A DNA stretch of 64,000 nucleotides from Dyella sp. S184 (GTDB lineage: Bacteria; Pseudomonadota; Gammaproteobacteria; Xanthomonadales; Rhodanobacteraceae). The translations under genes and the position numbers were made by a program. The notes beneath the pieces are model-generated. The model was not told the DNA's origin. It saw nothing but the letters and a program-made list of their open reading frames with translations, and did not search any database. Location: NCBI RefSeq assembly GCF_009766065.1, contig NZ_LMUE01000002.1:972347-1036346 (forward strand). The letters run 5' to 3'. Below are positions 1 to 64,000 of the stretch, in pieces; the first letter of the stretch is position 1; every line of letters begins with the position of its first letter.

Positions 1-1469
1 CCCATGGCCATCGGCGCCCAGCGCCCCAGTACGGTGCCACCGCTGGTGCGATAGCCATACCAGGCCGGTCGGCCATTCGCATCGAGCACAGCCGAAATGC
101 GGTCGTGGTACATCGGTCGCACACGGTCGTGGCGGATGTCTTCCTCACGCGTCCAGACAACCTTGAGCGGATACGACACCTGCTTGGCCAGGGCCAGAGC
201 CTGCTCGACCGAATCCGTTTCAAGGCGTCGCCCGAAGCCACCGCCGAGATACTGGTTGTGCACGATGATCTTGTCTTTAGACAGGCCAGTGATCTTTGCC
301 GCCGCGTCGAGAACACGCGCAGGCACCTGGGTGCCCAGCCAGATTTCGCACTTGTCTGAAGTCACGAAGACGGTGGCGTTGAGCGGCTCCATGGTGGCGT
401 GGGCGAGCATGGGCAGTTGATAGACCGACTCGACTGCTTTCCCATCGGCCGGTCGGCTACCGACCTCGCGCGCAACGATCGACTTGCCGTTAAGCGCACT
501 CTCCGCGAGTGCGTCGCGAAGTTGCTGGGTGGTGAGGTTGGCGTTCTCGCCGCGGTCCCACGTGATACCCAGTGCCTCGAGTCCCTGCTTCGCGGCCCAG
601 AAATGTTCGCCGACCACGGCGACCGCATCGCCGATGCGGATCACGTCGACAACGCCCGGCAGTGCGCGTGCGGCCTTGTCGTCGACCGAAGCGAGCTTGC
701 CGTCAAAGGTAGGGCATGCCTTGACGACGGCGATCTTCATGCCAGGCACACGCACGTCCAGACCGAACTGGGTGGCACCCTTGACCTTGTCGGCGGAGTC
801 CACGCGCCGCAGCGGTTTGCCGATCAGCTGGAAATCCTTCGGATCCTTCAGCTGCACCTTGTCCGGCATCGGCAGCTGGCCTGCCGCCGAGGCCACCGCG
901 CCGAAGCCAACGCTGCGGCCCGATGGGGTGTGGTGAACCATGCCCCGGTCCACCGTGCATGTCGACGGGTCGACATGCCACTGTGCCGCTGCGGCAGCCA
1001 CCAGCAATGTCCGCGCTACGGCGCCGGCTTCGCGCAGCACCTGCCAGGTGCCGCGCGTGCTAGTGGAGCCGCCGGTAATCTGGCCGCCCAGGAGCGGCAT
1101 GCCGTACAAGTCATCGCTGGGCGGCGAATGCTCGACGGTGATCTGATCCATGCCGACGCCCAGCTCCTCGGCAAGCAACATGCTTGAACCGGTATAGATC
1201 GCCTGCCCCATTTCCACCGTCGGCATGACCAGCCGCACGGTGCCGTCGATGCCAATGCGGATGAAGGCATTCGGCGCGAAGGCCGGGTTGCCGTCCGCCA
1301 GGGCGGCGGCGGCATCGCCCGGTTGCTTACGCGCATTGATGGCGGCGGATGCTATGCCGCTGCCGCCCAGCCATAGAAAGGCGATTGCCAGACCACCCGA
1401 CTGGATGGCGTGCCGGCGATTCAGGTCGATCTGTTCAGCTGTTTGAGGCTTACCTGTTTTCGGCTTCAT
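1..1469 (-). CDS. Molybdenum hydroxylase large subunit, CoxL/IorB type (partial)
   Basis: This frame is open from an ATG at 1469 to the left edge of the window, so 489 residues are visible and the C-terminus is missing; the family is usually about 740 residues. It reads as the molybdopterin-binding subunit of an isoquinoline 1-oxidoreductase or aldehyde oxidase-like enzyme. The N-terminus has a twin-arginine-like stretch ([11 protein letters not shown]) followed by a hydrophobic run, which in this family usually means Tat export. The [10 protein letters not shown] motif near residue 410 matches the cofactor-binding glycine loop. The ATG overlaps the stop of the 2Fe-2S subunit gene by 4 bp, so the two are co-transcribed and probably translationally coupled. 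The substrate cannot be told from the sequence. Confidence 0.85.
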
Positions 1470-1969
1470 GACGCGGCCCCCTCAGGTGAGGTGACGATCG
1501 TCTGCAGGATTTCGAGCTTGCCCGTCGCCGCCTGCTTGATGGCTGCCCGGATACGCACGTAAGTACCACAACGGCAGATGTTGCCGGACATGGCCGCGTC
1601 GATGTCTGCATCGCTGGGATTCGGTGACCGTTTGAGCAGGGCCGCCGCCGACATGATCTGCCCCGACTGGCAGTAACCGCACTGCACGACATCTACATCC
1701 AGCCACGCCTGTTGGATCTTCTGCCCACTCGGCGTATCGCCGATGGCTTCGATGGTGGTGATGGCCTTGCTGCCAATCGACCCTACGGGAAGCACGCATG
1801 AACGGACCGGCTGGCCATCCAGGTGCACCGTGCAGGCTCCGCATTGAGCGATACCGCATCCAAACTTGGTACCGGTCATCCCTATGACGTCCCGCAAAAC
1901 CCAAAGCAGAGGCATGTCAGCGGGAACATCGACCGAATGCGACTCGCCGTTAACAGACAAGGACAACAT
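1466..1969 (-). CDS. Molybdenum hydroxylase 2Fe-2S subunit, IorA/CoxS type
   Basis: A 167-residue iron-sulfur subunit carrying two [2Fe-2S] clusters that pass electrons away from the molybdenum site. The plant-ferredoxin-type cysteines are visible in [17 protein letters not shown] plus the following SC. The second, CO-dehydrogenase-type cluster is in CGYCQSGQI and [10 protein letters not shown] chose the ATG at 1969 because a strong GGAGG lies just upstream; a GTG at 1981 would put the start inside that ribosome-binding site. It precedes the large subunit with a 4-bp overlap. No FAD subunit is adjacent, as is usual for the IorAB type, so electrons probably go to a cytochrome or another carrier (inference). 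Confidence 0.92.
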
Positions 1970-2269
1970 AGGTACCTCCACTCAGCGTAGAGAATCCGGG
2001 AAAACGATACTTGGCAGCTTGGCAACAAAGACCGCAAACCATCGAGCCACTTTGGCGCCCATCCCAAAGCCCGTCCCCATAATATGCGCCCTTGAATCGC
2101 CATTTCAGCAGCACATCCGTAAAAGTACCGTATACCCAAAGGCACCAGCACGCGATACCCGAATGAGGGCATCCATGAACAAATGTAGCGCTAGACTGAA
2201 ACCTTGATTTGAAAGGTCTTGTGTTTCGCCCACTGCTGTTCCCCAATCCATAGCTGGATGACATGACTG
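1970..2269. other. Divergent intergenic region between Mo hydroxylase and xdhC
   Basis: This 300-nt stretch separates the leftward iorAB-like genes from the rightward xdhC-mocA pair and must hold the promoters of both. It is visibly poorer in G and C than its surroundings. I see no convincing open frame, no clear -35/-10 pair and no strong inverted repeat that could be named as an operator. Confidence 0.5.
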
Positions 2270-3361
2270 ATGAATTCGGCGCACGAGCTGAACACGCTGA
2301 TTGAGGCATTGCGCACCCTGCGCGGCGAAACATCACCGAAGGCTGCACTGGCAACACTGACCCGCACCCGCGGCTCCACCTTTCGCCGCCCCGGCACGCG
2401 CATGCTCGTGCTGGGCGATGGGCATGTGGTCTGCGAACTCTCCGGGGGATGCCCGCAACGTGACATCGTGGCGCGCGCGCACGAAGTCATCGCCAGTGCC
2501 CTTCCCCGCCTGGTTTGTTACAACGCGGATTCAGGCCTCGATGTATTGATGGAGATGGGCTGTGGTGGCGAGCTTGAGGTATTGATCGAGCCGCTGGTGG
2601 CAGCGCATGCCACGGACTTTGTTGATGCGATAGCCCAATGTCTCGATGAACGGCGTTGTGCCCACATGGCCACGTTGTTCGCCGTCGATGGGATGGTGGT
2701 GATGCCACAGCGGGTATTGTGGGACGAACACGACGTGTTGCACGACGATATCGCTGCCCCCGCGTTGACTCGGTCCATCGTCGACGCCACCGCGTTTGAA
2801 GCAGGGAGACGTCCCATCACCCTGCGCCTGCCATCTGCGCGAGGCCTGGTCGATGTTCTGGTGGAACCCATTGTCCCGCCTCACGCGCTGGTCGTGATCG
2901 GCAGCAGTGCCGCCGCGCGTGCGTTGTTGCCGCTGGCCAAGGCCTTGGGCTGGCAGACCACCTTGGTCGATCACGACCCGGTGCGCCTGCAGGCAACACA
3001 TCTGCCGGCTGGATTGCATGCGGTTTGTGCAACGCCTGCCAGCTTGCGCGGTGCCCTACCGCTCGATGCGCAGAGCTCAGTCGTGGTGATGACGCACAAT
3101 CTTGAACAGGATATCGCCTATCTGGGAGCACTACGCGACGCAAGCGTGGCTTATATCGGTGCGCTCGGATCACGTGAACGCGTTGCACGCATGCGCAACA
3201 ACGCTGGGCTTGCCGGCCTGCACGTTCATGCTCCCGCGGGCCTGGATATCGGTTCGGAAACACCCGAAGAAATCGCCCTGGCCATCGCCGCTGAAATCAT
3301 GGCTGTGATTAACACCCGCAGCGGTGGTCCACTGCGTGACAACGAAGGCGCCATCCATTGA
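2270..3361 (+). CDS. XdhC/CoxI family molybdoenzyme maturation protein
   Basis: A 363-residue protein of the XdhC/CoxI family, which inserts the (sulfurated) molybdenum cofactor into xanthine dehydrogenase-type enzymes. The N-terminal part has the family's cysteine in ELSGGCPQRD near residue 65. The C-terminal half is a Rossmann-like domain starting at LVVIGSSAAARALLPLAKALGW, with the typical YIGALGSRERVARM and IGSETPEEIALAIAAEI motifs. It is divergent from the CoxL-type enzyme and overlaps the MocA-like gene by 4 bp, which suggests all four act on the same enzyme. The start is uncertain because no strong ribosome-binding site is visible; the ATG at 2263 is in another frame. Confidence 0.88.
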   Translation: MNSAHELNTLIEALRTLRGETSPKAALATLTRTRGSTFRRPGTRMLVLGDGHVVCELSGGCPQRDIVARAHEVIASALPRLVCYNADSGLDVLMEMGCGGELEVLIEPLVAAHATDFVDAIAQCLDERRCAHMATLFAVDGMVVMPQRVLWDEHDVLHDDIAAPALTRSIVDATAFEAGRRPITLRLPSARGLVDVLVEPIVPPHALVVIGSSAAARALLPLAKALGWQTTLVDHDPVRLQATHLPAGLHAVCATPASLRGALPLDAQSSVVVMTHNLEQDIAYLGALRDASVAYIGALGSRERVARMRNNAGLAGLHVHAPAGLDIGSETPEEIALAIAAEIMAVINTRSGGPLRDNEGAIH

Positions 3362-3987
3362 CGATCGTGCCCCTCCAAAACCCGACCTCGCCGGTCATCG
3401 TGCTGCTGGCGGCAGGTGAAGGCCGGCGTTATGGCGGCATCAAGCAATTGGCCGAGATCGACGGTCAACCGATGGTGCGCCGCGTCGCGTGTGCCGCGTT
3501 GGAGCACGGCGTACCGGTCATCATGGTGACTGGTGCCAATGCCGAACGGGTCGAGGCGGTGCTTGACGACTTGCCGCTCCAGATCATTCGCCACGCTGGC
3601 TGGCAAGACGGCATGGGTAGCTCGCTCGCTGCTGGCATTCGTGGCGTGGATGCGTCCTTTCCACAAGCTTCTGCGGCACTCCTGTGCCTGGCCGATCAGC
3701 CGCTCTTGGGCAAGGTGCTTGTCCAGCAACTGCTCCAGCGACATGCAGAGGCGCCTGAACGTGTACTCGTCACCGAGCAGGACGGTATATCTGGTCCACC
3801 GGTGTTGTTTCCGCGCGACTGCTTTGCAGCATTGACGGCGTTGTCGGGTCCGCACGGCGCATATGCATTGATTGAGCGGGAAGCTGCACGCGTAGAGCGA
3901 TTTGCTTCGAGCAACGGTATCGACGTCGATACACCGCAAGATCTTCAGCACGTACGTGACTGGCTGGCAACCGATAGTTCTCGTTAG
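3358..3987 (+). CDS. mocA: MocA-like molybdenum cofactor cytidylyltransferase
   Basis: A 209-residue nucleotidyltransferase of the MobA/MocA fold. The N-terminal VLLAAGEGRRYGGIKQLAEIDG is the nucleotide-binding signature, and GWQDGMGSSLAAGI with CLADQPLL fits MocA rather than MobA. MocA transfers CMP to molybdopterin to make the cytosine-dinucleotide cofactor used by CoxL-type hydroxylases, in line with the neighbouring iorAB-like genes and xdhC. The likely start is a TTG at 3358 within a TTGA overlap with the xdhC stop; a GTG at 3367 is an alternative. A separate MobA lies at 9847-10449, so both dinucleotide branches are represented. Confidence 0.87.
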   Translation: MTIVPLQNPTSPVIVLLAAGEGRRYGGIKQLAEIDGQPMVRRVACAALEHGVPVIMVTGANAERVEAVLDDLPLQIIRHAGWQDGMGSSLAAGIRGVDASFPQASAALLCLADQPLLGKVLVQQLLQRHAEAPERVLVTEQDGISGPPVLFPRDCFAALTALSGPHGAYALIEREAARVERFASSNGIDVDTPQDLQHVRDWLATDSSR

Positions 3988-4062
3988 TACTTAATCGGCA
4001 ATCACATCATCTAAATCGTCAGCGTAATATCTTCGACCAAGTCGGTCAGCGTGGTTACGGTC

Positions 4063-6360
4063 ATGAGCGAGAAAAAGGTTCCAGGAGTCAGCGACTATCA
4101 CGATCCCGCAGGCGGATGGGGCGCGCTAGGAGCAGTAGCACGTGCTGTGCGGCAGCAGATGGCGCCAATACGCGAAATGGAAGCGCTGCGCCGCATGAAC
4201 CAGCCCAACGGCTTCGACTGCCCCGGTTGCGCATGGCCCGATCCGAAACATACCTCCTCGTTCGAATTCTGCGAAAACGGCGCCAAGGCGGTAACCTGGG
4301 AGGCCACCTCCAAGCGCACCACGCCCGAGTTCTTTGCCCAGCACACGGTCAGCGAGCTTTGGACCTGGCACGACCACGCACTCGAAAACGAAGGCCGACT
4401 GACTCATCCGATGGCCTACGACAAAGCTACTGACAGCTATGTCGTGGTGAGCTGGGACGAAGCCATGCAACGCATCGGTGCGGGTCTGCGTGCCCTGCCC
4501 GATCCGAATATGGCGGAGTTCTACACCTCGGGCCGTGCCTCGAACGAAGCCGCGTTCTTGTACCAGCTGTTCGCACGGGAGTACGGCACCAACAACTTTC
4601 CCGACTGCTCGAACATGTGCCATGAAGCGACCAGCGTCGGCCTGCCCGAATCCATCGGCGTCGGCAAGGGCACGGTGACGCTGGAGGATTTCGACCACTG
4701 CGATGCGCTGTTCTCGTTCGGCCACAATCCAGGCACCAACCATCCGCGCATGCTCTCCACGTTGCGCGAGATATCGCTGCGCGGCAAGCCGATCATCGTG
4801 TTCAACCCTCTGCCCGAACGCGGCCTGGAACGCTTCATGGCGCCGCAAAGTCCGGCAGAGATGCTCTCTGGAAAATCCACGCCGATTGCCTCGACGTATT
4901 ACAGGGTAAAGGTCGGCGGCGACGTTGCCGCGCTCAAGGGCATGATGAAATATCTGCTCGATACCGATACAGCCGAACGCGCCGCCGGCCGCCCCGGTAC
5001 GATCGACCACGATTTCATTGCCGCCAACGCCACCGGCTTCGAGGCACTCGTCGCGGATCTGCAAGCCACCACGTGGGAGGCGATCGAACGAAAATCCGGC
5101 CTCTCCCGTGCCGACCTCGAGGCTGCCGCCGCGGTGTATGCGAACGCCGAGCGCGTGATCGTCTGCTACGGCATGGGCATCACCCAGCACAACCACGGTA
5201 CCGAGAACGTGCAGCAGATTGCCAACCTGTTGCTGATGCGCGGCAATATCGGGCGCGAAGGCGCGGGTATCTGTCCGGTGCGCGGACATTCCAACGTCCA
5301 GGGCGACCGCACGGTCGGCATCACGGAAAAACCGAACAAGGCGCTGAACGAAGGTATCCGAAAACGCTTCGGCTTCGACCCTCCGACTGCACACGGCCAC
5401 GATGCAGTGGAGGCAGTGAAGGCGATCCGCGATGGGCGCTCACATGCGCTGATCTGTCTCGGCGGAAATCTGGCGGTAGCCATGTCCGATCCCGAAGTCA
5501 CGTTCGCCGCCATGGCCAAGCTCGACCTGGTGGTGCATATCGCGACCAAACTCAACCGTTCGCATCTGATCATGGCACGCGAATCGATCCTGCTGCCCTG
5601 CCTTGGCCGCACCGAACTGGACATGCAGGCAGGCGGCCCGCAGTCGGTCACGGTGGAAGACTCCATGTCGATGGTGCACGCCTCTGCCGGTCGGCTGAAA
5701 CCAGCCAGTCCACTGCTGAAATCCGAGCCTGCCATCGTCGCTGCGATGGCCAAGGCGACGCTGCCCGACTCCAAGGTGGACTGGAACGCCATGGTTGCGG
5801 ATTACGACCACATTCGCGATGCGATCGAGGCTGTGTTCCCGATCTTCGAGCGTTTCAACGATCGGGTGCGCGAACCGGGCGGCTTCCGCCTGTACATCGC
5901 CGCATCCGAGGGTGTGTGGGACACACCCGATCAACGCGCGCACTTCCTGCTTGCCAAGGGTCTGGACGAGGATGTGCAAGGTCCCGAGGACACGCTCACC
6001 CTTGCCACCTTGCGCTCGCACGACCAGTACAACACCACCATTTACGGCATGGACGACCGTTACCGCGGCATCACCGGGCGGCGCGACGTCATCTTCATCC
6101 ACCCGGACGATCTTGCCGCCCGCGGGCTGCAGCATGGCGACTGCATCGATGTCGAAGCCGTAGGCAAACCAGGCTCCGCACCACGCGTCGTTCGCGGTTA
6201 TACCGCCGTGGCCTATCCCATCGCCGAGGGTTCGGTCGCGATGTATTACCCGGAGGGCAATGCGCTGGTTGCGCTCGATAACTACGATGCCCGCTCGGGG
6301 ACGCCATCCTACAAATCGGTGCCCGTGCGGATTCTGGCGGCGCAGCCGGTCACGCCTTGA
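4063..6360 (+). CDS. YdeP/FdhF-like molybdopterin oxidoreductase
   Basis: A 765-residue protein of the formate dehydrogenase alpha-like group typified by E. coli YdeP. Near the N-terminus FDCPGCAWPDP and a later cysteine (about C53, C56, C70) resemble the iron-sulfur ligand motif of this group. DCSNMCHEATS near residue 182 sits where the molybdenum ligand region lies in related enzymes. IGREGAGICPVRGHSNVQGDRT and the C-terminal molybdopterin-dinucleotide-binding domain (IYGMDDRYRGI to the end) are typical. The true activity of this group is poorly known; formate oxidation should not be assumed. I took the ATG at 4063; a GTG at 4051 in the same frame is possible. It stands alone between mocA and a convergent small gene. 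Confidence 0.85.
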   Translation: MSEKKVPGVSDYHDPAGGWGALGAVARAVRQQMAPIREMEALRRMNQPNGFDCPGCAWPDPKHTSSFEFCENGAKAVTWEATSKRTTPEFFAQHTVSELWTWHDHALENEGRLTHPMAYDKATDSYVVVSWDEAMQRIGAGLRALPDPNMAEFYTSGRASNEAAFLYQLFAREYGTNNFPDCSNMCHEATSVGLPESIGVGKGTVTLEDFDHCDALFSFGHNPGTNHPRMLSTLREISLRGKPIIVFNPLPERGLERFMAPQSPAEMLSGKSTPIASTYYRVKVGGDVAALKGMMKYLLDTDTAERAAGRPGTIDHDFIAANATGFEALVADLQATTWEAIERKSGLSRADLEAAAAVYANAERVIVCYGMGITQHNHGTENVQQIANLLLMRGNIGREGAGICPVRGHSNVQGDRTVGITEKPNKALNEGIRKRFGFDPPTAHGHDAVEAVKAIRDGRSHALICLGGNLAVAMSDPEVTFAAMAKLDLVVHIATKLNRSHLIMARESILLPCLGRTELDMQAGGPQSVTVEDSMSMVHASAGRLKPASPLLKSEPAIVAAMAKATLPDSKVDWNAMVADYDHIRDAIEAVFPIFERFNDRVREPGGFRLYIAASEGVWDTPDQRAHFLLAKGLDEDVQGPEDTLTLATLRSHDQYNTTIYGMDDRYRGITGRRDVIFIHPDDLAARGLQHGDCIDVEAVGKPGSAPRVVRGYTAVAYPIAEGSVAMYYPEGNALVALDNYDARSGTPSYKSVPVRILAAQPVTP

Positions 6361-6400
6361 TGAGTCTGGCCATGATGCGCCTGGTAGGTAAAACTACCCG

Positions 6401-6751
6401 TCAGGACTTCGCCCCGTACCGCCGACGCACGCTGTCGCGAACATCCACATCGAACAGCAACTCCAACGCGTCGACGCCCTGCTCGCATGGCAACAGGTAA
6501 CGCAGTCCTTCGCGCGTTGGCAGACGCGCCGCATGCTCGCGAACCGCGGCTTCGGGTAGTCCGATCTGCCAGGCATCGGTATAACCGGTGAGCACAGGTT
6601 CGCCCTCGTGCTGCAATCGCAGCGTGAAGTGCATCATGAAAGCCTTGGCGAATTGCGTATGCCCTGCAACGACGTTGCCGGCCAGCAGCTGCGCCAGCTC
6701 GTCTTCGTCAATGCGGATCCGCAAATGCTGGGCTTCGATCTGCAGTTTCAT
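6401..6751 (-). CDS. Hypothetical protein, possibly DUF7009-like
   Basis: A 116-residue soluble protein with no signal peptide or membrane segment. Its N-terminus (MKLQIEAQHLRIRIDEDELAQLLAG) recalls a small uncharacterised family that I remember as DUF7009, but this is a weak recollection. The ATG at 6751 is preceded by GGAGCG; the TTG at 6757 is less likely. It lies 23 bp beyond the stop of moeA on the same strand, so it is probably the last gene of the cofactor operon, and it converges on the YdeP-like gene. The position suggests, but does not prove, a link to molybdoenzymes. Confidence 0.7.
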   Translation of the reverse strand: MKLQIEAQHLRIRIDEDELAQLLAGNVVAGHTQFAKAFMMHFTLRLQHEGEPVLTGYTDAWQIGLPEAAVREHAARLPTREGLRYLLPCEQGVDALELLFDVDVRDSVRRRYGAKS

Positions 6752-6774
6752 GTGCAAACGCTCCGTAGTCTGGC

Positions 6775-8034
6775 TCAGGGTGGTGCGCGATCGATACGTG
6801 GCGATTCGCCATGCATCAGGCTTGCGATCTCCACGATCGAGCCTTCATTGCAGACCCCGGCATTTTCAGGCAACACCACCCAGGCGCCGCTTTCCGCATA
6901 GGGATAGATGCGAAATGGTTGCTGCTGCGGCAGTACACGGGTGTGAAGCCGGCCATCGTCAGCCAGATGCAAGGTGGCGCGCAGGAAATGGCGCAGGCCA
7001 GGCTTGGGGTGTTGTGAGGTGTCCAGTACGGCATGTAGTACTGGCTCCGTGCCCTGCCCCGCCATCGTGCGCAGCACAGGCGCAACAAAGAAGCGCATGG
7101 CTGCCGCGACTGCCATCGGCGTGCCGGGCAATGCCAGCAACAGGGGGCCATGCACCAGCCGTGCGCATAACAGCGGCTTGCCGGGGCGAATCGCCACGCC
7201 GTGGAACAACAGTTCAGCTCCCAGGCCACGAAGTGCTTCGGGTACGAAGTCATACCGCCCCATCGATACGGCGCCGGTGCTGAGTACCAGATCCACGCCG
7301 GTATCGACTGCCCGCGCGAGGGCGTCGGCATAGGTCACTGCGGTATCGTCCACGGTCACGCACGAGTGCACGTGCGCCCCGGCCTCGCCCAGCGCCGCAG
7401 CAAGGTATGGACCATTGGAATTGTGAATGCACTCGGCGAGCAGCGGCTGCGAACGGTCAGCTTGCAGTTCCTTGCCGGTGCAGATGATCGCAACGCGCGG
7501 GCGACGCACAACATCGATCGATCCGATGCCCAGCGCCGCCAGCAGCATCACATGCGCGGCGTCGATGCGTATGCCAGGGCGGAGGGCTTCGCTTCCCATC
7601 GCCACATCGGAGCCGGCATGGCGAACGTTTTGTCCGGCGTCGAGTGACTGCAACAGACGGATGCGTGCCGGCGTGCCATCGGCGTGCGTGGCCAGAAGCT
7701 GCGTGTCTTCCACGGCGACTACGCTGTTAAGGCCCTCGGGCAGTCGCGCGCCGGTCATGATCTCGCAGGCATCACCGGTGGCTGCACAGGCACGATCACC
7801 GGCAGCCTGCGAACCATGCACCGCATGTTCGGAACCGGGTGCCAGCGGTTCACGCACCTGCAAGGCATACCCATCCATGGCCGCATGGTCGAACGTTGGC
7901 AATGCCAACGGACTGTGGATTACGGCGGCGGTAACCCGTCCCAACGCCTGCTCCAGTGGACAGCTTTCGGGCGGCAATCGCAAAGCTTGTGCGAGCACGC
8001 GTTGCAGGGCATCTGTGTACTCGATCATGGGCAT
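6775..8034 (-). CDS. moeA: Molybdopterin molybdenumtransferase MoeA, first copy
   Basis: A 419-residue MoeA, which inserts molybdenum into adenylylated molybdopterin. The N-terminal region (LEQALGRVTAAVIHSPLALP, then FDHAAMDGYAL) and the MoCF-type domain (LSTGAVSMGRYDFVPEAL) are characteristic. The open frame extends further upstream, but the ATG at 8034 gives the standard N-terminus (MPMIEYTDAL) and lies 8 bp after the stop of the MoaE-MoeB fusion; a second ATG at 8028 is possible. It is one of two MoeA paralogues in this gene run (see 11992-13194). The two differ clearly in sequence, so this is not a recent duplication. Confidence 0.93.
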   Translation of the reverse strand: MPMIEYTDALQRVLAQALRLPPESCPLEQALGRVTAAVIHSPLALPTFDHAAMDGYALQVREPLAPGSEHAVHGSQAAGDRACAATGDACEIMTGARLPEGLNSVVAVEDTQLLATHADGTPARIRLLQSLDAGQNVRHAGSDVAMGSEALRPGIRIDAAHVMLLAALGIGSIDVVRRPRVAIICTGKELQADRSQPLLAECIHNSNGPYLAAALGEAGAHVHSCVTVDDTAVTYADALARAVDTGVDLVLSTGAVSMGRYDFVPEALRGLGAELLFHGVAIRPGKPLLCARLVHGPLLLALPGTPMAVAAAMRFFVAPVLRTMAGQGTEPVLHAVLDTSQHPKPGLRHFLRATLHLADDGRLHTRVLPQQQPFRIYPYAESGAWVVLPENAGVCNEGSIVEIASLMHGESPRIDRAPP

Positions 8035-8042
8035 GTCGTGGA

Positions 8043-9611
8043 TCAACCGACAAAGCGATCGTGCGGCGTTGCCAGGGCAGCCATACCACCAGCCAGCGAA
8101 TGGATGTTGAGCATGCCCTGCCCGCGCAACATGCGTGCGGCTACACCACTGCGACGGCCGGACGCACAAATCAGCAACATCGGTCCCTTGACCAGCTCGG
8201 TGGCACGTTCGCCAATCAACGCAGAAGGTATCCATTGCGATGGTGCATGCAGGGGTTGTGCAGCGATCTCCTTGGCTTCGCGCAGGTCGACCAGCGTGTA
8301 ACCGGCCGCGATGGCAGCATCGAGATCGCCAAACACGATATCGACATCGTGCGTGGCCTGCGCCGTAGCCAGACCACGGCGCGCCGCCTCGATGCAACCG
8401 TCATGCAAGATGCACCCCTGGGCAGCATCAATGGGCAAGCGCTGGCTGGTGCCATCGAGCAGATTGATAAGCAGTAAGGCATGGTCGGCCTGGCGTGGCA
8501 GGTCGAGCAATAATTTCAGTGCCTCGATGGCCTGCATGCTGCCAAGTACCCCCGGCACCGGGCCGAGCACGCCGGACTCGATGCAACTGCCGGCTACGCC
8601 GGCGGCCGGTTCCTGTGGCCAGAGGCAACGCAGGCACGGATCCCCCGGCTTGGCCGTGACCACCTGCAACTGGCCTTCATACTGATAGACGCTGGCGAGG
8701 ATAAGCGGGGTGCCGGTAAGGATCGTTGCATCATTGCTGAGATAGCGGCTGCCCAGATCATCGGTGCATTCCACCACCAGGTCGTATTGCTCGAACACGT
8801 CGACGATGTTCCCGGCGTGCAAGGGGTCCGCATAGGTCCGTACGGTCACGGTGGGATTGAGCGCAGCGATACGCCGTGCGGCCAGATCCACCTTGGGTTC
8901 ACCAATGTCACGCGCGTCGTAAAGCGTCTGTCGGTGCAGGTTGCTCGCATCGAGGCGATCGCCGTCGACGATGCCCAGCGTTCCAACACCTGCCCCGGCG
9001 AGATAAGTCAGCACCGGGCAGCCGAGACCGCCGGCGCCGATTACCAGCACGCATGCTGCGGCCAGCTTCGCCTGCCCCACTTCACCGACTTCGCGCAGGC
9101 GTGTCTGGCGCGAATAGTCCGGCACGAATGCTGCGGCTGGTTCGTGCGCGTGATCATGCCCATGCTTATGTTCGTGCTCATGCTCGCGATACGTGTGCGC
9201 GCAGGCGACCCAGGCGGTATCGCCATCGATGTAGTGCTCCTTCTTCCAGATCGGGAGGCGGTGCTTGATTTCGTCGATGATGTAGCGACAGGCGCGGAAG
9301 GCTTCGTCGCGATGCGCGGACGACACACCTATCCACACTGCAAGGTCGCCAATCGCCAGATTCCCGGTACGATGCATGCAATGCGCGGCGTTCACGCCGT
9401 AACGTGCAATGGCTTCCTCGACGACGCGTTCGCCTTCAGCCAGTGCCAGCTCGGCATATGCCTCGTACTCAAGGCCATTGACCGCGCGCCCTTCGTTGCT
9501 GTTGCGCACCCAACCCTCGAACGCACAGAAGCCGCCGCTGCCCGGATGTTGCAGTGATGCGTGCAACCGGGCGAGATCGATGGCATCGCTGGCGAGACTG
9601 AAGTGCTTCAT
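8043..9611 (-). CDS. MoaE-MoeB-rhodanese triple fusion with His-rich linker
   Basis: A 522-residue protein joining three steps of molybdopterin synthase function. Residues 1-140 are MoaE, the large synthase subunit, with RDEAFRACRYIIDEIKHRLPIWKKEHY holding the conserved lysines. Residues 141-157 are a linker with seven histidines in alternating positions (HEHEHKHGHDHAHE). Residues 165-405 are a ThiF/MoeB-type adenylyltransferase with the GAGGLG loop at 192-197 and one zinc-type CLRC pair; the second cysteine pair looks atypical (CILHDGC). Residues 425-522 are a rhodanese domain with the active loop CASGRRS, Cys482. Together with MoaD, encoded immediately upstream with a 4-bp overlap, one polypeptide could activate, sulfurate and use MoaD. 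Confidence 0.93.
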   Translation of the reverse strand: MKHFSLASDAIDLARLHASLQHPGSGGFCAFEGWVRNSNEGRAVNGLEYEAYAELALAEGERVVEEAIARYGVNAAHCMHRTGNLAIGDLAVWIGVSSAHRDEAFRACRYIIDEIKHRLPIWKKEHYIDGDTAWVACAHTYREHEHEHKHGHDHAHEPAAAFVPDYSRQTRLREVGEVGQAKLAAACVLVIGAGGLGCPVLTYLAGAGVGTLGIVDGDRLDASNLHRQTLYDARDIGEPKVDLAARRIAALNPTVTVRTYADPLHAGNIVDVFEQYDLVVECTDDLGSRYLSNDATILTGTPLILASVYQYEGQLQVVTAKPGDPCLRCLWPQEPAAGVAGSCIESGVLGPVPGVLGSMQAIEALKLLLDLPRQADHALLLINLLDGTSQRLPIDAAQGCILHDGCIEAARRGLATAQATHDVDIVFGDLDAAIAAGYTLVDLREAKEIAAQPLHAPSQWIPSALIGERATELVKGPMLLICASGRRSGVAARMLRGQGMLNIHSLAGGMAALATPHDRFVG

Positions 9612-9850
9612 CCACCGGCCACCGGTGGAATGAATACGATGGTGTCGCCATCACGCAGCGTCCGGTTCCAGTCACTGAACTGGGCATTCACTGCCACCTT
9701 GAGCGCATCGGACGACAAGCTGAAACCGTGGCGGACACGCAGTTCTTCATACAAATCACGCAGCGAGGCTGCCGACGTGCTGACTTGCTCACCGCTGATG
9801 CGCGCCTGTTCGCGCAGCTGTGCGTAGTACTGCAAGGTGACGGTCGTCAT
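9608..9850 (-). CDS. moaD: MoaD, molybdopterin synthase small subunit
   Basis: An 80-residue ubiquitin-like sulfur carrier. It ends in Gly-Gly (PPVAGG), the tail that is adenylylated by MoeB and converted to a thiocarboxylate. The body (VTLQYYAQLREQARISGEQV, then DTIVFIPPVAGG) matches the family in length and layout. Its stop overlaps the start of the MoaE-MoeB-rhodanese gene by 4 bp, and its start overlaps the mobA stop by 4 bp. The tight coupling fits a 1:1 requirement with MoaE. Confidence 0.95.
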   Translation of the reverse strand: MTTVTLQYYAQLREQARISGEQVSTSAASLRDLYEELRVRHGFSLSSDALKVAVNAQFSDWNRTLRDGDTIVFIPPVAGG

Positions 9851-10449
9851 GAAGGCATCTCGATCTGGCGTTGCATCTGTTCGAATTCTTCCGGGGTATT
9901 GATGTTGTCCAGGGCGTTACCCGGTGCCGGGAGAAGTTTCGTGCGCGACAGGATCAAAGTCTTGCGTGGGCAGTAGCTGCCACCATCGACGCGTTGTTTC
10001 AGCAGTCCATGGCTGGAGGGCTCCCACAGTGCGCAAAGCGGCTCGGGCAAGCCATCGAAGCGACTGGTGAAGGCAGTGGCGTCGCCGGTTGCATCACGCG
10101 CGTCGATCAGGGCCTGCAGCGTGGCCTCATCCAGCAAGGGTAAATCGCAGGCAATGACGAGCCACGCGACGTCCGGGTACGTCTCCTGCGCGGAGAGGAT
10201 GCCAGCGGCAGGACCGATGGCGTCGTAACGATCGACGATCTGCGGCAAACCCGCGCGCAGCGGATCGCCGCGTTGCTCGTCGCGCACGGAGACAAAGGCG
10301 CGTTGAAGCACCGCTTCGAGCAGACGCCACGTACGAAGCAGTTGCGGCTCGCCAGCATAGGCGAGCTGCGCCTTGTCGCGCTGCATGCGCCGGCTAGCGC
10401 CCCCAGAGAGCAGCAGGCCGTAGATCGGTGGCGTAGCCCTTCTGTTCAT
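9847..10449 (-). CDS. mobA: MobA, molybdenum cofactor guanylyltransferase
   Basis: A 200-residue MobA-type enzyme that adds GMP to molybdopterin to make the MGD cofactor used by formate dehydrogenases such as FdsA and probably the YdeP-like protein. The nucleotide-binding signature reads LLLSGGASRRMQRDKAQL, with Ser in place of the more common Ala before GG. VDRYDAIGPAAGILSA and WLVIACDLPLLDE are the other conserved blocks. It overlaps moaC upstream and moaD downstream by 4 bp each. The MocA-like enzyme at 3358 is its CMP-specific counterpart. Confidence 0.93.
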   Translation of the reverse strand: MNRRATPPIYGLLLSGGASRRMQRDKAQLAYAGEPQLLRTWRLLEAVLQRAFVSVRDEQRGDPLRAGLPQIVDRYDAIGPAAGILSAQETYPDVAWLVIACDLPLLDEATLQALIDARDATGDATAFTSRFDGLPEPLCALWEPSSHGLLKQRVDGGSYCPRKTLILSRTKLLPAPGNALDNINTPEEFEQMQRQIEMPS

Positions 10450-10934
10450 GCGACGGCCCCACCGCCAACATGATCGATATCGTGCTTGCCACCGGTCTTC
10501 TTCAACAGGCGAATCTCACCGATGACGATATCGTGCGACATCGCCTTGCACATATCGTAAATAGTGAGCGCGGCAATGCTGGCGCCGGTGAGCGCCTCCA
10601 TCTCCACGCCGGTGCTGCCGCGGCACGATACCGTGCAAACGATCAGCGCATCGCAGCCGTCCATGTCGATCGCGATATCGCACTTGTCCAGGCTCAGTGG
10701 ATGGCACAGCGGAATCAGCTGCGAGGTCACCTTCGCGCCCATCACGCCGGCGATTTGCGCCACGCTGAAAACCGCACCCTTCGGGGTGACGTAGCCGGCC
10801 GCATGCAGCGCGTCGGCCACGTCCGCCGGGAACGTCACGCGCGCACGCGCCTGCGCCGTGCGATGGGTGACGGGCTTGGCGCCGACATCCACCATGCGTG
10901 GCTGCTGCGAATCGTCGACGTGCGAAAGCTTCAT
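10446..10934 (-). CDS. moaC: MoaC, cyclic pyranopterin monophosphate synthase
   Basis: A 162-residue MoaC that, after MoaA, converts the 3',8-cyclo-GTP intermediate into cyclic pyranopterin monophosphate. Conserved blocks are MVDVGAKPVTHRTAQA, SQLIPLCHPLSLDKC and GVEMEALTGASIAALTIYDMCKA, ending in IRLLKKTGGK. The length matches the family. The gene abuts moaA (moaA stop at 10935-10937) and overlaps mobA by 4 bp. Confidence 0.96.
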   Translation of the reverse strand: MKLSHVDDSQQPRMVDVGAKPVTHRTAQARARVTFPADVADALHAAGYVTPKGAVFSVAQIAGVMGAKVTSQLIPLCHPLSLDKCDIAIDMDGCDALIVCTVSCRGSTGVEMEALTGASIAALTIYDMCKAMSHDIVIGEIRLLKKTGGKHDIDHVGGGAVA

Positions 10935-11990
10935 CTATCCTCCGATGTAATTCATTTCAATTTTACGGCGTGCGCTGTTACGTCGTTCCGCGCGCTCCTC
11001 GCTGTAACGGTCGGCACGACGCAGCCAAACGTCACGCAGGCGATCGAGTAGTTGTTCGTCACTGTCTCCTGCGCGCAGCGGGCCACGCAGGTCGGTGCCC
11101 TGGGTGGCGAACAGGCAGGTGTAGAGCATGCCTTCGGAGGATAGCCGGGCACGCGTGCAGCTACCGCAGAACGGTTCGCTGACCGAGGAGATCACGCCGA
11201 TCTCACCAGCTCCATCACGGTAGCGGTAACGCGTGGCGACCTCGCCCGGGTAACGCGCCGGCAGCGCTTCCAGCGGCCAGCGGGCGTCGATGCGTTCGAT
11301 CAGCTCCCGCGAGGGCACCACGTCGTCGGGTGCCCAGTCGTTGCGATTGCCGACGTCCATATATTCGATGAGCCGTACCACGATGTTGCTACCACGGAAG
11401 CGCTCGACCAGATCGGTCACGGCATGGTCGTTGACGCCACGCTGCACCACTGCGTTGAGCTTGACCCCGTGCGGATAGCCGGCCGCCTGCGCCGCGTCGA
11501 TGCCGGCCAGCACGTCGTCGAGCGCGCCGCGCCCGCCACTCATGCGATGGAACAGCGCGGGATCGAGCGTATCCAGACTCACCGTCATGCGATCGAGACC
11601 GGCATCGCGAAGTTCAGCGGCATGGCGCGGCAGCAGCACGCCATTGGTGGTCATCGCCAGATCCTCGATGCCTTCGATCCGCCGCAGGCGCGCCACCAGC
11701 GTGGCCAATTTGGGACGCAGCAGCGGCTCGCCGCCCGTGAGGCGCAGCTTGCTCACACCCAGCTGCGCGGCCACCCTGCACAACCGCTCAATTTCGTCGA
11801 AACTCAGGCGCTCGTCGTTGCGCAGGAATTCGAAATGCTCGCCGTAGGTCGCCTCGGGCATGCAATACGGGCAACGAAAGTTGCAGCGGTCCATCACCGA
11901 GATGCGCAGGTCGTGCAGCGCCCGGCCGAGACGATCACGCGGCATTTCGGCGGCAATCGGTGAATTCGCGCTGGTGTTGGAAGAGGTCAT
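10935..11990 (-). CDS. moaA: MoaA, GTP 3',8-cyclase
   Basis: A 351-residue radical SAM enzyme that starts molybdopterin synthesis from GTP. The radical SAM cysteines are in CNFRCPYC (C36, C40, C43). The second [4Fe-4S] site is in FCGSCTRARLSSEGMLYTC. The chain ends in Gly-Gly (MNYIGG), which is conserved in MoaA and needed for activity. It lies one base after the moeA2 stop and abuts moaC. Confidence 0.96.
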   Translation of the reverse strand: MTSSNTSANSPIAAEMPRDRLGRALHDLRISVMDRCNFRCPYCMPEATYGEHFEFLRNDERLSFDEIERLCRVAAQLGVSKLRLTGGEPLLRPKLATLVARLRRIEGIEDLAMTTNGVLLPRHAAELRDAGLDRMTVSLDTLDPALFHRMSGGRGALDDVLAGIDAAQAAGYPHGVKLNAVVQRGVNDHAVTDLVERFRGSNIVVRLIEYMDVGNRNDWAPDDVVPSRELIERIDARWPLEALPARYPGEVATRYRYRDGAGEIGVISSVSEPFCGSCTRARLSSEGMLYTCLFATQGTDLRGPLRAGDSDEQLLDRLRDVWLRRADRYSEERAERRNSARRKIEMNYIGG

Positions 11991-11991
11991 G

Positions 11992-13194
11992 TCACCAACG
12001 ATAGAACGCTGCAGCCGTGCCGGCTACAACGATGTTCTGGCCCGGCGGCAACTGCACGAAACCGTGGGTGCGCGGCAACGAGGAGAAATCGCCTGAAGTC
12101 CGCGACGGCACCGGATGCGCCAACGCCCTGCCGGATGAATCATGCTGCACGTGCGCAGGTACAAAACACGTCAAGTTTGCGTTGGTGTCGACCGCCCCAT
12201 CCAGGCAGACGTGTTCCGGCGGCTCGGTGACGGTACCCATGGACGCCAGCAACGCCGGCATCACATAGCGAATCGCACAGACCAGGGCTGATACCGGATT
12301 GCCAGGCAACGCGAATACCGCCTGCCCTTGCGGCCCGATGCCGAACCACATCGGCTTGCCCGGCCGTTGCGCGATGCGATGAAACACGCGACGTACGCCG
12401 AGTGCGTGGAGCGCGGCCGGCACATGATCACGCTGCCCCATCGAGACGCCGCCGGACAGGATCAGCACCTCATGCGTCGCCAGTAGCGCGTCGAGTGTGG
12501 CAATCGTCGCGCCAAGATCGTCGGCGACCTGGCTCAGTGCCACGCGATGGAAACCACGGGTACGCAGCGCGGCGGCCAGCGCGCGATCGTTGGAACGTCG
12601 GATCTGCCCTTCGCCGAGTACTGCCCCCACGTCTACCAGCTCATCGCCGGTCGCAATAATGGCGACTGATGGCACGATGGCGACCTCGACGTCGGTAACG
12701 CCGTTCGCCGCAAGCACCGCCATTTCCGGGGCACCGATGCATGTGCCGGCATCCAGCAACAACGCATCGATCACGCAGTCGGAGCCGCGGGCGTGGATAA
12801 ACTGGCGATGCGCCGGCTGATAATCCTCAGCCAGTACATAGCGATCGCCATCGCGTCGCGTCTGCTCGACCGGAACGATGCAGTCGCAGCCATCCGGCAG
12901 CATCGCGCCGGTGGTCACTTCGATGCAGGAATCCTCGTCAAGAAGCGTCTGCGCCGCCATGCCGGCCAGCTGCACACCACTCAACTTGAAACTGCGCGGC
13001 AACGAACCGCTCCGGCGCAGCGCGATACCGTCCATCATCACGCGATCGAACGGCGGTTGATCGCGCTCGGCGTGGATCGGCCCGCGCAGGATGCGGCCAG
13101 CCGCGTCGTCCAGCCCCACCCGCTCGCTTCCAAACGACGGCATATGCCGGGCGATCAGGGCTTCGGCTTCGGCAACGCTGATCAACTCATTCAT
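11992..13194 (-). CDS. MoeA-like molybdenumtransferase, second copy
   Basis: A 400-residue MoeA paralogue heading the cofactor operon. It shows AEALIARHMPSFG, an N-terminal domain with FDRVMMDGIAL, and the MoCF block LSGGVSMGQRDHVPAAL, then GKPMWFGIGPQGQAVFALPGNPVS. The ATG at 13194 gives MNELISVAEAEAL; the open frame continues to a TTG at 13212, which is less likely. It and the copy at 6775-8034 may handle different metal loading or different enzymes, but nothing in the sequence decides this. A candidate promoter lies at 13248-13276. Confidence 0.9.
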   Translation of the reverse strand: MNELISVAEAEALIARHMPSFGSERVGLDDAAGRILRGPIHAERDQPPFDRVMMDGIALRRSGSLPRSFKLSGVQLAGMAAQTLLDEDSCIEVTTGAMLPDGCDCIVPVEQTRRDGDRYVLAEDYQPAHRQFIHARGSDCVIDALLLDAGTCIGAPEMAVLAANGVTDVEVAIVPSVAIIATGDELVDVGAVLGEGQIRRSNDRALAAALRTRGFHRVALSQVADDLGATIATLDALLATHEVLILSGGVSMGQRDHVPAALHALGVRRVFHRIAQRPGKPMWFGIGPQGQAVFALPGNPVSALVCAIRYVMPALLASMGTVTEPPEHVCLDGAVDTNANLTCFVPAHVQHDSSGRALAHPVPSRTSGDFSSLPRTHGFVQLPPGQNIVVAGTAAAFYRW

Positions 13195-13247
13195 CGACGC
13201 GATGACCTGCAAGGCTGCGGCAGGGCGCCAGGGCGCCGTGAAAGGAA

Positions 13248-13276
13248 ATCATGGTGGTATGAGCGACCTTTGACAA
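13248..13276 (-). promoter_or_regulatory. Candidate sigma-70 promoter for the moeA2-moaA operon
   Basis: On the minus strand TTGTCA (13276-13271) and CATGAT (13253-13248) are separated by exactly 17 bp. They match the -35 consensus at 5 of 6 and the -10 consensus at 4 of 6 positions. The pair lies in the 108-bp gap between modC and moeA2 and would allow cofactor synthesis to be transcribed separately from modABC. This is a motif match only. Confidence 0.35.
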
Positions 13277-13302
13277 CCGCTGCGGCGGGTACCGACGTCG
13301 TA

Positions 13303-14421
13303 TCACGCACCCAGCGCCACCGCCTTGACCTGTGCCCACACCTCTCTGCCCGGCATCAGCGCAAGCGCATGCCAGGAGCGTCGGGTGATGCGCGCCAACA
13401 ACACACAGCCGCCCGCATCGAGCTGCACCAGGCATTGCGATGGATGGTCCGCATCCGCCAACGCAACCACGCGTGCACGAACCTGATTCAGCGCGCTACT
13501 GCCGGTCTGGCGTTCAAGCGTCAGCACCACGTCGCGCGCGCCGACGCGGCAACGCAGTCGCTGGCCCACAATGTCACCACGGCGCGGCACAAATAGCGTA
13601 CCGCCGGCGAACGCCAGCTCGGTGAGATGGTCGTGCGCGTCATGGCCGACGACAGTGCCTTCGATTACCGCGCCGACGGCTTCGCCCAGCGCCGCAGATA
13701 GGTCTAGGCGCGTAAGTGTTGCCTGCAGGGCTCCCTGCGCCACGACATGGCCCGCGTCAAGCAAGACCAGGTGATCAGCCAACCGGGCGACTTCGTCGAT
13801 CGCATGGCTGACGTAGATCATCGGCACTGCCAAGGTCGAATGCAGGGTTTCCAGCCGACCGAGCAGGTCGTTGCGCGCAGTGGTATCGAGTGCTGACAGC
13901 GGCTCATCAAACAGCAGCAAGGACGGATCGGACAGCAGCGCGCGCACGATGGCAACGCGCTGGCGTTCGCCACCGGAGAGCGCATCCACGCGTCGCCCAA
14001 GCATGGCGCGCAAGCCGAACTGCTCGATCAGCGCGTCACGATCGATATGTTTCGGCCGACCGGCGCGGCGATAGCCATAGTCCAGGTTGCCTGCCACCGA
14101 GCGATGCACGAACAGGCTGGCCTCCTGCGTGACATAGCCGAGCCGGCGCCGGTGCGGTGGCACGAACACGTGCCGCGCGCTGTCCTGCCACACCTCGTCG
14201 CCAAGGCTTACCGTGCCCGCGCTGCCGCGATCGAGCCCGGCAATCGCACGCAGGCAGCTGGTCTTGCCGGCACCGGAAGGGCCGAACAACGCGGTGATCC
14301 CGCGTGGTGGCAGTGCGATATCCAACTCGATCGCGAGCTCGCCACGGCGCCACGCCAGCGTGGCCTTCAGGCCACGAGGATCCTCCCGTTCCGAAAGGTT
14401 TGGCGCCCACGGCTCAGTCAC
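13303..14421 (-). CDS. modC: ModC, molybdate ABC transporter ATPase
   Basis: A 372-residue ATPase that powers molybdate import with ModB. Walker A is GPSGAGKTS, the signature is [11 protein letters not shown], and Walker B is [12 protein letters not shown]. The C-terminal third (about 290-372) is a molybdate-binding TOBE-like domain, as in other ModC proteins. The open frame extends far upstream inside modB, but the GTG at 14421 gives a normal N-terminus (MTEPWAPN) and overlaps the modB stop by 8 bp. Confidence 0.93.
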
Positions 14422-15100
14422 GTTCGACCCTGCGCGGACGCAACAACGACATCGCCAGCAACGCGGCGAACGAGAACACCAGCAGACATAATGACAATGT
14501 GTGCGCTTGCGAGTATTCGCCCGCCTCGACGTGATCAAAAATACGCATCGACAACACCCGTGTCTGGCCCGGAATATTGCCGCCAATCATCAGCACGACA
14601 CCGAACTCGCCCATGGTGTGTGCAAAGCCAAGCACTGCCGCCGTGATGAAACCGGGCAGCGCCATCGGGCACGCGACGGAGAAGAAACGATCGAATGGAC
14701 TCGCCCGCAGGCAGGCGGCGACCTCCAGTGGCCGCGCCCCGATCGCCTCAAACGCGTTGTGCAACGGCTGCACCACGAACGGCAGCGAGTACAGCACCGA
14801 GCCGACCACCAATCCACCGAAGGTAAACGGTAGTGCGGACAAGCCCATCGCCGCGATCAGCCGCCCAACGGCTCCCTGTGGACCGAGCAGCAGCAGCAGA
14901 TAGAAACCCAGCACGGTCGGTGGCAGCACCAGCGGCAAGGCAATCATCGCGGCGACGGGGCGTTGCCAGCGCGAACGAGTCTGTGCGAGCCACCACGCCA
15001 GTGGTGTGCCAAGAAGGAGCAACACGGCGGTGACCGTCGCAGCCAGCCGCAAGGTCAGCCCAAACGCCTGCAGATCCTGCGTCGACAGTAGCGGCATCAT
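14414..15100 (-). CDS. modB: ModB, molybdate ABC transporter permease
   Basis: A 228-residue integral membrane permease with about five hydrophobic segments. The first is at [23 protein letters not shown]. The EAA-type cytoplasmic loop reads [25 protein letters not shown], the ATPase contact in ABC permeases. [15 protein letters not shown] is the ModB/CysT-type motif that follows. Start candidates are ATG at 15100 or 15097 and GTG at 15106, all a few bases after the modA stop. Confidence 0.93.
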
Positions 15101-15106
15101 CGTCAC

Positions 15107-15913
15107 TCAGTGATCCGCGGCACCTGGCAGGGTGAAGCCGTAGCGCGCGAGAATGACGCGAGCCGCCGCACTCTGCATGTAGCCTGCGAAATCCCGCGCC
15201 AGCGCATTGTCGGCACCGCGTTTGGTCAGCACGAAACTCTGCTGCAGCGGCTCGTACACCGTGGGCGGCACTGGCGCATAGCTGCCCTTGGCCATGGCCG
15301 GGTCCAGCGCCAGCGATTGCGCAATGATGCCGACCTGGGCGTTGCCGCTTTGCGCGAACTGCGCCGTCTGCGCGATGTTCTCGCCGTAGACCAGCCTCGA
15401 CTGCAACTGATCCCAGATACCGGCGCTACGCAGCGCCTGCTCGGCCCGTTTTCCATAAGGAGCGTGTTGCGGATTGGCGATTGCGATGCGGCCGAAGCGC
15501 GACTGCAGCAAGTCGGCTACCTGCACACCGTGCATGTCGATACTTGCGCTCCACAACACGATGCGACCCACCGCGTAGGGCACCGGTTGTCCGCCGGCAT
15601 CGCCATGCGCAACCAGTTGTTTCGGGTAATCACTGTCGGCCGAAAAGAACAGCTCGAACGGCGCGCCCTGCTCGATCTGCGTCAGCAGCTGGCCGGACGA
15701 TCCGTACACGGCGTCGATGCTATCGGTGGGATGATCATGCCGATAGGCGGCGATGACGTGGTCCATCGCGTAATGCAGATCGGCGGCAGCGGCCAGTGTA
15801 ATGTGCCGGCTTTCGGCAGCTCGCTGCCCGACAGGCTGATCTGCAGCAGCGTGCGCATACAGTGCCGCGACCGTCATGCCCAGAGCAAACAACCAACGGA
15901 AACGAATGCGCAT
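15107..15913 (-). CDS. modA: ModA, periplasmic molybdate-binding protein
   Basis: A 268-residue substrate-binding protein. Residues 1 to about 23 form a Sec signal peptide (RFRWLFALGMTVAALYAHA). The mature part begins with the ModA pattern HITLAAAADLHYAMDHVIAAY and includes YGSSGQLLTQIEQGAPFELFFSAD and IANPQHAPYGKRAEQAL. It is the first gene of modABC. A 203-bp gap separates it from the divergent antiporter/formate dehydrogenase operon. No ModE gene was seen in the window. Confidence 0.94.
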   Translation of the reverse strand: MRIRFRWLFALGMTVAALYAHAAADQPVGQRAAESRHITLAAAADLHYAMDHVIAAYRHDHPTDSIDAVYGSSGQLLTQIEQGAPFELFFSADSDYPKQLVAHGDAGGQPVPYAVGRIVLWSASIDMHGVQVADLLQSRFGRIAIANPQHAPYGKRAEQALRSAGIWDQLQSRLVYGENIAQTAQFAQSGNAQVGIIAQSLALDPAMAKGSYAPVPPTVYEPLQQSFVLTKRGADNALARDFAGYMQSAAARVILARYGFTLPGAADH

Positions 15914-16082
15914 ATCGGGATTCCTAGCGCACCATGCTGCGCCGCATTAAAGGAAAGCAGAGGGTTCGCCGCATCATGGCATTCTCGCCGCCGAGGCGCA
16001 CGTCATCCAACTGTCATTAGACTTTGATCGACTGGCACGCAATTGAAACATGGTCATCATTACCAAGATCGAAACCTGACAT

Positions 16083-16097
16083 CCGGCGCAGCGCCGG
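16083..16097 (+). promoter_or_regulatory. Perfect inverted repeat just upstream of the antiporter ribosome-binding site
   Basis: CCGGCGC and GCGCCGG flank a single central base, ending 19 bases before the ATG at 16117 and close to the AAGGGGG ribosome-binding site. It could be an operator or an RNA hairpin in the 5' leader. GC-rich DNA makes short palindromes common, so confidence is low. Confidence 0.3.
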
Positions 16098-16116
16098 CCA
16101 CTATAAGGGGGTATGT

Positions 16117-17766
16117 ATGGCTCGGGAATTGGGAACAGATGCGGTGGATGGATCAGCCGGATTCTTCTCCAGGGAACGCACCATCGCCGGACCACGTTTC
16201 AACCGCTGGCTGGTACCGCCCGCGGCGCTGGCGATCCACCTTTGCATCGGCATGGCTTACGGCTTTTCGGTGTTCTGGCTGCCGATGAGCAAGTTGCTGG
16301 GCAACACCGACCCCACTGTTTGCGCGAACCTGGGTTTCTTCGCTGCGCTCACCACGACCAGTTGCAACTGGACGGTACCGCAGGTCACTCACATCTTCGA
16401 AACTTTCATTGCGATGCTCGGCATCTCAGCCGCATTGTGGGGTGGCTGGCTGGAACATGCCGGCCCACGCAAGGCCGGCTTCATCGCCGCCCTGTGCTGG
16501 GGTGGTGGCCTGGTGATCGGCGGTATCGGTGTGTCGATGCACCAGCTGTGGCTGGTGTTTCTGGGCTGTGGCGTACTTGGCGGCGTCGGCCAGGGCCTGG
16601 GTTACATCTCGCCCGTATCTTCGCTGATCAAATGGTTCCCGGATCGGCGCGGCATGGCGACCGGCTTTGCCATCATGGGCTATGGCGGCGGCGCGATGAT
16701 CGGCGCACCGCTCGCAGTGGCGCTGATGAAGCACTTTTCCGATGTCAGCGCACAAGGCGTGGCGTCGACGCTGATGGCGATGGGCGCCATCTACTTCATC
16801 GTGATGGCCTGCGGCGCACTGGGTTTCCGCGTAGCCCCCAACGGCTGGAAACCGGCCGGCTGGACAGCGCCGATCGCCGATGATGGCAAGTCGATGATCA
16901 CCCACCGCCATGTGCATCTGAACCGCGCGTGGAAAACCCCGCAGTTCTGGCTGCTCTGGGGCGTGCTGTTTCTGAATGTGACAGCCGGCATCTCGGTGAT
17001 CTCGATGGCCAGCCCGATGCTCCAGGACGTGTTCGGCGGCAAGCTGGTCGGACTGGCGAACACCGCCGCCGAACTCAGCGCTGCACAGAAGGCTGCCGTG
17101 GTCGCGGCAGCAGCGGGTCTGGTCGGCTTGATCAGCCTGTTCAACAGCCTCGGGCGCATCTTCTGGGCGTCGCTATCGGACAAGATTGGCCGCAAGAACA
17201 CCTATTACACGTTCTTCGCGCTCGGCATTGTCTCGTACTGCCTGTTGCCGACCTGGGGACATCTGGCGCTGGCCGGGCTGTTCGTGGCTACCGTCTGCGT
17301 CATCCTGAGCATGTATGGCGGCGGCTTTGCGACCATCCCTGCTTACCTGGCGGATCTTTTCGGTACACAAATGGTCGGCGCCATCCATGGCCGTTTGTTG
17401 ACGGCATGGTCGGCGGCCGGCGTGATCGGCCCGTTTCTGATCGCCGCCATCCGCCAGACGCAGATCGATGCAGGCGTCGCCAAAACCCTGGTGTACGACC
17501 GCACGCTCTACATCATGGCGTTCCTGCTGCTGCTGGGCCTGATCTGCAACTTGCTCGTGAAGCCGGTGAAAGCATCGGTGTTCATGAGTGACGAGGAGCT
17601 TGCCCGCGAACGCTCGCTGCAGCACGAGGATCGCGTGACCATCACCGCCGAAACGGCGGCCCGCGGAAGCTTTGGCGCGGTGGGTGTGCTCGCCTGGCTG
17701 GCGGTTGGCGTCCCGTTCCTGATTGGTCTATATATTGCGTTGGCGAAAGCCGCTGCCTTGTTCTGA
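16117..17766 (+). CDS. MFS transporter, oxalate/formate antiporter (OxlT) type
   Basis: A 549-residue major facilitator protein with about twelve hydrophobic segments. The first segment ([30 protein letters not shown]) and [34 protein letters not shown] are typical of the OxlT-like branch. The open frame extends upstream, but the ATG at 16117 has a clear AAGGGGG ribosome-binding site and gives the expected N-terminus (MARELGTD). It is the first gene before fdsGBA, 11 bp from fdsG. That makes formate or oxalate/formate exchange the natural guess for its substrate; this is inference. Confidence 0.85.
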
Positions 17767-17777
17767 AGGTGACACGA

Positions 17778-18278
17778 GTGAAACGCGCTCCGAATATCAC
17801 CTTGCTGCCGGACATCCCCGAGGATGTCCGCGCAGCGGTGCTGGACGTCACGACTCGGCTCAAGGACCTGCCGGGCGCACTGCTGCCGGTATTGCACGGC
17901 ATTCAGCAAGCGCTCGGTTACGTGCCGGAAATCTCGGTGCCGCTGATTGCGCGCGAGTTGAATCTTTCACGTGCCGATGTCCATGGTGTCATCAGCTTCT
18001 ATCACTTCTTTCGCAGCAAGGCGCCGGGACGGCGGGTGATCTATGTCTGCCGCGCGGAATCGTGCCAGGCGATGGGCGCCGTCACACTGGAAAAACACAT
18101 CAAGCAGCGCCTCGGCGTAGACTTTCACCAGACCACCACCGATGGCGCGTACTCGCTCGAACCGGTCTATTGCCTGGGCAACTGCGCGTGTTCGCCGGCG
18201 ATCATGGTCGACGATGAATTGAAAGGCCGGCTGACGCCCGAACGTTTCGATGCATGGCTGGCCGCGGAGAAAGGATGA
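17778..18278 (+). CDS. fdsG: FdsG, NAD-dependent formate dehydrogenase gamma subunit
   Basis: A 166-residue NuoE-like thioredoxin-fold subunit with one [2Fe-2S] cluster. The ligands are C-x4-C in CRAESC and C-x3-C in CLGNC. The helical N-terminal part ([21 protein letters not shown]) matches NuoE/FdsG. I chose GTG 17778 because AAGG at 17766-17769 is well placed; a GTG at 17769 would overlap that site. It overlaps fdsB by 4 bp. It belongs to the soluble FdsABG enzyme, which oxidises formate to CO2 with NAD+. Confidence 0.93.
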
Positions 18279-19834
18279 GCATCACGGTTTATGTGCCGCG
18301 CGATGCAAGCGCACTATCACTGGGTGCCGAAGCTGTCGCCGAAGCGATCAGCGCCGAGGCTAAACAGTGTGGCGCCGATGTGCATATCGTGCGCAACGGG
18401 TCGCGCGGCCTGTACTGGCTGGAGCCGATGGTGGAAGTGGAGACCCCAGCGGGTCGCTACGCCTACGGACCGGTCCAGCTCGAGGACGTTTCTGCCCTGT
18501 TCGAGGCAGATTTCCTGCACGCAGGCAAGCATGCGCTGGGTCTCGGGCCAACGGAGGACATCGCCTATCTGAAGAGTCAGCAGCGGCTGACCTTCGCCCG
18601 TACCGGCATCGTCGATCCGCGCAGTCTGGACGACTATCGTGCGCACGACGGCTACCGAGGATTGGAAGCCGCGCTGCGCATGAGCAGTGCCGACATCGTC
18701 AACGTCGTGACTGATGCCGGCCTGCGTGGTCGCGGTGGCGCCGCGTTTCCTGCAGGCATCAAGTGGAAGACCTGTCTCGACGCCAACGCCGATCAGAAGT
18801 ACATCGTCTGCAATGCCGACGAGGGCGATTCGGGAACCTATGCCGATCGCATGATCATGGAAGGCGACCCGTTCGTCCTCATCGAAGGCATGACCATCGC
18901 CGGCCTGGCCGTCGGCGCGACGCACGGCTACATCTATCTGCGTGTGGAATATCCGCATGCGCAGCGCTCACTGGAGGCGGCGATCGCAGCAGCGGAAACC
19001 GAAGGCTATCTCGGCGACGATGTCCGCGGCAGCGGCAAGGCATTTCATCTGGAAGTGCGCATGGCGGCCGGCGCCTATATCTGCGGCGAAGAGACGTCGC
19101 TGCTGGAAAGTCTCGAAGGCAAGCGCGGGCAGGTTCGCTTCAAGCCACCACTTCCCGCGATCCAGGGCCTGTTCGGCAAACCCACGGTGATCAACAACGT
19201 GGTGACGCTCGCCAGCGTGCCGATCGTGCTGGACAAGGGCGCCGCGTTTTACCGGGACTTCGGCATGGGCAAGTCGCGCGGCACGCTGCCGATCCAGCTG
19301 GCCGGCAACCTCAAGCGGCCAGGCCTGGTCGAGCGCGCTTTCGGCGTCACGTTGCGCGAGCTGATCGAGGGTTACGCCGACGGCACCGCGAGTGGTCGAC
19401 CTGTGCGCGCGATACAGGTGGGAGGGCCGCTCGGCGCATACATCCCGATATCGCAACTGGATACACCGATCGACTATGAGGCGTTCATCGCGATCGGCGG
19501 CATGCTCGGCCATGGCGGCATCGTGGTGTTCGACGACAGCGTCGACATGGCGGCACAGGCGCGCTATGCGATGGAATTCTGCGCGATCGAATCCTGCGGC
19601 AAATGCACGCCGTGCCGTATCGGTTCGGTGCGTGGAGTCGAGGTGATCGATCGCATGGTTGCTGGCGATGCGGCCGAGCGCGAACGCAACGAGGTTCTGC
19701 TGCGCGACCTGTGCCAGACCATGCTGTGCGGTTCGCTATGCGCGCTCGGCGGCATGGCACCGTTCCCGGTGCTCAGCGCACTGGATCATTTTCACGAAGA
19801 TTTTTCAGGCGCTGCCGAGAAAGCCGCGACCTGA
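18275..19834 (+). CDS. fdsB: FdsB, NAD-dependent formate dehydrogenase beta subunit
   Basis: A 519-residue NuoF-like flavoprotein that passes electrons to NAD+. Residues 1 to about 110 are a thioredoxin-like extension usual in Fds[20 protein letters not shown] is the FMN/NADH-binding glycine loop. [13 protein letters not shown] and the later CGSLC supply the [4Fe-4S] cluster. The ATG at 18275 overlaps the fdsG stop (ATGA). An in-frame ATG at 18254 would lie inside fdsG and is unlikely. Confidence 0.94.
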
Positions 19835-19862
19835 AGACAGCTTCCGAGGAGAGACATGCATC

Positions 19863-22754
19863 ATGTTGTCCATCGTCGATATCGATTACGGCACACCCAG
19901 GGCTACGTCCGAAAAGACGGTCGAGCTGCAGATCGACGGCAGAACATTGAACGTGCCCGAAGGCACGTCGGTGATGCGCGCCGCCGCTCAAGCCGGCATC
20001 AGCATCCCCAAGCTGTGCGCAACCGACATGCTCGAAGCGTTTGGTTCATGCCGGCTGTGCCTGGTCGAGATCGAGGGACGCAAGGGTTATCCGGCTTCAT
20101 GCACCACACCGGTCACTGCCGGCATGAAGGTGAGTACGCAGACGCCGAAGCTGGCCGAGATCCGCCGCGGTGTGATGGAGCTGTACATCTCCGATCATCC
20201 GCTGGACTGCCTCACCTGCCCCGCGAACGGCCACTGCGAGCTGCAGGACATGGCCGGTGTGGTCGGCCTGCGCGAAGTGCGCTACGGCTACGACGGCGCC
20301 AACCATGTCCATGCGCAAACGAAACAGGGCGAAGCGAATCCGTTGTTCGTCGCCAAGGACGAATCCAATCCCTACTTCACGTTCGATCCCTCCAAGTGCA
20401 TCGCCTGCTCGCGCTGTGTGCGTGCCTGCGATGAAGTACAGGGCACGTTCGCGCTGACCATCCAGGGCCGCGGCTTCGATTCCAAGGTGGCCGCCAGCCA
20501 GGACAACCGTTTCCTCGATTCCGAATGCGTCTCCTGCGGCGCCTGCGTGCAGGCCTGCCCCACGGCCACGCTGTCGGAGAAATCACTGATCGACAAGGGT
20601 CAGGCCGAGCACAGCGTGATTACTACCTGCGCATACTGTGGCGTTGGCTGCAGCTTCCGTGCCGAGATGAAGGGTGAAGAAATCGTGCGCATGGTGCCCA
20701 ACAAGGACGGCCACGCGAACCACGGACATTCCTGCGTGAAGGGCCGCTTCGCGATCGGCTACGCCTCGCATCCGGACCGCATCAACACGCCGATGATCCG
20801 CACGAAGATCTCCGATCCATGGCAGATCGTCAGCTGGGAAGTTGCGTTCGCCCATGTAGCGAGCGAGTTCAAGCGCCTGCAGGCCACTTATGGCAAGCAT
20901 GCGATCGGCGGCATCACCTCCTCGCGCTGTACCAATGAGGAAACCTACCTGGTACAAAAGCTGGTGCGTGCCGGCTTCGGCAACAACAACGTCGATACCT
21001 GCGCTCGCGTCTGCCACTCGCCGACCGGCTACGGCCTCAAAGCCACGATGGGCGAATCTGCCGGCACGCAGGATTTCGATTCGATCGAACAGACCGACGT
21101 GGTGCTGGTGATCGGCGCCAACACCACCGACGCTCACCCGGTGTTCGGCTCACAGATGAAACGGCGCCTGCGCGCGGGCGCCAGACTGATCGTGATCGAT
21201 CCACGCCGTATCGACTTGGTGCGCACGCCGCACATCAAGGCGGACTATCACCTCAAACTCAAACCCGGCACCAATGTCGCGATGTTGAACACGCTTGCCC
21301 ATGTCATCGTTACCGAAGGCCTGGTCGACGAAGCGTTTGTGGCGCAGCGCTGCGAACCGGAAGCGTTCGCCAAGTGGCGCACATTTGTTGCCCAGGAAAA
21401 ATACAGTCCCGAAGCGATGGCAGCGCAGACCGGCGTACCGGCCGAAGCGGTCCGTGGCGCGGTGCGACTGTACGCCACTGGTGGCAATGGCGCGATCTAC
21501 TACGGCCTGGGTGTCACCGAACATGCGCAGGGGTCCACCGCGGTGATGGCTATCGCCAACCTCGCCATGGCGACCGGTAACATCGGTCGCGAAGGCGTCG
21601 GCGTCAATCCGCTACGCGGCCAGAACAACGTGCAGGGCTCCTGCGACATGGGCTCCTTTCCACATGAGTTCCCCGGCTATCGCCACGTCAGCGATGTGGC
21701 CACGCGCGAGTTGTTCGAGAAAGCCTGGGGCGTGCCGCTGCTGGACGAACCTGGCCTGCGCATTCCCAACATGTTCGAGGCCGCGCTGGATGGCAGCTTC
21801 AAGGGCCTGTATATCGAAGGCGAAGACATCGCCCAGTCAGATCCCGATACCCAGCACGTCACCGCAGCACTCAGCGCGATGGAATGCATTGTGGTGCAGG
21901 ACCTATTCCTCAACGAGACGGCCAAGTACGCACACGTCTTCCTGCCCGGCAGTTCGTTCCTTGAGAAGGACGGTACCTTCACCAATGCCGAGCGCCGCAT
22001 CTCGCGCGTGGGCAAGGTGATGGTGCCGAAAGCCGGCTATGCCGACTGGGAGGTGACCCAGGAGCTGGCACGGGCGATGGGCTACCCGATGAACTACGGC
22101 CACGCCTCCGAGATCATGGACGAAATCGCGCGCTTGACACCGACCTTCCATGGCGTCAGCTTCGACAAGATCGATCGTCTCGGCTCGATCCAGTGGCCAT
22201 GCAACGATGATCACCCCGAAGGCACGCCGGTGATGCACGTGGGCGAGTTTGTGCGCGGCAAGGGCCGCTTCATGCTGACCGAGTACGTGCCGACCAGCGA
22301 GAAGGTCAACGCCGAGCACCCGCTGATCCTCACCACCGGACGTATCCTCAGCCAGTACAACGTCGGCGCGCAGACCCGGCGCACCGCCAACGTGATGTGG
22401 CATGACGAGGACCGGCTGGAAATCCATCCGCACGACGCGGAAGAGCGCGGCATCAACGAGAGCGACTGGGTAGGCATTACCAGTCGTGCCGGTGACACCG
22501 TATTGCGCGCGATGATCTCTGAACGGATGCAGCCCGGCGTGGTCTACACCACCTTCCATTTCCCTGGCTCCGGCGCAAACGTGATCACCACTGAGAACTC
22601 GGACTGGGCAACCAACTGCCCGGAATACAAGGTCACCGCTGTGCAGGTCACCCGCGTTTCGCAGCCATCCGAATGGCAGAAGCGCTTCCGCACGTTCTCC
22701 AGCGAACAGCAGGCACTGCTCGATCAATCGGTGGATACGCTTGGGCAACCCTGA
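19863..22754 (+). CDS. fdsA: FdsA, NAD-dependent formate dehydrogenase catalytic subunit
   Basis: A 963-residue molybdenum-containing subunit. From the N-terminus it has a [2Fe-2S] site (C52, C63, C66, C80), a His-Cys3 [4Fe-4S] site (H112, C116, C119, C125), two ferredoxin-type [4Fe-4S] clusters (C179/182/185/189 and C222/225/228/232) and the cluster of the molybdenum domain (C256, C259, C263, C291). The molybdenum ligand is a cysteine, C384 in VCHSPTGYG, so this is not a selenocysteine enzyme. The C-terminal MGD-binding domain follows. The ATG at 19863 lies 9 bases after GAGGAGAG; the frame is open further upstream within fdsB, but that is not the start. It needs MobA, MoeA and FdhD, all encoded nearby. 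Confidence 0.95.
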   Translation: MLSIVDIDYGTPRATSEKTVELQIDGRTLNVPEGTSVMRAAAQAGISIPKLCATDMLEAFGSCRLCLVEIEGRKGYPASCTTPVTAGMKVSTQTPKLAEIRRGVMELYISDHPLDCLTCPANGHCELQDMAGVVGLREVRYGYDGANHVHAQTKQGEANPLFVAKDESNPYFTFDPSKCIACSRCVRACDEVQGTFALTIQGRGFDSKVAASQDNRFLDSECVSCGACVQACPTATLSEKSLIDKGQAEHSVITTCAYCGVGCSFRAEMKGEEIVRMVPNKDGHANHGHSCVKGRFAIGYASHPDRINTPMIRTKISDPWQIVSWEVAFAHVASEFKRLQATYGKHAIGGITSSRCTNEETYLVQKLVRAGFGNNNVDTCARVCHSPTGYGLKATMGESAGTQDFDSIEQTDVVLVIGANTTDAHPVFGSQMKRRLRAGARLIVIDPRRIDLVRTPHIKADYHLKLKPGTNVAMLNTLAHVIVTEGLVDEAFVAQRCEPEAFAKWRTFVAQEKYSPEAMAAQTGVPAEAVRGAVRLYATGGNGAIYYGLGVTEHAQGSTAVMAIANLAMATGNIGREGVGVNPLRGQNNVQGSCDMGSFPHEFPGYRHVSDVATRELFEKAWGVPLLDEPGLRIPNMFEAALDGSFKGLYIEGEDIAQSDPDTQHVTAALSAMECIVVQDLFLNETAKYAHVFLPGSSFLEKDGTFTNAERRISRVGKVMVPKAGYADWEVTQELARAMGYPMNYGHASEIMDEIARLTPTFHGVSFDKIDRLGSIQWPCNDDHPEGTPVMHVGEFVRGKGRFMLTEYVPTSEKVNAEHPLILTTGRILSQYNVGAQTRRTANVMWHDEDRLEIHPHDAEERGINESDWVGITSRAGDTVLRAMISERMQPGVVYTTFHFPGSGANVITTENSDWATNCPEYKVTAVQVTRVSQPSEWQKRFRTFSSEQQALLDQSVDTLGQP

Positions 22755-23604
22755 CGACGGTACGACGATTGAGTATCCAGCTACTGTCGGCTTCGTTACC
22801 CGCCGCGTCGATCGCTGGCGCCACGGCCAAGCTACGCATGAGGACGATTGCGTGGCTGAGGAGATGCCGATCGCGATGGTCTACAACGGCGTGAGTTTTG
22901 CCGTAATGATGGCGACACCGCATGATCTGCACGATTTCGCACTTGGCTTTTCGCTCAGCGAAGGTTTGATCCAGGCGCCGGAACAGTTGCTGGATGTGCA
23001 GGTGCATACGCTGCTGGAAGGAATCAAAGTCGCGATGCAGGTTGCACCCGAAGCGCACGCCGCACACCTGGACCGCGCTCACGAACGTCTGCTATCCGGG
23101 CGAAGCGGCTGCGGCATCTGTGGCACCCGTGACCTGGAACAGGCGATCCGGCAAAACCCACCGGTAGGCGCCGGCGGCACACTCACCCGCGATGCGCTCG
23201 AACGCGCGCTGGCCCAATTGCAGACGCGCCAGCCAATGAACGCCGCTACTGGCGCGGTGCACGCCGCTGCCTGGGCCGACAGCAACGGTGACATCCTGCT
23301 GGTTCGCGAAGACGTCGGTCGCCACAACGCACTGGACAAACTGATCGGCGCCATGCGCCGTGCGGACATCGATCCCAACGCGGGCATGGCCCTGATCACC
23401 AGCCGCGCCAGCTACGAAATGGTGACCAAGTCGGCGAGTGCCGGCATCACCGTACTCGCAGCGATATCCGCACCAACCGCCCTGGCGATCGAACTGGCGC
23501 GTAGTGCTGGCATCACCTTGATCGGCTTCACCCGCCCCGGTAGTCACAACATCTACACCCATCCAGATCGACTCATACCCGCACACCCTCGGGAGCCGCG
23601 ATGA
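22741..23604 (+). CDS. fdhD: FdhD, formate dehydrogenase sulfurtransferase
   Basis: A 287-residue protein that transfers sulfur to the molybdenum cofactor before insertion into formate dehydrogenase. The catalytic motif is CGICG with the C-x2-C pair in GRSGCGICGTRDLE. VREDVGRHNALDKLIG and LITSRASYEMVTKSASAGI are also diagnostic. The only reasonable start is a TTG at 22741, inside the last codons of fdsA, so the genes overlap by 14 bp. The 3' end overlaps fdsD by 4 bp. Confidence 0.93.
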   Translation: MGNPDDGTTIEYPATVGFVTRRVDRWRHGQATHEDDCVAEEMPIAMVYNGVSFAVMMATPHDLHDFALGFSLSEGLIQAPEQLLDVQVHTLLEGIKVAMQVAPEAHAAHLDRAHERLLSGRSGCGICGTRDLEQAIRQNPPVGAGGTLTRDALERALAQLQTRQPMNAATGAVHAAAWADSNGDILLVREDVGRHNALDKLIGAMRRADIDPNAGMALITSRASYEMVTKSASAGITVLAAISAPTALAIELARSAGITLIGFTRPGSHNIYTHPDRLIPAHPREPR

Positions 23605-23831
23605 ACATCGAGCGACTAATCACCATGGCCAACGACATTACGAATTACTTCTCCGCCGAGCCAGACCACGCCGTGGCCGTCGAGGGCATCCGCAATCACC
23701 TGACCAGGTTCTGGGATCCAGTGATGCGCCGCCAGCTCAAGGCGCACATAGCGGCGGGCGGTGATGGCCTGCTGCCCCTTGCCCGCGAAGCCGTCGAACG
23801 CCTGGACGTACCTTCGAATGCCGCAAACTGA
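23601..23831 (+). CDS. fdsD: FdsD, formate dehydrogenase delta subunit
   Basis: A 76-residue protein closing the fds operon. The pattern MNIERLITMANDITNYF, then HLTRFWDPVMRRQL, matches the small FdsD subunit, which has been linked to assembly of the FdsABG complex. It starts within the fdhD stop (ATGA overlap). No convincing intrinsic terminator was found in the 132 bp that follow. Confidence 0.9.
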   Translation: MNIERLITMANDITNYFSAEPDHAVAVEGIRNHLTRFWDPVMRRQLKAHIAAGGDGLLPLAREAVERLDVPSNAAN

Positions 23832-23963
23832 GGGCGCGCGGATGACCCCTTCAGAAGCCTGAGATTTCCGGAATCAAAACCCCGCCAAGATCGACTTAAC
23901 GCGTTGATAGCACCCACGTCGCGATGTGACGCGAGGCGGGCTATATATGCACTACCACGAACT

Positions 23964-24593
23964 CTAGCTTGGCCGGATCATGTCTCTGGCATAGGAAAGA
24001 CCGATGCCATAGCCTCCGCCATGCGATTCGACGATCGCACGCGCCCCATCGTAGGTCTCGTGCCGGGTCCAATCTCTCTGGAGTTCCAAGAGCACCTGAA
24101 TCCAGGAGGTCAGTTTGACGCCGGCCGTCTCCATGCGACGCAGCGCCAGTTCGTGGCTCGTCGCTGTCAAGCCACCGCAGGTATCGGCAACCACCCATAC
24201 GTCGTAATCATCGGCCAAGGCCGACAATGCACAGAACGAGACACAGGCCTCGCTGAGCAGGCCGGAGATGAGCAGGCGCTTGCGTCCCGTGCCGACGACC
24301 GCATCCTTGGCGGCATTGTCTTCCCAGACATTCATGTTACGGCGTTCGATGGCCTTCACATCGGGAAGGGCCTCCTGGATGGCCGGCATCAGTGGGCCGC
24401 TATACACCTTGCTGGCCGAGGTGGACGCGACGATGGGAAGGCCAAACACCACGGCTGTTCGGGCCAGTGCAATGGTATTGCCGAGCAGTGTCTGACGGTC
24501 GATCGAGCCAACGCCGAAGGCAAGCCCCGCTTGTTGGTCAATCAACAGCAGTGCGCAGTCCTTGGGCGTCAGTAGAGTCGCAGTGTTTGCCAT
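23964..24593 (-). CDS. Isochorismatase-family cysteine hydrolase (YcaC-like), copy 1
   Basis: A 209-residue hydrolase of the isochorismatase superfamily. ALLLIDQQAGLAFG holds the catalytic aspartate and ISGLLSEACVSF the nucleophilic cysteine. The C-terminus (LLELQRDWTRHETYDG) is shared with the second copy at 31510-32163, so they are paralogues. The ATG at 24593 follows a clear GGAGGA. It is the last gene of the long minus-strand cluster. The substrate is unknown; an isochorismate role is unlikely because no siderophore genes are nearby. Confidence 0.87.
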   Translation of the reverse strand: MANTATLLTPKDCALLLIDQQAGLAFGVGSIDRQTLLGNTIALARTAVVFGLPIVASTSASKVYSGPLMPAIQEALPDVKAIERRNMNVWEDNAAKDAVVGTGRKRLLISGLLSEACVSFCALSALADDYDVWVVADTCGGLTATSHELALRRMETAGVKLTSWIQVLLELQRDWTRHETYDGARAIVESHGGGYGIGLSYARDMIRPS

Positions 24594-24644
24594 GTCGAAC
24601 TCCTCCAAACTTGGTAGGGAAATACATCCAGGAATCGGGCCGCA

Positions 24645-25046
24645 TCAGGCACCACGTTCACTGGATATGTCGGCGCCGTCGCGCATCGTCTTGGTTACCG
24701 GCGTGTTGGCGACGATTTCCAGCAGCCGCTGCCACTGCTCGTCACTGAGTGGCTGATCGGAATGCAGCACGCGATGTATGCGTACCTTGCCGTCTTCATC
24801 ACGCTCCATGCTCAAATCGGCGCGGAATTCGCCCAGGTTCCATCCCTTTTTCTCGGCGTACATGCGCAGGGTGATCGCCGTACAAGAGGCCAGTGACGCA
24901 AGGTAATAATCGTAAGGCGCAGGTCCCGCTCCCTGCCCTCCCAATGCTGCCGGTTCGTCCGTAGTCAGATCGAAATGACCGGCATGAATCCGGTGAGCGT
25001 AGTTTGTCCCGGCGGACACCACGCTCGCCCTGAACTGAGCTTTCAT
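24645..25046 (-). CDS. OsmC-family peroxide/thiol-stress protein
   Basis: A 133-residue OsmC/Ohr-like protein; many members reduce organic hydroperoxides with two cysteines. One conserved cysteine is visible in YYLASLASCTAITLRMYAEKKGW. The second conserved cysteine position is not evident, so peroxidase activity is uncertain and the protein may belong to the YhfA-like side of the family. The ATG at 25046 follows AGAGGTGG; an upstream in-frame start at 25115 would overlap the DUF1275 gene. Confidence 0.85.
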   Translation of the reverse strand: MKAQFRASVVSAGTNYAHRIHAGHFDLTTDEPAALGGQGAGPAPYDYYLASLASCTAITLRMYAEKKGWNLGEFRADLSMERDEDGKVRIHRVLHSDQPLSDEQWQRLLEIVANTPVTKTMRDGADISSERGA

Positions 25047-25089
25047 AACCACCTCTTTCGGCAATGAATCATTATTGGAAACATTTGAC

Positions 25090-25767
25090 TTACGTGGTGG
25101 CGTAGGCTTCCTCATGGCTGTAAGTCAGCAAGGCAATGACAGGTAGTACGACAAAGCATTTGACGCTGAACAGGTCAAAAAGCATGGCTCCACCTCCGCA
25201 GCCCAGGGCGAAGGCACATACATTCGTCACCATGCGCGTAATGCGCGCATCGATGGCATCTTTCTGAGTACCCGACACGCCATGCCATTTGTCGGCGAGA
25301 TCGAGCATCACCTGCGTCGTTGTGCCGGTCATCAAGGTCGTCGGCGGCGCGTGGGAGAGATGTACGCGCTGGACCGCGTTTTGAATCGCCATGGCGGAGA
25401 CGAAGGTCAAGCCGGTCACGATGGCTGGAACGCTGTCGCCATTGGCGAACGGGCCGAAATAGAACGCCAATGCCGTGCCTGCGATCAGAAGCAGCAGCTT
25501 CAACATGAACATCGTGCGTAGCACGTGACGCTTGCGGCGAATCAGCGCGTAGCGCAAGAGCCTTACCAAAACCACGACTGCACAAAAGGTTGGCAGGGCC
25601 AGCAACTTCGCTATGGCGCCTGTGGTACCGGTCACCAGCGATGCACCGAGAGTGACGAAATTGCCCGTTACATGCGCGGTAAAGAGCCCATGCAAAGCCA
25701 GGAAACCGGCGGTATCGACATAGCCGGCGTTGAAGCTCAGCAGTGTGGGGAGCGTGGGTCTTTTCAT
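25090..25767 (-). CDS. DUF1275 (YoaK-like) membrane protein
   Basis: A 225-residue protein with about six hydrophobic segments. The N-terminus LLSFNAGYVDTAGFLALHGLFTAHVTGNFVTLG contains the DUF1275 signature. ALTFVSAMAIQNAVQRVHLSHAPPTTLMTGTTTQV (here split by a few residues in reading) is the second typical block. The function of this family is not established. It lies between the outer-membrane protein gene and osmC on the same strand. Confidence 0.85.
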   Translation of the reverse strand: MKRPTLPTLLSFNAGYVDTAGFLALHGLFTAHVTGNFVTLGASLVTGTTGAIAKLLALPTFCAVVVLVRLLRYALIRRKRHVLRTMFMLKLLLLIAGTALAFYFGPFANGDSVPAIVTGLTFVSAMAIQNAVQRVHLSHAPPTTLMTGTTTQVMLDLADKWHGVSGTQKDAIDARITRMVTNVCAFALGCGGGAMLFDLFSVKCFVVLPVIALLTYSHEEAYATT

Positions 25768-25826
25768 AAGGACACCTGAGCCTCAATGGCAATCCAGCCC
25801 GTTGCATTTACAGACATTCGCATGCG

Positions 25827-27245
25827 TTACCAGCCCCAGCGCACTTCGGCGCCAAAATAGTCCGAGTCATGACCACCTGCGCGCCGCAAGGCCGGTGCCA
25901 CGAAGTAGCGATCGAACTCCATGCCAAAAGCAAGACTGCGGGTCGCATTCCAGTTCAACTCCAGCTGCCCGTAAGTGCTGCTGCGACGCCCCGGCTCTCC
26001 CGCCGTGCCTGGAACGGGTATGTCCGGCTGCGCATAGATCGCATCGTGCGTGGTCTGCCGCCACAGTTCGCCGACAGCTGCCACCAGCTTTACGTCCTGC
26101 ATCGGTGTCAGCGTCAACGATGGCTTGAAATGGATGAAGTTGGTATAGCCGGTGTAGCCGGATAAGGTGACGTAGTAGCCGTTCGGAAACAGCGGGTTGA
26201 ACGTCCCCACCGTGTTGCCGGACAGATTGTGATCGCCTGAGGCCGCATCCAGCTGGAGGTCAATGCGCGGGCTCCAGCTCGCCCCGGTGAAGGTAAAGCC
26301 AGTCAATGATCCGAAAGCCCAGGCATCGACATTCTTCGCGCCAATGCTGCCGCCCTGCTTCATGCCTTCGACATCCCAATCGAAATTATCCGCACGGCCG
26401 TTGTAATGCACGTCGATGCTTTGACGTACCTCGTTGCCGGAGGCCGCCAGGAAGTGCACGTCGTCCTGCCGGAATTCCGAGAGGCTGATACTGAGCTCAC
26501 TGGTAGCCGTCATGCGCCGCTGGGCACGTACACCACTGAAGGTCAGATGCCGATTGCTGTAATCGTCGAAGTCCGATTCGTTCCGGTATTGCACCGGCTG
26601 GCTTGCGAAACCGGTGATACGCCATCCACCACGCTCGTAGTCGGCCCAGATCGCATCGTAGGCCTGGCGCACGTTGGGGCCATCGCGCACCGAGACGAAG
26701 CGCTGCAGATCGAACGCGATCTCCTGCCGCCCGACCCTCAACTTGAACAAGCCACCATCGACGTTGGCCTGGGTGTCCAGGAAGAAAAGCCGCAAGTCGA
26801 GTTTGTTCGCGTCCACGGGCGAAGGTTTCGCCAGACCTGGAGCAAGCGCATTCTCCAGCTGCACGAAGATACGTGTGTTGTCCGTGAGATGGGCGTCCAA
26901 GTGAAACTCCAGGCGGTGCAACAGATAGCTTTGGCGGCGACCGCCTTCCACACCGAATAACGCCGGATCCACGCTGACAAAACGCTCACGAAGGGTCAAG
27001 CCAAACGACAGATAGCTCTTGGGATTGGTTTTCGACAGCGATATGTACTTGAACGCGTCGCCGGGCTCGGTTCGGAGCCCGGGATCTGCGAGTACCGACC
27101 AATCCTCCTGCCATCGGTAGAAATCGATCGTGGGGCGCTGCAAATTGGTGGGATCTGATGTCGCAGTCTGATCTTCGGCTAGCGCGGTGTGACTTAAGCT
27201 CGCGAAGCAAGCCCACGCCAACAGCAGCATACGAGCGGTCGGCAT
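25827..27245 (-). CDS. Outer-membrane beta-barrel protein, alginate-export (AlgE-like) family
   Basis: A 472-residue exported protein. Residues 1-23 form a Sec signal peptide (MLLLAWACFASLSHTALA). The body has many short alternating hydrophobic strands, including LHRLEFHLDAHLTDNTRIFVQ and LRVGRQEIAFDLQRFVSVRDG, and ends in an aromatic residue (EVRWGW), typical of outer-membrane barrels. The pattern best fits the alginate-export domain family, whose members are often general porins for organic compounds. There are no alginate genes here, so alginate export is not implied. The ATG at 27245 was chosen to give the signal peptide. Confidence 0.8.
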   Translation of the reverse strand: MPTARMLLLAWACFASLSHTALAEDQTATSDPTNLQRPTIDFYRWQEDWSVLADPGLRTEPGDAFKYISLSKTNPKSYLSFGLTLRERFVSVDPALFGVEGGRRQSYLLHRLEFHLDAHLTDNTRIFVQLENALAPGLAKPSPVDANKLDLRLFFLDTQANVDGGLFKLRVGRQEIAFDLQRFVSVRDGPNVRQAYDAIWADYERGGWRITGFASQPVQYRNESDFDDYSNRHLTFSGVRAQRRMTATSELSISLSEFRQDDVHFLAASGNEVRQSIDVHYNGRADNFDWDVEGMKQGGSIGAKNVDAWAFGSLTGFTFTGASWSPRIDLQLDAASGDHNLSGNTVGTFNPLFPNGYYVTLSGYTGYTNFIHFKPSLTLTPMQDVKLVAAVGELWRQTTHDAIYAQPDIPVPGTAGEPGRRSSTYGQLELNWNATRSLAFGMEFDRYFVAPALRRAGGHDSDYFGAEVRWGW

Positions 27246-27256
27246 GGGCAAGCCAC

Positions 27257-27748
27257 CTACTTCGGTGTGATGCCGAGCTGATGATCCACCGTCAGCTGGT
27301 CCCAATAGATGGATACATGCGTGATCGTGTGGTTCGGCGCGTACTGGATCAGCATTACACCGGGATGATCAAAGACTCGACCATTGCCCGGCGTGGATTT
27401 CCCCGTTGCCGGATCGACAAAGGGCCCCGACCAGGTACCTGTTACACGCTCGACCGAGACGGCGGTCAGGCCCTCGACGACAGCTTGCTTCACCTCGACA
27501 TGAAAGTTGGGGTACGCACGGAAGATCATGCCAAAGAAAGCACGTGTGCCGGCGAGATCGAGCGGCTTGGGATTCTCCGGCTGATCGATCTGGACGTTAG
27601 GTGCGAACAGTGTCATGACCTGGTTGATGTCGTGGCTGTTCCATGCCTGTGCCCAGCGATCGACATCGGCATGCGTGACCGGAGCGTCTGCGGCGGTCGC
27701 GGACATGGCCCCAAGAATCAAAAGTAATGCTGCTGCAAGTCGTTTCAT
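27257..27748 (-). CDS. Exported SnoaL/NTF2-like protein
   Basis: A 163-residue protein with a signal peptide (MKRLAAALLLILGAMSATAA). The mature part has the NTF2-like fold pattern of SnoaL-type polyketide cyclases: VDRWAQAWNSHDINQVMTLFAPNV, FFGMIFRAYPNFHVEV and GVMLIQYAPNHTITHVSIYWD. It lies 11 bp upstream of the outer-membrane protein gene. Catalytic function is unknown; such proteins range from enzymes to ligand-binding proteins. Confidence 0.82.
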   Translation of the reverse strand: MKRLAAALLLILGAMSATAADAPVTHADVDRWAQAWNSHDINQVMTLFAPNVQIDQPENPKPLDLAGTRAFFGMIFRAYPNFHVEVKQAVVEGLTAVSVERVTGTWSGPFVDPATGKSTPGNGRVFDHPGVMLIQYAPNHTITHVSIYWDQLTVDHQLGITPK

Positions 27749-27878
27749 GGCATGGTTTCCAAGCGCCTAGATGTTCATGATGGGTGGCGGGTTCTGACGC
27801 CTTCGCCTTGAGCAAGCAGCAGATAGGCTGGGCGCGCATCGAATGATCTCGTCGAGGCGCGCCGCCACAAAGAATCAA

Positions 27879-28808
27879 TTAATGCGCTTTCGTTGCGTGC
27901 ACTTCCACGATGTATCCGCCCGGAAACTGCACGATGGCCGAACTGCGGTCACTGGCGTCGTAGCGCGGCACCAGCACCTTCGCTCCATTGGATGTGGCCT
28001 TGGCCAGCGTCGCATCGAGATCCTTGACCTCATAGCCGCTGATCTCATGACCGAACGGATACGGCAGATGCCCGTCCGTCACATTGACCTGCATCTTGCC
28101 GAAGCCGGATTCGATACGGATGCGGCGATAGGTCTCGCCAGGTTTGCCGATCTCGCCCGCATCGGCCTTACGGTCGTCGGCAACCACCTTGCCCTGCGAG
28201 AATCGCAGCCAGTCGCGTACGAACGTGTCGGCGGCATCGCGCGATACATAGATCCGGTTGTCCGGAACCGTCTCCAGCACGCCGTAGGATGGCGCCTTGA
28301 AGTGCCAATAAAGCTGCATCTTGACGCCACCGGGCCACTGGATCACTGCATCGAAACCGATCGGGTCCTTGAACTTGTCGACGATTACTTCGGCACCGGC
28401 CACACGTGCTAGCTTGAGCGCCTGATCCATATCGGTCACCAGGTAACCAGTACGCTCCTGGCCGAACGGGTATGGAATCGGCGTCAGGAAGGCGAACGTC
28501 GACAGTGTGCCCACCGGTGTCCAGACATACTGCCCTTCGGTACTGCTGGGCACCGGCAACACATTGAAGGTGCCGCGTGGAGAGGGCTTGCCACCAAACG
28601 TGCCGGTGAAACTGTTGACGAAGGTATCGAAATCGCCCGGGGCGATATAGACATGGGTGGTGTCATATTGCGGGCCGACGGCGACGCCCGGGGCGTTGCT
28701 CGCAGCCTCCTTCGCCAGACTTACCGAAAGAGGCGCCGTCGACAAAAGTGCGATGACGGCAACGGTGATCGTCGCGCGAACCACGTTGGTGAATGAGTTG
28801 ATGTGCAT
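27879..28808 (-). CDS. Exported VOC (glyoxalase/dioxygenase-fold) protein
   Basis: A 309-residue protein with a signal peptide near residues 8-33 (VVRATITVAVIALLSTAPLSVSLA) and two related VOC halves. Both halves contain a PYPFGxE element (IPYPFGQERTGYLVTDMD and LPYPFGHEISGYEVKDLD), evidence of an internal duplication. The ATG at 28808 is preceded by GAAGAGG. VOC proteins include metal-dependent dioxygenases and lyases; no substrate can be assigned. A periplasmic VOC protein is less common than a cytoplasmic one. Confidence 0.8.
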   Translation of the reverse strand: MHINSFTNVVRATITVAVIALLSTAPLSVSLAKEAASNAPGVAVGPQYDTTHVYIAPGDFDTFVNSFTGTFGGKPSPRGTFNVLPVPSSTEGQYVWTPVGTLSTFAFLTPIPYPFGQERTGYLVTDMDQALKLARVAGAEVIVDKFKDPIGFDAVIQWPGGVKMQLYWHFKAPSYGVLETVPDNRIYVSRDAADTFVRDWLRFSQGKVVADDRKADAGEIGKPGETYRRIRIESGFGKMQVNVTDGHLPYPFGHEISGYEVKDLDATLAKATSNGAKVLVPRYDASDRSSAIVQFPGGYIVEVHATKAH

Positions 28809-28839
28809 AAAGCGCCTCTTCCGATGGGTTAGATAGAAC

Positions 28840-29286
28840 CTAGGCGTCACGCCTCTTGGTGGCATAGCTGTACAGCGCCGCGAACGCCATGCCGGCGATC
28901 AGGGCGATGTGCTCCATGAAAACGTTCATCTCGGCAAAGCGCGCCGCGCCATCCAGTTTCCAGAAAGCATGCGCCAGATAGGTTGCCAAGGCCGTAAATA
29001 CCGCCAAAGCACCCGCTCCCAGCCATGCGTAGCGATTGCAAATGATCGTCAGTGACCCACCCAGTTGAACAATCAGGATGAGTGCATAGAGCAACCACGA
29101 TGCAGGTAAGCCGGTCGCATGCATCTCGGCCAAGGCTGCCTGCGGGTGCAGAAGCTTGTCGATGCCGCTCCACCAGTACGGCAGGGTCAGGCCGATGCGC
29201 GCAAGCCACATGGTTGCCGGAGTACCGAGAATGGCGGCGATGATAGCCGGTGTATCGCCGCTGTATCGCGACGTATTCATGCTCAT
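28840..29286 (-). CDS. DoxX-family membrane protein
   Basis: A 148-residue protein with four hydrophobic segments, for example WLARIGLTLPYWWSGIDKLLHP and SWLLYALILIVQLGGSLTII. The pattern matches the DoxX/DoxD-like family of small membrane proteins often found with oxidative-stress functions. The ATG at 29286 overlaps the amidohydrolase stop by 4 bp; a second ATG at 29280 is possible. The open frame extends far upstream inside the amidohydrolase gene, which is a shadow. Confidence 0.85.
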   Translation of the reverse strand: MSMNTSRYSGDTPAIIAAILGTPATMWLARIGLTLPYWWSGIDKLLHPQAALAEMHATGLPASWLLYALILIVQLGGSLTIICNRYAWLGAGALAVFTALATYLAHAFWKLDGAARFAEMNVFMEHIALIAGMAFAALYSYATKRRDA

Positions 29287-31172
29287 ACCGCCCAGCACGC
29301 GCACCCGAGCGCACCCCAGAACGACTTCAGGTCGGACTCCGCTATAGGGAGCTTGGCTGACCACGCGCTGATGTGGTCGTGACCGTGGACCGAGCAGGCA
29401 CAGGCACAGCTGCAGGCATTCGCGTGGTTTTGCCGTGCCGCCATGGACTTGGCATCCTCCCAGGCCGCGTAGCCACCGTACACGCGAACAGGCGACCAGT
29501 CCGGCATCGCCGGCGGTAATGGATTCTCGTCCAGATACGCGAAGTTGCCAGCGGCGTAGACAACCTTGCCGCCGACGATCGTCAGATCCGAGGTCATGTC
29601 CGCGATCGCGTTGTCGGCGCAGGCGAAGTAATCGCCGCTGGGCACGATGAGGTCCGCGAGCTGTCCGACCTTGATCTGCCCTTTCTTGCCCTCTTCGTTG
29701 CAGAACCAAGTCACGTACTGGCTCCACATCCGTAACGCGGTTTCGCGATCCAGACAGTTGCGCTGTGGATAGAGGCGAAGGCCGCCCACGGTCATGCCGG
29801 TGGTCAGCCAGGCGAGCGAGACCCAGGGGTTGTACGACGCGACGCGTGTGGCATCAGTACCAGCCGACACCTTGATGCCCTTTTCCAACATCTTGGCGAC
29901 AGGTGGTGTGGCGGCGGCTACCGCCGCGCCATAGCGTTCAACGAAGTACTCGCCCTGATAGGCCATGCGGTGCTGCACGGCGATGCCGCCGCCGAGCGCC
30001 GCAATGCGATCGATCGATTTCTCCGAAATCGTTTCGGCGTGGTCGAAGAACCAGTTGAGCCCCTGCAACGGGATATCGCGATTGATGCGCTCGAACACAT
30101 CCAGAGCACGGCTGATCGTTTCGTCGTACGTCGCATGCATGCGCCATGGCCAGCGATTCTCGGCCAGCAGGCGCACGACGCCTTCGAGCTCCCCTTCCAT
30201 GGCCTCGGGCATATCGGGACGCGGCTGCCGGAAGTCTTCGAAGTCCGCCGCCGAGAACACCAGCATTTCACCGGCGCCGTTGTGCCGGAAGTAGTCGTCA
30301 CCCTGCTTGTACTTGGAGGTCTTCGTCCAGTTGAGAAAGTCCTCCTTTTCCGCTTTCGGCTTCTGTGTGAACAGGTTGTAGGCCAGCCGGATCGTCAGCT
30401 GGCCATCATCGGACAGCTTTTGGATCACGGCGTAATCTTCGGGATAGTTCTGGAAGCCGCCGCCGGCATCGATGGCACCGGTGACACCGAGCCGATTGAG
30501 CTCGCGCATGAAATGACGCGTGGAATTGAGCTGGTAATCGAAGGGTAGTTTCGGCCCTTTCGCCAACGTCGCATACAGGATGGCGGCATTGGGTTTGGCC
30601 AGCAGCAGCCCCGTCGGATTGCCTGCCTTGTCTCGCTCGATCTGACCACCAAGCGGCTCGGGTGTGTCCTTGGTATATCCCACGGCGCGCAGTGCAGCAG
30701 CGTTCAGCAGCGCGCGGTCGTAGAGGTGCAGCAGAAACACCGGTGTATCCGGTGCCACGGCGTTGAGTTCAGCGATCGTTGGAAGGCGCTTCTCCGCAAA
30801 CTGATGCTCGGTAAAGCCGCCAACGACACGAACCCACTGCGGCGGCGGTGTGATCGCTACCTGCCGCCGCAGCATGTCCATCGCATCAGCAAGCGAGCGC
30901 ACGCCGTCCCAGCGCAACTCCATGTTGAAATTCAGGCCGCCACGAATGATGTGCAAGTGGTTGTCGATCAAGCCTGGTAGCGCACAACGACCAGCAAGAT
31001 CGACTTTTCGTGTCGCGCTGCCCGCCATGGCCAGCACACCGGAGTCGTCGCCGACAGCCACGAATCGCCCGTTGGCGATGGCGACGGCGCTTGCTTGGGG
31101 CTTGTCCGGATCGAGCGTAGCAAACCGCCCGTTGTACAAAAGCAATTCCGGTTCGGTTCTCGCATCGCTCAT
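29283..31172 (-). CDS. Amidohydrolase, YtcJ-like, with Cys/His-rich tail
   Basis: A 629-residue metal-dependent hydrolase of the amidohydrolase-3 group. The metal-binding HxH is at H72 and H74 (LPGLIDNHLHIIRGG), and KVSAGTDATRVASYNPW near residue 440 carries the late aspartate. The composite fold (N-terminal LYNGRFATLDPD, C-terminal LADLIVPSGDYF) is standard. The tail from about residue 584 is unusual: ACSCACACSVHGHDH has alternating Cys and then His, with another CAC near the end. It overlaps DoxX downstream and XapX upstream by 4 bp each. The substrate is unknown. Confidence 0.87.
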   Translation of the reverse strand: MSDARTEPELLLYNGRFATLDPDKPQASAVAIANGRFVAVGDDSGVLAMAGSATRKVDLAGRCALPGLIDNHLHIIRGGLNFNMELRWDGVRSLADAMDMLRRQVAITPPPQWVRVVGGFTEHQFAEKRLPTIAELNAVAPDTPVFLLHLYDRALLNAAALRAVGYTKDTPEPLGGQIERDKAGNPTGLLLAKPNAAILYATLAKGPKLPFDYQLNSTRHFMRELNRLGVTGAIDAGGGFQNYPEDYAVIQKLSDDGQLTIRLAYNLFTQKPKAEKEDFLNWTKTSKYKQGDDYFRHNGAGEMLVFSAADFEDFRQPRPDMPEAMEGELEGVVRLLAENRWPWRMHATYDETISRALDVFERINRDIPLQGLNWFFDHAETISEKSIDRIAALGGGIAVQHRMAYQGEYFVERYGAAVAAATPPVAKMLEKGIKVSAGTDATRVASYNPWVSLAWLTTGMTVGGLRLYPQRNCLDRETALRMWSQYVTWFCNEEGKKGQIKVGQLADLIVPSGDYFACADNAIADMTSDLTIVGGKVVYAAGNFAYLDENPLPPAMPDWSPVRVYGGYAAWEDAKSMAARQNHANACSCACACSVHGHDHISAWSAKLPIAESDLKSFWGALGCACWAV

Positions 31173-31447
31173 GACGTTGGCTCCTTATCTTTGATTGCCG
31201 CAGGCGGCTGCGTGCCCTGCGGCAACTGCCCGAAGCAATGCGGCTTGACCTGCTGGGTTACCCATGCCGTTGCACTCACCTGACGACCAAGCACCTGCTT
31301 AATCAGTGTCGGTATCTGTTCGCCGGCCAGTATTCCCAGCAAACCCACCAGGGCAATAACAGGTGGTGCCGGAGAGCGAACACGGACCAGGCTATAGACC
31401 AGACCTACCAAAAGTCCTGCAGCGAGTGACAACAGATACGGCCTCAT
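31169..31447 (-). CDS. XapX-domain small membrane protein
   Basis: A 92-residue protein. The first half is the XapX domain: YLLSLAAGLLVGLVYSLVRVRSPAPP, then IALVGLLGILAGEQ, giving two hydrophobic segments. The second half is a hydrophilic tail with a single cysteine. The ATG at 31447 follows a strong GGAGGTG. It overlaps the amidohydrolase start by 4 bp (ATGA). XapX proteins have no settled function but recur with DoxX, amidohydrolases and isochorismatase-like hydrolases. Confidence 0.88.
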   Translation of the reverse strand: MRPYLLSLAAGLLVGLVYSLVRVRSPAPPVIALVGLLGILAGEQIPTLIKQVLGRQVSATAWVTQQVKPHCFGQLPQGTQPPAAIKDKEPTS

Positions 31448-31509
31448 GAAACACCTCCGACGCGTGGAATCCAATCGTTTGTGCTGCGGCGATGGTCGGG
31501 TGCGAATGA

Positions 31510-32163
31510 TCAACCACCCTGCGCGTGGAACATCGTCTTGGCGTAGATCAGGCCAAGGCCGTAGGAACCGCCATACAGCTTCGCGATACCGGTGGTGCTC
31601 TCGTAGGTCTCAGAGCGTGCCCAGTCGCGCTGCAGCTCCAGCAGGTATTGCACGGCCGTCATGGGGCGCGCGCCAGCTTGCACCATGCGGTCCATTGCGC
31701 GGTCATGGGCTTCGGCAGAGACGTCGCCGCATGCATCGGCGATCACATAGACCTCGAATCCCTGCTCGATGGCAGACAACGTGGGGCCGACGATGCAGAC
31801 CGACGTCCACAGGCCGGCAAGCACGAGACGCTCCTTGCCGATGGCATTCACCTGCTTGATGACCGCGGCATCCTCCCAGGTATTCATCGAGGTGCGATCG
31901 AGCAATCCCTGGCCCGGAAAAGGATCCGTGACCTCGGCAAACATCGGCCCGGAAAAACTCTTTTCCGCGACCGTGGTGAGGATCGTCGGCACTTTAAAAC
32001 TTGCCGCGGCACGTGCAACCAGCCCGGCGTTGTTGCGCAAAGTGATCGCGTCGATGGAGTGTGTGGCAAAGGACATCTGCGACTGGAAGTCGATCATGAT
32101 CAGCGCATGATCCTTCGGTGTCAGTAGAAGCTTTCCAGGTGTTGGTTTGGCCGTGATGGACAT
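31510..32163 (-). CDS. Isochorismatase-family cysteine hydrolase (YcaC-like), copy 2
   Basis: A 217-residue hydrolase. ALIMIDFQSQMSFATHS carries the catalytic aspartate and LAGLWTSVCIVGPTL the nucleophilic cysteine. It resembles E. coli YcaC and is a paralogue of the protein at 23964-24593, sharing the LLELQRDWARSETYES tail. The ATG at 32163 has AAGGAGAT upstream; the longer frame to 32322 is not the start. It heads the segment with XapX, amidohydrolase and DoxX. Confidence 0.88.
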   Translation of the reverse strand: MSITAKPTPGKLLLTPKDHALIMIDFQSQMSFATHSIDAITLRNNAGLVARAAASFKVPTILTTVAEKSFSGPMFAEVTDPFPGQGLLDRTSMNTWEDAAVIKQVNAIGKERLVLAGLWTSVCIVGPTLSAIEQGFEVYVIADACGDVSAEAHDRAMDRMVQAGARPMTAVQYLLELQRDWARSETYESTTGIAKLYGGSYGLGLIYAKTMFHAQGG

Positions 32164-32363
32164 TACGTATCTCCTTGAAGAAGGAAAGGTCATCACATCG
32201 TCTCTGTCTTCACGAAACGAAGCGCGTTGCGATGCGAACGTATCGAGGTGACTATGGCGCCCGATGCCGTTCCTCTCTTGGATGAAGTTGACGACGAAGG
32301 ATGGAAAGTCACTTGAGGACACTCGAACGAACGGCGATAAACCATTCGATAGAAGCTGGACGC

Positions 32364-32849
32364 TTACAGCACCGAAACCTTGAGCTTTTTCGTGGCCAGA
32401 ATTCCCAGCAGCACGAATGCCGCCAAGGCAACGAACTGCGCTACGGCAAAGGGTGGCTCCTTCAACGTCGGCGCAGCGGCATGCAGCAATGGGATCTTCC
32501 CGAACGCCTGAGCGATGGCCACGAAGACAAGCAGGTATTCACTGGTAACCAGGCCGCTGGCAAAGATGAAGGAGCCAAGGCGTGATCGTTGAGTTCCTCG
32601 CGCGACCATCAGCACGACGGCCAGAATGATCACGGCGACAACGCCCACACCAATGGCTGGTGTCATGCCATGAAAGGGAAAGAAGAATCCCGTGACACTC
32701 GTTGCTGCTGCAGTCGTCCAGAACAACCCGAACCACCTGGATGACCGCGAGCCACGGAGGAGATCGGCGACCAGCGGCATGCCGGACAGCAGCGCGACAA
32801 TGCTGAGTAACGTATGGATGGCCGTGAATATGCCTAGTCCGGTGATCAT
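32364..32849 (-). CDS. Hypothetical membrane protein, about 5 TM segments
   Basis: A 161-residue protein dominated by hydrophobic stretches (LGIFTAIHTLLSIVALLSGM, FWTTAAATSVTGFFFPF, IGVGVVAVIILAVVLMVA, YLLVFVAIAQAF, FVALAAFVLLGILA). I do not recognise the family with confidence. It lies 31 bp after the alpha/beta hydrolase gene on the same strand, so it is probably co-transcribed. The ATG at 32849 is preceded by GGGAGGG. Confidence 0.8.
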   Translation of the reverse strand: MITGLGIFTAIHTLLSIVALLSGMPLVADLLRGSRSSRWFGLFWTTAAATSVTGFFFPFHGMTPAIGVGVVAVIILAVVLMVARGTQRSRLGSFIFASGLVTSEYLLVFVAIAQAFGKIPLLHAAAPTLKEPPFAVAQFVALAAFVLLGILATKKLKVSVL

Positions 32850-32879
32850 GAGGCGGTCCCTCCCGTTTCAGTTCAATGC

Positions 32880-33869
32880 TTACGCCTTGGCGAAAGCGAG
32901 CAGGTCCGCATTGATGACGTCGGCATGCGTCGTCGGCATGCCATGCGGGAAACCCGGATAGATCTTCAGGGTCGCGTTCTTCAGAAGCTTCGCTGACAGA
33001 ACCCCTGCGTCTTGGCAAGGAACAATCTGGTCGTCGTCCCCATGCATCACGAGCGTCGGCTGATCGATCTTTTTCAGATCTTCAGTAAAGTCGGTCTCGG
33101 AGAATGCCTTGATGCAGTCGTATTGTGGCTTGGCGCCACCCATCATGCCCTGCCGCCACCAGTTGCGAATAACCCCTTCGGAGATCTTTGCGCCCGGGCG
33201 ATTGAAGCCGTAGAACGGTCCCGTGGGAATGTCGAGGTAGAACTGCGCGCGATTGGCCGCGAGCGCCGAACGAAAGCCATCGAAAACTTCAATCGGAAGT
33301 CCGCCCGGGTTATTTGGTGTCTTCACCATGATGGGTGGCACGGCACTGATGAGTACGGCTTTCGCCGTGCGGTGTTGGCCATAGCGAGCCACGTAGCGAG
33401 CCACCTCGCCGCCACCGGTCGAATGACCCACATGAATGGCGTCGCGCAAATCGAGGGCCTCGGTCAACGCCGCGAGATCGGCCGCGTAGTGATCCATGTC
33501 GTTGCCTTCGGCCGTCTGCGTGGAGCGGCCGTGTCCCCGCCGATCATGCGCGATCACCCGATAGCCATGACTCAGGAAGAACAGCATCTGAGCGTCCCAG
33601 TCGTCTGCGGACAACGGCCAACCGTGGCTAAACACGATGGGCTGGCCATGTCCCCAGTCTTTGTAATAGATCTCAGCACCGTCTTTGGTCCTGATGCTGC
33701 TCATGTTCTGGCTCCCGCGATTGGATGGAGAAGAAGGCATGCCTGAGGGGCGTGTTGAGGCTGCGCTGCCGACGATCGGAAAAGCCACGACGGCTGCGGT
33801 GATGGCAGCCCCGCGAAGCAAGGCGCGACGACTTTCATTGACATCGGTGGATCGATCGCTGTTTGTCAT
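32880..33869 (-). CDS. Exported alpha/beta hydrolase, non-haem chloroperoxidase type
   Basis: A 329-residue hydrolase. The N-terminus [22 protein letters not shown] is a plausible twin-arginine signal. The alpha/beta core starts near residue 56 ([34 protein letters not shown]). The nucleophile is in [14 protein letters not shown], the acid in [10 protein letters not shown] and the histidine in [10 protein letters not shown], so the triad is complete. This is the arylesterase/chloroperoxidase branch. The ATG at 33869 follows AGGGGAA; in-frame starts further upstream are less likely. Confidence 0.87.
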
Positions 33870-33930
33870 GGCATTCCCCTGTAAGTGCATGCTCTCTTGA
33901 GGTGTCCTCACCACAAATTTGCTGATCGAC

Positions 33931-34644
33931 TCAGTTCGTCATGTCAGAAACCGTCATGTCGAACAACAGGATTTCCGCATCGCTCCTGGCGCGTACACTG
34001 ATTTTTCCGGCGGTCGTCCAGGCTGCGCCATCCCCGGTGTTGAGCTCCTCGCCGTCAACTTCCACGCTGCCACGAGCAACTTGCAGCCAAAGGTTTCGGC
34101 TGCCCATGGGGATGTGCTCCAGTTCGTTCCCAGCGCCTAGTCGCGCCGCATATAAATCAACGTCCTGATGAATCTTCACGGCTCCATTGCGCGGACTACC
34201 CGAACCAATCAAGTGCCACCGATTCATCGATTTCGCTAGCGCAAAATGGCGTTGCTCGTAGCCGGGCGCGAGACCAAGCTTCTCCGGCAGGATCCAGATT
34301 TGCAGGAAGTGCACAGGTTCATTTTTCGAAGCGTTGAACTCCGAGTGCGTCACGCCGGTACCCGCGCTCATTCGCTGTAACTCACCCGGCTGGATCTGTG
34401 CGCCAGTACCGAGGCTGTCCTTATGCTCAAGCGTGCCTTCGAGCACCCAGGAAAGAATTTCCATATCCCTGTGCGGGTGTTCGCCAAAACCCGCGCCAGG
34501 CGCAACACGATCTTCGTTGATGACACGCAGCGGGCCGAAACCCATGTGATCTGGATCGAAGTACTGTCCGAAGGAGAACGTATGGCGGCTTTGCAGCCAG
34601 CCGAAGTCAGCGTAGCCACGTTCGTTTGAGCGTCGAGTGAGCAC
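33931..34644 (-). CDS. Pirin-family protein (YhhW-like)
   Basis: A 237-residue bicupin. The N-terminal cupin carries the metal ligands in [17 protein letters not shown] (two His), with [26 protein letters not shown] completing the site. The C-terminal cupin is the more degenerate half, as in YhhW, which has quercetinase activity in vitro. It is the most upstream gene of the minus-strand cluster, so the cluster's main promoter probably lies in 34645-34967. Confidence 0.9.
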
Positions 34645-34967
34645 GGGCGTCGCCTCGCTGGATACAAATCAGTTCCAAACTCTGGCGTGGAAACTGGTCA
34701 ACGGACAATTGAGCATCCGGCCAAGTCTCCTTAAACCATGCAGCAATCGTATCCAAAGCCCGACTTCGAAAAAATCGCACATAGGAGGGGCAAGGTTGCC
34801 CTTCGAAAGTAGGATAAGGCCGCGCTGTCGCACATGACCGGCAAGACCACCAAGATCGCTTGCAAGCGCCGCTGATGACGTTGGATAAAACGGAGCTTGG
34901 ATGCGGACGGATCGCTAAAAGTCCATCCGCACCATGCCGACGGATGCGCTGAGGACTGTCGCTTCAG
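34645..34967. other. Intergenic region between pirin and response regulator genes
   Basis: This 323-nt stretch holds no convincing gene. It should contain the promoter for the pirin-led cluster and the 3' end of the response-regulator transcript. An imperfect inverted repeat (ten-base arms, one mismatch) at 34902-34931 lies beyond the regulator's stop codon but has no following T run, so it is at best a weak terminator. Confidence 0.4.
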
Positions 34968-35681
34968 TCAGATACTCATTGAACGCAATAGACCACGGCG
35001 ATTTGCCACGGCGATGGCTTCGGTGCGACTCAGCACATTGAGCTTTCTGAAAATGGCCTGCATATGGCTCTTGACCGTGACTTCCGAGATCGCCAGCGCC
35101 GCGCCGATGAGCTTGTTCGGTTTGCCAAGGGCCAACAGGCGCAGGACGTCCAATTCGCGTGGAGTCAGCTCTTCCAGCGGCATGCGCTCAGCCAGTCTGA
35201 TCGCAACCGCGGGGGAAACAAGTGTCTTCCCCGCATGCACTTCGCGTATGGATCGGCACATTTCTTCGCGTCCCACGTCTTTCAGCAGATACGACTTGGC
35301 TCCTGCATGCATGACGCGATAGATGTCCTCGTCGCCATCGTACGTCGTCAAAATGATGATGCGTGCGCCGGGATCAACGGCGCGAATTTCATGGATCGCA
35401 TCCACGCCATCCAGGCCTGGCATGCGCAGGTCCATCAGAGTGACGTCGGGTCGTTTCTCTTTCCAAAGCTCGACTGCCTGGCGCCCGTTGCCCGTTTCAG
35501 CGACAACCTCCATGTCGGTCTCCTGTTCAAGGATCGCGATCAATCCGTCGCGAACGACGGTATGGTCCTCAACGATCAACAAGCGGATTTTGGTAACGCT
35601 ATCGTTTCGATCGACATGCTGGTGGTTTCCGACTTCGGAACGGAGTACACCATCACCGGTAGTTCTCTTGGAGCTCGCCAT
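34968..35681 (-). CDS. NarL/FixJ-family response regulator
   Basis: A 237-residue two-component regulator. The receiver domain (about 30-150) has the acidic pair in LLIVEDHTVVRDGL, the phosphorylated aspartate D84 in VTLMDLRMPG, and the conserved lysine in YLLKDVGREE. The LuxR-type DNA-binding domain occupies about 170-230 (LTPRELDVLRLLALGKPNKLIG, then VTVKSHMQAIFRKL). It starts 5 bases after the sensor-kinase stop, so the two are a pair. The first 28 residues are not conserved; a GTG at MTKIRLLIVED is an alternative start. Confidence 0.93.
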   Translation of the reverse strand: MASSKRTTGDGVLRSEVGNHQHVDRNDSVTKIRLLIVEDHTVVRDGLIAILEQETDMEVVAETGNGRQAVELWKEKRPDVTLMDLRMPGLDGVDAIHEIRAVDPGARIIILTTYDGDEDIYRVMHAGAKSYLLKDVGREEMCRSIREVHAGKTLVSPAVAIRLAERMPLEELTPRELDVLRLLALGKPNKLIGAALAISEVTVKSHMQAIFRKLNVLSRTEAIAVANRRGLLRSMSI

Positions 35682-35686
35682 TGCTG

Positions 35687-38167
35687 CTACTCGTCTATCG
35701 GGATGCGCAAGATGACAACTATCTCGGTTCCAGAATCTGGCTTCGAACGAATCGCGAAGCCACCTTTCATGCGCTCTACGCGTTCCATCATGCCCATCAG
35801 ACCAAAACCTTCGTGTTCGGCATCCACATCGAAGCCTCGTCCATCATCGGCCAATTGCAGTTCGATGTCTTCCTGACCAAAACGAAGCGTGATCCGGAAA
35901 TGTCGTGCCTGCCCGTGTTTGATCGTATTGGTCAGCGCTTCCTGAGCGATGCGCAACAGATCCTCTTCCCACTGTGCTGGCATCGCTTGTTCCTGGCCTA
36001 TGACCCGAAACGACGCTTTCAGTTGAGCGCATTCCGCCATTTTTCTGAGCAAATCTTCAAGCGCCGCGCACAAAGTCGCGTTGCGCAGCGAATGTGGCCG
36101 CAAGGCACGCACCGAGCGACGCGCTTCGCGCAGGCTCGCACGTGCCAGTTCGCTGGCACGCTCGATATGCATGTTCGTACTGGTGCCGTCATGTCGCAGG
36201 AGCGTGCCTTTCGCGGCCTCCAGCTGCACGATGACACCCGTAAAACCTTGTGCCAACGTGTCATGGATGTCGCGTGCCATCCGGTTGCGTTCTGCCAATA
36301 CCGCAGCCTCCCGGCTCTGCTGGGACAAGCGCATGAGCCGGATTGCCAGCGTTGCCTGATGGGCAAGCGCTTTCGTCAATTCGATCTCCTCCGCTCCGAA
36401 GACCCGGGAGCCCGTGAAGCGGATGCCGATGATGCCAACAAGCTGACCGGCCATCACCATGGGCGCAATCAGCAATGCGCTAACACCCGAAGTCATGAAA
36501 TACGTCTTCAGATCGGCAAACGGTCTGGGCAACTCGGCTGTAGGCCAGACGGCAGTGCGGCCATCAGCAAGGATGATTCGCGCAGGATCCTTACTGATGT
36601 CCTCAATTACAAAGTGCATCCCAACCTTGAGAGCATCGCTCCAGAGCGGCGGCGTATTCTTTAGAATGGAGATGCTCCCCCCAAAATACCCTGCTTCGAT
36701 GCTCGTCTTGAAGCGCCCTCCCTCTACGACGCCCAGGATATCCAGCACATCGGCGTTTCGTTCCCAGACCGTGACGCTATGCGCATCCATCTGAGTGAGT
36801 ATCGTCGTCACGACGTGCTTCGGCAGTTTGTCCGGATCGAATTCTTGTGCAAGCGAATCCAGTGTGCGGGTCAGCGCCGCCAACTGACCGCGGGCAAGAT
36901 GCTCGGATAGACGCAAGGCTTCGGCTGCCTCATGCAGCGCATCCTCGGACTTCTTCTTCTCCGTGATGTCGATCACGGCACCGACGTACTCCAGTTGGCC
37001 CGCAGCATCCCGCATGGGGTTAGCAACCGTGTGCACATGCCTGATCGTTCCATCGGGCATCAACAACCGATGTTCGTACTCAAGGAAGGTTCCATCCTGC
37101 AGTGCCTTTTCCAGCGTTGTTTGAACACGCATCCGGTCATCCGGATGTACTCGCTCAAGCGCCTGCTCAAGTGAGGGATTGGTGCCCGGATCCCACCCTC
37201 CTATGCGCACGGTCTGCGCAGAGGAGATGAGCTCCCGGCTGGCCACGCGCAGACACCAGCTGCCCGTGCCACTCAATTTTTGCGCCTCGGTCAGATACGC
37301 TTCGCTCCGGCACAAGGCTTCCTCGGCGCGCTTCTGGTCAGTGATGTCCATCAAGGCACCGATAAACTCCAGCGCACCGGTTCGGTTTCTCGTGGGTTGC
37401 GCCAGGACGTGGACATGCTTGACCATACCGTCCGGCATCAGGAGGCGATGTTTGAAATCCAGATTCGCCTCGTCACGGGCCGCACGATCAATCGTCTCTC
37501 GCACGAACGCGATGTCTTCCGGGTGGAGGCGCTGGAAGACAAGATCCAAGGTCGGGGTTGTTTCTCGGTCATACCCCACAATGCAAAATGTCTCCGCGGA
37601 CCAGAAAAACTCACCTGTGGCAACGTTCCAGCCGAAACTGCCGGTGCGACTCAGCCGTTGGGCCTCCGCCAGATAGGCCTCATTCCGTTGCAGGCGTTCT
37701 TTCGATTCCTTGACCGCAGCCAGAGCGCTCTCCAGCTGTTCATTCGCCAGGCATTGTGTTGTGACATCCCGACAGGTCACAACGATGAGATGGCGCTCCT
37801 CAAGAACGCAGCGCGCCAGGCTCAGATCAATGATCGGCTGGTACCCGCTCTTGGTCTTGCAGCGGCTTTGCAACGTAACCGGCACACCAAGCGGCTTGCT
37901 TTCCACAAGCTCAATAATTTCTTCCTTCGGTGCGCCGAGCACAACGTCCCACAGATGGAAGGACAGCAATTCGTCGCGGGTGTAACCCAAGGCCGTAGAG
38001 ACCGCGGGATTCGCGTCAATGATGCGACCGTCGAATTCGATAACGAATATCGGGTCAGCAATGTGCGTAAAGAGACTCTCCAACTGAAGCAAGCGACCAA
38101 GAGATGCCTCCAGTTCTCGCTGGCACGGTGTCAATTCGGAGTGTGATGAATCCTGCGTTTCTGCCAT
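35687..38167 (-). CDS. Multi-PAS sensor histidine kinase, NarX/HisKA_3 type
   Basis: An 826-residue kinase with no membrane segment, so a cytoplasmic sensor. Residues about 25-140 are a PAS domain (FTHIADPIFVIEFDGRIIDANPA). Two PAS/PAC repeats follow at about 165-285 and 290-410; they start alike (EAQRLSRTGSFGW and EAQKLSGTGSWCL). A GAF domain fills about 430-600. The HisKA_3 box is RMARDIHDTLAQGF with H635, followed by a HATPase with NTIKHG and ADDGRGF. The signal is unknown. The gene precedes the response regulator and is divergent from lysR. Confidence 0.92.
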   Translation of the reverse strand: MAETQDSSHSELTPCQRELEASLGRLLQLESLFTHIADPIFVIEFDGRIIDANPAVSTALGYTRDELLSFHLWDVVLGAPKEEIIELVESKPLGVPVTLQSRCKTKSGYQPIIDLSLARCVLEERHLIVVTCRDVTTQCLANEQLESALAAVKESKERLQRNEAYLAEAQRLSRTGSFGWNVATGEFFWSAETFCIVGYDRETTPTLDLVFQRLHPEDIAFVRETIDRAARDEANLDFKHRLLMPDGMVKHVHVLAQPTRNRTGALEFIGALMDITDQKRAEEALCRSEAYLTEAQKLSGTGSWCLRVASRELISSAQTVRIGGWDPGTNPSLEQALERVHPDDRMRVQTTLEKALQDGTFLEYEHRLLMPDGTIRHVHTVANPMRDAAGQLEYVGAVIDITEKKKSEDALHEAAEALRLSEHLARGQLAALTRTLDSLAQEFDPDKLPKHVVTTILTQMDAHSVTVWERNADVLDILGVVEGGRFKTSIEAGYFGGSISILKNTPPLWSDALKVGMHFVIEDISKDPARIILADGRTAVWPTAELPRPFADLKTYFMTSGVSALLIAPMVMAGQLVGIIGIRFTGSRVFGAEEIELTKALAHQATLAIRLMRLSQQSREAAVLAERNRMARDIHDTLAQGFTGVIVQLEAAKGTLLRHDGTSTNMHIERASELARASLREARRSVRALRPHSLRNATLCAALEDLLRKMAECAQLKASFRVIGQEQAMPAQWEEDLLRIAQEALTNTIKHGQARHFRITLRFGQEDIELQLADDGRGFDVDAEHEGFGLMGMMERVERMKGGFAIRSKPDSGTEIVVILRIPIDE

Positions 38168-38289
38168 ATCCAGTGTCTTTTCCGCGCCATTGCGCGCATA
38201 GCATGCGCTGCCAAAACCCCAAAAGTAAGCTGGTCAGTCGAACCAAGTGCAATGACCTGGCAATGTCGCATCTACATGGCTCGCCATTA

Positions 38290-39234
38290 ATGGTACGCAT
38301 GACCATGGACCGCCATGGAGCTTGGCACGAGTTGACCACCAATGTAGTAGCGCACGACCGGCATGGATCTCCCGGCCAGGAAAGCGGTCAGGCATTCTCG
38401 AAAGTGGTCGAAGCCGGCAGTTTTGTGCGCGGCGCCGAGAAGCTCGGCATGTCGACCACCTCGGTGTCGCGGCTGATCGCCGAGCTCGAAGAGCATCTCG
38501 GCACACGCCTGCTGCAGCGAACGACGCGCCGGCTTCATCTGACGGATGCCGGCCACCGCTTTATCGAACGCGCGACGCAATTGCTGACCGACCTGCAAGA
38601 AGCGGAAGCCGAGGTCGGTTCAGCAACGACGACACCACGAGGGCGGCTGCGCATCAGCGTGCCGCTCTCGTTTGGGGTTCGTCACCTGTCCGACCTATTT
38701 CCCCGATACCGCATGAAGTATCCCGAGGTGGAACTTGAAGTACATGCCACGGATCGGCGCGTCGACCTGATCGAGGAAGGCTTCGATCTCGCCCTGCGCC
38801 TGTCGCTGGAGATTCCTCCCACCTGTGTGGCACGTCGGCTGACTGTGGTGCGACTGGTGGTTTGCGCGGCGCCGGACTATCTCAAGCGCCACGGCACACC
38901 ACGCACGCCAGAGGACCTGGCAGAACACAACTGCCTGACGCTACCGAGCGGCGGGTTCGAAGGTCGCTGGCCGCTCGAGGGCGCGGACGGTGTCGTTACC
39001 GTACGCGTTCGCGGGGACTTCCGCGCTGACAGTGGTGATCTACTCCGCAGTGCCGCGCTTGCAGCGCAAGGGATCATTCTGTTGCCGACATTCATCGTCG
39101 GCGACGATCTTGCGCGCGGTGAGTTGGTGCCACTATTGCCGAAATGGCAACCACCGCATACCGATGCAGTGATCATCTACCCGACACGTCGATTCGTGTC
39201 CGCGAAGGTCCACACGTTCACAGAGTTCCTGTAA
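38290..39234 (+). CDS. LysR-family transcriptional regulator, N-terminus uncertain
   Basis: A LysR regulator of about 314 residues. The winged-helix region reads AFSKVVEAGSFVRGAEKLGMSTTSVSRLIAELEEHLG, then LLQRTTRRLHLTDAGHRF. The effector domain follows (GRLRISVPLSFGVRHLSDLF to the end). The N-terminus is odd: the stretch before AFSKVVE does not look like the usual LysR start, whereas the ATG at 38363 in the next frame begins MDLPARKAV. One base would join that start to the body, so a frameshift or sequencing error near 38363-38395 is possible. I give the in-frame ATG at 38290. It is divergent from the sensor-kinase operon and may control it or the detoxification cluster. Confidence 0.8.
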   Translation: MVRMTMDRHGAWHELTTNVVAHDRHGSPGQESGQAFSKVVEAGSFVRGAEKLGMSTTSVSRLIAELEEHLGTRLLQRTTRRLHLTDAGHRFIERATQLLTDLQEAEAEVGSATTTPRGRLRISVPLSFGVRHLSDLFPRYRMKYPEVELEVHATDRRVDLIEEGFDLALRLSLEIPPTCVARRLTVVRLVVCAAPDYLKRHGTPRTPEDLAEHNCLTLPSGGFEGRWPLEGADGVVTVRVRGDFRADSGDLLRSAALAAQGIILLPTFIVGDDLARGELVPLLPKWQPPHTDAVIIYPTRRFVSAKVHTFTEFL

Positions 39235-39345
39235 CAGGAGTTCGCCGGTGATCCACCCTGGGATCGTTGGATGACTGTCTGACATCATCGGGCTAGGCGG
39301 CTGCCGAAGTCCTTGTCATAACGGCTTGAACGTTGGAAAGAAGGA

Positions 39346-40611
39346 CTACCTTGCAAGCTGCGTAGCGCCATCGGGTCTGGATGACGTAGCAGCCGAACCC
39401 GGACAAGACACCACAGCATGCGGGCTACCGATTATGGTGGCCTGGTCCCGCCGAATGCCTTGCTCTGGTGTTGCCCACAACAGTCCGCGTGTGGCGCAGT
39501 CGGCGCCGTAATCAAAAAGCTGCTGCAAGCTCTTCAAACGAAAGTCGGCGAAGCTGTGATCCGGATAGTCTGCAGGTATCACGGCAATCCGAAGCTGCAT
39601 GTGATGCTCTCTTGTCACGCTGTCGACGAGGGCAATCGTTTCCTTCGTTTTGTACATCAGTTGTGCAGAGAAGCTCCTGCCGAGAAGTTCGAAGGTCTCG
39701 AGCGACGATTCATGAGGCGGGCTCGCCAGTTGACTGTTTACGATCACATAGACGTTCGATCCATTCAGTTGATCGAGACTCGTCGATACAACATCCGCGA
39801 CCAGCGGGGTGATGAAAAATGGCGTGGTCACGCTGCCATCCACATGCAGTTCGTCATAGGAATGAACCCCATCGCTGACGTGGATAATCACGGGCGGAAA
39901 CATGCCTGGCACGCTCGCGGACGCGATAAGCACATCACGGAACAGCTGTCTGGCTGCGGTGCCACCATGCACCGCAATAGCGCCCATGTCCCAAAGCACC
40001 GTTTCCCGCTTGTCGAGATCGGTCGTGGCGATGATCAACCTTCGCCCCTTCGAGGTTTCGGCTGCCACGTCAGCGACCATCTTGGGTGTAACGAAGTGAT
40101 CCACGAGCTCATAAAGCCGCCCGTGGTTTCCCAGGCCGGAAGGAAAGAGCAGTCGTGCCAGAAAGCTCGACTTCGGTGAATGTATCAAGTAGCTCCGTTC
40201 ACCTCCGAAGGCATCCTGCAATGCGGGATCCCACAAGGAACCCAGGAACGCAAACGGAGCGATCAAAGCTCCAGCACTCACTCCGGTAACCAGCTGAAAG
40301 TCCGGTCGGTTATCCCCTCGCGTCATGCCGGCCAGGGCGCCAGCACCAAACGCTCCTCCGGATCCGCCTCCCGACAACGCGAGAATATTTACCGGGCCGC
40401 CGTGTGCAACCTGACGCAATCCCTGAATAATGGGTGGTGAAATGGTGGAGAAGCGATGCCGATCCGTCGTGACGATACGTATGCTGGCATCGAAGCCGAT
40501 AGGCGCCGTGTTCGAGATGAGCGTGGGTGGCGGCGGCTTGCGGCTGTGAGTGACGCAACCGGCCAGGGAAATCAGGCATGCCAGGGAAAGAAGTGACTTG
40601 CTGATACGCAT
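39346..40611 (-). CDS. Patatin-like phospholipase, predicted lipoprotein
   Basis: A 421-residue protein. The N-terminus is a lipoprotein signal with lipobox LAGC and C19 as the lipidated residue. The patatin domain has the oxyanion-hole loop SGGGSGGAFGAG (80-91), nucleophile S112 in TGVSAGAL, and the dyad aspartate D258 in HVDGS. All catalytic elements are intact. The ATG at 40611 follows GAGGGAA. It converges with lysR and stands alone. Lipid-anchored patatins act on phospholipids in the envelope or are secreted; the target is not known here. Confidence 0.88.
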   Translation of the reverse strand: MRISKSLLSLACLISLAGCVTHSRKPPPPTLISNTAPIGFDASIRIVTTDRHRFSTISPPIIQGLRQVAHGGPVNILALSGGGSGGAFGAGALAGMTRGDNRPDFQLVTGVSAGALIAPFAFLGSLWDPALQDAFGGERSYLIHSPKSSFLARLLFPSGLGNHGRLYELVDHFVTPKMVADVAAETSKGRRLIIATTDLDKRETVLWDMGAIAVHGGTAARQLFRDVLIASASVPGMFPPVIIHVSDGVHSYDELHVDGSVTTPFFITPLVADVVSTSLDQLNGSNVYVIVNSQLASPPHESSLETFELLGRSFSAQLMYKTKETIALVDSVTREHHMQLRIAVIPADYPDHSFADFRLKSLQQLFDYGADCATRGLLWATPEQGIRRDQATIIGSPHAVVSCPGSAATSSRPDGATQLAR

Positions 40612-40788
40612 AGGGCTTCCCTCAAACTTGCAACGCAACTTTATGAGCGCACACCTTGTTAGTACATACATGTCGCAGCGAATTGATGGCTATGTTGCGG
40701 ATTTCGGCCATGTTGAACACCCATTCCGATCGGTGTTGGTCGGGCCGATGGCATTCTGATCTATTCACCCCAGTACAATTACGGCGTT

Positions 40789-40804
40789 CGTCAGTCAACT
40801 GACG
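40789..40804. repeat. Short perfect inverted repeat upstream of the DUF2058 gene
   Basis: CGTCAGT and ACTGACG flank CA, ten bases downstream of a TACAAT hexamer at 40774-40779 that could be a -10 box. The dyad may be an operator or the base of an RNA hairpin in the leader of the gene starting at 40881. Evidence is limited to the symmetry. Confidence 0.3.
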
Positions 40805-40880
40805 CGTCGGATCGGGCTGCGTGTGGGCGACAGCGTTACAATTGCCCCCGCAATCCCGCCAAGCCAATCTCCGTCTTCGT

Positions 40881-41420
40881 ATGCGTAATCCCCTGCAGGA
40901 ACAACTGCTCAAGGCCGGCTTGGTCAACAAGGCCAAGGCCGCCCAGGTAGTGCGTGAGCAGACCAAGCAGCGCCAGGGCAAGACGCCGGCGCCACCCAGC
41001 ACCGAACAGGTGGATGCACAGCGCTTGCAGGTCGAGCGTGCGGAACGCGATCGTGCGCTGGCTGCCGAACGCAACGCGCAGTCCCGCGCCAACGAGCAAC
41101 GCGCGCAGGTTCGTCAGATCGTGGAGATGCACAAGGTGAAACGCGAAGGCGAGATCGCTTACCGCTTCACCGACGGCGACATGATCAAGAGCCTGCTGGT
41201 CAACGAACCGCTACGCGCGCAGCTGGCCAACGGCACACTGGTTATCGTCCGCCACGACTCAGGCTATGAACTGCTGCCTCGCCCTGCTGCCGACAAGGTC
41301 TACGATCGCGACGCAGCCATGATCGTGCTCGACCATGGGCGCGTCGAAGCGATCGCTCAGACGAGCGGGGACGACGAGTACTACAAACAGTTCCAAGTCC
41401 CTGACGATCTGATCTGGTAA
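40881..41420 (+). CDS. DUF2058 (YaiL-like) protein
   Basis: A 179-residue cytoplasmic protein. The N-terminus MRNPLQEQLLKAGLVNKAKAAQVVREQTKQRQG begins a long, highly charged helical region, probably coiled coil, to about residue 95. The C-terminal part (IAYRFTDGDMIKSLLVNEPLRAQLANGTLVIVRHDSGYELLP) is the conserved DUF2058 region. The function is unknown. The ATG at 40881 gives the standard start; the upstream in-frame ATG at 40821 does not. It converges on zipA. Confidence 0.88.
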   Translation: MRNPLQEQLLKAGLVNKAKAAQVVREQTKQRQGKTPAPPSTEQVDAQRLQVERAERDRALAAERNAQSRANEQRAQVRQIVEMHKVKREGEIAYRFTDGDMIKSLLVNEPLRAQLANGTLVIVRHDSGYELLPRPAADKVYDRDAAMIVLDHGRVEAIAQTSGDDEYYKQFQVPDDLIW

Positions 41421-41494
41421 GTAACCATCTTCCAGTTATGCCCTTTATCGACTGAAGGAGAGCAGCCCTTCAATTGAGCCAACCAGACGGATGC

Positions 41495-42475
41495 TCATCG
41501 CCCGAAGATGATTTCCTTGCCTTCGTGGTCGCGGTCCCAGCCGCGCAGCTGGTCACGGATATGCGCGATGCGCTGGCGCCCGAGTGCGTTGCGCTCCTCG
41601 TCGAGCACGAGACCGTCCAGCAGCTCAGCCAGCCGCTGCGCGGTGGGCAGCATCGCATCCCATGCATCGAGCGCTGGCAAGGGTCCGGGCAACGTCATGA
41701 AGAAGCTCACGCCGGGCGTACGTAACGTATCCAGCTTGCCCAGATCGAAATTGCCGGGCTTGAGCATGTTGGCCACGCTGAAGATCGGGCCAAGTTCGCG
41801 CTTGCCGTCGACCAGCCGGTGATAGATGCCCATGTCGCCGAATTCGAGGCCGGCTTTTTCAGCGGCTACCACCATATTCGGGCCGTTGAAGTGCTCGCCT
41901 TCGCGCGCGACCACGAACAGCGTGACGATGCGTTCCACCTGCAGTTGGGCTGGACGCCGACCAAGATCCGAGCGTGGTGGAGTCTTCGCCGCCGTTGTGG
42001 GCGCCTCGGCAGCTGCGGCGGTGGCAGTGACTGGAGCGGTGACTGGACGCGGGGGTTCGCCACTGGAGCTCGGTGCCCGCAGCGCGTCCACGATGGAGGC
42101 AGCATGACCTTCCAGCGTGGGCTTCGGCTTGGCAGCATTACGTTCGCCAGAGAGCGTGGCGCCCAGCCGTTCGAGTTCCTCGCGCAAGCCAACCTCCAGC
42201 TCACCCTGCTGTGGCTGTGGCGCATCGTGATGATGATCGCCGTACCCGGACTGATCGAGCGCACTGAATACCGGATCGTCTGCCAGGCTCCGTTCGCCCA
42301 GCGTAGGCTCGCGGCGTTCGCCTGTGTGTTCACCTTGGACAGGACGTCGCGTGCCCTGCTCCTTCTTCGGCTGGCCGAACAGCCAGATGAGGGCCAGCAC
42401 GATCAGGCCGACGATCAACAGCGGTATGCCGAGGACCGGGTTCCAGGCGAAAGCGAGCAAGGGTTGCGTCATCAT
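41495..42475 (-). CDS. zipA: ZipA, cell-division protein
   Basis: A 326-residue ZipA that tethers FtsZ to the membrane. It has one N-terminal membrane anchor (LGIPLLIVGLIVLALIWLFG), a long Pro/Ala/Glu-rich linker (about 30-185), and a C-terminal FtsZ-binding domain starting near VERIVTLFVVAREGEHFNGPNMV and including GELGPIFSVANMLKPG-like residues. The gene follows smc by 7 bp. Start candidates are the adjacent ATGs at 42475 and 42472. In related Xanthomonads ligA usually follows zipA, but here a convergent gene does. Confidence 0.9.
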   Translation of the reverse strand: MMTQPLLAFAWNPVLGIPLLIVGLIVLALIWLFGQPKKEQGTRRPVQGEHTGERREPTLGERSLADDPVFSALDQSGYGDHHHDAPQPQQGELEVGLREELERLGATLSGERNAAKPKPTLEGHAASIVDALRAPSSSGEPPRPVTAPVTATAAAAEAPTTAAKTPPRSDLGRRPAQLQVERIVTLFVVAREGEHFNGPNMVVAAEKAGLEFGDMGIYHRLVDGKRELGPIFSVANMLKPGNFDLGKLDTLRTPGVSFFMTLPGPLPALDAWDAMLPTAQRLAELLDGLVLDEERNALGRQRIAHIRDQLRGWDRDHEGKEIIFGR

Positions 42476-42482
42476 GGAGTCC

Positions 42483-45400
42483 TCAGGCAGCTCCTGCCAG
42501 TTTAGCCGCTTCAGCGAGATCCACCTGCACCAGTCGCGATACGCCCGGCTCATTCATGGTCACGCCGCACAGCTGGGTAGCCGCTTCCATCGTGGCCTTG
42601 TTGTGGCTGATGAAGATGAATTGCACTTTCTCGCTCATCTCCCTGACCAGGCTGGAGAAACGCCCGACGTTGGCTTCGTCCAGCGGTGCGTCTACCTCGT
42701 CGAGCAGGCAGAACGGTGCAGGATTGAGGCCGAAGATGGCAAACACCAGCGAAACGGCTGTGAGCGCCTTCTCGCCGCCGGAGAGCAGCGTGATGTTGGA
42801 GATGCGCTTGCCGGGCGGCCGCGCCATGATCGACACGCCGGTATTCAGCAGGTCGTCGCCAGTCAGTTCCAGATACGCGTGGCCGCCACCGAACAGGCGT
42901 GGGAACAACTCCTGCACGCCAGCGTTGACCTTGTCGAAGGTTTCCTTGAAGCGCTGGCGGGTCTCGCGATCGATCTTCTTGATCGCGCCTTCCAGCGTTT
43001 CCATCGCGCTGACGAGATCGGCCAGCTGGTTGTCCAGGTAGGTCTTGCGCTCGCTCTGCTCGGCATGTTCCTGAATCGCGGCGAGGTTGACCGGCTCCAG
43101 TCGGGCGATCTTCTGCGCGAGATCACCGAGTTGCTGACGCCACTGGTCGGCGTCGATGTTCTCGGCCAGTTCCGCCAGCAGCGTTTCCAGCTCGAGGCCG
43201 GAGGCAGCAATCGCCTGGGCCAGCTGTTCGGCGCGCAGATGCAATGCCTGTGCGGAGAGGCGTTTCTCGGACAGGCTCTCGCGCAGTGTGGCCAGGCCCT
43301 GCTCCGCCAGATGGCGTTGCTGTTCCAGCTTGCGGAATTCCAGGTCGCAATCTTCCAGCGCACGGCGTGCGTCCACCAATTGCTTGTCGACCAGCAGACG
43401 CTGGTCCAGGTAGGTCTGGCGCTCGTTCTCCAGTTCGGCGATCGGATCGGAGCCGGCCGCAAGCTGCTCGGTGATTTCCGTACGACGCGCCTCGATCTGG
43501 CGCAGTTGCGAATCCATCCGACCCAGCGCCTGTTCCAGCGAAGCCAGCGCGGAACGCTTCGATTCAAGACCCAGCGCCAGTGAGTGCGACTGGTCGGCTG
43601 CCTCGCGCGCGTTCATCCGCGCTTCCTCGCGCGCCTCGAGCAGCGCACGCCGCTCATTTTCCAGTTCGCGGCGCTGGTCTTCCAGATCGCCCATCAGGCC
43701 GACGGATTCGTCTAGCCGCGCGCGCGCATCACGGGTCTGGCCCTGCATGTCATCCAGCTGGGCGGCCAGGTCGGCCAGTTCACCGGTGACCTTCTCGGCG
43801 CGGGCACGGGCGGTTTCCAGCTTGCCGCGATGGCTCTGCAACTGCCCGGCGAGCTCGGACTGGCGGCGATGCGCGTTGTACAGCTCGCGCTGCGCATCAT
43901 CGCGCGCTCGCTCGGTTTCGAACTTGCTGGTACGCAAGCTATCCAGCCGTTCGCTGGCTTCTTCCAGTTGCGCTTCCAGCGTCTCGATCTGCTCGGCCAG
44001 CAGGCGTATCTCGCGCTCGCGCGCCAACACGCCCACCTGGCTGCCTTGCGCACGACGCACGCGCGCCCAGCCCGGACCCAGCCACTCGCCACTGCGGGTA
44101 ATCACCGATTGATACGGCGCCAGTGCGGACAACGAAGCTACACGTTGATGAGCATCATCAAGTGATTCAGCCGTCAGCACATGGCCGAGGATCGCCATTG
44201 CCGCTGCCGGTCCGCGCACATGCGCAGCCAGGGTGCCGGCTGTATTGGCACCACCGTCGGCGGCATCGAGCAGGGCGACGTCGGCGTTGTCGAGCGCGCC
44301 GAATTCGGCAGCCAGTGTGTGCGAACCGTCCACCAGCACGCTGTCCAGGAAACCGCTCAAGGCGGTTTCCACGGCGGTTTCCCAGCCGGCTTCGACCTGC
44401 AGCGATTCACCGAGCCGACGCGATTTGTCCAACCCGAGCCGGGCCAGCCAACCGCTGGCGGCGCTTTCCTCCTGGCCGAGCGCAGCGTGTTGCAGCGCTT
44501 CCAGTGAGGCATGCCGACCACGGGCGGCCTGCAATTGCTGGCGCGCCTCGTTTAGCGCCGACTGCACCTGGCGCTCTTCTTCCTGCACTTTCTCGTGGCT
44601 GGATTTGTGCTGGTCGAGCAGGCTGCCGAGTGTTTCGACGCGTTCACGCTGGGTGTCGTGCTCGCCATGCAGCTGTTCACCGGCAGCATCCAGCGCAGCC
44701 ACATCGGTGGCTTTCTGTTCGGCTTCCAGCGCTTCGCGGCGCCTGGACAGATCGATGCTCTGGCGATCCAGGTAGTTGAGCTTGGTGCGTTCCACCTCGG
44801 CCGCACGGCTGGATTCGCCGGCGTTGCGGGTGTGGTTGTCCCAGCGCTGCTGCCAGTCGGCCAGTTTGGTCTCAGCGTCCCGTTGGGCTTCGGCCGTGTC
44901 GTCCTGCAGCTGCTGCAAGGCTTCGAGCTTCGGTTCGCCTTCGGCCAGCGCCAAGCGCAGTGTTTCGATCTGCTGGCTGTCGGTGGCGATGTGCGCGGCC
45001 AGCTCGACGTGTTCGCGCTCGGCGTCGCCATGCGCGCGCTGCAGTCGGTCGGCGGTTTCACGGTTGTGGCGCACCTGCTGTTCGACCCGGGCAATCTCGG
45101 CGCCGACCTTGTACACCTCAGCCTGTACTGCGTTCAGATGCTCGCTGGCACCGGTGTGATGCTCTCGCACGCTTTCCAGCTGCGCCTCGATCTGGCGCTG
45201 CCCTGCCAGCTGTTTCTCGATCTCGATCTCGGCCGCGGACAGGCCCGCGCCCTCGCCTTCATGCTGGCTCTTCAGGCCGCGGTATTCGAGAGCACGCAGC
45301 TCGGCCTCCTTGCGCGTCTGTTCTTCCTTCAAGGCCTTCCAGCGCTCGGCGGCGCGGGCCTGACGATTGAGATGCTCGAGCTGCTTGTCCACCTCGTCGC

Positions 45401-45992
45401 GCACGTCACGCACGCGGTCGAGGTTCTCGCGGGTGGCCTTGATGCGGCTCTCGGTTTCCTTGCGGCGCTCCTTGTACTTGGAGATGCCGGCGGCCTCTTC
45501 CAGATGCGTGCGCAGTTCTTCCGGGTGCGCATCGATGATCTGGCTGATCATGCCCTGCTCGATGATCGAGTAGCTGCGCGGCCCCAGGCCGGTGCCGAGG
45601 AACAGGTCGGTGATGTCGCGGCGGCGGCAGCGCGCGCCGTTCAGGAAATACGCGGACTGGCCGTCGCGGGTCACCTGTCGTTTCACCGAAATCTCGGCGT
45701 ACTGGCCGTACTCGCCCTGAATCGTCCCATCGCTGTTGTCGAAGATCAGCTCGACGGTGGCCTGCCCAACCGGTTTGCGCGTGTTGGAGCCGGAGAAGAT
45801 CACGTCGGTCAGCGAATCACCGCGCAGGCGGCTGGCTGCGCTCTCGCCCATCACCCAGCGGATCGCATCGATGATGTTGGATTTGCCGCAGCCATTCGGG
45901 CCGACCACGCCGATCATGTTGCTCGGCAAATGCAGGGTGGTTGGGTCCACAAAGGACTTGAAACCGGCGAGTTTGATGGTACTCAGACGCAT
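42483..45992 (-). CDS. smc: SMC, chromosome segregation ATPase
   Basis: A 1169-residue structural-maintenance-of-chromosomes protein. The N-terminal head has Walker A GPNGCGKSN. Two long coiled coils flank a hinge at about 510-640 (LARLGLDKSRRLGESLQVEAGWETAVETAL region). The C-terminal head has the signature LLSGGEKALTAVSL and Walker B FCLLDEVDAPLDE. The ATG at 45992 gives the canonical MRLSTIKLAGFKSFVDPTTL; the frame is open upstream but not used. It forms homodimers that compact and segregate the chromosome. Confidence 0.96.
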   Translation of the reverse strand: MRLSTIKLAGFKSFVDPTTLHLPSNMIGVVGPNGCGKSNIIDAIRWVMGESAASRLRGDSLTDVIFSGSNTRKPVGQATVELIFDNSDGTIQGEYGQYAEISVKRQVTRDGQSAYFLNGARCRRRDITDLFLGTGLGPRSYSIIEQGMISQIIDAHPEELRTHLEEAAGISKYKERRKETESRIKATRENLDRVRDVRDEVDKQLEHLNRQARAAERWKALKEEQTRKEAELRALEYRGLKSQHEGEGAGLSAAEIEIEKQLAGQRQIEAQLESVREHHTGASEHLNAVQAEVYKVGAEIARVEQQVRHNRETADRLQRAHGDAEREHVELAAHIATDSQQIETLRLALAEGEPKLEALQQLQDDTAEAQRDAETKLADWQQRWDNHTRNAGESSRAAEVERTKLNYLDRQSIDLSRRREALEAEQKATDVAALDAAGEQLHGEHDTQRERVETLGSLLDQHKSSHEKVQEEERQVQSALNEARQQLQAARGRHASLEALQHAALGQEESAASGWLARLGLDKSRRLGESLQVEAGWETAVETALSGFLDSVLVDGSHTLAAEFGALDNADVALLDAADGGANTAGTLAAHVRGPAAAMAILGHVLTAESLDDAHQRVASLSALAPYQSVITRSGEWLGPGWARVRRAQGSQVGVLAREREIRLLAEQIETLEAQLEEASERLDSLRTSKFETERARDDAQRELYNAHRRQSELAGQLQSHRGKLETARARAEKVTGELADLAAQLDDMQGQTRDARARLDESVGLMGDLEDQRRELENERRALLEAREEARMNAREAADQSHSLALGLESKRSALASLEQALGRMDSQLRQIEARRTEITEQLAAGSDPIAELENERQTYLDQRLLVDKQLVDARRALEDCDLEFRKLEQQRHLAEQGLATLRESLSEKRLSAQALHLRAEQLAQAIAASGLELETLLAELAENIDADQWRQQLGDLAQKIARLEPVNLAAIQEHAEQSERKTYLDNQLADLVSAMETLEGAIKKIDRETRQRFKETFDKVNAGVQELFPRLFGGGHAYLELTGDDLLNTGVSIMARPPGKRISNITLLSGGEKALTAVSLVFAIFGLNPAPFCLLDEVDAPLDEANVGRFSSLVREMSEKVQFIFISHNKATMEAATQLCGVTMNEPGVSRLVQVDLAEAAKLAGAA

Positions 45993-46100
45993 GGGATGCC
46001 TGTAGGTGGGTCGGACACAACCCTGTAGCAATTGACAGCGGCTCAGTTTATCGAACCGGGAGCAGCGCGGCGAACCTTCAGGGGTTAACACATGGCTGGG

Positions 46101-47540
46101 TTACCGGGCACGCTCGATATGACCATCCTGTAACACCTTATAGCGCGGGCTGGCCGCATCATCAAAACGAACGTTTGGTTCAAACAGCGGGAGCAACGTA
46201 CGGGTATCGGGCGTGAATCCGAAAAGCGTCAGATAGCGTGGCAGTTTGTCGTTCTCGAACACTGGAGCTTGATCCCTGATGCCCGCCAGATCTTCACGCA
46301 AATGCTCGAGGTAAATGTGCGAGTGATCCATGACCCATAGCCAGCTCAAGGGCTTAAGCCGCGACATCTGCGAGTTGACCGTATTGATCGCCGCATAAGC
46401 CAGCACCAGGGTAAAACCCGCCAACCAGACCAGCTTTCGACGGCAAACCGGTACGGAAGCAGCAGCAACTCGCGCGCACCATATACCGACGAAGAGTGCC
46501 ACCAGTTGAAGCTCTTCATAGTGGTACCGATATTCACGGGGAAGCTCTAGACCGTACCATGCGATACGGTTCGAAACGGCGATTGGCAGGTAATCGAACA
46601 GAAGTACCAGCAGCATCACGGGCAGGATTTTCCAACTGCCCCGTCCACGCCAAAGGCTCCATCCAAACATGGCGCACAGGAGCAGCAACACCCCTGCCAG
46701 ACGGAAGGACAGTCCGTGAATGGGAACATCATGAACCGCCTCAATTCCGAGCCCGGCTGCACCCGCGAGCAGTACCTTCACGAACTCCAGGTCGGCTCGA
46801 ATGGCAACAGGCAGCGCAGCCCTCCCGCTAGCGGGGAGAAAATGGAGATATGCCAGGATAAATGCCGCTGATCCGAGAGCGAACAGCATGGGTGGCCAAA
46901 CGGTTTTGCGCAGTTGGGTGCGGAAGCGCGCTTCGTCACTCAGGTAGCCGATCACCAGCATGTGAAACGGGATCAATACCGCTTTTTCGTAAAAGCCTAA
47001 TGCGGCCACGAATGCCAGCGCAGCAATCCACAAATGGGCACCACGTCCACTTCTGAGCCACGCAAGGTAGTGGTAGATCGCACAGACATCGAGGAATACG
47101 TATGGCACTCGCTGTTCGGCATGCGCCCACCAGGCCAACCCTGAGACGATCAAACTGCATGCGGCATAACCGCAGACGATGAGGCCACTTGCTTGCCCCG
47201 CATTCAAGAGGCGCAAGCTGCAGGCAAGATAGATCAACGTTCCGATGTGAAAAATCATCAGGACGGCCACTGCAACGGCAAAATTCATCGGGGAGATGTG
47301 GTAAATCAGCCACGTGAGCACTTCATGCAGAGGTGCGTAATGCACATCTGCCGGAGCCAGCACGAACTGCCAGAACCCGGTGTGCTGCATGATCACCAGA
47401 TAGTCCAGGTCGTCGTTGGTGAAGTCGCTGTGCCAGAGCAGATACCAGACGGTATAGGCGACGACGAATGCGGCCGTCACCATGGTGACTTGTCGGGTCA
47501 ATCGTCCCCAAGTGTCTTCTGCAGCCTGGTTACCCTGCAT
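46101..47540 (-). CDS. Polytopic membrane protein, glycosyltransferase-like
   Basis: A 479-residue protein with about ten hydrophobic segments and a C-terminal soluble tail of roughly 70 residues. The N-terminal HSDFTNDDLDYLVIMQHTG after the first segment, with its acidic residues in the first periplasmic loop, resembles the GT-C/GtrII-type membrane glycosyltransferases. I do not recognise a specific family. It is separated by about 108 bp from smc and stands apart from bolA. Codon use is less GC-rich than that of smc, which may mean acquisition by transfer. Confidence 0.7.
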   Translation of the reverse strand: MQGNQAAEDTWGRLTRQVTMVTAAFVVAYTVWYLLWHSDFTNDDLDYLVIMQHTGFWQFVLAPADVHYAPLHEVLTWLIYHISPMNFAVAVAVLMIFHIGTLIYLACSLRLLNAGQASGLIVCGYAACSLIVSGLAWWAHAEQRVPYVFLDVCAIYHYLAWLRSGRGAHLWIAALAFVAALGFYEKAVLIPFHMLVIGYLSDEARFRTQLRKTVWPPMLFALGSAAFILAYLHFLPASGRAALPVAIRADLEFVKVLLAGAAGLGIEAVHDVPIHGLSFRLAGVLLLLCAMFGWSLWRGRGSWKILPVMLLVLLFDYLPIAVSNRIAWYGLELPREYRYHYEELQLVALFVGIWCARVAAASVPVCRRKLVWLAGFTLVLAYAAINTVNSQMSRLKPLSWLWVMDHSHIYLEHLREDLAGIRDQAPVFENDKLPRYLTLFGFTPDTRTLLPLFEPNVRFDDAASPRYKVLQDGHIERAR

Positions 47541-47629
47541 ATTTGTCCCCGATCAACCCGACCTTCACGTTTACCAGAAGGTAATCCCCAGCGCCAACGC
47601 CATGCCATACAGAGCTTTCGGGCACGCGC

Positions 47630-47896
47630 TTACTCTGCTTTTGCATCGATCGACAATGCATGAATGCCGTCATTCATCAGCCCATCGAGCACCGCATAGA
47701 CCATCCGGTGGCACTTGATCGGCGGCTGACCGGCGAACGCGGCGCTGATGATCCGTACATGGAAGTGTCCCTTGCCCTCCCCCGCATGGCCGGCGTGCTT
47801 GTGGCCTTCGTCCAGCACTTCCAGCTCGCTCGGCGCGAACGCCGCCTGCAGGCGCTCGCGGATTTGCTCGAGGACGGGCTGTACAGTCCCTGTCAT
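47630..47896 (-). CDS. bolA: BolA-family protein
   Basis: An 88-residue BolA protein; the family works with monothiol glutaredoxins in iron-sulfur handling and stress morphology. The motif [39 protein letters not shown] holds the conserved helix-turn region and the RMVY block. The KCHR cysteine is where many members have other residues. It overlaps the YciI-like gene by 4 bp. Confidence 0.9.
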
Positions 47897-48198
47897 GCGG
47901 CTGGCAACACTTTACGGAACGGCTTTACGGTGGTGTCGCGATACACGCCGGCAGCGACGTAGGGATCGGCCTTGGCCCAGCTTTCCGCCTCGGCCAACGA
48001 GGCGAACTCGGCCACGATCAGGCTGCCAGTGAAACCGGCCGGGCCTGGATCTTCCGCATCAATCGCCGGAAATGGGCCGGCCAGCAGCATGCGTCCTTCG
48101 TCCTGCAGCTGCTGCAGGCGGGCCAGATGCGCCGGGCGCGTGGCCTTGCGCGCGTCCAGGGAGTCCGTGTTATCGGTGCCAATGATCGCGTACCACAT
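47893..48198 (-). CDS. yciI: YciI-like protein
   Basis: A 101-residue protein of the YCII family. [31 protein letters not shown] followed by [13 protein letters not shown] and [22 protein letters not shown] contains the conserved histidine and aspartate of the family. No enzyme activity is established for YciI. It lies 3 bp downstream of lysS and overlaps bolA by 4 bp. Confidence 0.9.
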
Positions 48199-48201
48199 AG
48201 C

Positions 48202-49719
48202 TCAGGCCTCCGGGCGCATATAGGGGAACAGCAGCACATCGCGGATCGAGGCGGAGTCGGTCAGCAGCATCACCAGTCGGTCGATGCCGATGCCGAGACC
48301 ACCGGTGGGCGGCAGGCCGACTTCCAGTGCACGGATGTAGTCGGCGTCGAAGTGCATCGCCTCGTCGTCGCCGGCATCCTTGGCATCGACCTGGGCCTGG
48401 AAGCGTGCGGCCTGGTCTTCCGGGTCGTTCAACTCCGAGAAGCCATTGGCGATTTCCTTGCCGTTGACGAACAGCTCGAAGCGATCGGTGATGCCCTTGT
48501 CGATATCGCTTTCACGCGCCAGCGGCGACACCTCGACTGGATGGTCGGTGATGAAGGTGGGCTGGATCAGGGTGTGCTCGACGGTTTTCTCGAAGATTTC
48601 CAGCAGCAGCTTGCCCCAGCCATAGCCGGGCTTGACCTGCGCGTGCAGACGCTTCGCATGGGCCGCCATCGCCTCGCGATCACGCAGCTCCTCGCGTTTG
48701 ATCTCCGGGTTGTGCTCCAGCACGGCGTCTTCCATGCGCCAGCGACGGAACGCCGGGCCGACGTCGATCGCTGCGCCATCCCACATGAGCTCGGTGGTAC
48801 CGAGCACGGTCTGCGCGGTGTCGCGGATCAGCTCCTCGGTGAGATCCATCACCTCGTGATATGTCGCGTAGGCCTGGTACAGCTCCAGCATGGTGAATTC
48901 GGGGTTGTGCCTGGTCGACACGCCCTCGTTGCGGAAGTTGCGGTTGATTTCGTAGACGCGGTCGAAGCCGCCGACCACCAGGCGCTTGAGGTAAAGCTCC
49001 GGCGCCACGCGCAGATACAGATCCATATCCAGCGCGTTGTGGTGGGTGATGAACGGCTTGGCCGTGGCACCACCGGGGATGAGGTGCATCATCGGCGTTT
49101 CCACTTCCATGAAGCGGCGCGCGGGCGATTCAAGCCACTGGCGCATGAAGCCGATGATCTTCGAGCGCTGCATGAAAGTGCGCCGCGCTTCCTCCGTGAC
49201 GATCAGGTCGACATAGCGCTGGCGATAGCGCTGCTCCACGTCGGCCAGACCATGGAACTTGTCCGGCAGCGGACGCAGGCTCTTGGTCAGCAGACGCAGG
49301 GCGTCGACACGCACCGACAACTCACCGGTCTTGGTGCGCATGAGCACGCCTTCGGCGCCCACGATATCGCCCACATCCCAGCCCTTGAACGCTTCGTAGG
49401 TTTCGCCCAGCGTGCCCTGATGAATGAACAGCTGGATGCGGCCGCTGAAATCCTGCAACTGCACGAAACTGACCTTGCCCTGCACGCGCTTCAGCACGAT
49501 GCGGCCGGCCATCTTCACGCGACGTGCCGCCGCATCGATCACCTCGGCCGTCTGCACGTCCTTGTCGGCGAACTCGGCTTGCAGGTCACCGGCGAAACTG
49601 TCGACCTTGAAGTCGTTCGGGAACGCGATGCCGTGCCCGCGCAGCGCATTCAGTTTCTCGCGACGCTCGGCGATCAGCTTGTTTTCGTCGATGGGTAAGG
49701 TGTCGACCGGTTCACTCAT
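48202..49719 (-). CDS. lysS: LysS, class II lysyl-tRNA synthetase
   Basis: A 505-residue class II synthetase that charges tRNA-Lys. An N-terminal OB-fold (about 60-165, [24 protein letters not shown]) binds the anticodon. The catalytic core has motif 1 ([21 protein letters not shown]), motif 2 ([28 protein letters not shown]) and motif 3 ([15 protein letters not shown]). The start [23 protein letters not shown] fits the family. Confidence 0.97.
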
Positions 49720-49824
49720 GGGGATTCCGTTACAGCCGGCGCTCGTGCCGAGCGTCGGACGTTTCTCAGTTTATGGTTGGGTTGCAAACAACATGGGAGG
49801 TTTTCTTCGGAACGGTGCCGCCCG

Positions 49825-50118
49825 TCAATCGTCCTTGTGAAACACATGCTTGACCGCATGCCTGGTCGCATTCCAGCCATCGCGCGCGCCGTGGCCGACG
49901 GCGATACCGGCCTTCTTCGCGCCATGCCCGACCGAGACGGCGACGTGCTTGGTTGCGTGGCCGATGTCGCGGGCGCCGTTGCCGACCCCATGGCCGACGG
50001 CCTTGGCATCCTGCTTGACGCCCTGCCCGGATGAGCTCTGCTGCGCACCAACCGTGCCGCTGAACGCCACAAGTGCGGCGAATGCGACAAGGATTCCGCA
50101 GATCTTCTTGCTGTTCAT
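49825..50118 (-). CDS. Small exported repetitive protein, unknown function
   Basis: A 97-residue protein with a signal peptide (ICGILVAFAALVAFSGTVGA). The mature part is built from degenerate repeats around VGHG (VGHGVGNGARD, VGHGAKKAG, VGHGARDGW), rich in Gly, His, Ala and Lys and predicted amphipathic. I recognise no family. It lies between prfB and lysS on the same strand. The ATG at 50118 follows GGAGTCCTGG. Confidence 0.75.
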   Translation of the reverse strand: MNSKKICGILVAFAALVAFSGTVGAQQSSSGQGVKQDAKAVGHGVGNGARDIGHATKHVAVSVGHGAKKAGIAVGHGARDGWNATRHAVKHVFHKDD

Positions 50119-50164
50119 GCCAGGACTCCTTGCAGGTGATCGGGCCGATTCAACGGATCAGTAC

Positions 50165-51290
50165 TCACGCATCGCTGCGTTTCGAACCCGCCTCGAGACC
50201 GGATTTGAGACTGGCCTCGATGAATTCGTCCAGGTCGCCGTCCAGTACCTTCTGCGTGTCGGTGCGTTCGATGCCGGTGCGCAGATCCTTGATGCGACTC
50301 TGGTCGAGCACGTAATTGCGGATCTGGCTGCCCCAGCCGATGTCGGACTTGGTGGCTTCCAGCGCATCGCGCTCGACATTGCGCTTCTGCACTTCCAGCT
50401 CGTACAGCTTGGCCGCCAGCATCTTCATCGCAGTGGCGCGGTTGGCGTGCTGGCTGCGGCCGGTCTGGCAGGCCACCACAGTATTGGTCGGGATATGCGT
50501 GATACGTACTGCTGATTCGGTCTTGTTGACGTGCTGGCCACCGGCACCGGACGATCGGTAGACATCGGTGCGCAAGTCAGCCGGATTGATGTCGATATCG
50601 ATGTCGTCATCGACTTCCGGTGACACGAACACCGAGGTAAAGCTGGTATGCCGGCGGTTGTCCGAATCGAACGGGCTCTTGCGCACCAGCCGGTGCACGC
50701 CGATCTCGGTCTTCAGCCAGCCGTAGGCATAGTCGCCCTCGACCCGGAACGTGGCGGACTTGATGCCAGCCACTTCGCCGCCGCTGACTTCCATCAGCTC
50801 GGTCTTCCAGCCGCGCGATTCGCACCAGCGCAGGTACATGCGCAGCAGCATCTCGGCCCAGTCCTGCGCCTCGGTACCGCCGGCGCCAGCCTGGATGTCG
50901 ACGAACGCATTGGTCGCATCCATCTTGCCGGAGAACATGCGCTGGAACTCCAGCTTGCTCACCTGTGCATCGAGTCTGGCCAGATCGCTGACCACCGAAT
51001 TGACGGTGTCCTCGTCGCCATCGGCGACGGCCATCTCCAGCAGTTCGCTGGAGTCGGTGAGTCCGCCGGTCAGCGTGTCGATGCCGTTGACGATGGTGTG
51101 CAGGCGGGCGCGCTCGCGGCCCAGTTCCTGCGCGCGTGCCGGATCGTCCCAGACGTTCGGGTTTTCCAGCTCGCGGCCTACTTCTTCCAGACGTTCGCTT
51201 TTTGTAGCGTAGTCAAAGATACCCCCTAAGCGACTCGACGCGGCCCCTGAGGTCCGCGATCTGCGCGAGGATCGGATTGATTTCGATCAT
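50165..51290 (-). CDS. prfB: PrfB, peptide chain release factor 2, with programmed +1 frameshift
   Basis: RF2 recognises UAA and UGA. The gene starts at the ATG at 51290 ([16 protein letters not shown]), reads 25 codons to a UGA at 51215-51213, and must shift +1 to continue ([16 protein letters not shown]) to 50165, giving about 374 residues. The shifted frame is usually mis-called as starting near 51034. The anticodon-mimic tripeptide SPF is in [15 protein letters not shown] and the catalytic GGQ is in [12 protein letters not shown]. It lies upstream of the small exported gene and lysS, as in the Xanthomonas lysS-prfB order. Confidence 0.96.
51213..51227 (-). promoter_or_regulatory. RF2 autoregulatory +1 frameshift site
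   Basis: On the minus strand AGGGGG, then TAT CTT TGA C, reproduces the classic prfB signal: an internal Shine-Dalgarno-like sequence three bases before the CTT slip codon and an in-frame UGA. When RF2 is scarce, slow termination at UGA allows the shift and more RF2 is made. Confidence 0.96.
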
Positions 51291-51359
51291 GGTTGAGCCA
51301 GTTGAAGTTTCAGGCGCTGCAAAACGCCGCCGATAAAGCAGTACAGGATAGCAAACCGG

Positions 51360-53042
51360 TCAAGCCAATGCGTGACTATGCACCCCACGCACGGCGCGCC
51401 CGGATGGATCGGCCGCATTCGCGAAGGCCGGGTCCCACGCCAGTGCGGCGGTTGACGAGCAGGCGATCGACTTGCCGCCCGGCACGGTAGCCGCGCAGGC
51501 CTCGCCCGGAAAGTGTTGTTCAAAGATGCGCCGGTAGAAATACGCTTCCTTGGTCGCCGGCGTATTGAACGGGTAACGTGCCGCTGCCGCGGCGAATTCG
51601 CGATCACTGATGGCCTGCTCCGCATGCGCCTTCAGCCCGTCGATCCAGCCATAGCCGACGCCGTCGCTGAACTGTTCCTTCTGCCGCCACAGGATGGAGT
51701 CCGGCAACGCGCCTTCGAACGCCTCGCGCAACGCGGCCTTCTCGATCCGGCCCTGCCCCGCCATCTTGTGCTGCGCGTCCATGCCCATCGCCACGTCGAT
51801 GAACTCGAGGTCCAGGAACGGCACGCGCGCCTCGACGCCCCAGGCCATCATCGCCTTGTTCGCGCGCAGGCAGTCGTAACTGTGCAATGCATCGAGCTTG
51901 CGCACGGTCTCTTCGTGGAATGCCTCGGCGGACGGCGCCTTGTGGAAGTACAGGTAGCCGCCGAACAGCTCGTCCGAACCTTCGCCGGACAACACCATCT
52001 TCACGCCCATCGCCTTGATCCGCCGCGCCAGCAGGTACATCGGCGTGGCGGCACGGATGGTGGTGACGTCGTAGGTCTCGATGTGGCGGATCACTTCGGG
52101 CAGCGCATCCAGGCCTTCCCAGAAGGTGTAGACAAAGCCGTGATGCACGGTGCCCAGCGCATCAGCCGCAATCTGCGCGGCCGCGAGATCCGGCGAGCCG
52201 TCCAGGCCAATGGCGAACGAGTGCAGTCGCGGCCACCATGCTTCGGTGCGATCACCCTCTTCGATGCGGTGACGGGCAAACTGCGCGGCACAAGCCGCCA
52301 CCAGTGAAGAATCCAGTCCTCCTGAAAGCAGCACGCCGTAAGGGACATCGGTCATCAGCTGGCGATGCACTGCCTGCTCGAACGCCTGCCGCAATGCCGG
52401 TGCAACAATTTCATGGCCACGTGTGTGCTCATAATCGCGCCATGGCTTGTGGTAATAACGACGCAATTCGCCATCGGCGCTGTCGTAGACATGGCCGGGC
52501 GGGAACGGTGCCACATCGGCACATACGCCAACCAGCGCCTTCATTTCCGAGGCTACGCACAAGCGGCCCTGCGTATCGTGTCCCCAGTACAACGGGCAGA
52601 CCCCGATCGGGTCGCGCGCGATCACGTGGCGCCGAGCCTCGCCATCCCACAAGGCAAACGCGAAGATGCCATTGAGCTTGTTGACGAGATCCACCAGGGA
52701 AACATCGGCACCGCGTTCGCGATACAGCGCATTGATCACCTCGCAGTCCGAGCCGGTAGTGAAGTCATAGGCGCTGGCCGCACGCAGCTCCTGGTGGTTG
52801 TAGATCTCGCCGTTCACCGCCAGCGCCAGTGCGCCATCGCGCGAACGCAACGGCTGTGCGCCACTGGCGGGATCCACGATGGCCAGCCGTTCGTGCACCA
52901 GGATCACTCCGGCATCCACGAATACGCCACTCCAGTCCGGGCCGCGATGGCGCTGCCGCTGTGACAACTCCAGCGCCTGCCGGCGCAATGCGGCGAGGTC
53001 GTCGCCCGGCTGCAGGTCGAACATTCCGAAGATCGCACACAT
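51360..53042 (-). CDS. asnB: AsnB, glutamine-hydrolysing asparagine synthetase
   Basis: A 560-residue enzyme making asparagine from aspartate, glutamine and ATP. The ATG at 53042 places the nucleophile directly after Met (MCAIFGMFDL), as the glutaminase requires; an in-frame start at 53132 would not. RHRGPDWSG and the glutaminase domain (1 to about 200) are followed by the synthetase domain with PP-loop VLLSGGLDSSLVAA and the SGEGSDELFGGYLYF motif. The gene is preceded by an apparent asparagine-sensing attenuator (53113-53237). Confidence 0.96.
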   Translation of the reverse strand: MCAIFGMFDLQPGDDLAALRRQALELSQRQRHRGPDWSGVFVDAGVILVHERLAIVDPASGAQPLRSRDGALALAVNGEIYNHQELRAASAYDFTTGSDCEVINALYRERGADVSLVDLVNKLNGIFAFALWDGEARRHVIARDPIGVCPLYWGHDTQGRLCVASEMKALVGVCADVAPFPPGHVYDSADGELRRYYHKPWRDYEHTRGHEIVAPALRQAFEQAVHRQLMTDVPYGVLLSGGLDSSLVAACAAQFARHRIEEGDRTEAWWPRLHSFAIGLDGSPDLAAAQIAADALGTVHHGFVYTFWEGLDALPEVIRHIETYDVTTIRAATPMYLLARRIKAMGVKMVLSGEGSDELFGGYLYFHKAPSAEAFHEETVRKLDALHSYDCLRANKAMMAWGVEARVPFLDLEFIDVAMGMDAQHKMAGQGRIEKAALREAFEGALPDSILWRQKEQFSDGVGYGWIDGLKAHAEQAISDREFAAAAARYPFNTPATKEAYFYRRIFEQHFPGEACAATVPGGKSIACSSTAALAWDPAFANAADPSGRAVRGVHSHALA

Positions 53043-53112
53043 GATTGCTGTCCTTTGTGGTTGGTATCGGCTTTGTTGAAATTTGCATTTCGCGAACGGA
53101 TTCGCGTGAAAC

Positions 53113-53146
53113 AAAAAGCAGAAGGCCCGCACTGGGCGGGCCTTCT
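53113..53146 (-). terminator. Intrinsic terminator of the asnB attenuator
   Basis: On the minus strand a perfect 11-bp stem (53146-53136 with 53130-53120, GC-rich) has a 5-nt loop, CCAGT, and is followed after two bases by TTTTT (53117-53113). It lies between the Asn-rich leader peptide and asnB, whose ATG is about 70 bases further on, so it would stop transcription before asnB. Its 5' arm can alternatively pair with 53188-53181 (8 perfect base pairs), which would prevent the stem from forming. Confidence 0.9.
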
Positions 53147-53171
53147 TCGCGTGAGTTTCGGAAACTTGAAG

Positions 53172-53237
53172 CTACGCGTCGGCCCGCCAGAAGTTGGCGT
53201 TATTGTTCGCGCGATTATTGTTGTTGCCAGCCAGCAC
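53172..53237 (-). CDS. asnB leader peptide, Asn-rich
   Basis: A short reading frame ending in TAG at 53174-53172. It contains NNNNRANNNAN, eight Asn codons in eleven, followed by FWRADA. The likely start is GTG at 53237, four bases after GGAG, giving 21 residues. In-frame ATGs at 53294 and 53285 have no visible ribosome-binding site but would give a 40-residue form. It sits 26 bases upstream of the terminator hairpin. By analogy with his, thr and trp attenuators, a ribosome stalled at Asn codons for lack of charged tRNA-Asn would leave 53189-53181 free to form the antiterminator. Confidence 0.85.
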   Translation of the reverse strand: MLAGNNNNRANNNANFWRADA

Positions 53238-53350
53238 AAGGCTCCGCGCGGAAGGCGCAGTAGCGGTCTGGAGGCTGGAAATCATCGAATGCATGAGCCG
53301 ACTAGAACAGATTGGACGGCCATACGCAAGTGTGCCGAATGGATAGTCCA

Positions 53351-53722
53351 TCAAGCCGATGCCGCAGTGATCCACTGCGTCGCTTCGTCCAGTTCGTTCA
53401 AGTGGAACAGGCGGATCTCGGCCGGGATCATGAAGCTCATCGCCGCCGTGGTCGTGCGCAGCCAGGGTACGTCGCTTACCAGCGCCACGCGATCCCAGCC
53501 GCTGAAGTGGCGCATGCCCAGCTTGGCGTCGTCCCACATCGCACCAGGGTCGAAACCGGTGAAATCCTCGGCGGTGACGTACAGCACGCGCAGCTTGCGA
53601 TTGAGCGCAAATGCCGCCTCGACATCCGGCACAATGATGTTCTCGTAATCAGCCGCCGTGACCTGGCCGTGAGCGCGAAACCCCAGCGTGCCAGCAGGCA
53701 ATCCCTCGATCTGTGCAATCAC
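53351..53722 (-). CDS. SpoIIAA-like (STAS-related) protein
   Basis: A 123-residue soluble protein of the SpoIIAA-like family. The pattern IEGLPAGTLGFRAHGQVTAADYENIIVPDVEAAF, then LRVLYVTAEDFTGFDPGAMWDDAKLG and WDRVALVSDVPWLRTTTAAM, is typical. The likely start is GTG at 53722, five bases after AAGGAGAA. The function is unknown, though relatives bind lipids or have regulatory roles. It lies between recJ and the asnB leader and ends 57 bp before the in-frame leader ATG. Confidence 0.85.
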   Translation of the reverse strand: MIAQIEGLPAGTLGFRAHGQVTAADYENIIVPDVEAAFALNRKLRVLYVTAEDFTGFDPGAMWDDAKLGMRHFSGWDRVALVSDVPWLRTTTAAMSFMIPAEIRLFHLNELDEATQWITAASA

Positions 53723-53789
53723 CAGCGTTCTCCTTCGACAGGGTGGATACCAGCTTGACCCGGACCGCGTTAAAAGGACGCGAGCAGGG

Positions 53790-55505
53790 TCAGGCCGGTT
53801 CGATGTGCCGCAGCAACAGTCGAGGCGTTTCACGCCCCTGCCAGTCGTTGATGCCCAGTTCGTAGACCGCGCGCAGCCGCGCCGGCGGTGGCTGGCCGTG
53901 ATACGCGTTGAACATCACCGCGTCATGCACGCTGCCGTCGCGTGGGTCGCGCAGCTGCAAGCGCAGATGCCGCTCGCCCATCACCTTCCAGCTGGCGCAT
54001 TCGAACAGGTTGTCGAACAGCGGCTCGGGGAAGGCCTGCCCCCACGGTCCCGCATGGCGTAGTTGCCGGGCCAACTTCAGCGAGGCAGCACCGGGCGGCA
54101 GTTCACCGTCGGTGAAGAGCACGGCCTGCAGCCGCTCGGCATCGATCAGTTCACGGGCGATCGCATCGAATGCGGCGGCGAAGCGTGGATAGTCGCAAGT
54201 CTTGAGGCTCAGTCCGGCCGCCATCGCGTGGCCGCCGAAGCGTTCGATCAGGCCCGGCGCGCGCGCGTCGATCGCAGCCAGCGCGTCGCGGATATGGAAG
54301 CCGGCGATCGAGCGTGCCGAGCCGCGCAGATTGTCGGTGTCATCCTCGCTGGCCGGGGCGAACGCGATCACCGGACGATGCAGGCGATCCTTCAATTTCG
54401 AGGCTACCAGACCTACCACGCCGGCATGCCAGCTCGGCTCGTACAGCGCCACGCCGATCGCATCGATGTCGGTCAAGCCCGCCACCATCTGCTCGGCCTC
54501 GGCCACCATCGAGGCCTGCAGGTCGCGGCGCTCCAGGTTGATCGCGCTGAGCTGTTCGGCGTACTGACGTGCCTGCGTCACGCTGTCGGTGAGCAGGCAT
54601 TCGACACCGAGGCGCATGTCTTCCAGTCGCCCTGCCGCATTCAGACGCGGGCCGACGACGAAGCCGAGATCGCTCGAGCACAGCGTTGCCACGCTGCGCT
54701 TGCCGGACTCGACCAGGGCTGTGATGCCGGCACAAGCGCGGCCACTGCGGATGCGTTGCAGCCCCGACTCGACCAGCACGCGATTGTTGAAATCCAGCGG
54801 CACCAGATCGGCCACCGTGCCCAGCGCCACCAGATCGAGCAGTACGGACAGATCCGGTTCGCTGCCTGCCGCGAAGACACCCTGCTCACGCAACTTCGCG
54901 CGCAGGGCCAGCAGCAGATAGAACATCACGCCTACGCCAGCCAAGGCCTTGCTGGGAAAGGCGTCGCCGGCCAGATTCGGATTGACCATCGCATCGCATG
55001 CCGGCAACTGTTCGCCGGGCAGATGATGGTCGGTGACGATGACGCGAATGCCCTGTGCCTTGGCCACCGCCACGCCAGCCACACTGGCCACGCCGTTGTC
55101 GACGGTGACGATCAGCTGCGGTTTTGGCTGCAACGATTCGACCAGCGCCGGGCTCAATCCGTAACCGTGGATGAAACGATTGGGTATGGCATAACTGACC
55201 CGCTTCGCACCGAGCAGCCGCAAACCACGCACGGCCACCGCGGTGCCGGTGGCGCCATCGCAGTCGTAGTCGCCGGCGATCAGGATCGTCCAGTCGCCGC
55301 GGATGGCCTGGAGCAGCAGGTCGACGGCCTGCGTCATGCCGCCGAACGTCTGCGGCGATAGCAGGCGGACCAGCCGATGTTCGACCTCCGCCGGGGTCAG
55401 CACACCGCGCGCGGCATAGATCTGTTGCAGTACCGGATGCACCGAGTCGGGCCAGCCGCTGGGCGCGCCCTTGCTTTCGCGTCGGCGCAACTGCAGCGCG
55501 CTCAA
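53790..55505 (-). CDS. recJ: RecJ, single-strand DNA 5'-3' exonuclease
   Basis: A 571-residue DHH-family nuclease used in recombination and mismatch repair. The metal-binding motifs are IAGDYDCDGATGT (near residue 80) and VTDHHLPGE. The DHHA1 region with FGGHAMAAGLSL and the C-terminal OB-fold follow. I favour a TTG at 55505 in a TTGA overlap with the rpfE stop, preceded by GGAG, because it gives MSALQLRRRES and the usual length; an ATG at 55541 is also possible. Its order after rpfE matches Xanthomonas. Confidence 0.94.
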   Translation of the reverse strand: MSALQLRRRESKGAPSGWPDSVHPVLQQIYAARGVLTPAEVEHRLVRLLSPQTFGGMTQAVDLLLQAIRGDWTILIAGDYDCDGATGTAVAVRGLRLLGAKRVSYAIPNRFIHGYGLSPALVESLQPKPQLIVTVDNGVASVAGVAVAKAQGIRVIVTDHHLPGEQLPACDAMVNPNLAGDAFPSKALAGVGVMFYLLLALRAKLREQGVFAAGSEPDLSVLLDLVALGTVADLVPLDFNNRVLVESGLQRIRSGRACAGITALVESGKRSVATLCSSDLGFVVGPRLNAAGRLEDMRLGVECLLTDSVTQARQYAEQLSAINLERRDLQASMVAEAEQMVAGLTDIDAIGVALYEPSWHAGVVGLVASKLKDRLHRPVIAFAPASEDDTDNLRGSARSIAGFHIRDALAAIDARAPGLIERFGGHAMAAGLSLKTCDYPRFAAAFDAIARELIDAERLQAVLFTDGELPPGAASLKLARQLRHAGPWGQAFPEPLFDNLFECASWKVMGERHLRLQLRDPRDGSVHDAVMFNAYHGQPPPARLRAVYELGINDWQGRETPRLLLRHIEPA

Positions 55506-56425
55506 CGCGTTGCTCCGCGCCAGACTCGCCAGCGATGCCATGGTTTGCGCTGCCAGCGTTCGGCACTGGCGAAATGCAGGATGGCCGGCTGGCGACTGAG
55601 CAGCAGCCGCAGGGTCGGCCACCAGCGCGATGCGATCTCGCTGGTCGGCAAATCCTGCAGGTCGATCAGCCACCCGGACGTGGCGGCCCCCACCGTATCT
55701 ATCGCCCGCGTCTGCTGCATGACATGAGCATGTTTGGCCAGGGCGCGCAGCAACAGGTCGTCACTGATCACTCCACGCAGATGACTGGTCATGTGCCCCG
55801 GCAGGCTGCCCCCGCCCCACAGCCACAGGCTGTTGATCGGCGCCAGACCGAGGGTACGCCGCTGCGCATTCAACGGATGCTGGTGCAGCAGCACCTGGAC
55901 CTCGTTGAGCAACACACGCCAGCGGCGCCCTTCCGTACCTTGCGGAAGATGCTGCGAAAGGTCTTCGCCCAAGGCTTGTTCGGGTGCGGCGAAGCTGGGC
56001 AGCGAGGTATTGGCCGGCAGCTTCAGATGCCAGCGATCCGGCGTGGAAATTTCCAGTTGCAAGCCAGCTTCATCGAACACCGGTTTCAGCGGCTCGGCCA
56101 GCGCCTGCGCTTCATCCATGCCCAACTGCAGCTGGCCACAGGCCAACAGCCGTACCCCGTTCATGTCAGGCTGCACCCAGGCCGGGTCAGCCGATAACCA
56201 AGTGGCATCGGCCGCATCGCCAGCGAGAAACTCGCGCGTGATGGCCGCCGCCGGCAGATTGGCGTCAACACCCTGGAAATAATCGCCCAGGCCACCCAGG
56301 TAACCGGCAGCTGCATCAGTCAGGCGATCGGCGCGCGCCAGCAGTTCAAGCAATGGATGACCCGGCTCGAAATGCGCCAGCGCAGGTAGCCACAGTTGCA
56401 GCGATTGCTCCGGCTTCGTGCTCAC
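55502..56425 (-). CDS. rpfE: RpfE-type protein / phosphoglycerate mutase-like domain
   Basis: A 307-residue protein that I recognise as the RpfE type encoded next to recJ in Xanthomonads. The central to C-terminal region (LNEVQVLLHQHPLNAQRRTLGLAPINSLWLWGGGSLPG) resembles the motif of a family related to cofactor-independent phosphoglycerate mutase; a mutase activity has not been shown. The GTG at 56425 follows AGGGA by five bases and lies 8 bases after the ABC-F stop. In Xanthomonas RpfE is named from the pathogenicity-factor cluster, but its role is unclear. Confidence 0.8.
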   Translation of the reverse strand: MSTKPEQSLQLWLPALAHFEPGHPLLELLARADRLTDAAAGYLGGLGDYFQGVDANLPAAAITREFLAGDAADATWLSADPAWVQPDMNGVRLLACGQLQLGMDEAQALAEPLKPVFDEAGLQLEISTPDRWHLKLPANTSLPSFAAPEQALGEDLSQHLPQGTEGRRWRVLLNEVQVLLHQHPLNAQRRTLGLAPINSLWLWGGGSLPGHMTSHLRGVISDDLLLRALAKHAHVMQQTRAIDTVGAATSGWLIDLQDLPTSEIASRWWPTLRLLLSRQPAILHFASAERWQRKPWHRWRVWRGATR

Positions 56426-56433
56426 GGGTATCC

Positions 56434-58353
56434 CTAGGCTTCCAGTCGTTCGTACAGCTCCAGCCACTCCGCGTCCAGCGCTTCCTTCTCGCGGCGCAGT
56501 TCGGTCTGGCGCTGTCCCAGTCGCATCATTTCCTGGGTGGGGCCGTTGTAGGTAGCCGGATCAGCCAGCTGGGTTTCCAGCGCGGTCAGTTCGGTTTCGA
56601 TCGTGGCGGCGCGGGCCTCGATCCGCTTCACCCGTTGCCGTGAGGTCTTCTCGTTCTCACGCTGGGCAGCGGCGTTGCGGCGGCGTTCTTCGGGCGATTC
56701 GTCCGGTACGACCTGGATCACCGGCTTGGCCGCTGCACCTGCTTTCGCTGCCTTCTTGTTGGCCGCGCCTCGTGTACGCAGCCATTTGGCGTAATCGTCG
56801 AGGTCGCCATCGAAGCTTTCCACCACGCCGTCGGCCACGCGCCAGAAGCTGTCGCAGACCATGCCGAGCAGATGGCGGTCATGCGAGACCAGCACCAGCG
56901 CACCGTCGAAGTCGGCCAGCGCGTCGGCCAGCGCCTCGCGCATGTCCAGGTCGAGATGGTTGGTCGGCTCATCGAGCAGCAGCAGGTTCGGTTTGTCCCA
57001 CGCAATCAGTGCCAGTGCCAGGCGCGCCCGTTCGCCACCGGAGAAGCCATCGACTGACTCGAACGCGCGATCGCCGGCAAAATTCCAGGTGCCGAGGAAG
57101 TCGCGCATGACCTGGGTGGCTACGCCCGGCGCCTTGTCCTGCAGGTGGTCAAGCGCGCTGGCGCCCTCGCGCAGGCTTTCCACCGTGTGCTGGGCGAAGT
57201 AGCCAATCTTCAGATCCTTGTGTGCCTTGCGCTCGCCGCTGAACGGATCGAGCTCGCCGACCAGGGTTTTGACCAGCGTCGATTTGCCGGCGCCATTGGG
57301 GCCGAGCAGACCGATCCGCTCGCCCGCTTCGAGGCTGAAACGGACATCACGCAGGATGATGTTGATGTCGTCGCCATCCGTGGTCGGATAGCCGGCCGTG
57401 ATGTCCTCCAGCTGCAGCATCGAATCTGGCAACCGCCCCGGCACCGGAAACTGGAAACTGAACGGCCGCTCGGCGCGCACTGCCTCGGTACCGGCCAGCT
57501 TCTCCAGACGCTTCATGCGTGACTGCGCCTGCTTGGCCTTGCTGGCCTTGGCCTTGAAGCGGTCGACGAAGGACTGCAGATGCGCCCGCTCGGCCTGTTC
57601 GCGCTCATGCGAGATCTGTTGCTGGCGCAACTGCTCGGCGCGCAGGCGCTCGAATGCGCTGTAGTTGCCGGTGTACAGCTTCGCCTTGCCGTCGTTGAGG
57701 TGCAGCGTGTGGGTAATCACGCCATCGAGGAACTCGCGATCATGCGAAATGATCAGCAAGGTGCCCTGATAGCGGCGCAGCCATTCTTCCAGCCACAGCA
57801 CGGCGTCGAGGTCGAGATGGTTGGTCGGCTCATCGAGCAGCAGCAAATCGGATGGGCACATCAGGGCGCGCGCCAGATTCAAGCGTCCGCGCCAGCCACC
57901 GGAGAATTCCTTTACCGCGCGCTCATGCGTTTCCGGCGGAAAGCCCAGGCCGTGCAGCAGGCGACCGGCGCGGGCACGCCCGTCGTAACCGTTCAGCTCC
58001 TCGATGCGGTGATGCGCCTTGGCCATCGCCTCCATGTCGCCGCGTTCGCCGGCATCGGCCTCCTCGCGCATCGCGTCGGCCAGCTCCTCGTCGCCGCCCA
58101 GGACGTAGTCGATCGCGGCGTCCGGCAATGCCGGGGTTTCCTGTGCCACCGAGGCCAGCCGCAGCTTGGCTGGCATGTCCAGCTCGCCGGCATCGCTCTC
58201 CAGCCGGCCCTGCAGGGCCGCGAACAGGCTGGATTTGCCGCAGCCATTGCGGCCGATCACGCCCAGGCGCCAGCCACTCTGGATCACCAGATCGATATCG
58301 GAAAGCAGCAGGCGGGTGCCGCGGCGCAAGGCAAAGTGTCGAAAGGAAATCAT
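56434..58353 (-). CDS. ABC-F family ATPase, YheS/Uup type
   Basis: A 639-residue protein with two ABC domains and no membrane segment, the ABC-F architecture that acts on the ribosome. Domain 1 has Walker A GRNGCGKSS and signature FSGGWRGRLNLA. Domain 2 has GPNGAGKST and FSGGERARLALA, each followed by LLLDEPTNHLDL. A C-terminal coiled-coil stretch (RQRVKRIEARAATIETELTAL) is typical. The start MISFRHFALRRGT (ATG 58353) matches YheS; a further ATG at 58365 is possible. Confidence 0.93.
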   Translation of the reverse strand: MISFRHFALRRGTRLLLSDIDLVIQSGWRLGVIGRNGCGKSSLFAALQGRLESDAGELDMPAKLRLASVAQETPALPDAAIDYVLGGDEELADAMREEADAGERGDMEAMAKAHHRIEELNGYDGRARAGRLLHGLGFPPETHERAVKEFSGGWRGRLNLARALMCPSDLLLLDEPTNHLDLDAVLWLEEWLRRYQGTLLIISHDREFLDGVITHTLHLNDGKAKLYTGNYSAFERLRAEQLRQQQISHEREQAERAHLQSFVDRFKAKASKAKQAQSRMKRLEKLAGTEAVRAERPFSFQFPVPGRLPDSMLQLEDITAGYPTTDGDDINIILRDVRFSLEAGERIGLLGPNGAGKSTLVKTLVGELDPFSGERKAHKDLKIGYFAQHTVESLREGASALDHLQDKAPGVATQVMRDFLGTWNFAGDRAFESVDGFSGGERARLALALIAWDKPNLLLLDEPTNHLDLDMREALADALADFDGALVLVSHDRHLLGMVCDSFWRVADGVVESFDGDLDDYAKWLRTRGAANKKAAKAGAAAKPVIQVVPDESPEERRRNAAAQRENEKTSRQRVKRIEARAATIETELTALETQLADPATYNGPTQEMMRLGQRQTELRREKEALDAEWLELYERLEA

Positions 58354-58515
58354 GAAAAACAGCATCCAAACCGGGCAGGCAATCGCTCGCAGCCGCCCAT
58401 GATAGCGGTGATAGCGCTATTCTCGACGAACCGGCTGGTTATGCCTGCGCGATGGCCGAATGCCCAACCCATCGCAATCGGCGCAAACCGGCATGGCGCA
58501 ATCGACACAATAGGT

Positions 58516-58567
58516 TTGCCACATAGGTGGCATAGTCGACATTTTGCTTGCCACAACGTGGCGTAGT
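58516..58567. promoter_or_regulatory. Two tandem dyads GCCAC-N3/4-GTGGC
   Basis: Two near-repeats occur 32 bp apart: 58516-58536 and 58548-58567, both beginning TTGCCACA and ending GTGGC(A/G)TAGT. Each has GCCAC and GTGGC arms around a 4- or 3-bp centre. They lie in the divergent gap between the ABC-F gene and the gene at 58623. They could be operator sites for a dimeric regulator; they also overlap the 32-bp near-repeat described separately. Confidence 0.4.
58525..58556 (-). repeat. 32-bp near-repeat, copy A (minus strand)
   Basis: Read on the minus strand this matches 59120-59151 at 28 of 32 positions. The four mismatches all fall on third codon positions if both are read in the aguA frame (CGKQNVDYAT here, CGKQKVDYAT there). 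It lies in the intergenic region upstream of 58623. Confidence 0.8.
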
Positions 58568-58622
58568 TCGGGTAGTTCTGCTACAACGACGCCGCATACA
58601 GCCTTGTCTGGAGAGGGGAGCC

Positions 58623-58979
58623 ATGGTCAAGTTCACGTACAGTTTGCCGGTCTTTGTCATGTTGATCGCTGCCGCCGGTTTTGCCGCGCCGCAGACAGTC
58701 CGTGCGGCCACTAACGGCGACAGCCTGCTGGTCCATCGCGTGCAGGAAGAAAAGGGCATGAACCTGCCCAGCCGAGGCATGAGCATGGCCCAGGTCGAAC
58801 GGACCTGGGGCGCCCCGCAGCGCAAATTGTCGCCGCGTGGTGGCGATACCCCGAAACATCCGCAGATCAACCGCTGGGAATACTCGGACTTCATCGTGTA
58901 TTTCGAGCATGAGCACGTGATCCACGCGGTGCTCAACACGCCGGCCGGCAACAACACCAACCCGACCTCCGTCAACTGA
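58623..58979 (+). CDS. Small exported protein, SmpA/OmlA-like fold
   Basis: A 118-residue protein. Residues about 1-31 are a signal peptide (YSLPVFVMLIAAAGFAAPQTVRAA) with no lipobox. The mature part (GMSMAQVERTWGAPQRKLSPRGG, then INRWEYSDFIVYFEHEHVIHAVL) has the short BLIP/SmpA-like pattern of a G-M-x-x-x-V-x-x-x-W-G-x-P helix followed by strands. The ATG at 58623 follows GAGAGGGGAG. A clear terminator follows at 58994-59025. Confidence 0.8.
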   Translation: MVKFTYSLPVFVMLIAAAGFAAPQTVRAATNGDSLLVHRVQEEKGMNLPSRGMSMAQVERTWGAPQRKLSPRGGDTPKHPQINRWEYSDFIVYFEHEHVIHAVLNTPAGNNTNPTSVN

Positions 58980-58993
58980 TCCTGTTTCCGACG

Positions 58994-59025
58994 ACGCGGC
59001 CTGTGGCGACACGGGCCGCGTTTTT
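58994..59025 (+). terminator. Intrinsic terminator after the small exported gene
   Basis: A perfect 8-bp GC-rich stem (58994-59001 with 59014-59021, ACGCGGCC/GGCCGCGT) is followed by a run of five T at 59021-59025. It begins 14 bp after the stop codon at 58979 and separates this gene from aguA. Confidence 0.88.
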
Positions 59026-59105
59026 GTGTGTGCGGCCGATGCCCTCGTCGTACAATTCGCAGTCCGGCAGCCACCCTGGTGCCTCCCCGACTGAGACATC
59101 CCCGC

Positions 59106-60170
59106 ATGACCGACCACTCTTGTGGCAAGCAAAAGGTTGATTACGCCACCTTGCGCCTGCCTGCGGAATGGGAACCGCAGGCCGCGGTATTGATTGCCTG
59201 GCCGCATGCCGATACCGACTGGGCCGAGCGCCTGGCCGCGGTGGAAACCACCTATGTGGCACTGGCAGCAGCAGTAACGCGCTTCCAGCCGCTGATCATC
59301 GTGGTGGCTGACGCCGCCCTGCAGGCTCACGTCGAGGCCCAGCTGCATCGTGCCAAAGTCGATCTCGCCCGCATCCGCTTCGTCGAACTGCCGTATGACG
59401 ACACTTGGCTGCGTGATTCCGGCCCGATCACCCTGAAAGCTGGGGATGCTGGATTCCAACTCACCGACTTTCGCTTCACCGGCTGGGGCGGCAAGTTCGG
59501 TGCCGAGCAGGACGATGCGCTGATCGGCGGACTGGTCGACGCCGGTGTATTTGGCCATGCCGCGCACAAGCGCATCGACTGGGCGCTGGAGGGCGGCGGC
59601 ATCGAGAGCGATGGCGCGGGCACCGTACTCACCACCTGGCGCTGCCTGCTGCAGCGTCACCCTGAGCAGTCGCGCGAGGAGATGAGCGCGATCCTGCGTG
59701 ACAGCCTGCATGCCACGCGCGTGCTGTGGCTGGATTACGGCTATCTCGAAGGCGACGACACCGACGCGCATATCGATACCCTGGCGCGCTTCGCGCCGGG
59801 CGAGCGCATCGTGTTCCAGGCCTGCGACGACAGCAGCGACCCGCATCACGACGAGTTGCAGCGGATGGGCGCCGAACTGGCCGCCTTGCGCACCGTCGAT
59901 GACCGCCCGTATCAGCTCTACCCATTGCCGTGGGCGAAGCCCATTCTCGACGAAGGTCGCCGCCTCGCCGCTTCTTACGCGAACTACCTGATCGTCAACG
60001 GCGCCGTGCTGGTACCGGCCTATGACGACCCGGCCGACGACGAGGCCGCACGCATCATCGGGACGGCGCATCCTGGCCGCGAGATCGTGCAGGTGCCCTG
60101 CCGCCCGCTGATCTGGCAGAACGGCAGCCTGCACTGCATCACCATGCAGTTGCCGGCCGGTCTGGCCTGA
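59106..60170 (+). CDS. aguA: AguA, agmatine deiminase
   Basis: A 354-residue enzyme that converts agmatine to N-carbamoylputrescine. Conserved blocks are RLPAEWEPQAAVLIAWPHADTDW, YDDTWLRDSGP, GDDTDAHIDTLARF with the catalytic His, and NGSLHCIT near the end with the nucleophile C344. The residues before RLPAEW (TDHSCGKQKVDYATL) are not usual for AguA and are encoded by a 32-bp sequence that recurs upstream. A TTG at 59151 would exclude that stretch. It is followed by aguB 66 bp downstream. Confidence 0.93.
   Translation: MTDHSCGKQKVDYATLRLPAEWEPQAAVLIAWPHADTDWAERLAAVETTYVALAAAVTRFQPLIIVVADAALQAHVEAQLHRAKVDLARIRFVELPYDDTWLRDSGPITLKAGDAGFQLTDFRFTGWGGKFGAEQDDALIGGLVDAGVFGHAAHKRIDWALEGGGIESDGAGTVLTTWRCLLQRHPEQSREEMSAILRDSLHATRVLWLDYGYLEGDDTDAHIDTLARFAPGERIVFQACDDSSDPHHDELQRMGAELAALRTVDDRPYQLYPLPWAKPILDEGRRLAASYANYLIVNGAVLVPAYDDPADDEAARIIGTAHPGREIVQVPCRPLIWQNGSLHCITMQLPAGLA
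59120..59151 (+). repeat. 32-bp near-repeat, copy B (within aguA)
   Basis: This segment at the start of aguA matches the minus strand of 58525-58556 at 28 of 32 positions. It begins TTGTGGCAAGCAAAA and contains GTGGC and GCCAC arms. It encodes the atypical CGKQKVDYAT of AguA. Confidence 0.8.
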
Positions 60171-60236
60171 GTTTTGTCGGCATCCGCTAAACTCCGCGGG
60201 TTGCCAGTACGAACAGTCAAGTCAGGATCGAAGCCG

Positions 60237-61127
60237 ATGACCCGCAAGACCCTCAAGGTCGCCCTGCTGCAGGAAACCGACCGCGGCAGCCGCGATGCCA
60301 ACCTAGACGCGATCGAGGCCGGCCTGCGTGAAGCCGCTGCGGCTGGCATCGAGCTGGTGTTGCTGCAGGAGCTGCACAACGGCCCGTATTTCTGCCAGCA
60401 CGAATCGGTCGAGATCTTCGATCAGGCCGAGACGATCCCTGGCCCCGGTACCGCGCGCATCGGCAAGCTGGCCGAAGAGCTGAAGCTGGTGGTGGTCGCC
60501 TCGCTGTTCGAGAAGCGCGCCACCGGGCTGTATCACAACACCGCCGTGGTATTCGATCGTTCGGCCGCGATCGCCGGCAAGTACCGCAAGATGCACATCC
60601 CGGACGATCCGGCGTTCTACGAGAAGTTCTATTTCACGCCGGGCGATCTCGGTTTCGAGCCGATCGATACTTCGGTCGGCCGGCTCGGCGTGCTGGTGTG
60701 CTGGGATCAGTGGTATCCGGAAGCCGCCCGCCTGATGGCGCTGGCTGGCGCCGAACTGCTGCTTTACCCCACTGCGATCGGCTGGGACCCGAACGATGTG
60801 CAGGCCGAGAAGGATCGCCAGCGCGATGCGTGGATCACCGTGCAACGTGGCCACGCGGTAGCCAACGGCCTGCCGCTGCTGTCGTGTAACCGCACTGGCT
60901 ACGAGGCGGATCCCTCCGGTGTGGGTTCCGGCATCCAGTTCTGGGGTTCCAGCTTTGTCGCCGGCCCGCAGGGCGAGTTCCTCGCACAAGCCGGTACCGA
61001 CGGGCGTGAGCTGCTGCTGGTCGAGGTCGATCTGGCGCGCAGCGAGCACGTGCGGCGGATCTGGCCGTTCCTGCGCGATCGCCGCATCGATGCCTATGCC
61101 GACCTGCTCCGGCGTTTTCGTGACTGA
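60237..61127 (+). CDS. aguB: AguB, N-carbamoylputrescine amidase
   Basis: A 296-residue nitrilase-family enzyme that hydrolyses N-carbamoylputrescine to putrescine, completing the agmatine route with AguA. The catalytic triad is E45 (LLQELHNGPYFC), K118 (YRKMHIPDD) and C155 (VLVCWDQWYPEAAR). The ATG at 60237 gives MTRKTLKVALLQ, the standard start; the open frame begins earlier at 60174, just after the aguA stop. Confidence 0.95.
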   Translation: MTRKTLKVALLQETDRGSRDANLDAIEAGLREAAAAGIELVLLQELHNGPYFCQHESVEIFDQAETIPGPGTARIGKLAEELKLVVVASLFEKRATGLYHNTAVVFDRSAAIAGKYRKMHIPDDPAFYEKFYFTPGDLGFEPIDTSVGRLGVLVCWDQWYPEAARLMALAGAELLLYPTAIGWDPNDVQAEKDRQRDAWITVQRGHAVANGLPLLSCNRTGYEADPSGVGSGIQFWGSSFVAGPQGEFLAQAGTDGRELLLVEVDLARSEHVRRIWPFLRDRRIDAYADLLRRFRD

Positions 61128-61216
61128 AACCGCGCTAGCGCACACTTGCGCAACTTGTTCCGCATGGCCGTCGTCCCCATGCTTGGATTTCCCCTTGAGA
61201 CCGGCCTGCTGATCGC

Positions 61217-62449
61217 ATGAGTGTTCCCGAAACCGACCTTGCCCTGTTGCCTGCCTTGCAAGGCCAGCCGATCGAGCGCGTGCAGCGTGACGGCGTGGAA
61301 TACGTGGTGCTGGGTACTGCGCATGTCTCGCGCAGCAGCGTGGACGCGGTCGAGGCGCTGCTGGCGCATGAGCATTTCGATGCCGTGGCGATCGAGTTGT
61401 GCGACAGCCGCGCGCAGAGCATGCGCGATCCGGAAGCGTTCAAGCAGATGGACCTGTTCAAGGTGATCCGCCAGGGCAAGGCCGGCATGGTCGCCGCCAG
61501 CCTGGTGCTGTCGACGTTCCAAAAGCGCCTGGCCGATCAGTCCGGTATTCAGCCCGGCGCCGAGATGAAGGCAGCGATGGATGGCGCCGAACAGCGTGGC
61601 CTGCCGGTCTGGCTGATCGACCGCGAGGTCGGCACCACGCTCAAGCGCGCCTGGCACAGCGTCGGCTTCTGGCAGCGCTTCGGCCTGCTCGGTGGCCTGC
61701 TCGCCAGCGTGTTCGAGCGCGAGGAAATCGAACAGGGCGAGATCGAAAAGCTGAAACAAGGCGATCTATTGGAAAGTGCCTTCAGCGAATTCGCCAGCGA
61801 ATCGAAACCACTTTTTCAAAGCCTGATCAGCGAGCGCGATGCGTTCATGGCCGCACGCCTGCGCGAGGAATCGGCACGCTCGGCGACAGCCGAACCACGC
61901 CGCGTGCTGGTGGTTATCGGCGCTGGCCACTTGAAAGGCCTGAGCGGACTGCTGCGCGACCAGCACGACGATCCCGCCATCACCGTCGCCAAGCTGGCCG
62001 CCACACCGCCCAAGGCACGCTGGCCGAAATGGCTGGCTGTCGCGCTGGTGCTGCTGGTGTTTGCGGCAATTGCCTACGCATTCCACCGCAATGCTGCGCT
62101 GGGCACACAGGCATTGCTTTCATGGGTGCTGTTCACCGGCGGCTTTGCCGCGCTCGGCGCGGTGGCCGCTGGCGGTCACCCACTCAGCATCCTCGCCGCC
62201 TTCATCGCCGCACCGATCAAACCGTTCCGCCCCGGCATCCCCGCCGGCGGCATCAGCGCGATGGCCGAAGCCTGGGTGCGCCACCCGCGTGTGGTCGACT
62301 TCGACACCTTGCGCGACGACATCGTGCACTGGAGCGGCTGGTGGAAGAACCGCGTCGCGCGCACCCTGCTCAACTTCTTCCTGGTCAGCATCGGCACCAT
62401 CATCGGCGAGTACAGCGCCGGCATCCACATCTTCAAGAGCCTGATGTAA
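61217..62449 (+). CDS. TraB/PrgY-family membrane protein
   Basis: A 410-residue protein. The N-terminal soluble domain (about 25-275) has the TraB signatures VVLGTAHVSRSSVDAV, AIELCDSRAQSM and VLVVIGAGHLKGL. The C-terminal part has about four hydrophobic segments (WLAVALVLLVFAAIAYAF, ALLSWVLFTGGFAALGAVAAGG and others). Relatives in enterococci limit pheromone activity, and some are proposed metalloproteases; its role here is unknown. It lies before the tRNA gene. Confidence 0.85.
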   Translation: MSVPETDLALLPALQGQPIERVQRDGVEYVVLGTAHVSRSSVDAVEALLAHEHFDAVAIELCDSRAQSMRDPEAFKQMDLFKVIRQGKAGMVAASLVLSTFQKRLADQSGIQPGAEMKAAMDGAEQRGLPVWLIDREVGTTLKRAWHSVGFWQRFGLLGGLLASVFEREEIEQGEIEKLKQGDLLESAFSEFASESKPLFQSLISERDAFMAARLREESARSATAEPRRVLVVIGAGHLKGLSGLLRDQHDDPAITVAKLAATPPKARWPKWLAVALVLLVFAAIAYAFHRNAALGTQALLSWVLFTGGFAALGAVAAGGHPLSILAAFIAAPIKPFRPGIPAGGISAMAEAWVRHPRVVDFDTLRDDIVHWSGWWKNRVARTLLNFFLVSIGTIIGEYSAGIHIFKSLM

Positions 62450-62552
62450 TCCAAACGAGACACTGAGCCGACAAGGGTGCACATGTTACGATTCGCGCCG
62501 TCTCAAGCCCGACTTACGCGGGCGAACATCGGCTCGGCAACGAGTCAAACCA

Positions 62553-62870
62553 GCCCGAGTGGTGAAACTGGTAGACACAAGGGACTTAAAACAATTTGAG
62601 CCCTCCGGGGGAAACCCCAGAGGTGACACCCGTCAAATTCGGTGAAAGCCCTGGATGCCGCAAGCATTCGAGCCAATGCCGAGCCAAGCCTCCGATCCAA
62701 AGTCTGAGGAAGGTGTAGAGAGCAGACGGCGGGCACCTACGGCTTTCAAAGCTACGGTGAAGGCGTGCTCCAGACCACGAACAGCGTTCGCGCTGGCGGC
62801 GAAAGCCGAAGTGGGAAGAAAATCCCTCGACCTCACGGTCATGCCGGTTCGATTCCGGCCTCGGGCACCA
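62553..62870 (+). tRNA. tRNA-Leu (UAA), interrupted by a group I intron
   Basis: The 5' exon is 62553-62587 and the 3' exon 62819-62870. The acceptor stem GCCCGAG (62553-62559) pairs with CTCGGGC (62860-62866), followed by A and an encoded CCA. The D arm, a class II long variable arm (GACC/GGTC) and T arm (GCCGG-TTCGATT-CCGGC) are all present. The anticodon stem AGGGA/TCCCT spans the splice junction. The spliced anticodon is UAA, with the intron between U34 and A35, so it decodes UUA and UUG. Confidence 0.97.
62588..62818 (+). ncRNA. Group I self-splicing intron in tRNA-Leu(UAA)
   Basis: A 231-nt intron of the small tRNA-associated (IC3-like) type. P1 forms between the 5' exon GGGACTT and GAGCCC at 62598-62603, with the conserved U.G pair at the splice site. 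P2 (62602-62622) is capped by a GAAA tetraloop. Core segments are TCAAATTCGGTGAAA (62633-62647), GAGCCAAGCC (62681-62690) and GGTGTAGAGA (62712-62721). P7 pairs GAGCA (62720-62724) with TGCTC (62766-62770). P9 is enclosed by CCAC/GTGG and includes a GGC-GAAA-GCC hairpin. The intron ends in G62818, as group I introns do. No homing-endonuclease gene is present; open frames across it are shadows. Confidence 0.95.
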
Positions 62871-62876
62871 TTCAGG

Positions 62877-62903
62877 ACCGCTCCTTACCGGGGCGGTTTT
62901 TTT
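62877..62903 (+). terminator. Intrinsic terminator after tRNA-Leu
   Basis: ACCGCTCC (62877-62884) and GGGGCGGT (62890-62897) form an 8-bp stem with one G.U pair and are followed by seven T at 62897-62903. It starts 7 bases after the CCA end, so the tRNA is probably transcribed alone. Confidence 0.9.
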
Positions 62904-62994
62904 ATGAGTCCGCGAGGACGATCTCGCATCCTCTTGATGCAAATCAAACGCGCACATCGCCAAGTCAGCCGCGTGCGAGGTCACTAGCCTCGTC

Positions 62995-63012
62995 AGAAGT
63001 GCATGCACTTCT
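62995..63012. repeat. 18-bp perfect palindrome
   Basis: AGAAGTGCATGCACTTCT is fully self-complementary. It lies in the 185-bp gap between the tRNA terminator and the EF-hand gene. It has no T run, so a terminator is unlikely; a protein-binding site or part of a transcript end is possible. Confidence 0.6.
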
Positions 63013-63088
63013 GCTGCCCGCGGCAACCCAGATTGGCCGCAGTAGCAACGACTTTGCCTGCTCCAGCCAAAGTCACATCACCCAAACA

Positions 63089-63538
63089 TCATGGGTGTTC
63101 GTGCTTCAGCATGTAGTTGACCACGTTCACGTATTCCTTGAAGTCCAGACACTGGTTCTTCTCCGTATCGAACATCGCCATCGGTGGCGCGGACTTGCCG
63201 GCGTGCTGGATCAGTTCCAGGTGGGCGTACTCCGCCGCGTTCAGGCAACCGTTCTTGTCGGTGTCCATCGCCACGAATTGTTCGTGCAGGCGATGCAGCT
63301 CGGCCGTGGCCTGCAGCTGATGCCAACCGACCCGGAACTCCTGAGGCGACAGCACCCCGTTGTGGTCGGTATCCCAACGGGCAAAGATCGCATCCGCTTC
63401 ATCGGCCGGCGCTGCCGGGGTGGCCTGGGTGGCGGGTGTCTTTGCCGGGGTTGTCGCTTGGGCCTGCGCCGCGGTCGCCACGAGTAATGCCGCGATCACA
63501 CACACGGCATAGCCTGCCCTACTCCCGTGCATCGTCAT
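63089..63538 (-). CDS. Exported EF-hand calcium-binding protein
   Basis: A 149-residue protein with a signal peptide (VCVIAALLVATAAQAQA), a Thr/Pro/Ala linker, and three EF-hand loops: DTDHNGVLSPQE, DTDKNGCLNAAE and DTEKNQCLDFKE. The first two have complete Ca2+ ligand positions; the third has Gln in place of the usual Gly. The ATG at 63538 overlaps the stop of the upstream TIGR03032-type gene by 4 bp, so they are co-transcribed. Confidence 0.88.
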   Translation of the reverse strand: MTMHGSRAGYAVCVIAALLVATAAQAQATTPAKTPATQATPAAPADEADAIFARWDTDHNGVLSPQEFRVGWHQLQATAELHRLHEQFVAMDTDKNGCLNAAEYAHLELIQHAGKSAPPMAMFDTEKNQCLDFKEYVNVVNYMLKHEHP

Positions 63539-64000
63539 GGCGTCACGCCCTCCGCCTGCAGCTCCGTCTCAAACGTGATCAGCTCGCGGATCTCCGGTGT
63601 GCGCAGGCCCACCATCATCGGGTTGCGCACATTCGGCAGGAAGCACAGGTCGAAGATCTCGGTAATGTCGCCCTCGAAACGGATCCAGTGCAGCACATCG
63701 CCATTGGTCAGCGAGATGATCTGCACACCGCACCAGGGCTCGACATCGTGCTGGGTCAGTTCGGCATCCAGCTGCAGACCTTCGAAACGCTGGTTCCTCG
63801 GCTTGGACAAACCCACCGCCGCCGTATTGCCGAAGATCGACAGGCCGCGCACGAACCCGGGCAGGAACGTGTGCGGTACAAACGACTTGGTCGTGAAGTC
63901 CACCCAGCCCAGATGACCGGTACCGGCATTCAATACCCACAGCTTGCCGTTCGCCCAGCGCGGTGAATGCGGCATCGACAGGCCTTCGCAGACGATCTCG
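63535..64000 (-). CDS. TIGR03032-type protein, C-terminal part (partial)
   Basis: A frame open to the right edge of the window, so the N-terminus is missing; about 154 residues are visible. The stretch GLSMPHSPRWANGKLWVLNAGTGHLGWVD, then LPGFVRGLSIFGNTAAVGLSKPR, fits the TIGR03032 (DUF4915-like) family of beta-propeller-like proteins of unknown function. An internal ATG at 63975 is not the start because the conserved region continues upstream of it. It overlaps the EF-hand gene by 4 bp. Confidence 0.85.
   Translation of the reverse strand, partial: EIVCEGLSMPHSPRWANGKLWVLNAGTGHLGWVDFTTKSFVPHTFLPGFVRGLSIFGNTAAVGLSKPRNQRFEGLQLDAELTQHDVEPWCGVQIISLTNGDVLHWIRFEGDITEIFDLCFLPNVRNPMMVGLRTPEIRELITFETELQAEGVTP

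Follow-up and report, generated by a model that had tools for sequence, protein, structure and literature searches.

Group I introns in the tRNA-Leu(UAA) genes of cyanobacteria and plastids have been described as inherited or transferred, and a 231-nt intron of this gene was reportedly found in a Pseudomonas isolate by Vepritskiy et al. in 2002 (J Bacteriol). The intron considered here lies in the same gene, at the same site between U34 and A35, and like them it is small and free of open reading frames. To our knowledge, none of the cyanobacterial, plastid or Pseudomonas introns has been linked to a broken native tRNA gene or to an integrase. The Azoarcus tRNA-Ile(CAU) intron presumably resembles, in its core sequence and in its site after U36, the introns of the tRNA-Ile elements described below. 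Tycheposons, as the elements described below, are integrative elements linked to tRNA genes; we know of no group I intron in them.

The table of a published review gives cyanobacteria, alpha- and betaproteobacteria as bearers of group I introns in tRNA genes (PMC4033280). The islands collected in Islander restore tRNA genes via attP fragments, many of them anticodon-centred, and use a tyrosine integrase (PMC4383910). Such islands and ICEs have in common with our elements the tyrosine integrase, the crossover in the anticodon loop and a tRNA fragment marking one end, but in the former the attP tRNA fragment restores the target, whereas here the core is about 9 bp and there is a separate, complete, intron-split replacement tRNA gene; the term "intron" does not occur in the main text of the Islander paper (PMC4383910). 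A review on archaea cites Sugahara 2012 for the proposal of intron-bearing attP sites, with integrating elements moving tRNA introns (PMC8371274). The transfer of tRNA introns by elements is proposed there as it is here; however, as summarized in that review, archaeal introns are exchanged by att recombination, whereas here a group I intron resides in a second full gene and not in the att site. In Pseudomonas, an island in a tRNA-Leu gene has been described (PMC2647930). Among the matches listed in our literature search, with most subscription papers outside its scope, none connects tRNA-borne group I introns with integrative elements. A tRNA-Leu intron in a gammaproteobacterium is not new in itself; what looks new is the integrative-element context.

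The window, that is, the whole analysed stretch of 64,000 nucleotides from Dyella sp. S184, contains the following features of interest.

61217..62449, + strand: gene of the TraB/GumN family, host gene and left-hand neighbour of tRNA-Leu(UAA) in the compared loci of the genus (PF01963 homologues; left-flank synteny)
62450..62503, + strand: host flank following the TraB/GumN-family gene and presumably serving as promoter region of the native tRNA (conserved with relatives)
62504..62552, + strand: remnant of element spacer (attL-internal DNA), 49 bp, directly upstream of the tRNA gene (aligns with the spacer end of G019, G021 and G035)
62553..62587, + strand: 5' exon of tRNA-Leu(UAA), last nucleotide U34 (ARAGORN with introns, tRNA-Leu(taa) i(36,231); sequence)
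62588..62818, + strand: group I intron of 231 nt ending in G, with no room for a homing-endonuclease gene (RF00028, E 3.1e-7; covariation in 35 introns)
62595..62600, + strand: internal guide UUUGAG, pairing with CUU of the 5' exon and the first intron nucleotides AAA (P1, U.G at the splice site; sequence reading and splice-junction survey)
62819..62870, + strand: 3' exon of tRNA-Leu(UAA), CCA encoded (ARAGORN with introns; sequence)
62874..62900, + strand: hairpin with a U-run behind it, which likely terminates the tRNA cassette (-16.4 kcal/mol, z -3.44, 40-nt fold)

When introns are disallowed, ARAGORN finds no tRNA in the window; with introns allowed, it yields a tRNA-Leu(taa) with a 231-nt intron after nucleotide 35. 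The preliminary description, a class II tRNA-Leu(UAA) gene at 62553..62870 with a 231-nt insert between U34 and A35, is exact to the base. The acceptor stem is GCCCGAG/CTCGGGC. The covariance-model check agrees with the assignment of the insert to group I introns: cmscan matches Intron_gpI (RF00028) at positions 62578-62773 of the plus strand over the full model (1-253), with E 3.1e-7 and 37.7 bits, although this is below the Rfam gathering score of 50. RF00028 is the sole Rfam match in 60000-64000 at E up to 0.1, and the window intron is the sole group I intron match genome-wide at E 0.001. P1 (CUU^AAA with UUUGAG) with the U.G pair at the splice site, the GGGGGAAACCCC P2 and the terminal G, all noted before, are readable in the sequence. 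RNAalifold, applied to 35 non-redundant Leu(UAA) introns out of 54 candidates and that of the window, produced 71 pairs, with 94.8% of cells paired and 35 pairs changed on both sides; the structure is derived from the same alignment it scores and is pseudoknot-free, P3/P7 being outside it. Such pairing and double changes in these 35 introns are more than chance. The RNA of the window intron is predicted to self-splice. Hairpins similar to the putative terminator are seen by eye 3' of several other intron tRNA genes.

Another intact tRNA-Leu(UAA) gene elsewhere, which the preliminary description named, together with RNA data lacking a spliced product, as an argument against it, was searched for in the genome and none was found: the native 87-nt gene, used as a query, matches just the two exons of the window. 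While the intron was rightly placed in the tRNA-Leu(UAA) of a gammaproteobacterium, the suggestion that none had been described in its lineage is not borne out, given the Pseudomonas report mentioned above and the close relatives found here. Intron tRNAs are present in eight of the 45 genomes of the genus, where nine loci form a patchy pattern, and in 16 of 299 genomes evenly sampled from the order, representing 15 of 85 genera, with one match partial.

The reading that we favour, with a probability of roughly 0.83, is that the window contains the sole tRNA-Leu(UAA) gene found in its genome, and that this gene is likely a captured remnant of an integrative element that breaks the anticodon loop of its target and carries an intron-split replacement tRNA. 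The evidence comes from the relatives. In six of the nine genus loci, a truncated host tRNA of the same isoacceptor lies just upstream of the intron tRNA, cut right after the anticodon loop (UAA in G019, G020, G021 and G029, CAA in G027 and in one locus of G043). By eye, the host tRNA is degraded in two more, G035 and the other G043 locus, and in the window it is gone. In none of the searched genomes with a broken UAA gene was an intact intronless tRNA-Leu(UAA) found: the intact tRNA matches in G053, G055 and G056 are CAA genes. G027, where the CAA gene is broken, retains an intact UAA gene. In G021, the host 3' half is situated about 13.9 kb downstream and adjoins a tyrosine integrase with Arm-DNA-bind_3, SAM-like and catalytic domains, and the corresponding empty site is provided by the sister genome G036, which has an uninterrupted tRNA gene with both flanks of the G021 element. 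In G043, the right end of the UAA element is degraded and lies at the boundary of the native tRNA. A CRISPR-Cas I-F set adjoins the intron tRNA of G035, an element whose right end was not found. In G001 (locus L032), a 9.5-kb element occupies the same tRNA-Leu(UAA) gene in the classical way, with a restored intronless tRNA and a distal 3' half; its integrase is just about 25% identical to the integrase of the intron-tRNA elements.

Thirteen elements, about 8.6 to 84.5 kb in length, are complete on one contig.

Leu(UAA), five elements: G021, G054 (Pseudomonas jinjuensis), G057 (Stutzerimonas stutzeri KOS6), G058 (Lysobacter concretionis), G126
Leu(CAA), three elements: G027, G043 (Rhodanobacter thiooxydans LCS2), G176
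Ile(CAU), five elements: G045, G047, G048, G050, G062

In G020 and G318 the element ends are on two contigs. In all 13 complete elements the target isoacceptor is also the cargo isoacceptor, and it is in these 13 relatives, not in the window, that the interrupted host tRNA is seen with both halves and the core repeat. The crossover core is 9 bp long, CTTAAAATC for Leu(UAA); in the single-contig genome G126 it occurs exactly twice in 45.5 kb, at both ends of the element. The 3' halves begin at native position 33 in the four listed, and the 5' halves end at positions 39-45 in ten, in five of them at 41. As the att sites share just about 9 bp with the host, integration breaks the tRNA gene: in the relatives the host tRNA is left in two dead pieces, its 5' half marking one end of the element and its 3' half the opposite end. 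Just inside the left end, the same isoacceptor is encoded by a further, intact gene whose core is split by a group I intron. Hence the intron tRNA is the replacement gene of integrative elements that break tRNA-Leu(UAA), tRNA-Leu(CAA) or tRNA-Ile(CAU). Classical restoration, that is, an intact tRNA formed by a 3' fragment of the element and the host 5' half, was not encountered in these elements, where the host halves run into non-tRNA spacer.

The host 5' and 3' halves of the Leu elements belong together. Counting Watson-Crick plus G-U pairs, their acceptor strands form 7+0 pairs in G054, G058, G057, G126 and G176, 6+1 in G043 and G027, and 6+0 in G021, versus just 4-5 plus 0-2 pairs between the host 5' half and the 3' end of the intron tRNA, although in G021 the test does not discriminate once G-U pairs are counted. 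Of the Ile elements, G045 and G050 do not pass the simple 7-nt test, owing to decay or an indel, and in G062 and G048 all combinations pair alike.

In each of the eight complete Leu elements, an inward-pointing tyrosine integrase gene adjoins the host 3' half. The UAA integrases, where compared, are 83-93% identical to each other; the CAA integrases of G027 and G043 are 87% identical mutually and 67-69% identical to the UAA ones (G176, 62%). The Ile elements G045, G046 and G050 have in common a short Phage_integrase protein near the left end. G048 is the sole complete Ile element with an integrase match beside the 3' half, a weak one below the Pfam cut-off, and scans of 6 proteins of G047 and 10 of G062 gave no integrase. 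The cargo is diverse. G058 is an ICE, the only element for which conjugation genes are shown, with a Trb-type set: TrbI, CagX, a TrbE-like protein and a T4SS coupling protein among ten proteins scanned. G021 carries Fic and RelE domains and a TonB receptor, G058 and G054 efflux components, G062 a type I restriction set and AbiEii, and G047 a DNA methylase, an SNF2 helicase and RadC. The G062 locus (L286 752-16440, Polynucleobacter) has, besides its one intron tRNA-Ile, a further copy of the 3' part of that gene as well as two 3' halves of host-like sequence, and looks like a stack of two elements; the presence of two intron tRNAs there was considered and rejected, as ARAGORN supports one.

At the window locus, host DNA extends to about 62503 and is followed by the element spacer, as seen in the alignment with relatives. 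The protein of the neighbouring TraB-family gene is 97% identical to one named Rhodanobacter, and its PF01963 homologues are named TraB, several of them from Rhodanobacter. The native truncated half and most of the spacer seen in G019, G021 and G035 are missing from the locus. No host 3' half was found within about 77 kb downstream of the window tRNA, and no close homologue of the element integrase is present in the window genome at E 1e-90; other Phage_integrase matches in this genome number 17. A search through the native flanks for the right end of the element that had occupied the window locus did not find it, and one flank query seemingly matched an ordinary chromosomal gene. With neither the integrase nor both element ends at the locus, the window copy is likely a relic, a captured remnant of an integrative element and not an intact one. 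The element would have decayed or moved away and the host half would have been lost, the intron tRNA taking over, and the cell would now depend on an intron-bearing tRNA-Leu(UAA). At the end of the window, a 177-bp stretch inside a DUF4915 gene is tandemly repeated with 98% identity (63824-64000 and beyond; L039 3171-3535).

The scan with an intron-core pattern gave at least 119 loci in genome contigs and at least 120 in viral contigs. Among the matches listed, ARAGORN recognizes an intron-bearing tRNA in 111 genome-contig and 95 viral-contig loci, 107 and 89 of which, respectively, have at least 300 bp available upstream. A 5' fragment of the same tRNA type lies upstream in 25 of these 111 genome-contig loci; in 23 of the 25 it is cut at the anticodon loop and lies 119-448 bp (median 168) from the intron tRNA. 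In two of these 23, the isoacceptor names given by ARAGORN, Phe and Ser, look mistaken for Leu and Ile. Such a fragment is found in none of the 95 viral intron tRNAs among the matches listed, and in the downstream control none of 206 (again among the matches listed) reaches the threshold of 28, the highest control score being 27. As most loci were found through the intron, intron-free replacement tRNAs would be missed.

The two remaining genome-contig fragments differ from the rest. In L149 (Enterovibrio) and L143 (Psychromonas), an intron tRNA-Arg(UCU) is preceded, about 100 bp upstream, by a host-like fragment of the same type of tRNA, which breaks in the T arm and not in the anticodon loop; the reading of these upstream sequences as intact Arg tRNAs was dropped for this reason. 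The two loci perhaps represent another mode of integration that brings along a replacement gene of the same kind. Locus L371, the only one with the core letters that we take to be those of Azoarcus, has no host half within 1.2 kb upstream, and its intron tRNA is either resident or captured.

In the IMG/VR contigs, the intron tRNAs (95 of 120 matches listed; L166-L285) are mostly Leu(UAA), with Lys, Thr, Phe, Ser, Gln and others also present, and many of them reside in tRNA arrays. A review of 2014, in its statement on phages, places the phage introns then known in protein-coding genes (PMC3984707), which these viral contigs with intron tRNAs do not bear out. Among plasmids, 1277 records, mostly from Escherichia and Klebsiella, match an intron tRNA, 1275 of them at 60-80% identity; the one match inspected (L358) lies between IS6 transposases near aac(3)-IId and is perhaps a trace of the chromosomal origin of the resistance gene.

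The position of the intron relative to the crossover core suggests what it may do for the element. In three isoacceptors it lies inside the core, after U34 or C34 in the Leu genes and after U36 in the Ile genes. Among the matches listed, viral ones too, all 113 Leu(UAA) and all 24 Ile(CAU) intron genes with canonical junctions lack the core in their DNA and regain it when the exons are joined; given the intron position, this is true by construction. An uninterrupted rescue gene would hold a direct repeat of the element's own core at a distance of about 200 bp. Since the intron separates the arms of the crossover site in DNA and not in RNA, the integrase would be unable to act on the replacement copy, and, judging from sequence, the split 9-bp core likely makes the replacement no target for the element's own integrase. 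The precursor would self-splice, and the mature tRNA would rescue the decoding of UUA, as suggested by the intact cloverleaf and the conservation of the intron.

This may be generalized, tentatively and at somewhat less than an even chance, to the proposal that proteobacterial tRNA group I introns are shields: a self-splicing intron would erase the crossover site in DNA and restore it in RNA, thus letting one element enter hosts with different tRNAs without killing them or recombining with itself. Such shields would have arisen in three isoacceptors, Leu(UAA), Leu(CAA) and Ile(CAU), and the tRNA introns found scattered as residents among beta- and gammaproteobacteria, that of Azoarcus perhaps being one of them, would be captured leftovers. 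The Arg(UCU) loci count against such generality: with the break in the T arm, an intron in the anticodon loop would shield nothing there.

The same loci are among the arguments for the alternative that survives best, in which the element and the broken host tRNA are real, whereas the intron is a mere passenger from an intron-bearing lineage, neither protective nor selected. We take it as a serious contender, albeit one that we would bet against. It is consistent with the fact that the protective activity is deduced from sequence, and that at the 5' junction of the window gene CTTAAAA reads through, so that seven of the nine core bases persist. Against it stand the position of the intron within the crossover core in three isoacceptors and the two direct copies of the core, about 200 bp apart, that an uninterrupted replacement would create. 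Moreover, in the splice-junction survey ten of the 14 Leu(CAA) introns hold the site even though the splice pair becomes C-G. The tRNA-Leu(CAA) genes with C-G in place of U.G are L009, L034, L084, L086, L091, L108, L163, L164, L333, L334 and L337, L034 being outside the ten of 14.

Another explanation is that the intron is simply a resident one of group I, passed on by vertical descent or spread through homing or reverse splicing, and functionally unconnected with the elements. It would account for the 86 of 111 genome-contig intron tRNAs (among the matches listed) that have no upstream fragment at the threshold, several of which sit in a native Gly-Cys cluster, and for the window, where no host half remains. 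Nevertheless, we consider it improbable, as it fits poorly with the patchy occurrence in the genus and with the host genes broken or degraded alongside the intron tRNA in most genus loci. Besides, the near-identity between hosts spans the spacer, the tRNA and the downstream DNA, and not the intron alone. In a comparison of 11 loci across genera, Ottowia, a betaproteobacterium, and Lysobacter concretionis, a gammaproteobacterium, are 99% identical in the spacer, 98% in the intron tRNA and 95% downstream, versus 80% in the native half and 61% in the upstream flank; between Variovorax CAN15 and Hydrogenophaga, identity is 100% from the spacer through the intron tRNA to 150 bp beyond it, versus 89% in the native half and 61% in the flank.

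The intron tree points in the same direction, with a reservation. It is a quick tree of 103 out of 229 introns with weak inner support, restricted to canonical Leu and Ile junctions and lengths of 180-262 nt, with the viral UAA introns thinned to 16. The isoacceptor and source labels need seven changes on this tree, the least possible number being four and the shuffled mean 45, but the beta/gamma label, assigned by hand, needs nine among 46 UAA introns. Deep vertical inheritance of copies with a broken host gene was dropped because of the patchy presence and the cross-class near-identity of the element-borne part. The preliminary description had posed a choice between deep ancestry and transfer into the same site; for proteobacterial copies adjoining a broken host gene it is transfer that stands, not as the homing of a bare intron, since the whole tRNA gene moves on integrative elements.

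The association with the integrase was assessed from both sides. Among the 299 genomes of the order, the integrase is found in seven, the intron tRNA in 16 and both in four (Fisher p 1.8e-4), and the three genomes with a clear host half are three of these four. Sampling the order by the integrase first gave just three tRNA-Leu cases, all three with an intron tRNA, one of them with ends on different contigs; two further loci on viral contigs end too early to tell. Integrase homologues at about 62-71% identity form two groups: G176 ends in tRNA-Leu(CAA), whereas a tRNA-Leu half beside the homologue was seen neither in the five of L384-L386, L389 and L388 (the last one broken) nor in 17 of the 19 on viral contigs. 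The class-wide search yielded the integrase in three of 369 genomes, none with a tRNA-Leu half beside it. In a betaproteobacterial order, 11 of the 399 genomes sampled match the Ile intron tRNA, and five of these 11, the query genome included, have a half.

Finally, an origin of the truncated 5' halves by tandem duplication and decay of the intron tRNA, and not by integration, is hardly credible and was dropped because distal 3' halves and an empty site were found, the matching 3' half lying 8.6-84.5 kb away in 13 elements; although the halves are close upstream in the same orientation, they resemble native tRNAs, and 23 of 25 (among the matches listed) end near the end of the anticodon loop.

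Replacement tRNA genes of integrative elements provide the tRNA introns of proteobacteria with a vehicle and probably explain why these introns sit in the anticodon loop. For islands that target tRNA genes, this would be a second way to spare the host, by a replacement gene that needs splicing instead of an attP fragment. If true, the element would be freed from matching the acceptor stem of its host, which fits its passage between bacterial classes, and the host would depend on a ribozyme for an essential tRNA.
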